From a virus: a DNA stretch of 36,560 nt. This document shows positions 1-36,560 of this stretch, piece by piece. The position numbers and the translations under genes were made by a program. A model generated the notes under the pieces. That model saw nothing but the letters and a program-made list of their open reading frames with translations, was not told where the DNA came from and searched no databases. The stretch covers positions 1 through 36,560 of the IMG/VR virus record IMGVR_UViG_3300034418_001230, one strand, 5' to 3'. The stretch's first letter is position 1, and the number at the start of each line of letters is the position of its first letter.

Positions 1-1
1 C

Positions 2-2170
2 GGTGACTTAAGCTACTTAAATCTAGACTGGAAGCCAGTTCCTGTTATTGCTAAATTTGTAGATATTGTTGTTAATGGTATATCTGGTAGAAATTACGAA
101 ATAAATGCTTTTGCTCAAGATCCTGTTTGTTCAAGACAAAGAACAGATTATGCTACTGGATTAATGACAGATATTGTAGCTAAAGATTACTTAACTGAAG
201 CTAAACAAATATTAGGTGTAAATGCTTTTAATGCTGAAAATCCTGATGCGGCACCACAAGACAAAGAAGAACTAGCAATACACTTGCAAATGGATTTTAA
301 ACAATCTGTTGAGGTTGCAGAAGAAGAAGCTATAAATTATATATTAGAAAATAATAAATACGATTTAACTAGAAGAAGACTAGCTTACGATTTAACTGTT
401 TTAGGTATTGCTGCTGTAAAAACTAGATTTAACGAAGCTGAGGGTGTTACTGTAGATTATGTAGATCCAGCAGCTATGGTTTATTCTTATACAGATGATC
501 CTAACTTTGAAAACTTATATTATGTAGGAGAAGTTAAATCTGTTTCTATACCAGATATTAAAAAGCAGTTTCCACATTTAACTGATGAAGAGCTAGAAAC
601 AATACAAAAATATCCAGGTAATCCAGAATATTTAAGAAACTGGAATGGCAGGTATGATGATCTAACAGTACAGGTTATATATTTTGAATACAAAACTTAT
701 CATGATCAAGTGTTTAAAATCAAGAAAAACGCTTTTGGATTAGAAAAAGTATTAGAAAAGCCTGACACTTTTAATCCACCTGAAACTGAAAACTTTGAAG
801 TAATTACTAGATCAATAGAAGTATTATACAGTGGAGCAAAAATACTAGGACATCCTATGATGTTAGAGTGGAAGCTAGCTACAAATATGACTAGACCTAC
901 TGGTGACACTGTTAAAGTTAATATGAATTACAACATATGTGCACCAAGGTTATACAAAGGTAGAATTAATTCATTAGTAAAAAGAATAACAGGCTTTGCT
1001 GATATGATTCAACTTACACATCTTAAAATACAACAAGTGCTTGCTAGAACAGTTCCTGATGGTGTATTTTTAGATATGGATGGGCTAGCTGAAGTTGATT
1101 TAGGTAACGGTACAAAGTATAATCCAGCTGAGGCATTAAACATGTACTTCCAAACTGGTAGTATTGTAGGTAGAAGTTTAACTCAAGAAGGTGATCCTAA
1201 TAGAGGTAAAGTACCTATACAAGAGTTACAAACTGGAAGTGGTGGCGGAAAAATAGGAACTTTAATACAGACTTATCAGTATTATTTACAAATGATAAGA
1301 GATGTAACAGGGTTAAACGAAGCTAGAGATGGAAGTACGCCAGATAAAAACTCATTAGTAGGTTTACAAAAACTAGCTGCAGCTAATAGTAATACAGCTA
1401 CTAGACATATACTACAAGCTCAATTATTTTTAACATTAAGAACTTGTGAAAATATATCATTAAGAGTTGCTGATGCATTACAATACCCATTAACTAGACA
1501 AGCTTTAGAAAATAGTATATCAGAGTATAATGTAGGTACTTTAGATCAATTATCTAAAATAAATATACATGACTTCGGTATATTTTTACAATTAGAGCCA
1601 GACGAAGAAGAAAAAGAAAAACTTGAGCAAAATATTCAAATCGCTTTAAAAACTAATTCTATAACATTAGAAGACGCTATAGATATAAGAAATGTTAAAA
1701 ATCTTGCTTTAGCTAATCAAATGTTAAAATATAGAAGAAAGAAAAAAGCACAAGCAGATCAACAGGCTGCACAAGCTAATATACAAGCACAAGCTCAAGC
1801 TAATGCTCAAACAGCTGAAAGAGCTACGTTAGCTGAGATGCAAAAACAACAAGCTTTAGCAGAAACACAAGTGCAGATAGAACAAGCTAAATCTCAGTTC
1901 AATATAAATAAAATTGAAAGAGAATCTCAAATGAGAAAAGAAGAGATGGAGTTAAAGTTCAGATATGACATGCAGTTAGCTCAGCTTGACGTTGGTTTTA
2001 AAAGAGAAAAAGAAAAAATGATTGAAGATCGTAAAGATCAAAGAACAAGAATATCAGGCACTCAACAAAGTGAAATGATTAGTCAGAGAAAAAATGATAC
2101 GTCTCCAACTAATTTTACTGAAACAGAAAATCCTGATGGATTAAACTTAGCTGCGTTTAATATGCAATAA
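2..2170 (+). CDS. Portal protein (5' end beyond window)
   Basis: Likely the dodecameric portal through which DNA enters and leaves the capsid. The frame is open from base 2 without a stop, so the ATG at 164 is internal and about 722 residues are visible. The part before 164 reads through DLSYLNLDWKPVPVIAKFVD, which resembles the N-terminal region of podovirus-type portals as I remember them. The middle is a mixed alpha/beta body. The last ~130 visible residues are a Gln/Ala/Glu-rich coiled coil, as in portal barrel/crown helices. It is followed at once by scaffold- and capsid-like genes, the usual portal-scaffold-capsid order. The family call rests on size, context and remembered similarity, not on a catalytic motif. 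The true start lies upstream of the window. Confidence 0.85.
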   Translation, partial: GDLSYLNLDWKPVPVIAKFVDIVVNGISGRNYEINAFAQDPVCSRQRTDYATGLMTDIVAKDYLTEAKQILGVNAFNAENPDAAPQDKEELAIHLQMDFKQSVEVAEEEAINYILENNKYDLTRRRLAYDLTVLGIAAVKTRFNEAEGVTVDYVDPAAMVYSYTDDPNFENLYYVGEVKSVSIPDIKKQFPHLTDEELETIQKYPGNPEYLRNWNGRYDDLTVQVIYFEYKTYHDQVFKIKKNAFGLEKVLEKPDTFNPPETENFEVITRSIEVLYSGAKILGHPMMLEWKLATNMTRPTGDTVKVNMNYNICAPRLYKGRINSLVKRITGFADMIQLTHLKIQQVLARTVPDGVFLDMDGLAEVDLGNGTKYNPAEALNMYFQTGSIVGRSLTQEGDPNRGKVPIQELQTGSGGGKIGTLIQTYQYYLQMIRDVTGLNEARDGSTPDKNSLVGLQKLAAANSNTATRHILQAQLFLTLRTCENISLRVADALQYPLTRQALENSISEYNVGTLDQLSKINIHDFGIFLQLEPDEEEKEKLEQNIQIALKTNSITLEDAIDIRNVKNLALANQMLKYRRKKKAQADQQAAQANIQAQAQANAQTAERATLAEMQKQQALAETQVQIEQAKSQFNINKIERESQMRKEEMELKFRYDMQLAQLDVGFKREKEKMIEDRKDQRTRISGTQQSEMISQRKNDTSPTNFTETENPDGLNLAAFNMQ

Positions 2171-2182
2171 GTATTTTTTAAC

Positions 2183-2196
2183 TATTATATTATATT
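2183..2196 (+). promoter_or_regulatory. ATTATATTATATT leader before the scaffold gene
   Basis: The 14 bases directly before the ATG, together with that ATG, are identical to 5310-5326 (TATTATATTATATTATG). A close relative lies before the gene at 13224. No Shine-Dalgarno sequence is present. It may be an AT-rich initiation region, or a promoter element lying against the start codon. The function is inference only. Confidence 0.35.
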
Positions 2197-3360
2197 ATGT
2201 CAACAACAAAACAAGAGCAAGAGGCTTTGCCTTTAAAAATAAAAAAGCCTTCATTAAAAAGGAATAACGATCAAGTGTATAAACTTGATATGAATAAAAA
2301 ACCAGAAGAAAAAGAAAAAGAAAATGCCGTTCCAGAGCAAAGCGCAGGAAGTTTGGATGAGGATAAACAAACCACAAATGTGGAAAAAGTGGAGGAAAGA
2401 GCACCCGAACCAAGTGTTGAGCCGGTTGCCGAAGAGAAAAAAGAAGAAGTAAATCCTTTAGAAGAAATTACTCCTGAAGAAAATAAAGAAGAAGTTGTAC
2501 AAGAAACTGTACAAGAGCATAAAGAAGAAACGCCAACTAAAAAACTTCCAGAAAACATAGAAGCTTTAGTAAGTTTTATGGAAGAAACAGGTGGTACTAT
2601 TGAAGATTATGCTAGATTAAATAGAAATTATTCAGAGTATAATGAAGATGCTATACTTAATGAATACTATAAAAGAACTAAACCACATTTAAATCAAGAA
2701 GAAATTAATTTTATAATGGAAGATAATTTCAAAATTGAAGAAGATGTGGATGATGAGCGAGAAATAAAAAAGAAAAAACTTGCTTATAAAGAAGAAATTG
2801 CTAAAGCCAAAAGCTTTTTGGAAGAAACAAAGAGTAAATACTACAAAGAAATCAAGTTGAGATCTAGTGGTTTAACTCCAGAACAACAAAAAGCTATGGA
2901 CTTTTTCAATAGACACAACAAAGAACAAGAAAAAGGAGCAAAGAATAGGGAAATATTTCTTACTAGTTCTAATAAGTTATTTAACGAAAGTTTCAAAGGT
3001 TTTGAATATTCAGTTGGAGAAAAAACTTTTAGATATAATATAAATAACCCTAGTGATATTGCTAAAAAACAATCAAATTTAAATAGTTTGTTTCAGAAGT
3101 TCTTGAACAAAGATGGTGCGATTGGTGATGCTAAAGGTTATCACAAAGCTTTATATACAGCACAAAATCCTGATAAAATTGCTTCTCATTTTTACGAACA
3201 AGGTAAAGCCGATGCTATAAGAAATATAACATCTAAATCAAAGAATATTGGTGAAGATATTAGACCTCAAGCAAACGGAGACATGTTTATAAATGGGTTG
3301 CGAGTAAAAGCGATTAGTGGTGTAGATAGTTCTAAGTTGAAATTTAAAATAAAAAAATAA
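2197..3360 (+). CDS. Putative capsid scaffolding protein
   Basis: 387 residues, very rich in Glu and Lys. The first ~120 residues are low-complexity and acidic with many EE and KE pairs and scattered prolines, so probably disordered. Residues ~180-260 are predicted helix/coiled coil, and the C-terminus is basic and ends in FKIKK. An acidic, helical, charge-rich protein between portal and major capsid genes is the standard setting for the scaffold that guides procapsid assembly. No protease motif is visible. The start at 2197 follows the portal stop by 26 bases and has the AT-repeat leader described separately. The call is by position and composition; a different head-assembly protein is possible. 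Confidence 0.7.
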   Translation: MSTTKQEQEALPLKIKKPSLKRNNDQVYKLDMNKKPEEKEKENAVPEQSAGSLDEDKQTTNVEKVEERAPEPSVEPVAEEKKEEVNPLEEITPEENKEEVVQETVQEHKEETPTKKLPENIEALVSFMEETGGTIEDYARLNRNYSEYNEDAILNEYYKRTKPHLNQEEINFIMEDNFKIEEDVDDEREIKKKKLAYKEEIAKAKSFLEETKSKYYKEIKLRSSGLTPEQQKAMDFFNRHNKEQEKGAKNREIFLTSSNKLFNESFKGFEYSVGEKTFRYNINNPSDIAKKQSNLNSLFQKFLNKDGAIGDAKGYHKALYTAQNPDKIASHFYEQGKADAIRNITSKSKNIGEDIRPQANGDMFINGLRVKAISGVDSSKLKFKIKK

Positions 3361-3378
3361 CAACTAAAAACAAAAATT

Positions 3379-4893
3379 ATGAGTTTTGTAAACGGTGGGA
3401 GTTTTCCCGCAAGTTTAGTTCCAGCTCAAACTAGATTAGCTCTACATACAAACTATTTAACGTTTGATGGAAGCACAGGTAGTTTTGCTCAGCAATACTT
3501 ACCAGAGCTTTATGAAGCTGAGGTGGAACGTTATGGAAACAGAACAATTGGTGGTTTCCTAAGAATGGTCGGTGCAGAGATGCCGATGACATCGGATCAA
3601 GTAATTTGGTCTGAACAAAATAGATTACACATTGCATATAAGTCTTGTACTGTTGCTGCTCCAGGTGGATTACCTGATGCTGATATTACTCTTACTATTG
3701 ATTTAGCTGTTGCACAGCCAGATGTTGCTGCTGCTGACAGAAGAGGTGCTATCAGACAAGGACAAACAGTATTAATTTCTGATAATGCAACTGGATTAAT
3801 CGTACAAAAAGGTTTAGTACAACTTGTTTCTGGTGGTACTCTTAATGTGTTAAACGTTAAGTTTTATGGTACTGCTACTAATTCTTTACCTACAGCTGCT
3901 GGTGGTTGTAACGTATTTGTTTACGGATCAGAGTTTGGTAAAGGTTCAATTGGTATGCAAGGATCTATTCAGCCTACTTTTACTCAATTTGCTAACAGAC
4001 CAATGATACTTAAAGATAACTTTGAGATTAATGGTTCTGATACTGCTCAAATTGGTTGGGTTGAAGTTGCTACAGAAGACGGTCAATCAGGTTATTTATG
4101 GTACTTAAAGTCTGAGTCTGAAACAAGACTAAGATTTGAGGATCAGTTAGAAATGGCTATGGTTGAAGCTGAAAATATGTATAACGCTGCTTATACTGAA
4201 GCGGGTAACGCTGTACAATACCAATATGGTGGAGCTAATAATGCTGCATTAACTACTAACATTCAAGGTTCTGAAGGTTTATTTGCTGCTATCGAAGCAA
4301 GAGGTAACGTATACTCTGGTTTTGCTGGTGCTGCTGCTCCTGGTTCAGGTGCTTTAGGAGATTTTGATGAAATACTCAAAAACTTAGATAAGCAAGGTGC
4401 TATTGAAGAAAACATGTTATTCTTATCTAGAGCTACTGCTCTTGACTTTGATGATATGATTGCAGCTGTAAATGGAGCTTATGCTTCTACACAGGCTGCT
4501 TCTTATGGTTTATTTGAGAATGACGGTGATATGGCGTTAAACTTTGGATTTTCAGGATTTAGAAGAGGTTCTTATGACTTCTACAAAACTGACTGGAAAT
4601 ACTTAAATGATGCTTCATTAAGAGGACTTGACAAAGAAATCGATGGTGTATTAATACCAGCTGGTACTACTACAGTATACGATCAAATGTTAGGATCTAA
4701 TATCAGACGTCCTTTCTTACATGTAAGATATAGAGCTTCTGAAACTGAAGATCGAAGAATGAAGTCTTGGATTACTGGATCTGTTGGCGGTGCATACACT
4801 GACACTCTAGATGCGATGACTGTAAGTTTCTTATCTGAAAGATGTTTAGTAACTCAAGCTGCTAATAACTTCGTGTTATTTAAAGGAGCTTAA
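3379..4893 (+). CDS. Major capsid protein
   Basis: 504 residues, rich in Ala and Gly, with the order portal-scaffold-capsid. The N-terminus (GGSFPASLVPAQTRLALHTN) is followed by LPELYEAEVERYGNR and a helical/beta mix that would fit a HK97-fold shell subunit. A beta-rich stretch at about residues 95-195 could be an inserted surface domain. Codons look tuned: GCT, GGT and CAA/CAG dominate, as expected for the most abundant virion protein. The start lies 18 bases after the scaffold stop, with an A-rich leader (aaaaacaaaaattATG). The HK97 fold is inferred from family knowledge and not seen directly. Confidence 0.85.
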   Translation: MSFVNGGSFPASLVPAQTRLALHTNYLTFDGSTGSFAQQYLPELYEAEVERYGNRTIGGFLRMVGAEMPMTSDQVIWSEQNRLHIAYKSCTVAAPGGLPDADITLTIDLAVAQPDVAAADRRGAIRQGQTVLISDNATGLIVQKGLVQLVSGGTLNVLNVKFYGTATNSLPTAAGGCNVFVYGSEFGKGSIGMQGSIQPTFTQFANRPMILKDNFEINGSDTAQIGWVEVATEDGQSGYLWYLKSESETRLRFEDQLEMAMVEAENMYNAAYTEAGNAVQYQYGGANNAALTTNIQGSEGLFAAIEARGNVYSGFAGAAAPGSGALGDFDEILKNLDKQGAIEENMLFLSRATALDFDDMIAAVNGAYASTQAASYGLFENDGDMALNFGFSGFRRGSYDFYKTDWKYLNDASLRGLDKEIDGVLIPAGTTTVYDQMLGSNIRRPFLHVRYRASETEDRRMKSWITGSVGGAYTDTLDAMTVSFLSERCLVTQAANNFVLFKGA

Positions 4894-4923
4894 TTATTGT
4901 TTAACATTTAAAAGATAGAAATT

Positions 4924-5259
4924 ATGGGACTAATAAAAATCCAAAAAAACGATGGTTTAAGTGGTACTGCAAAAGGTGGTATAGAATACATTAATGGCAC
5001 TAACGTAGTTGCTGCTAAAATGTCTTCTGCTGCTGTAGTTGAATTAACTGTAGAGGCTATTGACGCTAATAAAGACACTGTGAGTATTACTTATAGTGGC
5101 GGTGCTGGTAATCCTCCAAGTGAAGCTGACATACTAGCTGCTTGGGAGTCAGTACTAGTTAACGCTAATGGTTCAGTTTGTACACTTGTACTTGCGCCAC
5201 AGCTTTATAATGACGAGGCTACGCCTGCGGCTATTTATCCAGCTGTTGCTATTGCTTAA
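4924..5259 (+). CDS. Small structural protein, possible capsid decoration protein
   Basis: 111 residues, rich in Ala, Val and Thr, with alternating hydrophobic beta-strand-like segments and no charged coiled coil. It sits 30 bases after the major capsid gene and directly before a strong intrinsic terminator, so it is probably co-transcribed with the capsid gene at high level. Small beta-rich proteins in this position often decorate or cement the capsid surface. I do not recognise a specific family, and the decoration role is inferred from size, composition and position. Confidence 0.6.
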   Translation: MGLIKIQKNDGLSGTAKGGIEYINGTNVVAAKMSSAAVVELTVEAIDANKDTVSITYSGGAGNPPSEADILAAWESVLVNANGSVCTLVLAPQLYNDEATPAAIYPAVAIA

Positions 5260-5273
5260 TAGCATGAAATAAT

Positions 5274-5300
5274 AAGATCCCGCTTCGGCGGGGTCTTTAT
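5274..5300 (+). terminator. Intrinsic terminator with UUCG tetraloop
   Basis: A 10-bp stem (5274-5283 with 5288-5297, one G-U pair) is closed by C(UUCG)G and followed by a short T-rich run. It lies 14 bases after the stop of the 111-aa gene and separates the capsid group from the tail group. UUCG closed by a C-G pair is an exceptionally stable loop. Confidence 0.9.
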
Positions 5301-5302
5301 TA

Positions 5303-5323
5303 ATTATTATATTATATTATATT
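5303..5323 (+). promoter_or_regulatory. ATT-repeat leader directly after the terminator
   Basis: An uninterrupted A/T string of ATT/TATATT units between the terminator and the ATG at 5324. Its last 14 bases plus ATG repeat 2183-2199 exactly. Coming right after a terminator, it could hold a new promoter; equally it could only keep the start codon unstructured. Confidence 0.35.
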
Positions 5324-6094
5324 ATGGAAACAAAAGTAAAAAACACTCCAGAGAAAAAAGATAATTGGGAGTATAAAGATAGAAATTATTATTTATTAAA
5401 AAACAAAATGCCTTTAACTCATACTATACCTAGCAAGCATTCTTCTAGATACCCTTTAGTATGGTTTGATAAAGAAAAAGGTTATGAAAGAGAAATGAGA
5501 TATGCTAGTAATCATAAGAGCATATTTGTTGACGAGCAAAAAGGTAACGTAACTTTAGCGCATATTGTTTTTGAAAAAGGACATTTACAAGTTCCTAAAG
5601 AAAAAAGAAATTTACAAGAGTTCTTAGCTAAACATCCACATAACGGTATTATATTTACAGAGTTTGATGCTGTAGTGGAAGCAGAAGATCATTTTGATTG
5701 GTTAGAACTAGAACTTGCAGCTTCTAATATGGCTTATGAAATGGACATTGATAAAGCCGAAGCTATATTAAGAGTTGAAAAAGGATCAAGCGTAAATCAA
5801 TTATCTTCTAAAGAATTAAAAAGAGATTTATTAATCTTTGCTAAACAACAACCAAAGTTGTTTTTAAATCTTTGTGAAGATGAAAACGTTGAATTAAGAA
5901 ACTTTGCTATCAAAGCAGTTGAAGCTAATATTATTACTTTAGCTGATGATAATAGAGTGTTTAAATGGACTAGTAATGGTAGAAAATTAATGACAGTTCC
6001 ATTTGAAGAAAACCCATATTCAGCAATGGCAGCTTGGTTAAAAACAGATGAAGGTATTGAAGTTTATAAATCAATACAGAAAAAACTAAAATAA
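5324..6094 (+). CDS. Conserved phage protein of the head-tail region, function unknown
   Basis: 256 residues. The N-terminal half includes IPSKHSSRYPLVWFDKEKGY and FVDEQKGNVTLAHIVFEKG, followed by VPKEKRNLQEFL. I remember this pattern from marine phage structural regions but know no function for it. The C-terminal half is helical and charged (SSKELKRDLLIFAKQQP). There is no signal peptide or membrane segment. It is flanked by terminators on both sides, so it appears to be its own transcription unit between the capsid genes and the tail adaptor genes. That is unusual for a purely structural gene and may mean a separately controlled level. A head-completion or assembly role is only a guess. Confidence 0.65.
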   Translation: METKVKNTPEKKDNWEYKDRNYYLLKNKMPLTHTIPSKHSSRYPLVWFDKEKGYEREMRYASNHKSIFVDEQKGNVTLAHIVFEKGHLQVPKEKRNLQEFLAKHPHNGIIFTEFDAVVEAEDHFDWLELELAASNMAYEMDIDKAEAILRVEKGSSVNQLSSKELKRDLLIFAKQQPKLFLNLCEDENVELRNFAIKAVEANIITLADDNRVFKWTSNGRKLMTVPFEENPYSAMAAWLKTDEGIEVYKSIQKKLK

Positions 6095-6109
6095 CAAGTG
6101 ATTATAATT

Positions 6110-6133
6110 AAGGCGGCCACGCGCCGCCTTTTT
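6110..6133 (+). terminator. Intrinsic terminator
   Basis: Perfect 8-bp stem AAGGCGGC/GCCGCCTT (6110-6117 with 6123-6130), five-base loop, then T-rich bases. It lies 15 bases downstream of the 256-aa gene and 13 bases before the next ATG. The G+C-rich stem stands out in this AT-rich genome. Confidence 0.9.
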
Positions 6134-6146
6134 AATATATATAAAT

Positions 6147-7220
6147 ATGGGAATTAATGTAAATACTGTTTACACTACAGTTTTAAGTATCTTGAATAAA
6201 GAACAAAGAGGTTATTTAACGCCGTACGAATATAATCTTTTAGCTAGTCAAGTTCAATTAGAAGTTTTTGAAACTTTCTTTGAAGACTACAACCAGTATT
6301 TACGTATGCCTAAAACAGATGAAGAATATGCTAGTAGAATAGAGCATGTAAGAGACGAATATCAATTGTTTGAAAAATTTGAGTCTGCATCAGCCAACAC
6401 TAATCCTTCTAATGTATATACTTATCCAACTGATTTACATAGGTTAGGAAGTGTATTTTATAATGGCGTTAAAGGTTCGCCAAGAATACAATTAGTTAGT
6501 CAAAGAGAATTTAGACAACTAAACATGTCACCGTTAACTCAACCGAGTGAAACATTTCCAATAGCAACATTTAAAGATAATAAACTAACTGTATATCCTC
6601 AGATAACTAATGGTAATCCAGCTGTTACATCTGTTAGTGATGTTAAGTTTAGTTACATGCGTAAGCCTACAGATCCACGTTGGGGATTTTATGTAGGTGA
6701 CTTAGGCCAATATATATACGACTCTAGAACTTTTTCTACTTCTAAACTGATTATAGGACAAACTTTTACTGTTTTTCCATCTTTTCCAGTTGGAACTACG
6801 GCAGCTGCTGGAACTTACACTGGAGTAGTTACGTCAACTAATGGAGTTGGAACTGGTTGTTTATTAGATATAACTATAGCAGGATCAGGTACAATAACTT
6901 TATCTAGCGCTAATACTACTATAAAAATTTCTACTTTAGATAACAGCTCAGGATATGCTGTTAATAATGCGTTGTCTGTTGCTGCTGGCGCATTTGGATC
7001 GTTGAACAATGGTTTTTCATTAAGACTTATAGAAGCAAAAGATTTAATGACTAAAACTAATACAACTCAAGGAAGTATTGATTATGAAATAGATGATTCA
7101 CAAAGAAACACTGTTACAATGGAAATATTAAAATATTCTGGCGTAATCGTAAAAGATCCTGGCGTAGTCAATGCAGCTTATAAAGAATTAGCTGAAGATC
7201 AAGCAAACGAAAAAAGATAA
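6147..7220 (+). CDS. Head-tail adaptor / tail tube-like structural protein
   Basis: 357 residues. The N-terminal ~190 residues are a conserved-looking core: MGINVNTVYTTVLSILNKEQ, a helix of QVQLEVFETFFEDYNQYL type, then LTVYPQI and SYMRKPTDPRWGF. The core resumes at about residue 305 with DYEIDDSQRNTVTMEILKYS and ends in helix. Between them (about 216-296) lies a Gly/Thr/Ser-rich beta segment that looks inserted (see findings). The core resembles adaptor or tail-tubular proteins of podovirus and crAss-like type as I remember them. It overlaps nothing and is followed by the next tail gene after three bases. Role assigned by context and remembered similarity. Confidence 0.65.
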   Translation: MGINVNTVYTTVLSILNKEQRGYLTPYEYNLLASQVQLEVFETFFEDYNQYLRMPKTDEEYASRIEHVRDEYQLFEKFESASANTNPSNVYTYPTDLHRLGSVFYNGVKGSPRIQLVSQREFRQLNMSPLTQPSETFPIATFKDNKLTVYPQITNGNPAVTSVSDVKFSYMRKPTDPRWGFYVGDLGQYIYDSRTFSTSKLIIGQTFTVFPSFPVGTTAAAGTYTGVVTSTNGVGTGCLLDITIAGSGTITLSSANTTIKISTLDNSSGYAVNNALSVAAGAFGSLNNGFSLRLIEAKDLMTKTNTTQGSIDYEIDDSQRNTVTMEILKYSGVIVKDPGVVNAAYKELAEDQANEKR

Positions 7221-7223
7221 AAC

Positions 7224-8426
7224 ATGCATACATTAGGAAATCAAAAACAACAAACTAACTCAGAATATTATTCAGGTGAAGTAGCTCAATTAGGCGATGG
7301 TACTAATAGTAATTCAGTAACTTGGCCACAAACTTTACCACCGTTAATTTTTAACGATGGAGCAACCCAAACTTCTGTTGATAATTTTGACGTTTTTATT
7401 GACAATGTAAAGCAATTTGGTCAAGCTCCTTATAACTTTACTACTTCTTTAAGTACTACTATAACTAATGGTGTAGCTGTTCAAATATTAACTATAAATA
7501 CTGCTGTAGTTGTTCCAGGTACATCTGTAATTAAAGTAGCTTTTATAGACCAAAGTAGGTGGAGTAATTATGGAGGTTATCAGTATACTCCATTAAGTGA
7601 AGTAGTCAATAACTTTATAATAAATTACGTAGGTACAGACAAAGTTATACCAAGAGTTAGAAGAACTGATTTAATATACCACGCTAAAAGAGGTATACAA
7701 GAGTTTAGCTATGACACGTTGAGAAGTATAAAAGCTCAAGAGCTAACTATACCTAATAATTTGTCTATAGTAGCTCCACAGGATATGGTTAACTATGTTC
7801 AATTATCTTGGGTAGATCAAGCTGGTGTTAAACATATAATATACAATACTAGATTAACAAGTAATCCTACAGCTCCAGTAATACAAGACGATCAAGGTGT
7901 TCCTACTCAAGACCAGTATGGAAATAATTTAGAGTCTCAACAAGCTTTAATAAATGATAGATGGAGATCAGCTAACCAAAACAATATAGCAGGTTCAGCT
8001 GGCAGTGAAAATTTTACAGAAGCAGATGTATATGCTAACGCTTGGTATAAAAATGTTTATGGTCAAAGATATGGAGCTGAGCCAGAAGTTAGTCAAAAAA
8101 ATGGATGGTTTACTTATGATCCTAGAAGAAATGTATTTGCTTTTAGCAGTAACTTAGCGCAAAGATTAATTGTTTTAGAATATATATCAGACGGTCTTTA
8201 TAATGATGAAAATACTAAAATACCTAAATTAGCAGAAGATGCTTTATATGCATACATGTTATATGCTGTAACTTCAGTTAAACCTAGAGTACCTGAATAT
8301 ATCGTTCAAAGATATAAAAAAGAGAAAGTTGCTAAATTAAGAAACGCTAAAATAAGATTAAGCAATATTAAATTGGAAGAGTTTACTCAAGTAATGAGAG
8401 GTAAATCTAAATGGATTAAACACTAA
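7224..8426 (+). CDS. Tail / head-tail connector structural protein
   Basis: 400 residues. The first ~110 residues are a Thr/Val/Asn-rich beta domain. From about residue 125 there is a conserved-looking core (SEVVNNFIINYVGTDKVIPR, then RRTDLIYHAKRGIQEFSYDT) that I recall from structural clusters of marine and crAss-like podoviruses. The C-terminus is helical and basic (VQRYKKEKVAKLRNAKIRLS). The gene starts three bases after the previous stop and ends four bases before the next start, so the three are one operon. Most likely a ring component between portal and tail. The precise T7 counterpart (gp11 or gp12) cannot be decided from sequence alone. Confidence 0.65.
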   Translation: MHTLGNQKQQTNSEYYSGEVAQLGDGTNSNSVTWPQTLPPLIFNDGATQTSVDNFDVFIDNVKQFGQAPYNFTTSLSTTITNGVAVQILTINTAVVVPGTSVIKVAFIDQSRWSNYGGYQYTPLSEVVNNFIINYVGTDKVIPRVRRTDLIYHAKRGIQEFSYDTLRSIKAQELTIPNNLSIVAPQDMVNYVQLSWVDQAGVKHIIYNTRLTSNPTAPVIQDDQGVPTQDQYGNNLESQQALINDRWRSANQNNIAGSAGSENFTEADVYANAWYKNVYGQRYGAEPEVSQKNGWFTYDPRRNVFAFSSNLAQRLIVLEYISDGLYNDENTKIPKLAEDALYAYMLYAVTSVKPRVPEYIVQRYKKEKVAKLRNAKIRLSNIKLEEFTQVMRGKSKWIKH

Positions 8427-8430
8427 TTAA

Positions 8431-11400
8431 ATGGCATTAGCGAAAAATATATTTATCAAGTCTAAGATGAACAAAGACTTAGACGAAAGGCTAGTAGGTA
8501 AAGGCGAGTACAGAGATGCTCAGAATATTAATGTAAGTAGATCTGAAGGTGATGATGTAGGTTCTGTTGAAAATGTGTTAGGAAATGAATTAGTAACTAA
8601 TCTAATTACGAGTACAATATATGACAATAAGCAAGTTATAGGTCAGTATATTGATCAAAGTAAAGAAAGAGGATTTTTTTATATAACAGATCACTATGAT
8701 AATTCGAGTGATAGATTAAGTAATTTTGCAGGTAAAGGTTCTACTCATACAATAATAATGAGAGACTTTACAAATAATAGTACTCATACATTAGTAGAAG
8801 GTAGGTTTTTAAATTTTTCTATTACTCACCCTATACTTAATGTAGATTTAATTGAAGATTTATTATTTTGGACTGATGATAGAAACCAGCCAAGAAGAAT
8901 AAACGTAGATAAAGCTTTAGCTAGTTCTACTCATTACACAACAGAAGATAATATATCGGTAGCAAAATATAATCCTTATAATCCTATAAGTTTAGTTAAT
9001 GAATTTACTGTTACTGTACTAAGTGGTACGTTGACTGGGCCTGGACCTTTTACTTTAAGTGCTGCAGATTATGCTAAAATAAGACAAGGGCAATTTGTTA
9101 AAATGCCTAACACAAATACTCAATCAACGCCTTGCATTATACAAAGTACGTCAGCTAGTGCTAGAACTTTTACACTAAATCAAGATCTTGATGAGACAGA
9201 TCCTACAGCTACTACTTTAACCATACTAGAAACTGGATCTAAAAACGTTTCAGATAGATTTACAGAAGCTACAGTATTTGGTACTGCAGGTTCTCCCGCC
9301 ACTGTTGGCTCTACTATAGATTTTACTGTGAGTAATTTATCTGGAAATTTGTACCCAAGCATGCGTGTGTTTAATAGTAGAACAAAGTCTGTTATAACAA
9401 TAACTGAGTTACCTGGTTATGTTTTAGGAGACAATAGTGCCACTGTTAAAACTACAGGTGGTGGATTAACAGAAATGCGAGAAGCTTTTGAAAATCTTCC
9501 ACCAGCAACAAACTATAATGCTTTAGTTTATTTTGCCGATTCTAACTCTCAATATTTATCTAACTTTTCAGGTGATACAGAATATTTAAGAGATAAGTTT
9601 GTTAGGTTTAGTTATAGATTTAAATTTGAAGATGGCGAATATTCTTTAATAGCTCCGTTTACTAGCCCTGCTTTCGTACCTAAACAGAATGGACACATTG
9701 TAGATATTAATCAATTATATGATGGTACTACAGCTACTACTGGTCAAACAAATGTAGAAAGAGGTTATGAAAATATAGCTAGAAGTACTGTTGTAGATTT
9801 TTTTGAAAACAGTGTTAATGTGGTTGATTTAAATATACAGACTCCTTTTGCTGTAAATACTCTATATGATAATTTAAAAATAGAAGAAATAGACATACTT
9901 TATAAAGAGTCAGATACTTTAGCTGTAAGAATATTAGAAACTATACCTAGAACTGATACTAGAATTACTTCTAATTCAACTAATACATTTACATATAACT
10001 ACAACTCTAATGAACCAAAACTACCTATTACAGAAGCACAGTTAGTTAGAGTATTTGATAGAGTACCTATTAGAGCTAAGACTCAATCTGTTACTGGCAA
10101 TAGAGTTGTTTATGGTAATTTTTTAAATAAGCATACTCCACCTGAAGCTTTGAGTTACAATGTAGAAATTAGCGCTAAATTAAATTCAAGAGAAGACTCT
10201 TCAGGTCTTCCTAAAAATCCTGCTAATTTATTAGTTAAACATCCTACAGCTAGTGTAAAACAAAATAGAACTTATCAAATAGGTATAATACTAGCAGATC
10301 GATACGGAAGACAAACAGATGTAATTTTATCAGATGCAGACGCTAATCAATTTAGTTATGCTGGTGGTAGTTATGGCGGTGATACAGTTTTTCATAAATA
10401 TTTTTCAACAGGAAGAGCGCAAGTTAACCGTATAAACAGGTGGTTTGGTGATTCAATTAAAGTTTTGTTTAGATCTGTAATACCTAATAGTGTGTCTTAC
10501 GCGGATGGTTATCCAGGTTTATATAAGACAGGTAGCTACACGGCGACTGTAACCTCTTCACTTATTGGAAGTAGTTTTGGTATAACAAACTTTAGTGAAA
10601 ACCCTGAAGTTGGAGACATTATTACTATAGGAGGTGTTGATTATGCAATGTCAGCTGTTTCTATATCTTATCCTACTTACCCTGCATCTCCAACAGCTAA
10701 CATAACTTTAAGCCCAACGCCACCAAGTATAGGTTCTATTGGCACAGTTTATAATGTAGTTGGCGAAGCTAATCCGTTAGGTTTTTATAGCTATAAAGTT
10801 GTAATTAAGCAACTAGAAGACGAGTATTACAATGCTTATTTAGGTAATGTTATACAAGGAGGTTTTAAAGATCAAAAAGATAGTACAGGTACTTTACTAG
10901 AACAAGGTTTATTTAGGACTTCATTATCTTATGCTAGTTTATTTGGTAGTAATATAAATAAAGTACCAGCAGATTTATCTGAAACAGAACCTAACCAACA
11001 ATTGTTTGCCCCTAATACTACTAAGTTGTTTCCAAGAGTACAATCTACTATGGCTATTGGCTCGAGTACAGTAGTAACTAATAATTTTTATGTGTCTAAT
11101 ACTACAGCTGATAAAAGTAATCCGTTTGTAACAGGTGTTTTTTCTGCTAAACTAACAGATTTAAAAGCTTTAGACTTAGCCGCTAGTACACCACTAACAG
11201 GCGTTGGTTTTGTAAATGCCCAGCAAGATCCTATAGGTTTTAAAATGAATACAAATGGTAGAAACATAGGTGTGCCAGTAGTAAACCCAACATACGTTAA
11301 TACATCGTTTATCAGCTCTGATCTTAGATTAAACGTAATGGAAGTAGAGCCACCTAAATCTGAAATACAAATATATTACGAAACTGCGTGTTCAGGATTA

Positions 11401-11493
11401 GTAAGCGATTTAAATGTTCAAATAGCAACAGGAACAGGTGCTAGTGGTACAGCTCCAGATCCACCTGATAGTGATGATGCAGTAAGTTCATAA
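8431..11493 (+). CDS. Large tail structural / stabilisation protein
   Basis: 1020 residues. The start is characteristic: KSKMNKDLDERLVGKGEYRD followed by AQNINVSRSEGDDVGSVENV. This N-terminal pattern is widespread in large tail proteins of marine phages and crAss-like phages, where homologues are called tail or stabilisation proteins. The rest is almost entirely beta-rich, with Thr/Ser/Gly-rich stretches (about 195-350 and 700-780) that look like modules added to a conserved backbone. Conserved-looking backbone segments include FRFSYRFKFEDGEYSLIAPF-type sequence near residue 390 and NRTYQIGIILADRYGRQTDV near 615. It is followed after 11 bases by a second large protein with which it probably forms one tail substructure. 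Confidence 0.7.
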   Translation: MALAKNIFIKSKMNKDLDERLVGKGEYRDAQNINVSRSEGDDVGSVENVLGNELVTNLITSTIYDNKQVIGQYIDQSKERGFFYITDHYDNSSDRLSNFAGKGSTHTIIMRDFTNNSTHTLVEGRFLNFSITHPILNVDLIEDLLFWTDDRNQPRRINVDKALASSTHYTTEDNISVAKYNPYNPISLVNEFTVTVLSGTLTGPGPFTLSAADYAKIRQGQFVKMPNTNTQSTPCIIQSTSASARTFTLNQDLDETDPTATTLTILETGSKNVSDRFTEATVFGTAGSPATVGSTIDFTVSNLSGNLYPSMRVFNSRTKSVITITELPGYVLGDNSATVKTTGGGLTEMREAFENLPPATNYNALVYFADSNSQYLSNFSGDTEYLRDKFVRFSYRFKFEDGEYSLIAPFTSPAFVPKQNGHIVDINQLYDGTTATTGQTNVERGYENIARSTVVDFFENSVNVVDLNIQTPFAVNTLYDNLKIEEIDILYKESDTLAVRILETIPRTDTRITSNSTNTFTYNYNSNEPKLPITEAQLVRVFDRVPIRAKTQSVTGNRVVYGNFLNKHTPPEALSYNVEISAKLNSREDSSGLPKNPANLLVKHPTASVKQNRTYQIGIILADRYGRQTDVILSDADANQFSYAGGSYGGDTVFHKYFSTGRAQVNRINRWFGDSIKVLFRSVIPNSVSYADGYPGLYKTGSYTATVTSSLIGSSFGITNFSENPEVGDIITIGGVDYAMSAVSISYPTYPASPTANITLSPTPPSIGSIGTVYNVVGEANPLGFYSYKVVIKQLEDEYYNAYLGNVIQGGFKDQKDSTGTLLEQGLFRTSLSYASLFGSNINKVPADLSETEPNQQLFAPNTTKLFPRVQSTMAIGSSTVVTNNFYVSNTTADKSNPFVTGVFSAKLTDLKALDLAASTPLTGVGFVNAQQDPIGFKMNTNGRNIGVPVVNPTYVNTSFISSDLRLNVMEVEPPKSEIQIYYETACSGLVSDLNVQIATGTGASGTAPDPPDSDDAVSS

Positions 11494-11504
11494 ATTTAAA
11501 AATT

Positions 11505-13214
11505 ATGTCAGCAGTAATAGAAGTAGATTTTAATAACACTTATTTAATTAAGCAGACTTATAGCCAATCATTGAATGGTAGGACAAACTCTAATCCTAAT
11601 AGACACATGGCATTAGGCCCTGGAATATGCTGGCCTGGCGGTATTGATCTTACCATTGGATCGAGTGGAACAAATCAAGACAGAATAAATGGATTTTATT
11701 CTAACTTTTACATAGAAGAATCTAGAATAAGAGGTGATTTTAATGCTGTTAGTATAGATAAAGGTGTTAGAGCTTTTTTAGATGATCCATTTCCGCTACA
11801 ACAACATAGGTTTAATACATTAATTTATTCTGGTATATACAACTCTAGAACAGGTATTAATAACACAAATGTGTTTTCTACTGGTACAGACATTACTAAG
11901 TCCTTAGATCCTGAGAATGGAACTATACAGCGCACTTTAGCCGAAGATACTAACATGGTTGTGTTTCAGGAAAACAAAATTAGTAGAGCGTTAATAGATA
12001 AAGACACTATATATACCACGGAAAGTGGTACTCAAACTCAGTCAGGTGCCGCCGTTATAGGTCAGTTTGTACCTTACAAAGGAGTTTATGGTATTAGTAA
12101 AAATCCAGAGTCTTTAGCAACTTATGGTTATAGAAAATATTTTTCTGATAGAAACAGAAATGCTATATTGAGATTATCTAATGATGGTCTTACTGAGATT
12201 AGTGCTTATGGTATGGAAGATTATTTTAGAGATGAGTTAGCTAAAGTAAAAGATACTAACACAGCATACAGCATCCCAGCTACAGGAAATTTTACAGTGT
12301 CAAGTGGTGGTAATATTGGAGACATGACTTTAACTTTAAATCTTACTGGAGTAACGCCAATACCTTCAACAGGTATGACAATTCCAAGTAACCCAGGTTA
12401 TATAACTCAAATCGATGCTTCTACTCCAAGTGCTGTAAAAATATTTTATTCACTACCTTTTGTTACAGATCTTAGTGTTAAAGTTAAGTTTGAATATTCT
12501 GAAAATGGCAAAGTAAAAGGAGGCTGGGATGTTCATAATAGAAATTATATTGTGTCCTTGCAAGAATCTCCATTATTAAAATCTAAAACAGAAAATTTTC
12601 AAACACTAGCATTTGATGATAAGGTAAATGGGTGGGTAAGTTTTTATACTTATAAACCAGAAACAATTTTCTCTGTAAAAAATAATTATTTTACTACTCA
12701 AGAAGTAGGTTTATTTAAACACTATTCAGAGGTAGTTAATACTAGAAACACATTTTACGGAACAGCTAGTCCTTCTACAATAACTTGTGTATTTAATGTA
12801 CAGCCAAGTTTAGTAAAAAACTTTAAAACTGTGGGATATGAAGGTAGTAGTGGTTGGGAAGTAGAGTCTTTTGTTTCTGACTTTACGGGAGTTAATCAAT
12901 TGCCGGCTGGTACATATGTAGAAAATCAAGATCAAACTCTATCTGTCAAAAGTTATGAAGAAGGAAAATATGTAGATCCTATTACTGGTCAAACTTTAAA
13001 TGCTGGCTTTAATAGGAAGGAAAATATTTATGTAGCTAATATAGTTTCTAACTCTACAGCTATGCCAAACGAAGTATCATTTGGTAATCAAATAACAGGT
13101 ATAAGAGGCTTTGTAGCTACTGTTAAGTTTAAAACAGATAACACTACACAATTAGGTGGAACTAAACAACTTTGGTCTACTAGATCAGATTATGTTAATT
13201 CCAATGGATTTTAA
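11505..13214 (+). CDS. Tail structural protein, probable partner of the preceding 1020-aa protein
   Basis: 569 residues, beta-rich. Segments IDKGVRAFLDDPFPLQQHRF, NTLIYSGIYNSRTGINNTN and YKGVYGISKNPESLATYGYR are of a kind I recall from the C-terminal half of very large phage tail proteins that begin with the DERLV..GEYRDA motif, the start seen in the preceding gene. This suggests the pair are two halves of what is a single chain in other phages, or a dedicated complex. A Gly/Ser/Thr-rich insert lies at about residues 255-325. The leader is A/T-rich (aaatttaaaaattATG). There is no sign of a frameshift: both genes have clean ends and the intergenic stop is followed by a good start. Confidence 0.65.
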   Translation: MSAVIEVDFNNTYLIKQTYSQSLNGRTNSNPNRHMALGPGICWPGGIDLTIGSSGTNQDRINGFYSNFYIEESRIRGDFNAVSIDKGVRAFLDDPFPLQQHRFNTLIYSGIYNSRTGINNTNVFSTGTDITKSLDPENGTIQRTLAEDTNMVVFQENKISRALIDKDTIYTTESGTQTQSGAAVIGQFVPYKGVYGISKNPESLATYGYRKYFSDRNRNAILRLSNDGLTEISAYGMEDYFRDELAKVKDTNTAYSIPATGNFTVSSGGNIGDMTLTLNLTGVTPIPSTGMTIPSNPGYITQIDASTPSAVKIFYSLPFVTDLSVKVKFEYSENGKVKGGWDVHNRNYIVSLQESPLLKSKTENFQTLAFDDKVNGWVSFYTYKPETIFSVKNNYFTTQEVGLFKHYSEVVNTRNTFYGTASPSTITCVFNVQPSLVKNFKTVGYEGSSGWEVESFVSDFTGVNQLPAGTYVENQDQTLSVKSYEEGKYVDPITGQTLNAGFNRKENIYVANIVSNSTAMPNEVSFGNQITGIRGFVATVKFKTDNTTQLGGTKQLWSTRSDYVNSNGF

Positions 13215-13223
13215 TTATATTAT
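13212..13223 (+). promoter_or_regulatory. ATTATATTAT leader before the cupin-like gene
   Basis: A/T-only spacer ending in ATTATATTAT directly before ATG, sharing ATTATATTATAT(G) with the leaders at 2183 and 5303. It is weaker evidence than those two, because the match is shorter and such strings are common in AT-rich DNA. Confidence 0.25.
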
Positions 13224-13709
13224 ATGAAACATTTAAACGAACTTATGGTTCAGATGAGTAATCTTAGTAAACAAGATTTTAGAAATCAAATGACAGATCT
13301 TACTGCTAAGATGGCTCAGCTGCCAGACGCTGCTGTTAGGAAAACTTACGCTGAAAATGATAGCATAGATACATATAACGGCAATAATTTAGAACATTTT
13401 TTTGGAGAAGGTACTTATATAAGAAAAATTACAATGAATAAAGGATCAATAATCATGAGTGCAATACACACTGTTTTGCATCCTTTTTTCGTGTTAAAAG
13501 GTAAAGCAACTGTATTATCTGAACAAGGTTTGATAAAGGTAGAAGCTCCTCATTTTGGCATGACAAAACCAGGAACTCAAAGACTTTTATTAATACACGA
13601 AGATATGGAGTGGTATACAGTGCATCCTACAGAAAAAACAAATGTAGAAGAAATATTACATGATATAACTTCAAAAGATTATAACCATCCAAAACTTAAA
13701 ATAAATTAA
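13224..13709 (+). CDS. Cupin-fold phage protein
   Basis: 161 residues. Residues ~70-145 have the shape of a single cupin barrel: HTVLHPFFVLKGKATVLSEQ as cupin motif 1 (His-x-His-like positions, then the G-x-x-x-V turn), and KPGTQRLLLIHEDMEWYTVH as motif 2. Related small cupin proteins occur among structural genes of marine phages. Their substrate is unknown; metal or small-ligand binding is plausible because His residues are kept in both motifs. The first ~65 residues are helical. It lies between the tail proteins and the internal virion proteins in the same operon, so it may be a minor virion component or assembly factor. No enzymatic role can be assigned. Confidence 0.65.
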   Translation: MKHLNELMVQMSNLSKQDFRNQMTDLTAKMAQLPDAAVRKTYAENDSIDTYNGNNLEHFFGEGTYIRKITMNKGSIIMSAIHTVLHPFFVLKGKATVLSEQGLIKVEAPHFGMTKPGTQRLLLIHEDMEWYTVHPTEKTNVEEILHDITSKDYNHPKLKIN

Positions 13710-13710
13710 C

Positions 13711-14421
13711 ATGTTATTATTAGAATTATTTACTCATACTGGACCTGTTTATTATGAGGCTACTGTTGGTGCTGTTGCTATTACTGCAGGCGCTACTGCC
13801 TTAATAGCTGGCGCTATAGATTTTGGTATTAGTAAAAATAAAGAGAAAAAAGCTGCAGAAGCAGCTGCGCAAAAAGAAGCAGAATTAAAAGCTTTTCAAG
13901 ATAATAGACAAGAAATTATTGATAATTCAGATGATATTAGAGCATTGGCAGCTCAAGTAAATAACCCATTTGCTAATTTAAGTGTTGCTACAGGCGCCGC
14001 AGAGTTTGAAGCTGAACAAGCGGATTTAGCTTTAGCACAGTCATTAGATACTATGGCGGCTACTGGAGCTAGCGCTGGTGGTGCTACTGCATTAGCAAGA
14101 GCTGCATTAGCTAGTAAAAAAGGTATATCTAATAGTATACAACAGCAAGAAGCTGCTAATCAAAAGCTAGCTGCTCAAGGAGCTCAGCAAGCTCAACAAC
14201 AAAGACTTAATTTGCAACTTCAAGCTGAAGCTGAAGAAGCTGCTGCTTTTGATAGGCAAGAAAGAAGAGACATGGTTGATATGGGTATTATAAGAGAAGA
14301 TCAACAGTTTCAGCAAAACTTAGAATTACAATACGGTTTAGCTGCTCAAGACGCTTTAGTAGGAACTGTAGAAAATGTAGGTGGCGCGGTTGGACAAGCC
14401 GCTGAAGCAGGTTTATTATAA
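13711..14421 (+). CDS. Internal virion protein, Ala/Gln-rich, one membrane segment
   Basis: 236 residues. Residues ~17-38 (ATVGAVAITAGATALIAGAI) form a probable transmembrane helix. It is followed by a long Ala/Gln/Glu-rich helical region (AAEAAAQKEAELKAF, QQEAANQKLAAQGAQQAQQQ). Size, N-terminal membrane helix, helix-rich composition and its place just before two larger helix-rich proteins match the smallest of the three ejection proteins of T7-like phages (gp14, which inserts in the outer membrane). I infer that role from context, since no sequence motif proves it. The start lies one base after the cupin gene stop (TAACATG). Confidence 0.65.
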   Translation: MLLLELFTHTGPVYYEATVGAVAITAGATALIAGAIDFGISKNKEKKAAEAAAQKEAELKAFQDNRQEIIDNSDDIRALAAQVNNPFANLSVATGAAEFEAEQADLALAQSLDTMAATGASAGGATALARAALASKKGISNSIQQQEAANQKLAAQGAQQAQQQRLNLQLQAEAEEAAAFDRQERRDMVDMGIIREDQQFQQNLELQYGLAAQDALVGTVENVGGAVGQAAEAGLL

Positions 14422-14434
14422 TAAAAATTAAAAT

Positions 14435-16123
14435 ATGGCATATCAAATACCAAACATCGCAGGGTTAGCTGCAGCTAGAAACAATAGGAGAGCTCAAGCT
14501 ATAAAAGATATGGGAACTAAGCTTGCTGCTATTCAAAGAGAAAAAAATAAAAGAGAAGCGCAAATAGTAAAAGATGCTAATGCGCGTAATGTAGATTTTT
14601 TAAATTATTTCAATGAGCAACCTAAATCTAGTAATCAAGCTTTTAATACAGCTGCAGAAGAATATGTAAGAAAAGCTTCTATGCAGCAAGAGGAAATGTA
14701 TAGACAAGCTTTTGGTGCTGAAGGAAGTCCTCAAGCTAGAGCCGCATATAATGCTCAAGTTATGAAAGATAAAAGAAATTTAAAATCTATAGGTGCTTGG
14801 ATGACATTAGGTAATGCTGCTAGCGTAGCTATAACAGAAAATCAAGCAGCTGCAGATCAAGACACATCATTAGGCGCTTTTACTAGAGGTAACGATATAG
14901 ATAAATTAGGTTTTCAAAGTGATTTAACTAATTCAAAGTTTACTAATTTTTTACTAGAAGACGATACTAACGGTAATATAAATTTAAAAGGATTTTATAA
15001 AGGTGAAGATTACGAAAATTATATAGCTGGAGCTGAAGATGCGAGCTTTAGTGAAAGAAACTTAACTGGAGATGTGCAAGCACATGAATCTGGTCAAGCT
15101 TGGTTTACTCAGATAAAACAAGACGATTTACTGCAAAACAAGTTAGGTAAAATATGGAATGATAAAAACCCAGCTATTGGTTTAAGTAATTTATTTCAAG
15201 AACAAACTAAAGAAAATAAATATTTAAAAGATGGTAAGTGGATTTATACTAAAGAAAAAATATATAACCCAGTAGAAGTAAAAAATGATTTGTTAAATAA
15301 GTATGCTAATAGACTTGATACTCAAATAAATGGACAAGGCTTTGATAAAACTTGGGATCAGTTGTATAAAGGAGGCTACATAAGAAACAACAAAGGAGAA
15401 TATCTTGAAGAAGGAGATATTGCTTGGAATACTGTTAAGCAGATTAAAAACATATCTGATGACATGTTTATGAAGCAATACGGTGATTTAACAGGTGATA
15501 ATAAAATCACTCAAGAAGATAGAGACTTGTTTGTTGAAAATATGAAAGATGCAGCTAGACAAGGATTAGCCAACTACTTTGCAGAAACAATGGCGCCACA
15601 AAGTAATCAAATAGTATCAACTCAAACTACTGAGCAAGTTAAAGAAACTAAAACTAAAGAAGGTTATAGCCCTGAAGATATTGCTAAATTTAAAGTACAT
15701 GAAGATGCTTATAATCAAAATAAAGAAGATGCTCAACTTGACGCTGAGAAATATAAAGACGCTGCTTCATTACTTCCTGCGGTAGTAAATCAATTAAACG
15801 AAAATGCTCACTTAGAATCTTTATCAGATGTTTCTTATGTTAGTAGCACAGATGCTGACAGAATGTTACAAAGTGTAGGTCAAACAGATCAATTATCACC
15901 TAACTCTATATACAAAATGGAGAGAACACAAACAGTTATAGAAGGTATAAAACAGTTACAATATAAGCCAGTTAGAATAGCTAAAACATCAGATATAGAA
16001 GGTGCTGTTGGAAATGAAAAAGAAATACAAAGAATATTAAATCACGGTTTAAATATTGATGACATTACAGTACAATACTTTGAAGGTTTACCTCAACAGA
16101 ATAATCCACTTATAAATGAATGA
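14435..16123 (+). CDS. Internal virion protein with a dockerin/EF-hand-like loop
   Basis: 562 residues, mostly polar helix, rich in Gln, Asn, Lys and Glu. It lies second in a row of three likely ejected proteins, so it is positionally comparable to T7 gp15. Residues 351-362 read DLTGDNKITQED, matching a calcium loop of dockerin/EF-hand type (acidic or hydroxyl residues at 1, 3, 5 and Asp at 12). There is no signal peptide or membrane helix. Its last eight bases overlap the start of the giant protein gene, so translation is probably coupled. The ejection role is inferred from gene order. Confidence 0.6.
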   Translation: MAYQIPNIAGLAAARNNRRAQAIKDMGTKLAAIQREKNKREAQIVKDANARNVDFLNYFNEQPKSSNQAFNTAAEEYVRKASMQQEEMYRQAFGAEGSPQARAAYNAQVMKDKRNLKSIGAWMTLGNAASVAITENQAAADQDTSLGAFTRGNDIDKLGFQSDLTNSKFTNFLLEDDTNGNINLKGFYKGEDYENYIAGAEDASFSERNLTGDVQAHESGQAWFTQIKQDDLLQNKLGKIWNDKNPAIGLSNLFQEQTKENKYLKDGKWIYTKEKIYNPVEVKNDLLNKYANRLDTQINGQGFDKTWDQLYKGGYIRNNKGEYLEEGDIAWNTVKQIKNISDDMFMKQYGDLTGDNKITQEDRDLFVENMKDAARQGLANYFAETMAPQSNQIVSTQTTEQVKETKTKEGYSPEDIAKFKVHEDAYNQNKEDAQLDAEKYKDAASLLPAVVNQLNENAHLESLSDVSYVSSTDADRMLQSVGQTDQLSPNSIYKMERTQTVIEGIKQLQYKPVRIAKTSDIEGAVGNEKEIQRILNHGLNIDDITVQYFEGLPQQNNPLINE

Positions 16124-19100
16124 TATTTATTACTACACTAATTCAAAAGGTGAAGTAGTAGAAGCCACTTATAGTCAAGTAGAAGAAGCGTCAAAACATT
16201 TTGGTTACCCTGACGCTCAAACATACATGGAAGATAAAGGCATTACTACAGATCCACCTGCTAAAAAGCAAGAAGCACCTATATTCTCTGGAGAAGAAAC
16301 TAAAGACGCAGTTGACAATGCTCAAGATGAAGAAACTAAAATTCAAACTCAAAGAGATAACACGCGACTAGCTGATTTAGATAATCGTATAGCAAATGAA
16401 AAGCCTAAAGTAAATAAAAGTATGTCTCAAATAGTTCGTGAAGCTAAAATGAAAGAGACAACTGAAGAAGCTATAAAGTTAGATGATGCTCATACTTGGA
16501 TGGATAATGTAGATGATGTACAGTTTTCTAATGCTAGTAAAGATAAAATGGCTGTAATGCTTAATGAAGCTTATCCAGGTTTTACTGCTAAAGACTATAC
16601 TACTTATGAATATGATTATGGACCTGATGGTCCACAACCACTGCCACAGTTTAACTTATCTTTTACAGATGATAAAACAGGGGACAAAATAGAATTAGAT
16701 CCTAAAAGTAAAAGTTTTAAGTCAGATATTAGAGGCTTTGTCAACAAACACGGTGGAACGAAAGAATATAAACCAGATGAAGTAACTTCTAAGCTAGCTA
16801 AAGAAGCTGATGAAGCTATTAGTCTTTCAGGTTATCAACAGTCTGAAATACAAAGCATAACTAAAAAGCCTAATGAAGAGTTGTTTAAGCCGTATACAAA
16901 AATGGAAACTGTTTCAACTGGATTAATAGATAGTGGAACTGGTACTGCTATAAGTGGCAGTAGAAGAGTAGAAAAAACTATTCAACCATATGAAAATGAA
17001 TTAGCTCAAGCAGAAGATATTTTAAACAAAGAAACAGCTTACTTAAACTCTCAACGATCACCAAGCGATCAACTCCCTGCACCTACAAAAGAACAAATAC
17101 AAAATAAAGCTAAACAAATAATAGGTGCTGATATGACATATAAAATGCAAGACAGTAACTTGCAGGATTATTTAGAAGAACTATCATCATCTGAAGTAGC
17201 TAAGTTAAATGTATATGGTGCAAAAAGTAAAGATAAGAAAGTAAAAAAGACTGGTGAATTACTAGCTGTACAAGAAATGGAAATGAACAACTTTTTAAAT
17301 GAAAGTAAAAATCCAGACTTAATGCTAGTTAATTATGTAAATGAAATTTTATCAGATCCAACACAAGAGTTTATTCCTGAAGAAGGAGAAAAAACTATTA
17401 AGCTTAATAATGGCAAAATAATAGGTGAAAAATTATACAACGACTACATAGAAGCTCAGTCAAACGTAAACAATAAGTTAGTTGTTTTACAGAAAAGAGA
17501 TAAAGAAATAAATACATTAACAGAAGAAGTTACAGACTTAAATACTAAAATGGATTTATATGGTAGAGATTATAGTAATGTAAATAAGTTTACTTATAAT
17601 TTTGTAAAAGGTTTAGAATCTATTGGTTCAGGTATTGTGTATTATGGAGGAAGAGCAGCTAGTGAGGTTATGCAACTACAAGGCGGACTAACAGGTTTAG
17701 CCGGAGATATGTTACAGAAAGACTTGACTGATTGGCAAGTAGAAAGATTTAAAAAAGATCAAGAGCGCAGAAAAGTATTAGCTAAAGATGTTTCATTTGG
17801 CAGTTTCAAAGATAAAAACGGAGAATTTGATTTCAATAGGTTTGGTAGATTTGTCAATCAAGAAGTAGGTACACAACTACCTATACTAGCTGCTATGGTA
17901 GCTACTGGTGGTACTGGCTCTGCAGTTTTACCTGCTCTTACTATTGGTACATATAGTGCTGGTGAAAGACTTGCAGAGTTTGATGTAACAGAAGCTACTG
18001 ATCCTAATTATAATCCTTCTGGTATAGAAAAGTGGTTTGTAAGTACAGGATACGGTGTACTTGACGGCACATTAGGTACTTTACCTACTGCTAAAATATT
18101 AAGAAACAGTGTAAACTCAATAGGTACAGCTAGTACTAGAGGATTATTAAACTGGAAAGATGGTTTTAAAAATGCTTGGACTAATGGTACACTTAGAAAA
18201 AATGTAATATATGAACCAGCTATAGATATGGCTGGAGAAGTAGGTACTACCTGGGGACAAAACGCTTTAGATGGTAGACCTATACTAACAAATACAGGCC
18301 ATACTGCGTTTACTTCTGGTATGTTTAGTGTGTTTTTAGGAGGTGGACCTTTAGTATATGGGCACACTTTAACAGCGTTTTCTGATCATAAAAAATGGAA
18401 AGAGACTAGAGATTTAGCGGATCAAAGAAACGTTCTTAAAGCTAAGCTAGATAAGGTAGATGGTCGTACTGCGATTGGAAGATCTTATAAAGATCAAATA
18501 ATAAGTTTAGATAAACAAATTGAAAACAACATTAATAAAGTAGATTACAATGTTAACAATAAGCTTTCACCTAAAGCTTTTAACATGTACACTGATGCTA
18601 CTAGAAGACAAGAAGAAATAAGATCACAAGCTTCTGCTATAGTTAATGATAAAACTATAAAAAATCAACAAGAAAAACAAAATGAATTAAAAGCTCTTAA
18701 ACAAGAGTTTGATAATATACAGTATGCTAGAGATCTTTGGAGAGATGAAGATGCTTTTGGCAATGAATTTGTTTTGTTAAGTTCTGGTAATGAAAAACAA
18801 AAAGCTAGATATGAAAGAATAAAACAAGAAGCTATTACTAAATTACGAGTAGATAAAAATAAAGCTCCTGACTTTCAACCAGACAATAAAGATATAAATG
18901 CAGCTGCATATGATATATATGTAAGAGAAGAAATACAAGACAGAATAGATCAGTCTAACAAAGCTAGTAATAATTTTAAAACTATTGTATTAGAAACTAA
19001 ACAAGATGCGATAGATGAAGTTAATAGATTAGTAGATGAAGAGTTTAATATAGCTGCATCAGAAGAAACTACATCTATACAAGACGCTAAGACTATAGAA

Positions 19101-22100
19101 AAGAAAATAAATTCAGGTAGATTAAATGGTTTTCAAGTTGGTAATACTAACTACGCTATAATGGAAAATGCTGTAGCTAATGAAAAGACTGAGATAACTA
19201 TACATGAACCTGGACATCAAGTATTTCAAGAGATACTTCAAAGCAGAGATGCTGACTTTACTGATATGGCTAAGTCTGTTTTAGAGTGGACAAAAGTTAA
19301 TAACCCTGCTGTATTTAAAAGATTAACTACACAAGCTGGAGTTAATTTATTAACTAGTGATAAGTTAGCTGATAGAAAAAGAGGCGCAGAAGAAGTTGTT
19401 GTAGAATTTTTAGAAGAAGTTTCAGCTGACAGATTAAACTTTGATAGGTTACAAGATAAAGAGTTAGCAGCATATTTTTCTTATATGGCTTCTGACATGA
19501 TGCAGAAAAACACTTCTAATAATTTTGCTTTAAATTTAAAAGGTAAAAACGATGCTATTAGTTTTTTAGCAACATTAGCTACTAAAATAAAAAGAGGCGA
19601 CATAACAGAAAGAGATATACAAGAAGCTAGACAGTCACCTGTTATAAAAGCTATTGAAGAAAAAACTAGTGAGACAGCTGCTATAGAATTAGCTACTAAG
19701 GTAAAACAAGCACAGTCACCTATTAAAGAGTCTGTTTCAGAAACCCCTGAAGAAAAAGCTAAACGTAGAGATAGAAGAGATACAAATGTAAAAAAACTTT
19801 ATGATAAAGCTCCTAAAACAAAACAGGAGTTTAAAGAATTTGTACAAACACCAGAAGGTAAAAGTGATTTAGGTGAGATACTAGTGGATTATTATCCAGA
19901 CATGTTAGCTATAGCTAAAGGTGATGTAGATAAAGCTGTAGCTGGTTATCAACCTTTAATAAAACATATTGAAGCTTTTAATCCTGCTACTAATACAGAC
20001 TTAGCTGGTTACATAGGTACATATTTAAAAGCTAAAGTTGGTACTGGTGCAAAGCGAGTAGCTAAATCAGAAGGGCCAAAAGCTGCAACTAGAATAGGTC
20101 AGCAACGAGAAGGCGGTAGAGCTTTTGATATAGCAGATACTAGAGCTAAAGCAGATAAAACAGTTGATTTAAACTTAAGACAATTAGCAGATATAAAAGA
20201 AGGTAGCGACTTATATAACTTTATATTAGATAAAACTAAAAAAGTATTATCTACTTTTAAACCTAAAGTAAAAGGTTTAAACGCTGAAATATTAGAACTA
20301 GCTAAACAACCTACAAACTCTAAAGCTATTGCTCAAGTAAATAAAGCTTATAAAAGTATTAGACAACAATTAAATAGTGATTTTGATACTGAAATGTTTA
20401 AAGAAGTTAAAAACACTATTAAGAAACCTAACTACAAGTCTTGGCTAGAAAATAATAAAAAAGCTATACTTAGTTTAGATATAAACACTTTAGTAGCTTT
20501 TGAAAGATTATCTAAAGATAAAATATTTGCTGTTGCTGAGAAAAAAGATATGAGCCCTAGTGAAATTAACGCTGCGTTATCTGTTGGTAGAAAAGCTGAT
20601 TTAGTTTATATTAACCCTACATCTGGACCTACTTTATATAAAAGATTAGATCCTTCACCTGAACAAATATCAGAGTTCTTTTTGAAACGTGGTAGAGATA
20701 ATGCCTTGGCAAAAGCTATAGCTGCAAAGCTAGGTGAAAATGCTACGATGCAAGCATTAAAAGGAGAAGTTGGTCAAGATAAAGCAAAGGTAATAGAAAT
20801 ATTTTCTAATAATAATCCAGATCTTAATTGGATCCCATTAGAAAATATGCTACAAATGTTTGGTAAAATAACGGATCAAGGTTTAGATGCTAAACTATCA
20901 GAAGAAATATCTTCTAAACTTTCAGCAGAAAATTATCAGAAGTTTGTAACAGGTCAAGATACTTTTATTAAATCTATAGTTGATGTAGCTAAAAATCAAG
21001 GTATACCTTTAGATGATGCAGAAAGAAAGGCTTTAATAGGAGATTTATTTGATGGTAATTATCCTGACTTAAAACAAAAAGCAGCTGTAGTAAATTATTT
21101 TGATAAAATACTAAGACCTTATGCTAAGCAAACTGCTAAATATAAAGCTGTTAAAATAGATTTAGATACCTATATAAACGAAGTATTAACTGATGATACG
21201 ATAGATAGATATGCAGATTTTTATGGTTTAAAAAATGGTGCTAAAATATTTGCTGAACAAGCTATTACAAAACAAAGGCCTTTTGTAAAAACAGTAGCTA
21301 ACATAATGAAAGCTAATTATAAAAATCCTTTAGATTTAGCTGCTAAGTTTTGGCATTATAAAGCTATGTTAGAAGATGGAAGTGCTAATCCAGGAAGATC
21401 TATGACTTTCTTTAGTGAAACTGGAGGTAGTCATGTTAAAGTTTTTATAGACGAATTTATCGCACCTGTTTTTTCTACTACAGAAAATCCTATAGTTGAA
21501 ATTAAAAACATAAATAAAACAGGAGAAGTAGAGTTTAAATTTAAAGATGGCACAAGTGAAAAGGTAAAATCACCTAGACGTGAAGCTCAGAAGACTACTC
21601 AGCAAATGGTTGATGGTACTATATCAAAAGAAGAATTAGATAGGAGAGCTAAAGATGCTGATAGAGCTTTTAACTTTGTAGTAGAAATATATGAAGGAGC
21701 TAAAAAAGCTAATCCTACTAAAGAAAACTTATTCATGTTATCTGCTGGTATGGGTGCTAATATGAAAGGACCTATAAGAGCAGCAGCGAAATTAAGATAT
21801 TTACCTGTAAATGCTAAGTACAAAAAACTAACTAGACCTGATGGTAAAAAAGCTTTTGAGTATGAGCATGGTATTCCAGCTGTAATAGTTAATTTAGCTA
21901 TAGCAGATGCTGTACTTAATGATAATACAAAAATAGATCTTAAAAAATTACAAGATACATATAGTGTTGGTGTTATTAGTGTAGAGTTTAACGATAACTT
22001 TGGTAGGTTTTTTAAATCTCGTATGCCTTTTAACTATAAAATAGGTGATATGCCTACGACTAGATGGTATAATGAGTTTACTAGAGGCGGTGAAGTACAT

Positions 22101-24839
22101 GAACTACTTGATGTAGTTGAAGGTGAAACTATAGGTACAGAAGAAACTAACATATGGAATGCTACAGAAGAAGCTAAAGCTGTTAACGATGTTGATTTAA
22201 GTAACAACGTATTTAAAATGAGCGAAGAGCTTAGCAATGAAGATGTAATTAATTTAGCTGGAACTATAGATGAAGCATTGAAATTTGCTCGTGATCCTAA
22301 TGCACCTGTTAAAAAGATAAGAGTATTTGACTTTGATGATACACTAGCCACTAGTAATAACATCGTAATAGCTAAACGAGGTGATGAAGAAATAAAACTT
22401 AACGCAGAAGAGTTTGCAGAGCGAGGATTAGAATTAAAAGAAGAAGGTTATACTATGGACTTTAGTGATTTTAATAGAGTAACTGATGGTGGTCGTGGTC
22501 CTTTATTTAAAGTAGCTCAAGCTATAAAAGATGCTAGAGGTAATGAAGATTTATTTGTATTAACTGCTAGAGCACCTGAGTCGCAGCAAGCTATATATGA
22601 CTTTTTAAAAGCAGAAGGTTTAGAGTTTAAAAAGAAAAATATAATAGGCTTAGGTAATTCTACTGGAGCTGCAAAAGCTAAATGGATAGTTGAGCAAGCA
22701 GCTAAAGGATATAATGATTTTTATTTTGCAGATGACGCATATCAAAATGTAAAAGCTGTAAGAGATGCTTTAAGTGTTATTGATGTTAAGTCTAAAGTGC
22801 AACAAGCTAAATTTAAATTTAGTGAAAATGTAGATGAAGACTTTAATAAAATAATAGAAAACAATTTTGGAATAGGCAGACAAAAAGAATATTCAGCTGC
22901 TAAAGCTAAAACAATAGGAGCTAGCAAAGGTAAAGGTAAATTTTGGATTCCTTATTCAGCAGAAGATTTTCAAGGTTTAATATATAAACTGCTAGGCAAA
23001 GGTAAGGAAGGTGATACACAAATGGCTTGGTTTAAAGAGCATTTGTTACAACCTTATACTAGAGCTATGAATAGTTTAGCTGCTGCTAGAGTAAACTTAT
23101 TAGATGATTTTAGAGCATTGAAAAAAGCTTTAAATATACCTAAAGATTTACAGCAAACAAATGAGTCTGGCTTTTCTAATGAGCAAGCGGTTAGAGTATC
23201 TGTTTGGAGTAAGCTAGGTTATGAAATAGATGGATTATCTAAAGCTGATCAAAAAGAATTAAACGATATTGTAGAAAATAATAAGAACTTAAAATTATTT
23301 AGAGACGAATTAATTACACTAACTAAAGGATCTGAATACGCTAAACCAGGTGAAAGTTGGTTAGCTGGAACTGTTACTACAGATTTAATTGATACTTTAA
23401 ATACAAGTGTAAGATCTAGGTTATTAAAAGAGCAAGGTTGGACTGATAATGTAGACTTAATATTCAGTGATAAAAACTTAAACAAACTAGAAGCTATATA
23501 TGGACCTAGATATGTCGAAGCTTTACGTAATTCTATAATGCGTATGAAGCAAGGTAAAAATAGGTTGTTTAGTGGTAACAGGCTTAGTAATAGGATGCTT
23601 GATTATATTAACAATGCTACAGGTGTTGTTATGTTCTTAAATGCTAGATCTGCTATACTACAAACAATATCTTCTATTAACTTTATAAATTGGAGTTTTA
23701 ACAATCCTTATAATGCTGGTAAAGCTTTTGCTAATCAACCACAATATTGGAAAGATTTTAAAACATTAATGAACTCAGATTATTTAAAAGATAGACGTAA
23801 TGGTTTAAGAATAAATATATCTGAAAGTGAAATAGCTAATGCTGCTAAAACAGGAAAAAATAAAGCTAAGTCAGCTATAAGTTACATTTTAAGTAAAGGA
23901 TATGCGCCCACACAGATTGCTGATAGTTTTGCTATTGCTTCTGGTGGTGCTACTTGGTATAGAAATAAAGTTAAAGACTTAATGAAACGTAATACAAACA
24001 TGTCCTTAAAACAAGCAGAAGCTGAAGCTTTAGTAGAATGGAGAGATGTAGCTGAACAGTCGCAGCAATCTTCTGATCCTAGTAAAATATCTTCTCAACA
24101 AGCTAGTGATGCAGGTCGTTTAATATTAGCTTTTCAAAACACACCTATGCAATATGCTAGGTTACAAAAAAGAGCTTTTCAAGATTTAATTAACCGTAGA
24201 GGAGATGCTAAATCTAATGTATCTAAAATAATTTATTATGCTGTAGTACAGAATTTAATATTTAATGCGTTACAGCAAGCTATATTTGCATTAGGAGCTG
24301 ATGATGAAGAAGAAAAGAAAGATAAAAAATACTTTGATATAGCAGGTGGTATGATTGACTCTACAATTAGAGGTTTAGGTATTGGTGGTGTAGCAATAGC
24401 TACTGTTAAAAATTTCTTGCTAGATATATATGAAAGATCAAAAAGAAAAAGACCTGAATATACTGACTCTGTTTGGAAGTTGTTACAATTTTCACCGCCT
24501 ATTAGTTCTAAAATATCTAGACTAAGACAAGCAGCGTGGCAATTAGACAGTAAGAAAAGAAGAAAACAAATAATGGAAATGGGCCCGTTTGATATAGATA
24601 ATCCAGCTTATGAAGCGTCTGCAAAAGTTATATCAGCTGTTACTAACGTGCCTCTTGATAGAGTTTTATCTAAGTACAACAATTTAGAAGCAGCAATGAG
24701 TGAAGAAGCAGAATGGTGGCAGACTGTAGCTATGATAGCTGGTTGGCCTGAGTGGCAGATAATGCCAAAAGATAATAAAAAAAGTGTAAGTGAAAAACCA
24801 AAGATTAAAACTAAATCTTCAATAGGTTTTGCGCCTTAA
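16116..24839 (+). CDS. Giant polyvalent/ejected virion protein (zincin-like, HAD-like and C-terminal LPD-type regions)
   Basis: 2907 residues, about a quarter of the window. Visible parts in order: polar helical N-terminus; hydrophobic Gly/Ala-rich helices around 505-525, 585-610 and 730-750; a zincin-like HEPGHQ motif at 1030-1035, with EEVVVEFLEE some 80 residues later offering a third ligand; a helical middle; EYEHGIPAVIV near 1914; a HAD phosphatase signature with FDFDDT (D2072, D2074, T2076), LTAR near 2150 and FADDAYQN near 2204. A C-terminal region (about 2500-2740) with AFQNTPMQYARLQKRAFQDL and amphipathic or membrane-like helices resembles large polyvalent protein-associated domains. 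Last in the virion operon, it probably is packaged and injected with the DNA, like a much enlarged T7 gp16. No lytic transglycosylase motif was found by eye. Confidence 0.8.
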   Translation: MNDIYYYTNSKGEVVEATYSQVEEASKHFGYPDAQTYMEDKGITTDPPAKKQEAPIFSGEETKDAVDNAQDEETKIQTQRDNTRLADLDNRIANEKPKVNKSMSQIVREAKMKETTEEAIKLDDAHTWMDNVDDVQFSNASKDKMAVMLNEAYPGFTAKDYTTYEYDYGPDGPQPLPQFNLSFTDDKTGDKIELDPKSKSFKSDIRGFVNKHGGTKEYKPDEVTSKLAKEADEAISLSGYQQSEIQSITKKPNEELFKPYTKMETVSTGLIDSGTGTAISGSRRVEKTIQPYENELAQAEDILNKETAYLNSQRSPSDQLPAPTKEQIQNKAKQIIGADMTYKMQDSNLQDYLEELSSSEVAKLNVYGAKSKDKKVKKTGELLAVQEMEMNNFLNESKNPDLMLVNYVNEILSDPTQEFIPEEGEKTIKLNNGKIIGEKLYNDYIEAQSNVNNKLVVLQKRDKEINTLTEEVTDLNTKMDLYGRDYSNVNKFTYNFVKGLESIGSGIVYYGGRAASEVMQLQGGLTGLAGDMLQKDLTDWQVERFKKDQERRKVLAKDVSFGSFKDKNGEFDFNRFGRFVNQEVGTQLPILAAMVATGGTGSAVLPALTIGTYSAGERLAEFDVTEATDPNYNPSGIEKWFVSTGYGVLDGTLGTLPTAKILRNSVNSIGTASTRGLLNWKDGFKNAWTNGTLRKNVIYEPAIDMAGEVGTTWGQNALDGRPILTNTGHTAFTSGMFSVFLGGGPLVYGHTLTAFSDHKKWKETRDLADQRNVLKAKLDKVDGRTAIGRSYKDQIISLDKQIENNINKVDYNVNNKLSPKAFNMYTDATRRQEEIRSQASAIVNDKTIKNQQEKQNELKALKQEFDNIQYARDLWRDEDAFGNEFVLLSSGNEKQKARYERIKQEAITKLRVDKNKAPDFQPDNKDINAAAYDIYVREEIQDRIDQSNKASNNFKTIVLETKQDAIDEVNRLVDEEFNIAASEETTSIQDAKTIEKKINSGRLNGFQVGNTNYAIMENAVANEKTEITIHEPGHQVFQEILQSRDADFTDMAKSVLEWTKVNNPAVFKRLTTQAGVNLLTSDKLADRKRGAEEVVVEFLEEVSADRLNFDRLQDKELAAYFSYMASDMMQKNTSNNFALNLKGKNDAISFLATLATKIKRGDITERDIQEARQSPVIKAIEEKTSETAAIELATKVKQAQSPIKESVSETPEEKAKRRDRRDTNVKKLYDKAPKTKQEFKEFVQTPEGKSDLGEILVDYYPDMLAIAKGDVDKAVAGYQPLIKHIEAFNPATNTDLAGYIGTYLKAKVGTGAKRVAKSEGPKAATRIGQQREGGRAFDIADTRAKADKTVDLNLRQLADIKEGSDLYNFILDKTKKVLSTFKPKVKGLNAEILELAKQPTNSKAIAQVNKAYKSIRQQLNSDFDTEMFKEVKNTIKKPNYKSWLENNKKAILSLDINTLVAFERLSKDKIFAVAEKKDMSPSEINAALSVGRKADLVYINPTSGPTLYKRLDPSPEQISEFFLKRGRDNALAKAIAAKLGENATMQALKGEVGQDKAKVIEIFSNNNPDLNWIPLENMLQMFGKITDQGLDAKLSEEISSKLSAENYQKFVTGQDTFIKSIVDVAKNQGIPLDDAERKALIGDLFDGNYPDLKQKAAVVNYFDKILRPYAKQTAKYKAVKIDLDTYINEVLTDDTIDRYADFYGLKNGAKIFAEQAITKQRPFVKTVANIMKANYKNPLDLAAKFWHYKAMLEDGSANPGRSMTFFSETGGSHVKVFIDEFIAPVFSTTENPIVEIKNINKTGEVEFKFKDGTSEKVKSPRREAQKTTQQMVDGTISKEELDRRAKDADRAFNFVVEIYEGAKKANPTKENLFMLSAGMGANMKGPIRAAAKLRYLPVNAKYKKLTRPDGKKAFEYEHGIPAVIVNLAIADAVLNDNTKIDLKKLQDTYSVGVISVEFNDNFGRFFKSRMPFNYKIGDMPTTRWYNEFTRGGEVHELLDVVEGETIGTEETNIWNATEEAKAVNDVDLSNNVFKMSEELSNEDVINLAGTIDEALKFARDPNAPVKKIRVFDFDDTLATSNNIVIAKRGDEEIKLNAEEFAERGLELKEEGYTMDFSDFNRVTDGGRGPLFKVAQAIKDARGNEDLFVLTARAPESQQAIYDFLKAEGLEFKKKNIIGLGNSTGAAKAKWIVEQAAKGYNDFYFADDAYQNVKAVRDALSVIDVKSKVQQAKFKFSENVDEDFNKIIENNFGIGRQKEYSAAKAKTIGASKGKGKFWIPYSAEDFQGLIYKLLGKGKEGDTQMAWFKEHLLQPYTRAMNSLAAARVNLLDDFRALKKALNIPKDLQQTNESGFSNEQAVRVSVWSKLGYEIDGLSKADQKELNDIVENNKNLKLFRDELITLTKGSEYAKPGESWLAGTVTTDLIDTLNTSVRSRLLKEQGWTDNVDLIFSDKNLNKLEAIYGPRYVEALRNSIMRMKQGKNRLFSGNRLSNRMLDYINNATGVVMFLNARSAILQTISSINFINWSFNNPYNAGKAFANQPQYWKDFKTLMNSDYLKDRRNGLRINISESEIANAAKTGKNKAKSAISYILSKGYAPTQIADSFAIASGGATWYRNKVKDLMKRNTNMSLKQAEAEALVEWRDVAEQSQQSSDPSKISSQQASDAGRLILAFQNTPMQYARLQKRAFQDLINRRGDAKSNVSKIIYYAVVQNLIFNALQQAIFALGADDEEEKKDKKYFDIAGGMIDSTIRGLGIGGVAIATVKNFLLDIYERSKRKRPEYTDSVWKLLQFSPPISSKISRLRQAAWQLDSKKRRKQIMEMGPFDIDNPAYEASAKVISAVTNVPLDRVLSKYNNLEAAMSEEAEWWQTVAMIAGWPEWQIMPKDNKKSVSEKPKIKTKSSIGFAP

Positions 24840-24840
24840 T

Positions 24841-24880
24841 AGGAACAAGAAAAAACTGGGCACCATACCCAAAAGTTCCT
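24841..24880 (+). other. Two-tier hairpin just after the giant gene
   Basis: AGGAAC (24841-24846) pairs with GTTCCT (24875-24880). Inside, TGGG (24857-24860) pairs with CCCA (24868-24871) around a seven-base loop. It starts one base after the stop codon and lies 12 bases before the terminator. The A-rich left bulge (10 bases) and AAA right bulge are unequal. It could protect the mRNA 3' end or be a processing site. Confidence 0.4.
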
Positions 24881-24886
24881 GTAACC

Positions 24887-24920
24887 AAAAAAGGGGATCT
24901 CAAACGAGGTCCCCTTTTTA
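24887..24920. terminator. Bidirectional intrinsic terminator between the convergent blocks
   Basis: GGGGATCT (24893-24900) pairs with AGGTCCCC (24907-24914), with one G-U pair on the plus-strand transcript and loop CAAACG. Runs of A on the left (24887-24892) and T on the right (24915-24919) give a U-tract to both transcripts. It ends the virion operon from the left and the tRNA/replication operon from the right. Confidence 0.92.
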
Positions 24921-24924
24921 TTTG

Positions 24925-24998
24925 TGGAGAATATCGGAGTCGAACCGATGACCTCCTGCGTGCAAGGCAGGCGCTCTAGCCAGCTGAGCTAATTCCCC
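24925..24998 (-). tRNA. tRNA-Ala, anticodon TGC
   Basis: A complete 74-base cloverleaf on the minus strand: acceptor GGGGAAT/ATTCTCC (one G-U), D-arm GCTC/GAGC, anticodon stem CCTGC/GCAGG around CTTGCAC (anticodon TGC), T-arm ATCGG/CCGAT with TTCGACT, discriminator A. The 3' CCA is not encoded (the next bases read CAA), so the host enzyme must add it. It is the last gene of the minus-strand block, just before the terminator. UGC alanine tRNA can serve GCA and, when modified, GCT and GCG. Ala codons, mostly GCT, are very frequent in the virion genes. Confidence 0.97.
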
Positions 24999-25007
24999 AG
25001 CCTTTAC

Positions 25008-25046
25008 TTAGCAGCTACTGCAGTAGCCATTGCAATATGGACACAT
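25008..25046 (-). CDS. Possible 12-residue cysteine-rich peptide (CxxC-x3-CxxC)
   Basis: Reads MCPYCNGYCSSC then TAA. The ATG lies three bases after the stop of the membrane microprotein gene, in the same orientation, at the end of the RNR operon. Four cysteines in 12 codons, spaced as two CxxC pairs, are very unlikely from random AT-rich sequence. CPYC is also the classic glutaredoxin active-site sequence, and two CxxC pairs could bind one zinc. Nothing shows that it is translated. It contains a perfect 14-base palindrome (25014-25027), so the DNA could instead be conserved as a structural or binding element. Confidence 0.4.
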   Translation of the reverse strand: MCPYCNGYCSSC

Positions 25047-25049
25047 AAC

Positions 25050-25205
25050 TTATATTTTAATAGTTATACCTATTGACACTATAAAAGCGCCGCTTGCTAT
25101 TGCAAGTGTGTTTGCATTAAAGTTTGGCTTTTGTTTATGCCAAATCATATTAGTACCAGCCATAGTCATCATGCCAATACCTCCTATTATTGCTAATCGT
25201 TTCAT
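25050..25205 (-). CDS. Small two-helix membrane protein
   Basis: 51 residues. Two hydrophobic segments, about 4-21 (LAIIGGIGMMTMAGTNMI) and 34-49 (LAIASGAFIVSIGITI), are joined by a short polar linker WHKQKPNFNAN. The start codon overlaps the RNR stop as ATGA, a sign of translational coupling, which supports a real gene. Phage proteins of this form may be holins, superinfection-exclusion or membrane-anchor proteins. Nothing here decides between these, and being coupled to RNR rather than to a lysin argues against a simple holin call. Confidence 0.7.
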   Translation of the reverse strand: MKRLAIIGGIGMMTMAGTNMIWHKQKPNFNANTLAIASGAFIVSIGITIKI

Positions 25206-27064
25206 ACTATTTCACACGCGCCTCCTGCACAAGCTAATTCACCAGCTAGATCAGTTTCATCTTCAACTTCTACTATATTAGTAAGATTAACATCAGTTAA
25301 ACTTTTCATCATAGTTTTATATTTAGATTCATCTATATCTTCAAACGGCGCTTGAGTATAAGTACCACCATCATATGGTAGGACAGATAGCCCGTTATAA
25401 TAGTCCCTATTGTCCCACATCCATTTACCAGCTTTATCCCACTCATCTTGCTTTAAACTAACAGTAGCTGAAACATTGTGAGTATTACTACCACGTTTGT
25501 GACCTGGTTGTACCCACTCAGTTGCTACTTTCTTTATACGCTCTAGCAAATCAAACGGTGATTCAGTTCTAAGTATAGATCCTTCAGGCGCTTTTTGTGG
25601 TATACTAATTACAGCAGTATCATGAGGTCTAAAGTATTCATCTTCAATTAAATCAGGGTGATTATTAACTAAGTATTTATACATACTTTCGTTTTTACCA
25701 ACTCTAACTCTACGAACATAATAATCATTATGCCATGCATGTATACCCGATGAAGTTCCTAATGCCAGAGATGTTGTCCCAGCAGGCTTCACGGTTGTAC
25801 ATCTAGCAGCTGGTTTGATACCTATTTTTCTAGCTGTTTGTTTGTTTTTGCTTACTACTATATCTGCAGCTTCCGTCATATCCAACTGCAGCACAGCGGC
25901 AGAGCCTATTCCTGTCATTGATACACCTATAAGGGCGTCCTTCTCTGTCGTATCTTTCCATATGTCTCTTAAATAATGAAAGTCAGTATAACCTGCTTGT
26001 AGTGTACCTATAAATGAAGCTACTCTACATCTATCGTTAAAATCAATTTGATCTTTAATATCACTAGCATTTACCTCACATAAGTTACAAAACTGATATG
26101 GACGTAAAGCTATTTCACAACAAGGATTAGTCCCCCAGTCTTTATCGTTGTTAAAGTAAATACCTGGTTCGCCTGATCCTGATCGCTCAACACGTTTCCA
26201 TAAGTCCATAAAAAATCCTTTATTTATTTTATGTCTCATAAGTACAGCTGAATTATTAGCACGACCTCGTTGAGGTGCTTCTTCCCACCAGTGTCCAGAC
26301 TTACAACCTATCATTGCCTCGTCATCTGCAGAAAACAAACTAATTAAAGCTGCTCTACGAATACCACCTGCTAATACAGCGTCAGCTATATGACAAACAA
26401 TATCGTGAGCTTGTAATGTAGTTAATTTATCTCCGTCTTCTACATCGCTAAGTATACCAGCTACTTTTACTATACACTCTTTTAAAGGTTGTGGACCTGG
26501 AGCTTTGCCTCCAGACGTAACTAATTGTGCGCCTTTTGGTCTTATATCGGAATAATCAAATGTTATCTTAGATGATCTCTTAGGACCCATGTAAGACTTA
26601 ATTAAAACTTTAATTGCATCAGCCCAGCCTTCGATACTGTCACCGATTAGATGTCTTCTAGTTCTTTTACTATAAGGTTGATTAACCGAAGGTAGTTTAT
26701 TAACATGATGATGTTGTACAGAATAACCTACACCAGTACCACCGAGTAATAAAAACATTATTTCATTAAAAGACTCAATGCTATCAATAGGTAGATAAGC
26801 ACAATTATAAACTCGATTAGGCGAGATCTCAATCGGTTTGCCTCCGAACTGTAGCGAACGCATAGACGGTAAAACTTTCTTTTCATACACAAATTTATAA
26901 GCAGCTTCAATTTCATCAACAAGTTTAGGATATTTTTTGATATGCATGTTCTTGTTTCTAGTAACTAGTTCTTCCCATGTTTCCCTTCTGTTTAATTCAG
27001 GTACGTATTTAGCATACTTCATGTAAACAGTAATATCACTTAGTATCTTGTTTGATAGCTCCAT
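25202..27064 (-). CDS. nrdJ: Adenosylcobalamin-dependent class II ribonucleotide reductase
   Basis: 620 residues. Reduces ribonucleotides to deoxyribonucleotides with a thiyl radical made from coenzyme B12, supplying dNTPs for phage replication. Visible: LPSMRSLQFGG and RVYNCAYLPI (first redox Cys), LLGGTGVGYSVQ, NNSAVLM, the radical site NPCCEIALRP (Cys315, Glu317), PAGTTSLALGTSSGIH, and the C-terminal swinging-arm pair CAGGAC in the last eight residues. No second subunit (NrdB-like) or activase is nearby, as expected for class II. The layout is like the monomeric Lactobacillus-type enzyme (about 740 residues), although this one is shorter. The start at 27064 is kept because LSDITVYMKYAKYVPEL looks like the conserved N-terminus; it overlaps the upstream gene by 29 bases. 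Confidence 0.93.
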   Translation of the reverse strand: MELSNKILSDITVYMKYAKYVPELNRRETWEELVTRNKNMHIKKYPKLVDEIEAAYKFVYEKKVLPSMRSLQFGGKPIEISPNRVYNCAYLPIDSIESFNEIMFLLLGGTGVGYSVQHHHVNKLPSVNQPYSKRTRRHLIGDSIEGWADAIKVLIKSYMGPKRSSKITFDYSDIRPKGAQLVTSGGKAPGPQPLKECIVKVAGILSDVEDGDKLTTLQAHDIVCHIADAVLAGGIRRAALISLFSADDEAMIGCKSGHWWEEAPQRGRANNSAVLMRHKINKGFFMDLWKRVERSGSGEPGIYFNNDKDWGTNPCCEIALRPYQFCNLCEVNASDIKDQIDFNDRCRVASFIGTLQAGYTDFHYLRDIWKDTTEKDALIGVSMTGIGSAAVLQLDMTEAADIVVSKNKQTARKIGIKPAARCTTVKPAGTTSLALGTSSGIHAWHNDYYVRRVRVGKNESMYKYLVNNHPDLIEDEYFRPHDTAVISIPQKAPEGSILRTESPFDLLERIKKVATEWVQPGHKRGSNTHNVSATVSLKQDEWDKAGKWMWDNRDYYNGLSVLPYDGGTYTQAPFEDIDESKYKTMMKSLTDVNLTNIVEVEDETDLAGELACAGGACEIV

Positions 27065-27275
27065 TTTGTTTTGCTTTTTGTTTTTCTTTTACATTTTCTT
27101 CCATCTGCTTTTTTAAAGCATCAATGGCATCTTGATAATCAGGCATTAACTTTATTGTTTCTAAAGTTCCTACGCTTAACTCTCTAAGATGTGTTATTTC
27201 ATTTATTAATTGCTGCAACACATTGGTCATAGCTTTAATTTTGTTTTGCATTTCTAGCAACTTACTTTCTTTCAT
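27036..27275 (-). CDS. Small coiled-coil protein upstream of RNR
   Basis: 79 residues, nearly all helical with heptad-like spacing (ALLQQLINEITHLRE-type region), followed by LSVGTLETIKLMPDYQDAID and a Lys/Glu/Gln-rich tail. I recall the sequence GTLETIKLMPDYQDAI-like from small hypothetical proteins in marine phage replication regions but know no function. It overlaps the RNR start by 29 bases and its own start overlaps the previous stop as ATGA, so it is embedded in the operon. It might be a helper or scaffold for a neighbouring enzyme. Confidence 0.7.
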   Translation of the reverse strand: MKESKLLEMQNKIKAMTNVLQQLINEITHLRELSVGTLETIKLMPDYQDAIDALKKQMEENVKEKQKAKQNGAIKQDTK

Positions 27276-27406
27276 CTGCCTTGTCCTCTATATTTTTTCT
27301 TATAGTTAATACTACCTTTTAAAGTAGATGTCTTGCTTTTAGAGTGTGTACCCGGTCTTTTTTTACGGGTCTTCGCTCGATACGGTGATAATGTTAGCTT
27401 CGCCAT
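27272..27406 (-). CDS. Small basic conserved phage protein
   Basis: 44 residues, about one third Lys/Arg: MAKLTLSPYRAKTRKKRPGT followed by HSKSKTSTLKGSINYKKKYR and GQGR. A KRPGxHxKxKTS...NYKKxYxGQGR pattern recurs, as I remember, in tiny proteins of many marine phages. Its function is unknown; the charge suggests nucleic acid binding. The stop overlaps the next start as ATGA. Its start lies 44 bases inside the preceding small gene. Conserved pattern plus coupling make it convincing despite the length. Confidence 0.7.
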   Translation of the reverse strand: MAKLTLSPYRAKTRKKRPGTHSKSKTSTLKGSINYKKKYRGQGR

Positions 27407-27557
27407 ATTTTTCTGAATATTTAATTAAGTCTTTATATTTTAAATAACCCTTAGATTCTATACTCCAGTCAATAAACTGCTGGAGCTTGCGCTTAGCGTA
27501 CATACGTCTTGCTAAATCTTTTTTCTCCCAAGAATTAAGTTCACGGTCTCGTCGCAT
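27363..27557 (-). CDS. Small hypothetical protein (64 aa, or 46 aa from an inner start)
   Basis: 64 residues from ATG 27557, or 46 from ATG 27503. Predicted helical and basic at first (LNSWEKKDLARRMYAKRKLQ), then QFIDWSIESKGYLKYKDLIK. The long form overlaps the endonuclease gene by 46 bases; the short form begins eight bases after its stop. Both overlap the next gene by 44 bases. About 105 bases here are covered by no other gene, which supports a coding role in such a compact genome. I do not recognise the family. Confidence 0.55.
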   Translation of the reverse strand: MRRDRELNSWEKKDLARRMYAKRKLQQFIDWSIESKGYLKYKDLIKYSEKYGEANIITVSSEDP

Positions 27558-27961
27558 TCTTTTTGATTTTGTGGTTTATATAACGAATACTTCGGCATTT
27601 TCTTTGCCACGTAATTTTTAAATAACTTCCAGCGTAATGGGAAAGATTCGTTAGGTCTTCCTTTGCATTCAATGATGAAGTCATCTCCAATAAAATCAGG
27701 CGTATAACGTATACCAAGTATTTTCCTATCGCTTCTATCGCGAAACTCACCTTTTGAGTTAGCTTGTCTTTCATAACATTTATTTGTAAAGTTAAAAGAA
27801 GGGACAAGCTCGTAAGTTTGTCCCTCATATTTAGCTTTGATCTTAGCTTTTTTTAAAGCTATGTACATATATTTTTCAAGACCTGATTGAAACGTTATGC
27901 CGTCATGTTTAACCTTTTTAGATCTAACAGGACCGCGTTTCTTATACCGGCGAGATTGCAT
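27512..27961 (-). CDS. T7 endonuclease I-like Holliday junction resolvase
   Basis: 149 residues, the same size as T7 gp3. It would cut branched DNA (Holliday and replication junctions) before packaging. The PD-(D/E)XK active site is visible: FQSGLEKYM (Glu29), RYTPDFIGD (Asp89) and IIECKGR (Glu98, Lys100), in the spacing of T7 endonuclease I. The N-terminus is very basic (SRRYKKRGPVRSKKVKH), fit for DNA contact. In T7 the enzyme works as a domain-swapped dimer. It overlaps the upstream gene by 20 bases. With primase-helicase, exonuclease and ERF in the same block, a role in recombination-dependent replication is likely. Confidence 0.85.
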   Translation of the reverse strand: MQSRRYKKRGPVRSKKVKHDGITFQSGLEKYMYIALKKAKIKAKYEGQTYELVPSFNFTNKCYERQANSKGEFRDRSDRKILGIRYTPDFIGDDFIIECKGRPNESFPLRWKLFKNYVAKKMPKYSLYKPQNQKECDETVNLILGRKKI

Positions 27962-28250
27962 CGTCCCAATCTAATTGTGCAGATGAAGCATGCGAAGGAT
28001 GTGGCGGTCTAAAGGCTTCTGGTTGCGGTTTATTTTCTAGCTCTTCTTTAGCAGCTTGAATATAAAGTATAGCATCCATTAACTCTTCTTGAACATCATT
28101 TAAATAACCAGCTAGATCTTTATGACCACCAGTTCTTTCATCATGCAATGTTCTACCATACTTAGCATAGCCAACATCTGAACGTTTAACGAACTTATCG
28201 CAGACTCTTTCTACAACAGGATCTCTGAATAAAATAGTTTTACTTTTCAT
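27942..28250 (-). CDS. MazG-like (all-alpha NTP pyrophosphohydrolase-type) small protein
   Basis: About 102 residues from ATG 28250; an ATG at 28268 would add six residues. The core VCDKFVKRSDVGYAKYGRTL followed by LNDVQEELMDAILYIQAAKE has the helix with E-x-x-x-D spacing of small MazG-like phage proteins, which hydrolyse non-canonical or surplus NTPs or dNTPs to NMPs. The first acidic pair of a full MazG site is less clear than in the neighbouring fusion protein, so activity is uncertain. The last 30 residues are Pro/Ser/Asp-rich and probably disordered. The 28250 start gives an 11-base overlap with the upstream gene, like other junctions here. Confidence 0.6.
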   Translation of the reverse strand: MKSKTILFRDPVVERVCDKFVKRSDVGYAKYGRTLHDERTGGHKDLAGYLNDVQEELMDAILYIQAAKEELENKPQPEAFRPPHPSHASSAQLDWDDAISPV

Positions 28251-29097
28251 CTTTAACAAATGTTCCATTAACCATTTTACCAGTACGTTTAGATATTACC
28301 TTGTATGCTGCATCAATACACTCTTCAATTGTTGTACCACCAAGATGAGCCATGTTAGTTAGAACTACTACCATATCACCTATAGCATCGATAAATTCTT
28401 CATTATCGTTTTTAAGTACAGCTCTACCAAGTTCGCCAGCTTCTTCCATTAGTTTGCAAAACTGTGTTTTAGTATCGCCTTTAGTATATAAACCTCTTTC
28501 ACCAGCCCAGTCTCTAATCTTTTGAAACCTATCATCTTCAGTGTTATCATACCTCCAATTTGCAGGCTTGCGTTGAGATAACGACTTAATATATTCTGTA
28601 AACTCACTAGTGTCTTGCTTAAATAAGTTTGGTTTAAAATATTTAGCAAAAGCTTTATTGTATATGTAACATCTTTCCATTGTATATTGAGATGTTGTTA
28701 CATTGTTCATTATCCATTCAATAGTATCTACATTGATTTCAAATGTTCCATGCATTGTTTCCCACGTTTTACCCATGTTGTCCATTAGTCTACCTTTTAA
28801 TTTAGTTACTGGACATGGGAACGTAGATGTCTGCTCTGTCGCGTTTATGTGCATTGTATTAGATTTTATTTTATTAATATATAAATCTTTATATTTTTGT
28901 CTGTCAACCCTATAGCCGTAAGACAATTGAAGTTCTAACTCTCTGTCAGATATGTAATCAATATCTGTACTTTGATCTAGAACTTCTATCTCGTCTAAGT
29001 CATAGCCTTGTTGGTCAACAACTCTAGATATAAGATCACGTGTAACACCTATTTTTTTACCCGGTATATGGTATAAATAATAATTAATTTCATCCAT
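28240..29097 (-). CDS. Fusion: GIY-YIG-like N-terminus and MazG-like pyrophosphohydrolase C-terminus
   Basis: 285 residues. The N-terminal ~70 (YYLYHIPGKKIGVTRDLISR, then GYDLDEIEVL and DRELELQLSYGYRVDR) look like a GIY-YIG nuclease fold: YLY and KIG for the name motifs, Arg25 and Glu53 as possible catalytic residues. The YIG tyrosine is Lys, so activity is doubtful. A middle part of ~130 residues is unassigned. The C-terminal ~75 residues carry KLMEEAGELGRAV and EEFIDAIGDMVVVL, the ExxE...ExxD magnesium site of MazG-type NTP pyrophosphohydrolases. It starts eight bases inside the TS gene, so it is translated next to nucleotide enzymes. The MazG part is secure; the GIY-YIG part is a fold guess. 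Confidence 0.78.
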   Translation of the reverse strand: MDEINYYLYHIPGKKIGVTRDLISRVVDQQGYDLDEIEVLDQSTDIDYISDRELELQLSYGYRVDRQKYKDLYINKIKSNTMHINATEQTSTFPCPVTKLKGRLMDNMGKTWETMHGTFEINVDTIEWIMNNVTTSQYTMERCYIYNKAFAKYFKPNLFKQDTSEFTEYIKSLSQRKPANWRYDNTEDDRFQKIRDWAGERGLYTKGDTKTQFCKLMEEAGELGRAVLKNDNEEFIDAIGDMVVVLTNMAHLGGTTIEECIDAAYKVISKRTGKMVNGTFVKDEK

Positions 29098-29794
29098 ATT
29101 TTCTAGCTCTTGATGTTAACGTATTTTGTTCAGGTAATTTATCATTGTATATGTGTAAGTTATGTGCGAAATGATAGTATGTACCCATGTCAATACCTGT
29201 TCTTTCACAAACTAAATTTTGTAACATACTGAAACAGTATTGATCATTACAAAAGCCATACCATAAATCATTAGATCGCATTACAACACACATATTTAAT
29301 TTGCCTTTTACAACTGTAAATTGTACAGCATAAGTACAAGGCGTGTCTTTTCTATATTTATTTATTTCTTTACCATCATATATAGATATTGCAGCTTGCC
29401 TTGTATCAGGATTATTTTTTAATTGTGCAACAACTTTATCTAGCTGATGAGCTCTTTCCCATTGGTAACCATAGTTAGAATTAACTAATCTTTTAGGACC
29501 AAGAGCCATACGTTCCCATATAGCTGGAACTCTCCCGTATATCTCACCTAGTTTATCTACTGAGTCATCGCCTGATAAATACCACTGCCATTCAGCTTCG
29601 GCATATTCCATATTGAACGCACGTTTTTCATTATCTATCATGCGTTCCCATGGCCTTTCAATAGTAAAGCCTTGATTAAACATAGCTTTAGTACCTGCAA
29701 AGTCTACGCCTTCGTAAGGTATTGTGCCATAGTAAAAATCAAAAGCCTCACTAGCATTTTTAAATGTTAATTGTCTCATATAATTATTATCCAT
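29090..29794 (-). CDS. Thymidylate synthase / dCMP hydroxymethylase family enzyme
   Basis: 234 residues from ATG 29794. This start gives an eight-base overlap with the upstream gene; an ATG at 29836 would add 14 residues and a 50-base overlap. Family motifs: KDTPCTYAVQF with the catalytic Cys153, VVMRSNDLWYGFCNDQY (the Arg-Ser phosphate-binding part, then the region that selects the base) and HFAHNLHIYN. The family transfers a one-carbon unit from methylene-tetrahydrofolate to C5 of dUMP (TS) or dCMP (hydroxymethylase). The residue that separates the two activities falls in Cys-Asn-Asp (182-184) and cannot be assigned safely by hand. The protein is slightly shorter than E. coli ThyA (264). 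Confidence 0.85.
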   Translation of the reverse strand: MDNNYMRQLTFKNASEAFDFYYGTIPYEGVDFAGTKAMFNQGFTIERPWERMIDNEKRAFNMEYAEAEWQWYLSGDDSVDKLGEIYGRVPAIWERMALGPKRLVNSNYGYQWERAHQLDKVVAQLKNNPDTRQAAISIYDGKEINKYRKDTPCTYAVQFTVVKGKLNMCVVMRSNDLWYGFCNDQYCFSMLQNLVCERTGIDMGTYYHFAHNLHIYNDKLPEQNTLTSRARKYG

Positions 29795-30050
29795 TGCCCT
29801 TCGTATTTTGTTTGTAATAATATCTATACATTTCAAATAGTTTAGGGTATATTTCTGTTCTACTATAATCTCCTGGGCTAATCATTTCTTTATTGTTTGC
29901 TACGATACGTATTTTCCAAGATCCAACATCAAAACCTGGTGTAGCGGCTAATACGCCTATTTTAATCCCGTGATTAACACACCATCTATAAGCTTCTTTA
30001 TCTTCTTTAGTCCATTTAACTTCGTCAAACGTGAATTTTTTTAGTCCCAA
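29787..30050 (-). CDS. Small conserved phage protein, unknown function
   Basis: 87 residues. The sequence WTKEDKEAYRWCVNHGIKIG followed by VLAATPGFDVGSWKIRIVAN and EIYPKLFEMYRYYYKQ resembles short unknown proteins I recall beside replication genes in marine phages. Likely a small alpha/beta fold; no catalytic motif is evident. Its start overlaps the end of the primase-helicase gene by 10 bases and its end overlaps the TS gene by eight, so it belongs to the replication operon. Confidence 0.7.
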   Translation of the reverse strand: MGLKKFTFDEVKWTKEDKEAYRWCVNHGIKIGVLAATPGFDVGSWKIRIVANNKEMISPGDYSRTEIYPKLFEMYRYYYKQNTKGNG

Positions 30051-31753
30051 GGCATTTGTTCTTCAAGGTCTGGCATCTCATGTGGTACAAAGCAACCTGA
30101 TCTAGGTTCCCAAGTAAAATGAGCTTCAGCTCCGTTTTCACCTAAGTTTTGGAACTTACATTTAAGTACTTTAACTTTAGTTGTTTTAGCTTCATAATCT
30201 CTATGAACTAATAAACCGTGATAACTAGCATCGTACCATTCGCCGCCACCTTTAATATTATACATTGTTGGCTCTTCAATTTTACCATCTTGTGTCTTGT
30301 ACATTTTGGTAGGATGTGCCACTATAAATACTAATACGTCATACTTTTTAGCAAACGTTTCTATCTTTGTTAAGTATTCCATAGTATATTTGTTGACATC
30401 TTCTGTTTGACAATCAACATCTCTTACTTTGTTATATGGATCAATCACAAGGCATTTAATACCTTTTCGTTTAACAAGCTCTGCACCTTTACGTAATACT
30501 GATTCTAATGTATATCTTTCCATATCTATGAAAAAGAAATTATCATTTACGTGTTGTGCAACCTGATTCCATTTAGAACCTCCTATATCGCCTTTGTTTG
30601 GCATATCGCCCCATACTTTACGCATTAACTTATGTGCGTGTAAATATGTAGGAGCATTTTCAGGAGATGCAAATGCAGTCTTCCAGCCATACTCTCTATT
30701 ATAACCTACACACATTTGATCTACGAAGTCTGATTTACCTGAACTAGGTATACCAGTCACTGTAATAAATTGTTTAGTATATGTACTAAATATTTTATCA
30801 AAGTTATGTAGACCAACTGTAAAGCCACGTTTAAAACCATTACGCACAAAGTCTGTAACTTCATCTTCAATATCTCTAAACGTTGTAACGTTTTCAAGAG
30901 GTACTGGATGAGCTTGCTTTATACGTGACATTAGCTCTTTAGAGCTATGCTTTAGTAAATACTCGTTAGCATCTTTACAATCATCAAATGTAGCTATAAA
31001 ACAAACTTCAGCACCTAGCCTACGTATTAATTCTTGCTGTAGTGCAATGCCTGGTGGATCATTATCAACAGCTATGATTATCTTTTTCTTATCTTCAAAG
31101 TAATCAATACAGTTATCTAAATAATCTAAGTTGTTTGTATTAAGCGTAGCACCATTAGGCACTGATATAGCATTTGTAATACCAGCTTCATGTAAAGCTA
31201 ATACATCCATTTCGCCTTCAACTATAACACAGTCATCATGACCTACAATACTATCAATATTATAAAATACTTTTTCAGCTCCTTTGTATAGCTTAAAGTT
31301 CTTACGTCCATCTCTATATTTAATATTAGTTAGATTACCACCAACTAAATAATTAAATTGTATTGTATTTTCTTGCTTACCAGTTTGAGGCATAAACTCT
31401 TTACCAACACCAACTTTTAATTGTTTAAGTGTTTGCTCAGATATACCTCTAGTTTTAAACCAGTCTACAACTTTATCACCAAGTTGACCTACAGTTGTTT
31501 GTTGAGGTACAACATAATCACGTTCAGCTTTACCTTTACGTTTAAATGTGTGCAGTTGAAACGGCGTATCACAATTATGACACGTACCTATACCTCGTTC
31601 CCAATCGTAGCTAGCACACTTTTTCTTTTGGTTTTCAGGTCTACGTGTAGATGAACACAGGGGACAAGTCCCCTGCGTTTTACCTACGTCCAAGCCGTGC
31701 TGATTAAACTTATCGATTAAGAATCCATTTATTTCTTTATCTTCTACGTTCAA
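30041..31753 (-). CDS. DNA primase-helicase (T7 gp4-like)
   Basis: 570 residues, the same layout and size as T7 gp4 (566). A zinc-binding region has CPLC (30-33) and CHNC (58-61). A TOPRIM primase core has IVEGEMDVLALHEAG (Glu179) and IIAVDNDPPG (Asp230, Asp232). A RecA-type helicase has Walker A GIPSSGKSD (Lys340), Walker B CLVIDPYNK (Asp438) and IVAHPTKM. It would make RNA primers and unwind the fork as a hexamer. All motifs are intact, so both activities are likely. It lies 10 bases downstream of the SSB-like gene and overlaps the next gene by 10 bases. Confidence 0.95.
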   Translation of the reverse strand: MNVEDKEINGFLIDKFNQHGLDVGKTQGTCPLCSSTRRPENQKKKCASYDWERGIGTCHNCDTPFQLHTFKRKGKAERDYVVPQQTTVGQLGDKVVDWFKTRGISEQTLKQLKVGVGKEFMPQTGKQENTIQFNYLVGGNLTNIKYRDGRKNFKLYKGAEKVFYNIDSIVGHDDCVIVEGEMDVLALHEAGITNAISVPNGATLNTNNLDYLDNCIDYFEDKKKIIIAVDNDPPGIALQQELIRRLGAEVCFIATFDDCKDANEYLLKHSSKELMSRIKQAHPVPLENVTTFRDIEDEVTDFVRNGFKRGFTVGLHNFDKIFSTYTKQFITVTGIPSSGKSDFVDQMCVGYNREYGWKTAFASPENAPTYLHAHKLMRKVWGDMPNKGDIGGSKWNQVAQHVNDNFFFIDMERYTLESVLRKGAELVKRKGIKCLVIDPYNKVRDVDCQTEDVNKYTMEYLTKIETFAKKYDVLVFIVAHPTKMYKTQDGKIEEPTMYNIKGGGEWYDASYHGLLVHRDYEAKTTKVKVLKCKFQNLGENGAEAHFTWEPRSGCFVPHEMPDLEEQMPWD

Positions 31754-31763
31754 TTATATTTAA

Positions 31764-32084
31764 TTAAAATGGTAAATCTGGATCAGCAGCTACAGGCTGT
31801 GGTTGAGCTTGTGCTTGTGGTTGTGGTTGGTTTTCTCTTGGTGCAGGCTCTGGAAATTGTCCATTAGTCCATACAACTTTGCAATTACCTAAGTATGTCT
31901 TTGCTGTTTTAGCTTCTCTTTCTTCTTTAGTTTGATCAACTATAACAGGTCCTTGATTACCAAATTGATCTGGTTCATCATTCACTGTAATTGTTATTGG
32001 TAAGTATTTACCTTTTTTACCTACGATAATCTTATCTTTAGGTATTTCACTTAAGTTAATACTTGCTTTAATTATTCCTGCCAT
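31764..32084 (-). CDS. Single-stranded DNA-binding protein-like
   Basis: 106 residues. The N-terminal ~75 form beta-strand-like segments (KYLPITITVNDEPDQFGNQG, YLGNCKVVWTNG). A Pro/Gln/Ala-rich linker of about 25 residues follows, and then the ending DPDLPF. That tip copies the acidic-aromatic C-terminus of bacterial SSB (DDDIPF), which recruits replication and repair proteins. Placed between primase-helicase and exonuclease genes, an SSB role is the natural reading. The N-terminal fold is not certain to be a classic OB fold. Confidence 0.75.
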   Translation of the reverse strand: MAGIIKASINLSEIPKDKIIVGKKGKYLPITITVNDEPDQFGNQGPVIVDQTKEEREAKTAKTYLGNCKVVWTNGQFPEPAPRENQPQPQAQAQPQPVAADPDLPF

Positions 32085-32085
32085 A

Positions 32086-32820
32086 TTATAAGGTTTTATT
32101 TATAAAATAATTGTGAGGATCAAAACCCTCTGTTTTGTAGAACAAATCATATATTTCTGATGCTTTTTCAACTTTATTAAGTCCAGATACTAAAAAATCA
32201 TCTGAGCAATCAAAAATACCAATTTGTCCTGTATTCTTATCTATGGCTATAAATATCATATCATAGCCAAATAAGTTCTTATATACAAAAGCTTGTGAAT
32301 CGTAGTTATATTTCTTAGCTGACCAGTGGAACTTTTCTAAGTCTGCAGTAGTCTTTAAATCAATAACTAATTTTTCACTATGGTTAACTATATCAGCTTT
32401 ACCTTTCCACCAGTTACCTGCTAATTGTGCAACACCTGGAACTTCAAACTCATTGCCATCGGCGTGTATAAAATCTCTACAAACTTTATTGTTCATCATC
32501 TTTTCAACTAATGCTTCGACTTTATCAACTTCATGTTGTAATAAACAAACTTCACCGTTTGTTATTTCTTTATACGCTTTTGTATTACGTGAGCTAGCTT
32601 CTACTATCTTGAAATTTTTAATTTTATCTGGTTCAAGAATAGCAGTGTGAAAATAGCCTCCTATAAGAAAGTGAGGAGCTGATGTAGTTGGATTTTTGAA
32701 CTCTAGCGGGTTTGTCATTAGTGTACGTATATCTGAGTTAGATATAAACTGTCTACCATATTCACCATAGTAATGTTCATCGTCCTTCAACTTCTCTAAT
32801 ACTTCTTTTTTATTCTTCAT
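32086..32820 (-). CDS. PD-(D/E)XK exonuclease (RecE/lambda-exonuclease type)
   Basis: 244 residues. A recombination exonuclease that would resect double-strand ends for the annealing protein encoded just upstream. Motifs: SNSDIRTLMTNPLEFKN and FLIGGYFHTAILEP at the N-terminus, KGKADIV (Asp143), LVIDLKTT (Asp154, Lys156) and YNYDSQAFVY (Gln176, Tyr180), matching the D...DxK...QxxxY arrangement of the RecB/RecE/Cas4-like nucleases. Its start overlaps the ERF stop as ATGA, so the pair is coupled. This is the usual exonuclease-annealase arrangement. Confidence 0.85.
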   Translation of the reverse strand: MKNKKEVLEKLKDDEHYYGEYGRQFISNSDIRTLMTNPLEFKNPTTSAPHFLIGGYFHTAILEPDKIKNFKIVEASSRNTKAYKEITNGEVCLLQHEVDKVEALVEKMMNNKVCRDFIHADGNEFEVPGVAQLAGNWWKGKADIVNHSEKLVIDLKTTADLEKFHWSAKKYNYDSQAFVYKNLFGYDMIFIAIDKNTGQIGIFDCSDDFLVSGLNKVEKASEIYDLFYKTEGFDPHNYFINKTL

Positions 32821-33350
32821 AATGTTGCTAATTCCTGCTCTTGCGCTTTAGTTAAATTATATTTAGCCTTAATAGCGCTTAAATTACCACCGCTCTTAAC
32901 ATACTCTTTAGCTTTAATTAGCTGAGCTGTTGATATAGCTGCTTGTGTAACTGTTTGGTTTTTACCGTGTGTATTTGTAGCATCCGCATCTTGAGTATCA
33001 TCAATCAAGAACAGATTACCTAGTGCATATTTCTTACCGTAAGAACTTGCTGCACCATATCGCTGTGGCATTTGCATACCTTTCTGATCTAAGTCAACAC
33101 CCACAATAGCTATAGCATTTAAGCTGTCTTTGCCATCGGCTACTGTTGCTGTAACTTTTAATACAGGAGGCTCAAAACTAATTAAGTCTTCTTGTATTGT
33201 TACTGTTACATCTAGCTCCTTTAAAAAGGGTTTTGTAGCTTCGAGAATGTCTTCGGCAGATCGGAAATAATACTTGCCGAAAGAGTTGTATCTACTTTTT
33301 TTCGATTTAAACTCTTGTTGAATTTTGGATAATTTTTGGTATATTGTCAT
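32817..33350 (-). CDS. ERF-family single-strand annealing protein
   Basis: About 177 residues from ATG 33350; an ATG at 33368 adds MCNYNS. The ERF signature is clear: KLSKIQQEFKSKKSRYNSFG near the start, YYFRSAEDILEATKPFLKE, and YGAASSYGKKYALGNLFLID, then DDTQDAD. ERF proteins anneal complementary single strands, for genome circularisation, repair or concatemer formation. The C-terminal ~50 residues are a helical tail that may contact partners. It is coupled to the exonuclease through a four-base overlap. Confidence 0.9.
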   Translation of the reverse strand: MTIYQKLSKIQQEFKSKKSRYNSFGKYYFRSAEDILEATKPFLKELDVTVTIQEDLISFEPPVLKVTATVADGKDSLNAIAIVGVDLDQKGMQMPQRYGAASSYGKKYALGNLFLIDDTQDADATNTHGKNQTVTQAAISTAQLIKAKEYVKSGGNLSAIKAKYNLTKAQEQELATL

Positions 33351-33380
33351 ACTATTATAATTACACATTTATTTATTAAT

Positions 33381-34130
33381 TTACAGATAGTCAAGCACTT
33401 GCGAGTGATCTACCGTGTCAATAAGCTTTTGTACAGCTTGCTTTTTAAGTTCAGAAACTCTTACATAATCAGACACACCTTGTATACCTAAGTCTGCTGC
33501 TATTTGTTTTGCAGATAACTTCTTACCTGTTAAACCATAGCTTTTAGCAAGCACATAAGCTTCATCGTCTGTTAAGTATTTATTTAATAAACTTACTAAA
33601 TAAGCATTTAACAATTGCTCATTGTATGGATCTGACTTATCAGGTATTTGATAAGCCATATCTTCGTTTTTTGGGTTAGCATCAACAGATAAAAATATAG
33701 AGTTAAAAAACATTTCAACCATTTTTTTATCTTTACCACCATCTTTACGCATCTCATTTAATTTATGCTCAGGTATACGCATTGTTCCTCTATTTTTATC
33801 AATAGCTCTACGTATTCCACCTCTTATACGCTTAGATAAAAAAGACTTTAACGTTTGTTCTACATCGTCAGATGCAGTTACTTTTTCCCAGTCTATTTTA
33901 TTTACAGCTTTAATTAAGTTCACATGTCCTTCTTGGATTATATCCATAATGGACATAACTCCTGAAGCTTCTTGAGATGTAGCAAATTTGCGGCTTATGT
34001 TTTCAACTAATGGCATGAACTTTATTATTAGTTCATCACGGGTATAAAAAGAATATGGTTTATCTACAGGCATACTTAATTTTAAGTCTTCCTTATATCT
34101 AACATAATTCTGTATATTATATTTTTTCAT
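33381..34130 (-). CDS. Sigma-70-family transcription factor
   Basis: 249 residues. Region 2 lies at ~33-115: LIIKFMPLVENISRKFA, then SIMDIIQEGHVNLIKAVNKI and FLSKRIRGGIRRAIDKNRGT, the helices that bind core polymerase and the -10 element, followed by MRIPEHKLNEMRK. Region 4 lies at ~178-240 with LTDDEAYVLAKSYGLTGKKL and an HTH (SAKQIAADLGIQ...RVSELKKQA) for the -35 element. Region 1.1 is absent and region 3 is much reduced. It would redirect host RNA polymerase to phage promoters, probably those of the virion genes. No phage RNA polymerase is visible here. It overlaps the upstream HTH gene by 14 bases. Confidence 0.88.
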   Translation of the reverse strand: MKKYNIQNYVRYKEDLKLSMPVDKPYSFYTRDELIIKFMPLVENISRKFATSQEASGVMSIMDIIQEGHVNLIKAVNKIDWEKVTASDDVEQTLKSFLSKRIRGGIRRAIDKNRGTMRIPEHKLNEMRKDGGKDKKMVEMFFNSIFLSVDANPKNEDMAYQIPDKSDPYNEQLLNAYLVSLLNKYLTDDEAYVLAKSYGLTGKKLSAKQIAADLGIQGVSDYVRVSELKKQAVQKLIDTVDHSQVLDYL

Positions 34131-34737
34131 GTTTATTATTTAACTCTTGTTTTTCTTCTCTGAGTTCTTCACCCATGTTTCTATGTATTGTTCTTGGTGT
34201 ACAACCTAGAACTTTTGCTATTTTAGATATTGTGATAATTCCTTCATCATGTACCTGTAGCATAGCTTCGTAAATATCTTCTTGTTTTATTGCTTTGCCT
34301 CTACCTATTATTTGGCCTACAATACTTAATTTTTCAGTTACGCTAAGACCTGAACCATCTTTAAATACTATTTTACGTATTTTATTTTTAGGAGGTTGCT
34401 CAAGATCTTGTAAGTAAACATCGTTTATAATTTCTTTTAACATGTTGGCAGGTAAATTAAATGTAGTAAACCCATTAGGTTTATAGGTTATTACACTTGT
34501 TAGTTCAGAAAACTGTGTTTTATCCATGTCAGGGTTTAGATACCACAATACCAACAAATGCCATTTTAAAGATTTATAGGTATTTATCTTTGCCTTAGTG
34601 TTAAACAGACTGTAATAGCCGTAAGTACCGTCAGCATAATACCAACCCCAGTCATAGCTAGTTGTTGGTATATCTGGCGGATACCTACGATATACAATGC
34701 GCTTATCATTTAGATATTTCATAGCGCGATGTGACAT
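34117..34737 (-). CDS. Helix-turn-helix protein, probable regulator
   Basis: 206 residues. The N-terminal ~130 residues are aromatic-rich (RRYPPDIPTTSYDWGWYYAD, YGYYSLFNTKAKINTYKSLK) and of unknown fold. A C-terminal HTH lies at ~160-190: GIITISKIAKVLGCTPRTIH, with the typical turn at LGCTPRT. It is basic and ends in a charged helix. It overlaps the sigma factor gene by 14 bases and touches its own upstream gene as TAATG, which suggests linked production with the sigma factor. It may act as a transcription regulator or as a replication-initiation DNA binder. The family is not recognised. Confidence 0.7.
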   Translation of the reverse strand: MSHRAMKYLNDKRIVYRRYPPDIPTTSYDWGWYYADGTYGYYSLFNTKAKINTYKSLKWHLLVLWYLNPDMDKTQFSELTSVITYKPNGFTTFNLPANMLKEIINDVYLQDLEQPPKNKIRKIVFKDGSGLSVTEKLSIVGQIIGRGKAIKQEDIYEAMLQVHDEGIITISKIAKVLGCTPRTIHRNMGEELREEKQELNNKHEKI

Positions 34738-34880
34738 TAGCCTTTTACTTTAATATCTTTAGGCCTATTGTCACACAATGTAGCCCAGTATAACTGGTGC
34801 TCATTCTTTAAACCTCTTTGATTTATTTCTTCATCAAGCCATTTTTGGCTATAATATAATATCCAATCAGAATTTTTCAT
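34737..34880 (-). CDS. Small hypothetical protein (47 aa)
   Basis: 47 residues beginning MKNSDWILYYSQKWLDEEIN and ending RPKDIKVKG. The stop overlaps the next start as TAATG, and its own start overlaps the previous stop as ATGA. Such coupling on both sides makes it a real gene. Helical, with Trp and Tyr early. Function unknown. Confidence 0.65.
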   Translation of the reverse strand: MKNSDWILYYSQKWLDEEINQRGLKNEHQLYWATLCDNRPKDIKVKG

Positions 34881-35050
34881 AAGTTTCTTAAATGTTCTTT
34901 ATATTTTAATAATTGTTTTCTTTTATCCATATTAACAAGACCAGTATCAATTGCTTCTTGAAATATTTCATTTTGTAATTCTTGCATTCTATACGCTACA
35001 TATCTCTTATGAGATAAGCATCGTCTTTTTTTCATAAACTTTTCTATCAT
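34877..35050 (-). CDS. Small basic hypothetical protein (57 aa)
   Basis: 57 residues from ATG 35050 (MIEKFMKKRRCLSHKRYVAY...), ending EHLRNL. The start overlaps the upstream stop as ATGA and the stop overlaps the next start as ATGA. This favours 35050 over the inner ATG at 35035. Lys/Arg-rich and helical, perhaps nucleic acid or protein binding. Function unknown. Confidence 0.65.
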   Translation of the reverse strand: MIEKFMKKRRCLSHKRYVAYRMQELQNEIFQEAIDTGLVNMDKRKQLLKYKEHLRNL

Positions 35051-35376
35051 TTTATGTTGTTGAATAGTATATTGTTAGTTGCGTGATTTATCGCATCCTC
35101 AGACATAGTTGGCCATTTACAATGTAAAAGCTCATGTACGACATCAAAGTCTGTTAGAGGTCTTGTATGGCTTATAATACCAGATTTATTATTACTGTTA
35201 ATAGCTATACCAACAAACTCTTTTAATTCAAGATCATCAGGATATGTAACTTGTTCAGTTCTAATAGCTTCTGTTGTTATATTCCAATCATCAAGCTCTA
35301 ATATTTTTTTCCATTTTTGTATCATACCTACAAATGCCCGCACCTTGTGAGTGCGAGCTATTATTATCTTTTTCAC
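35047..35376 (-). CDS. Small zincin-like protein (HExxH)
   Basis: 109 residues from GTG 35376; the next in-frame ATG would give 92 residues, and the ATG two bases upstream is in another frame. The motif VVHELLHCKW (His81, Glu82, His85) is the zinc/catalytic site of metallopeptidases of the gluzincin type; a later acidic residue (Glu93 or Asp94) may be the third ligand. Small phage proteins of this type (Gly/Asn-Asn-Lys loop, TRPLTDFDVVHELLH) are known to me only as putative peptidases. With early genes around it, it might cleave a host or phage protein, or be an inactive zinc protein. Confidence 0.7.
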   Translation of the reverse strand: MKKIIIARTHKVRAFVGMIQKWKKILELDDWNITTEAIRTEQVTYPDDLELKEFVGIAINSNNKSGIISHTRPLTDFDVVHELLHCKWPTMSEDAINHATNNILFNNIK

Positions 35377-35379
35377 ATA

Positions 35380-35466
35380 TTACTCATAATATTTGTCTAA
35401 TAAAAGCTCAGCTACTTCCAAGCTTATCATATTATCTGCATATAATTGCCATATTAATTTTCTCAT
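35380..35466 (-). CDS. Possible microprotein (28 aa)
   Basis: Reads MRKLIWQLYADNMISLEVAE then LLLDKYYE. It fills the gap between the 47-aa gene and the HExxH gene, 16 bases after one and three bases before the other. It is an amphipathic helix pair. The leader is AT-rich (aaggaataatacaATG). At this length, chance cannot be excluded. Confidence 0.4.
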   Translation of the reverse strand: MRKLIWQLYADNMISLEVAELLLDKYYE

Positions 35467-35482
35467 TGTATTATTCCTTGTT

Positions 35483-35626
35483 TTAATAAGTCTTGTGCTG
35501 TTCTGCATACTCTTGCATCCATTCAGCTATTTTACTGTTTACATCAGCATAGACACCAAACTTTTTAAAGTGTTCTTTTTGTTTTTTATCTAAAAATATT
35601 TTTGCTTCATACCTTTTCTTACTCAT
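35483..35626 (-). CDS. Small hypothetical protein (47 aa), possibly ribbon-helix-helix
   Basis: 47 residues: MSKKRYEAKIFLDKKQKEHF, then KKFGVYADVNSKIAEWMQEY and AEQHKTY. A short strand (YEAKIFL) followed by two helices is the shape of ribbon-helix-helix DNA-binding proteins, but the match is loose. It overlaps the ligase stop by eight bases, the same overlap as at other junctions of this operon, which supports a real gene. Confidence 0.55.
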   Translation of the reverse strand: MSKKRYEAKIFLDKKQKEHFKKFGVYADVNSKIAEWMQEYAEQHKTY

Positions 35627-36467
35627 AATTTCTTAAACTTTTGTAATGTGGATGTCTGTAGCTACCAGCTTGTGTTCTTTGAAAGTAAGTAAAGGTAGCA
35701 CGCTGACCTATGTAGTCATGAATGTTATCGAGCATGTTAGCAAGATCCTTGTAGTCATAGCCTTTGCCCGGTGGACAGCCGAACTCTATGCCTTCGTCAT
35801 CTTGCATAATGAACTTACCAAGCGTGCCTTGTCGCTTACCTTTACCTATTTCATAGCCAATAATTGTGGCTTCTGTATCGTGAAAGTCTTTAAACTTCAT
35901 AAGATCCCATGATCTAGTACCTTTGTATTTGCCAGATGGTGTTCTGTACATAGAGCCTTCGTAACCTAGTTTAAGGTTTTTAGCATGAAATCTTTGCGCG
36001 TCATCAAAGTCTGTAGCTAGCCTAGTAGGTGTAACTTCTAATATAGAGCTGTTTCTAAATGATGGTTCAGCTAGTAGAAATAAGTTTCTGTCTACATAAG
36101 TGGCTATTGTCATACTAGCTATATCATACATGTGGTATTGTACTAGTTCTTTAGCTTCAGCTCTATCAGCATCTGTTGGCTTTTTCTTTTTAACAAGAGA
36201 TATAATCTTTTCAAAGTCATCTTTTAGTCCGTGGTTGTACAGCTCACCGTCAAGTACAGCTGTAGGATTTTTTGCAAAGAAAGGCTTTAGAGCTTGTTCA
36301 ATGTGTTCTACATTCATAAACCTGTTATTAGCACGAGAGAACGCGCCTTTGGCAGTAAATAGACAACGTACGCCATCTAGTTTAGGTTGTATAAATGCAG
36401 GGTAATCTGCTTTGTCCTCATTGTATTTATGAGCAAGCATTGCTTTAATATTTTCCTGATCCATCAT
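35619..36467 (-). CDS. ATP-dependent DNA ligase
   Basis: 282 residues. Seals nicks using ATP through a lysyl-AMP intermediate. The nucleotidyltransferase motifs are present: motif I QPKLDGVR (Lys29, Arg34), motif III VLDGEL (Asp73, Glu75), motif IV GYEGSMYR (Glu170) and motif V LMKFKDF (Lys191, Lys193). A short OB-type domain follows from ~196. It is smaller than T7 ligase (359), about the size of minimal viral/bacterial ligases. Two starts are possible, ATG 36467 or ATG 36464 (MMDQ). It overlaps the end of the upstream ORF by about 20 bases. Confidence 0.92.
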   Translation of the reverse strand: MMDQENIKAMLAHKYNEDKADYPAFIQPKLDGVRCLFTAKGAFSRANNRFMNVEHIEQALKPFFAKNPTAVLDGELYNHGLKDDFEKIISLVKKKKPTDADRAEAKELVQYHMYDIASMTIATYVDRNLFLLAEPSFRNSSILEVTPTRLATDFDDAQRFHAKNLKLGYEGSMYRTPSGKYKGTRSWDLMKFKDFHDTEATIIGYEIGKGKRQGTLGKFIMQDDEGIEFGCPPGKGYDYKDLANMLDNIHDYIGQRATFTYFQRTQAGSYRHPHYKSLRNYE

Positions 36468-36560
36468 TTAATTTTTTATTTATTTTATCAATTTTCTTTA
36501 GTATTATTGCTGCTTTTTCGTATTCTTCTTTGTCTTCAAGAATCATCATAATAGTTTGTA
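36445..36560 (-). CDS. Small charged hypothetical protein, 5' end possibly outside window
   Basis: From ATG 36549 it reads MMILEDKEEYEKAAIILKKI followed by DKINKKLNDGSGKY (34 residues). The frame is open to the window edge, so it may be longer. A Lys/Glu-rich amphipathic helix. It overlaps the ligase start by 23 bases. Small and unrecognised; the position in a compact operon is the main support. Confidence 0.45.
   Translation of the reverse strand, partial: QTIMMILEDKEEYEKAAIILKKIDKINKKLNDGSGKY

Follow-up and report, generated by a model that had tools for sequence, protein, structure and literature searches.

The window analysed here, the whole of a linear virus record of 36,560 bp, carries close to its right end two genes read leftward, one for a protein of the sigma-70 type and, upstream of it, one for a protein with a helix-turn-helix (HTH). 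A sequence-only reading of this DNA had drawn attention to the pair at 33381-34737, with its 14-base overlap, and had described a sigma-70-like protein lacking region 1.1 and a full region 3. Both ORFs were found again, on the minus strand, the overlap covering 34117-34130, and the description of the protein agrees with the searches given below. Four kinds of repeated element, which we call M1 to M4, are found at the pair and elsewhere on the two strands, and their places in the window are collected with those of the genes in Table 1.

Table 1. Genes and repeated elements of the window (a dot marks an element without strand)
Feature	Position	Strand	Remarks
M2 AT-rich element	2178..2199	+	before gene at 2197, which precedes the capsid-type gene
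M2 AT-rich element	5300..5326	+	before gene at 5324
M3-like element (AACAAGTGATTATAAT)	6093..6113	+	-10 part only; before gene at 6147
M1 element (TTACAAAC..AATACGA..GATAATA)	29785..29817	-	before thyA; sole M1 site of the window
M3 promoter-like element (GTAAA..TGTAATTATA)	33356..33384	-	at sigma stop codon, before erf
Sigma-70-type factor, 249 aa	33381..34130	-	regions 1.2, 2 and 4; apparently without region 1.1, without recognisable region 3
HTH protein, 206 aa	34117..34737	-	C-terminal helix-turn-helix; 14-nt overlap with sigma
M4, 44-bp inverted repeat	34731..34774	.	over HTH start codon; likely operator (predicted)

Genome layout and the sigma-HTH gene pair

By sequence comparison, the window amounts to roughly half of a podophage genome of 60-70 kb. 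This is the genome size of the relatives (22 related records), with which the window has its gene order in common, and two of them, at 66,084 and 64,561 bp, carry 127-bp end repeats; the earlier description of a small phage does not fit genomes of this length. The genes are laid out in two arms, the virion genes being read rightward and the sigma and replication genes leftward. On the leftward arm are small genes, ligase, HTH, sigma, erf, exonuclease, primase-helicase, thyA and mazG, and also the RNR of the window, which is found there in some relatives only. Since the window ends just past ligase, the control region is absent from it. The portal protein of the window matches that of an Elemovirus at 41% and that of MW202828 at 49%, and its capsid-type protein matches those of Maribacter phage Panino at 45% and Cellulophaga phage Calle_1 at 35.5%; these homologous genes suggest that the phage is akin to flavobacterial podophages of the Elemovirus/Calle kind. 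Relatives of the sigma protein number 154 in viral contigs. The phages form a large marine family with its own sigma factor, which probably infects Bacteroidota. For whole-genome motif work 22 records were taken from 86 sigma/HTH loci, and motif counts are given over 23 genomes.

Some further genes were noted in passing. Two adjacent proteins (8431-11493 and 11505-13214) look like two parts of one Crassvirus muzzle protein; PF25731, the muzzle protein itself, was matched at E 9.8e-10, and PF25729, its C-terminal domain, at E 7.7e-10. The RNR is of the B12 type in the window (25202-27064), and the matching place in relative G003 (L100:3409-6547) is taken by class Ia-like large and small subunits. 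A DNA polymerase gene was seen neither in the window nor among 10 scanned ORFs of G003 (L098-L101); Panino and Calle_1 have one.

The sigma protein matched PHROG 351, "RNA polymerase sigma factor", with an E value of 3.7e-19. Its Pfam matches to region 2 (E 7.4e-5) and region 4 (E 0.011) are both under the curated cut-off for the window protein; in the aligned family, at E<=1, region 2 was matched by 49 of 52 sequences and region 4 by 47, and neither the protein nor its family gave a match to the Pfam models of region 1.1 and region 3. A profile of the family found RpoD in the PDB (2.6e-8). The predicted model of the protein, which has a mean pLDDT of 78 and a low-confidence linker at residues 148-169, gave a SigA chain as best Foldseek match (E 5.2e-6). 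Its residues 5-114 superpose on E. coli sigma70 from residue 94, covering regions 1.2 and 2 (Z 13.0, rmsd 2.1, 98 residues aligned), and against whole SigA or RpoD chains the alignment extends to residue 249. On the grounds of regions 2 and 4 and of a predicted sigma fold, we assign the protein to the sigma-70 family. The missing region 1.1 is no oddity, since the primary sigma of Bacteroidota also lacks it according to PMC6847099. Residues K100-R101, G104 and R107 are all invariant in the 52 sequences. Their counterparts in region 2.4 of RpoD are W-W, Q and T, to which we presume roles in -10 recognition, and their replacement would agree with an altered -10 recognition by the phage sigma.

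The HTH protein matches Pfam HTH_7 at residues 145-186 (E 1.5e-5). Counting identical sequences once and the window as one, with L001 (the window again) left out, there are 81 unique sigma loci, and in 76 of them the HTH gene lies upstream of sigma; the HTH match is missing at the other five. The two genes overlap in 55 loci (by exactly 14 nt in 45), are separated by 31-150 nt in 17 and stand further apart in four. This pairing exceeds chance. Among the contigs G054, G073, G090 and G069, three with M1 (66-130 kb) contain two copies of the HTH-sigma pair, perhaps as overlapping or joined assemblies, and the sigma reading frame of G069 is broken. A tblastn search of named phages returned no match to the HTH protein. 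Its fold had no significant match among solved structures (best E 0.22); residues 148-206 gave a VIA match with Z up to 5.5, and the viral model A0A516MIB4 was matched at E 4.3e-9. The Elemovirus, in which sigma has no match, has a rightward gene (L089:18914-19822) whose product is weakly related to the middle of the HTH protein (E 7.6e-4).

Repeated elements on the two arms

Among 425 upstream regions, an unguided search for pairs of words at fixed spacing found, among others, ACGA-9-GATA 45 times, with 1.6 expected, and led to M1, an element with consensus TACAAA-N3-AATACGA-N9-GATAATA and a matrix made of tTACAAActaAATACgA, 9 bases and GATAATA. In 21 of the 23 genomes M1 has 122 sites in all, and reversed sequences gave no site that passed the threshold; the remaining two genomes stop just upstream of HTH. 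All 122 sites are on the leftward strand, in the arm with the sigma and replication genes, and in the three genomes drawn they stand mostly before the small genes upstream of ligase. For thyA, which follows the M1 site of the window, the true ATG is likely at 29779, and the mechanically listed ORF start (29836) is further upstream, in or near M1. When M1 was used as bait, leaving out contigs already obtained with sigma and most of the short contigs, sigma was found in 32 and HTH in 33 of 41 contigs among those listed, and sigma in all 22 of these 41 that measure at least 56 kb. The nine without sigma also lack primase-helicase and erf, which indicates that this part of the genome is missing from them.

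M1 can be likened to the T7-class promoter layout, AATACGA, 8 nt, then a purine and G. Read in this way, with AATACGA at -16 to -10 followed by 8 nt, transcription would start at the G of GATAATA and give a leader of about 12 nt, and in 29 of the 122 sites this G does lie 12 nt ahead of the next called ATG; M1 would then belong to a single-subunit T7-like polymerase that has been missed, and the sigma factor would serve other promoters. We consider this very improbable. No T7-type polymerase (PF00940) was found in any of 73 records (51 + 22) by a search that recovered the T7 control at 9.9e-110, no convincing T7 motif set was present in large ORFs, and the scanned large ORFs of one complete relative are mostly annotated otherwise. 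A 2907-aa protein was rejected as a virion polymerase, with no notable Pfam match and no conserved DxDxD. No phage RNA polymerase gene was seen in the window, which has little weight because the window is about half of the genome; the 73 records extend this negative for the T7 type.

M3, with consensus TGTAAA-N14-TGTRAnTATAATA, stands in front of the rightward arm as well as between sigma and erf. Iterating a weight matrix for it was abandoned, as the matrix drifted to AT-rich sequence (108 intergenic matches against 16 in the reversed control at the first iteration, 461 against 264 at the last), and the strict pattern GTAAA-N12-16-[AT]GTRANTAT[AT] was used instead. In the 23 genomes this pattern has 41 sites, against five in the reversed control, and 21 of the genomes carry it in the sigma-erf interval. 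Within 110 nt after sigma, strict M3 (spacer 11-17) is present in 61 of the 81 loci and absent in 20, while the -10 part by itself is present in 78. Several genomes also have M3 ahead of their first rightward gene, and it precedes some virion genes. The true ATG of erf is likely at 33350, the mechanically listed start (33368) being further upstream, in or near M3. At the 3' end of sigma (33381-33413), codons -10 to -5 (GAT CAC TCG CAA GTG CTT) have 86-100% codon identity in the 81 loci and are better kept than most of the codons that precede them; CACTCGCAAGTG, at this end, occurs 19 times in the 23 genomes and at most once per genome. These codons may act as a cis element ahead of the erf promoter.

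The two elements have nearly equal spacing, TACAAA-19-GATAAT in M1 and TGTAAA-20-TATAAT in M3, and we infer that both may be TRYAAA/KATAATA promoters of one sigma. They differ in the first base of the -10 part and in the spacer, so that one sigma may not read both.

M2 is AT-rich, of the approximate form TTAAyTATTwwATTATATTATATTATG, and in most genomes read it stands before each of the two genes that flank the capsid-type gene. It gave 133 matches (127 on the plus strand and six on the minus strand, with four in the control), which are not 133 sites, because the sequence is of low complexity and matches overlap in two registers. M2 may in part reflect A/T-rich translation starts. Directly ahead of the M2 element at 5300..5326 is a terminator-like hairpin (5276-5295).

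The sequence-only reading had seen in the gene pair an early-to-late switch that might drive the virion operon, and had proposed a shared motif, other than the host's, before late units. Such elements do occur, M3 and M2 being placed before rightward and virion genes; the strongest motif, M1, is confined to the arm with sigma and the replication genes, so that the reach of the sigma factor may go well beyond a late virion operon, or its targets may be of a class that is not late. An early-to-late order would be one possible timing. A sigma that is a late factor for the virion arm only, acting through M3, M2 or both, with M1 as an early promoter used by host polymerase and perhaps a phage helper, is a possibility that we take seriously while thinking it unlikely. 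It would be suited by the place of M1, in front of small leftward genes that lie upstream of sigma, a stretch in which one expects early genes, and by M3 and M2 ahead of rightward and virion genes; the sigma of phage 7-11 works in this way (PMC8948821). Against it, M1 is unlike the host box TTTG/TAnnTTTG and is absent from the four relatives without sigma described below, and M3 is found on the leftward arm too, before erf.

M4 is an inverted repeat of 44-46 bp with half-site GTGACA.taGcc..TtA, placed at the start of the HTH gene and, secondly, in the divergent control region. There are 36 dyads in the 23 genomes and two in the control. Among the 75 loci with enough upstream sequence, an exact-core M4 is at the HTH start in 62 and absent in 13. 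Of 14 copies read away from the HTH gene, 12 sit 38-189 nt ahead of a rightward gene and two face none; strict M3 lies beside seven of the 12, and in two copies, by eye, about 3 nt separate the end of M4 from the -35 part of M3 that follows it. The TGACA arms are invariant and one copy is away from any start codon, which favours a DNA operator over an RNA hairpin, and we read M4 as a putative operator. Also by eye, a further element near TTACnnATAGAG, read leftward, is seen directly to the left of the divergent repeat in several genomes.

The HTH protein is coded among recombination and replication genes, there are about two M4 repeats per genome, and the protein resembles no solved structure significantly; it might thus be a replication initiator or some other DNA-binding protein, with M4 as an origin mark and no switch in transcription. 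We find this rather unlikely, because operators are usually placed just as M4 is: one copy covers the HTH start codon, and the other precedes the rightward arm, in many cases with a promoter-like element next to it.

Host-type promoters and the proposed transcription programme

Four relatives without sigma were available for comparison: MW202828 and an Elemovirus, both read in part, Panino and Calle_1. None of the four has M1, strict M3 or M4, and the sigma profile found nothing in them (best E 0.16); the absence of the motifs is confounded with descent, as these are only four phages, more distant, and from other hosts. M2 reached one score of 15.1 in the Elemovirus, below the cut-off of 18. 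The Bacteroidota promoter is of the TTTG/TAnnTTTG type, and its -7 box, TAnnTTTG, is taken from PMC6847099 and PMC9723704. TAnnTTTG is found in 47 of 127 upstream regions of the relatives without sigma, where shuffling predicts about 11, and in about 34 of the 425 upstream regions of the sigma-bearing set, close to the chance expectation of about 26. Matches to TTG..TAnnTTTG in sigma-bearing genomes were set aside, since they had been collected without a control and also from outside upstream regions.

Both groups probably infect hosts of one phylum, since their translation starts are alike: both favour A at -3, -6, -12 and -13, and neither has an excess of Shine-Dalgarno sequences (0.74 and 1.14 times the expected number in the two groups), which reach 3.19 times expectation in stretches of phiEco32 and 7-11. 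The relatives by portal and capsid-type genes infect Flavobacteriia. An attempt to identify the host from MAG bins was dropped; the six matches fell in Aliivibrio, Lewinella, Ilumatobacteraceae and Halieaceae, probably as phage contigs binned with cells, and we therefore name no host. These mixed bins leave some room for a host whose promoters are not of the TAnnTTTG kind, in which case M1 and M3 would be the host's own promoters and the phage sigma a minor regulator. This we regard as decidedly unlikely in view of the resemblance of the translation starts to those of flavobacterial phages, of the Flavobacteriia infected by the portal and capsid-type relatives, and of the way M1 tracks sigma in every larger contig among those listed.

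We lean, with limited assurance, towards a transcription-control module of this podophage family in which sigma and HTH constitute a phage-specific promoter system working on host core polymerase. Early in infection some leftward genes would be made, followed by HTH and sigma. The sigma factor would bind host core RNA polymerase and direct it to phage promoters on both arms that do not resemble the TTTG/TAnnTTTG type of the host, the candidates being M3 (TGTAAA and TATAATA about 20 bp apart, the latter extended by TGTRA) and M1 (TACAAA and GATAATA 19 bp apart, with AATACGA in the spacer). The HTH protein, bound to M4 at its own start codon, would limit its own synthesis, and bound to M4 in the divergent region it would lower or raise the flanking promoters and so time the opening of the rightward arm. 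A stronger version, which we put forward only tentatively and consider doubtful, is that host promoters have been abandoned on both arms, nearly every unit having a phage promoter, and that the HTH protein switches the arms through one divergent operator. With host-type boxes near chance, the sigma factor would then be needed at the start of infection, for instance brought in with the virus particle or expressed from a single cryptic host promoter.

Comparison with known systems

Among podophages, phiEco32 and 7-11 have their own sigma, which sends host polymerase to late promoters, of the form GTAAtg-(16)-aCTA in 7-11 and a single tAATGTAtA element in phiEco32 (PMC8948821). The phage studied here is like them in that its virion arm is read rightward and its sigma gene (gp36 in phiEco32 and gp47 in 7-11) lies on a leftward arm, and by analogy its sigma may redirect the core enzyme as theirs do; the -35 element of 7-11 also resembles the GTAAA of M3. 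Aligned by hhalign, each time against a single sequence, the sigma protein gave E 0.28 with gp36, where no kinship could be detected, and a marginal 0.012 with gp47. The present system differs in its HTH partner, its repeated operator-like element, its promoters and probably the phylum of its host. Three weak matches were obtained by tblastn of the sigma protein against named phages, and Synechococcus phage S-CBS1 (rpsD4; two records) was the only named phage matched, with E 6e-4 and 34% over part of the protein; its host and genome are different.

Compared with cellular factors, the phage sigma shares regions 1.2, 2 and 4, by fold, with the Bacteroidota primary sigma (sigma ABfr) and with RpoD/SigA, and with sigma ABfr it shares the apparent lack of region 1.1. 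It is unlike both in its length of 249 residues and in having no recognisable region 3, in the region 2.4 residues, where W-W, Q and T give way to K-R, G and R, and in the motifs nearby, which are not TAnnTTTG.

The related genomes of Elemovirus, Panino and Calle_1 (Pervagoviridae) have homologous portal and capsid-type proteins and a two-arm layout, but no sigma was found in them, and they have host-type boxes instead of M1, strict M3 and the repeat. In open-licence papers we came across no sigma factor in flavobacterial phages, which does not imply that none has been published. A phage sigma that redirects host polymerase is already known, and what is new here is the HTH partner, the operator-like repeat and the promoter set. 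A large marine phage family thereby gains a testable transcription programme, made of a factor, its partner, promoter classes and an operator, for which the relatives that have no sigma and keep host-type promoters offer a natural comparison. If confirmed, this programme would provide a separate sigma and promoter set for Bacteroidota.
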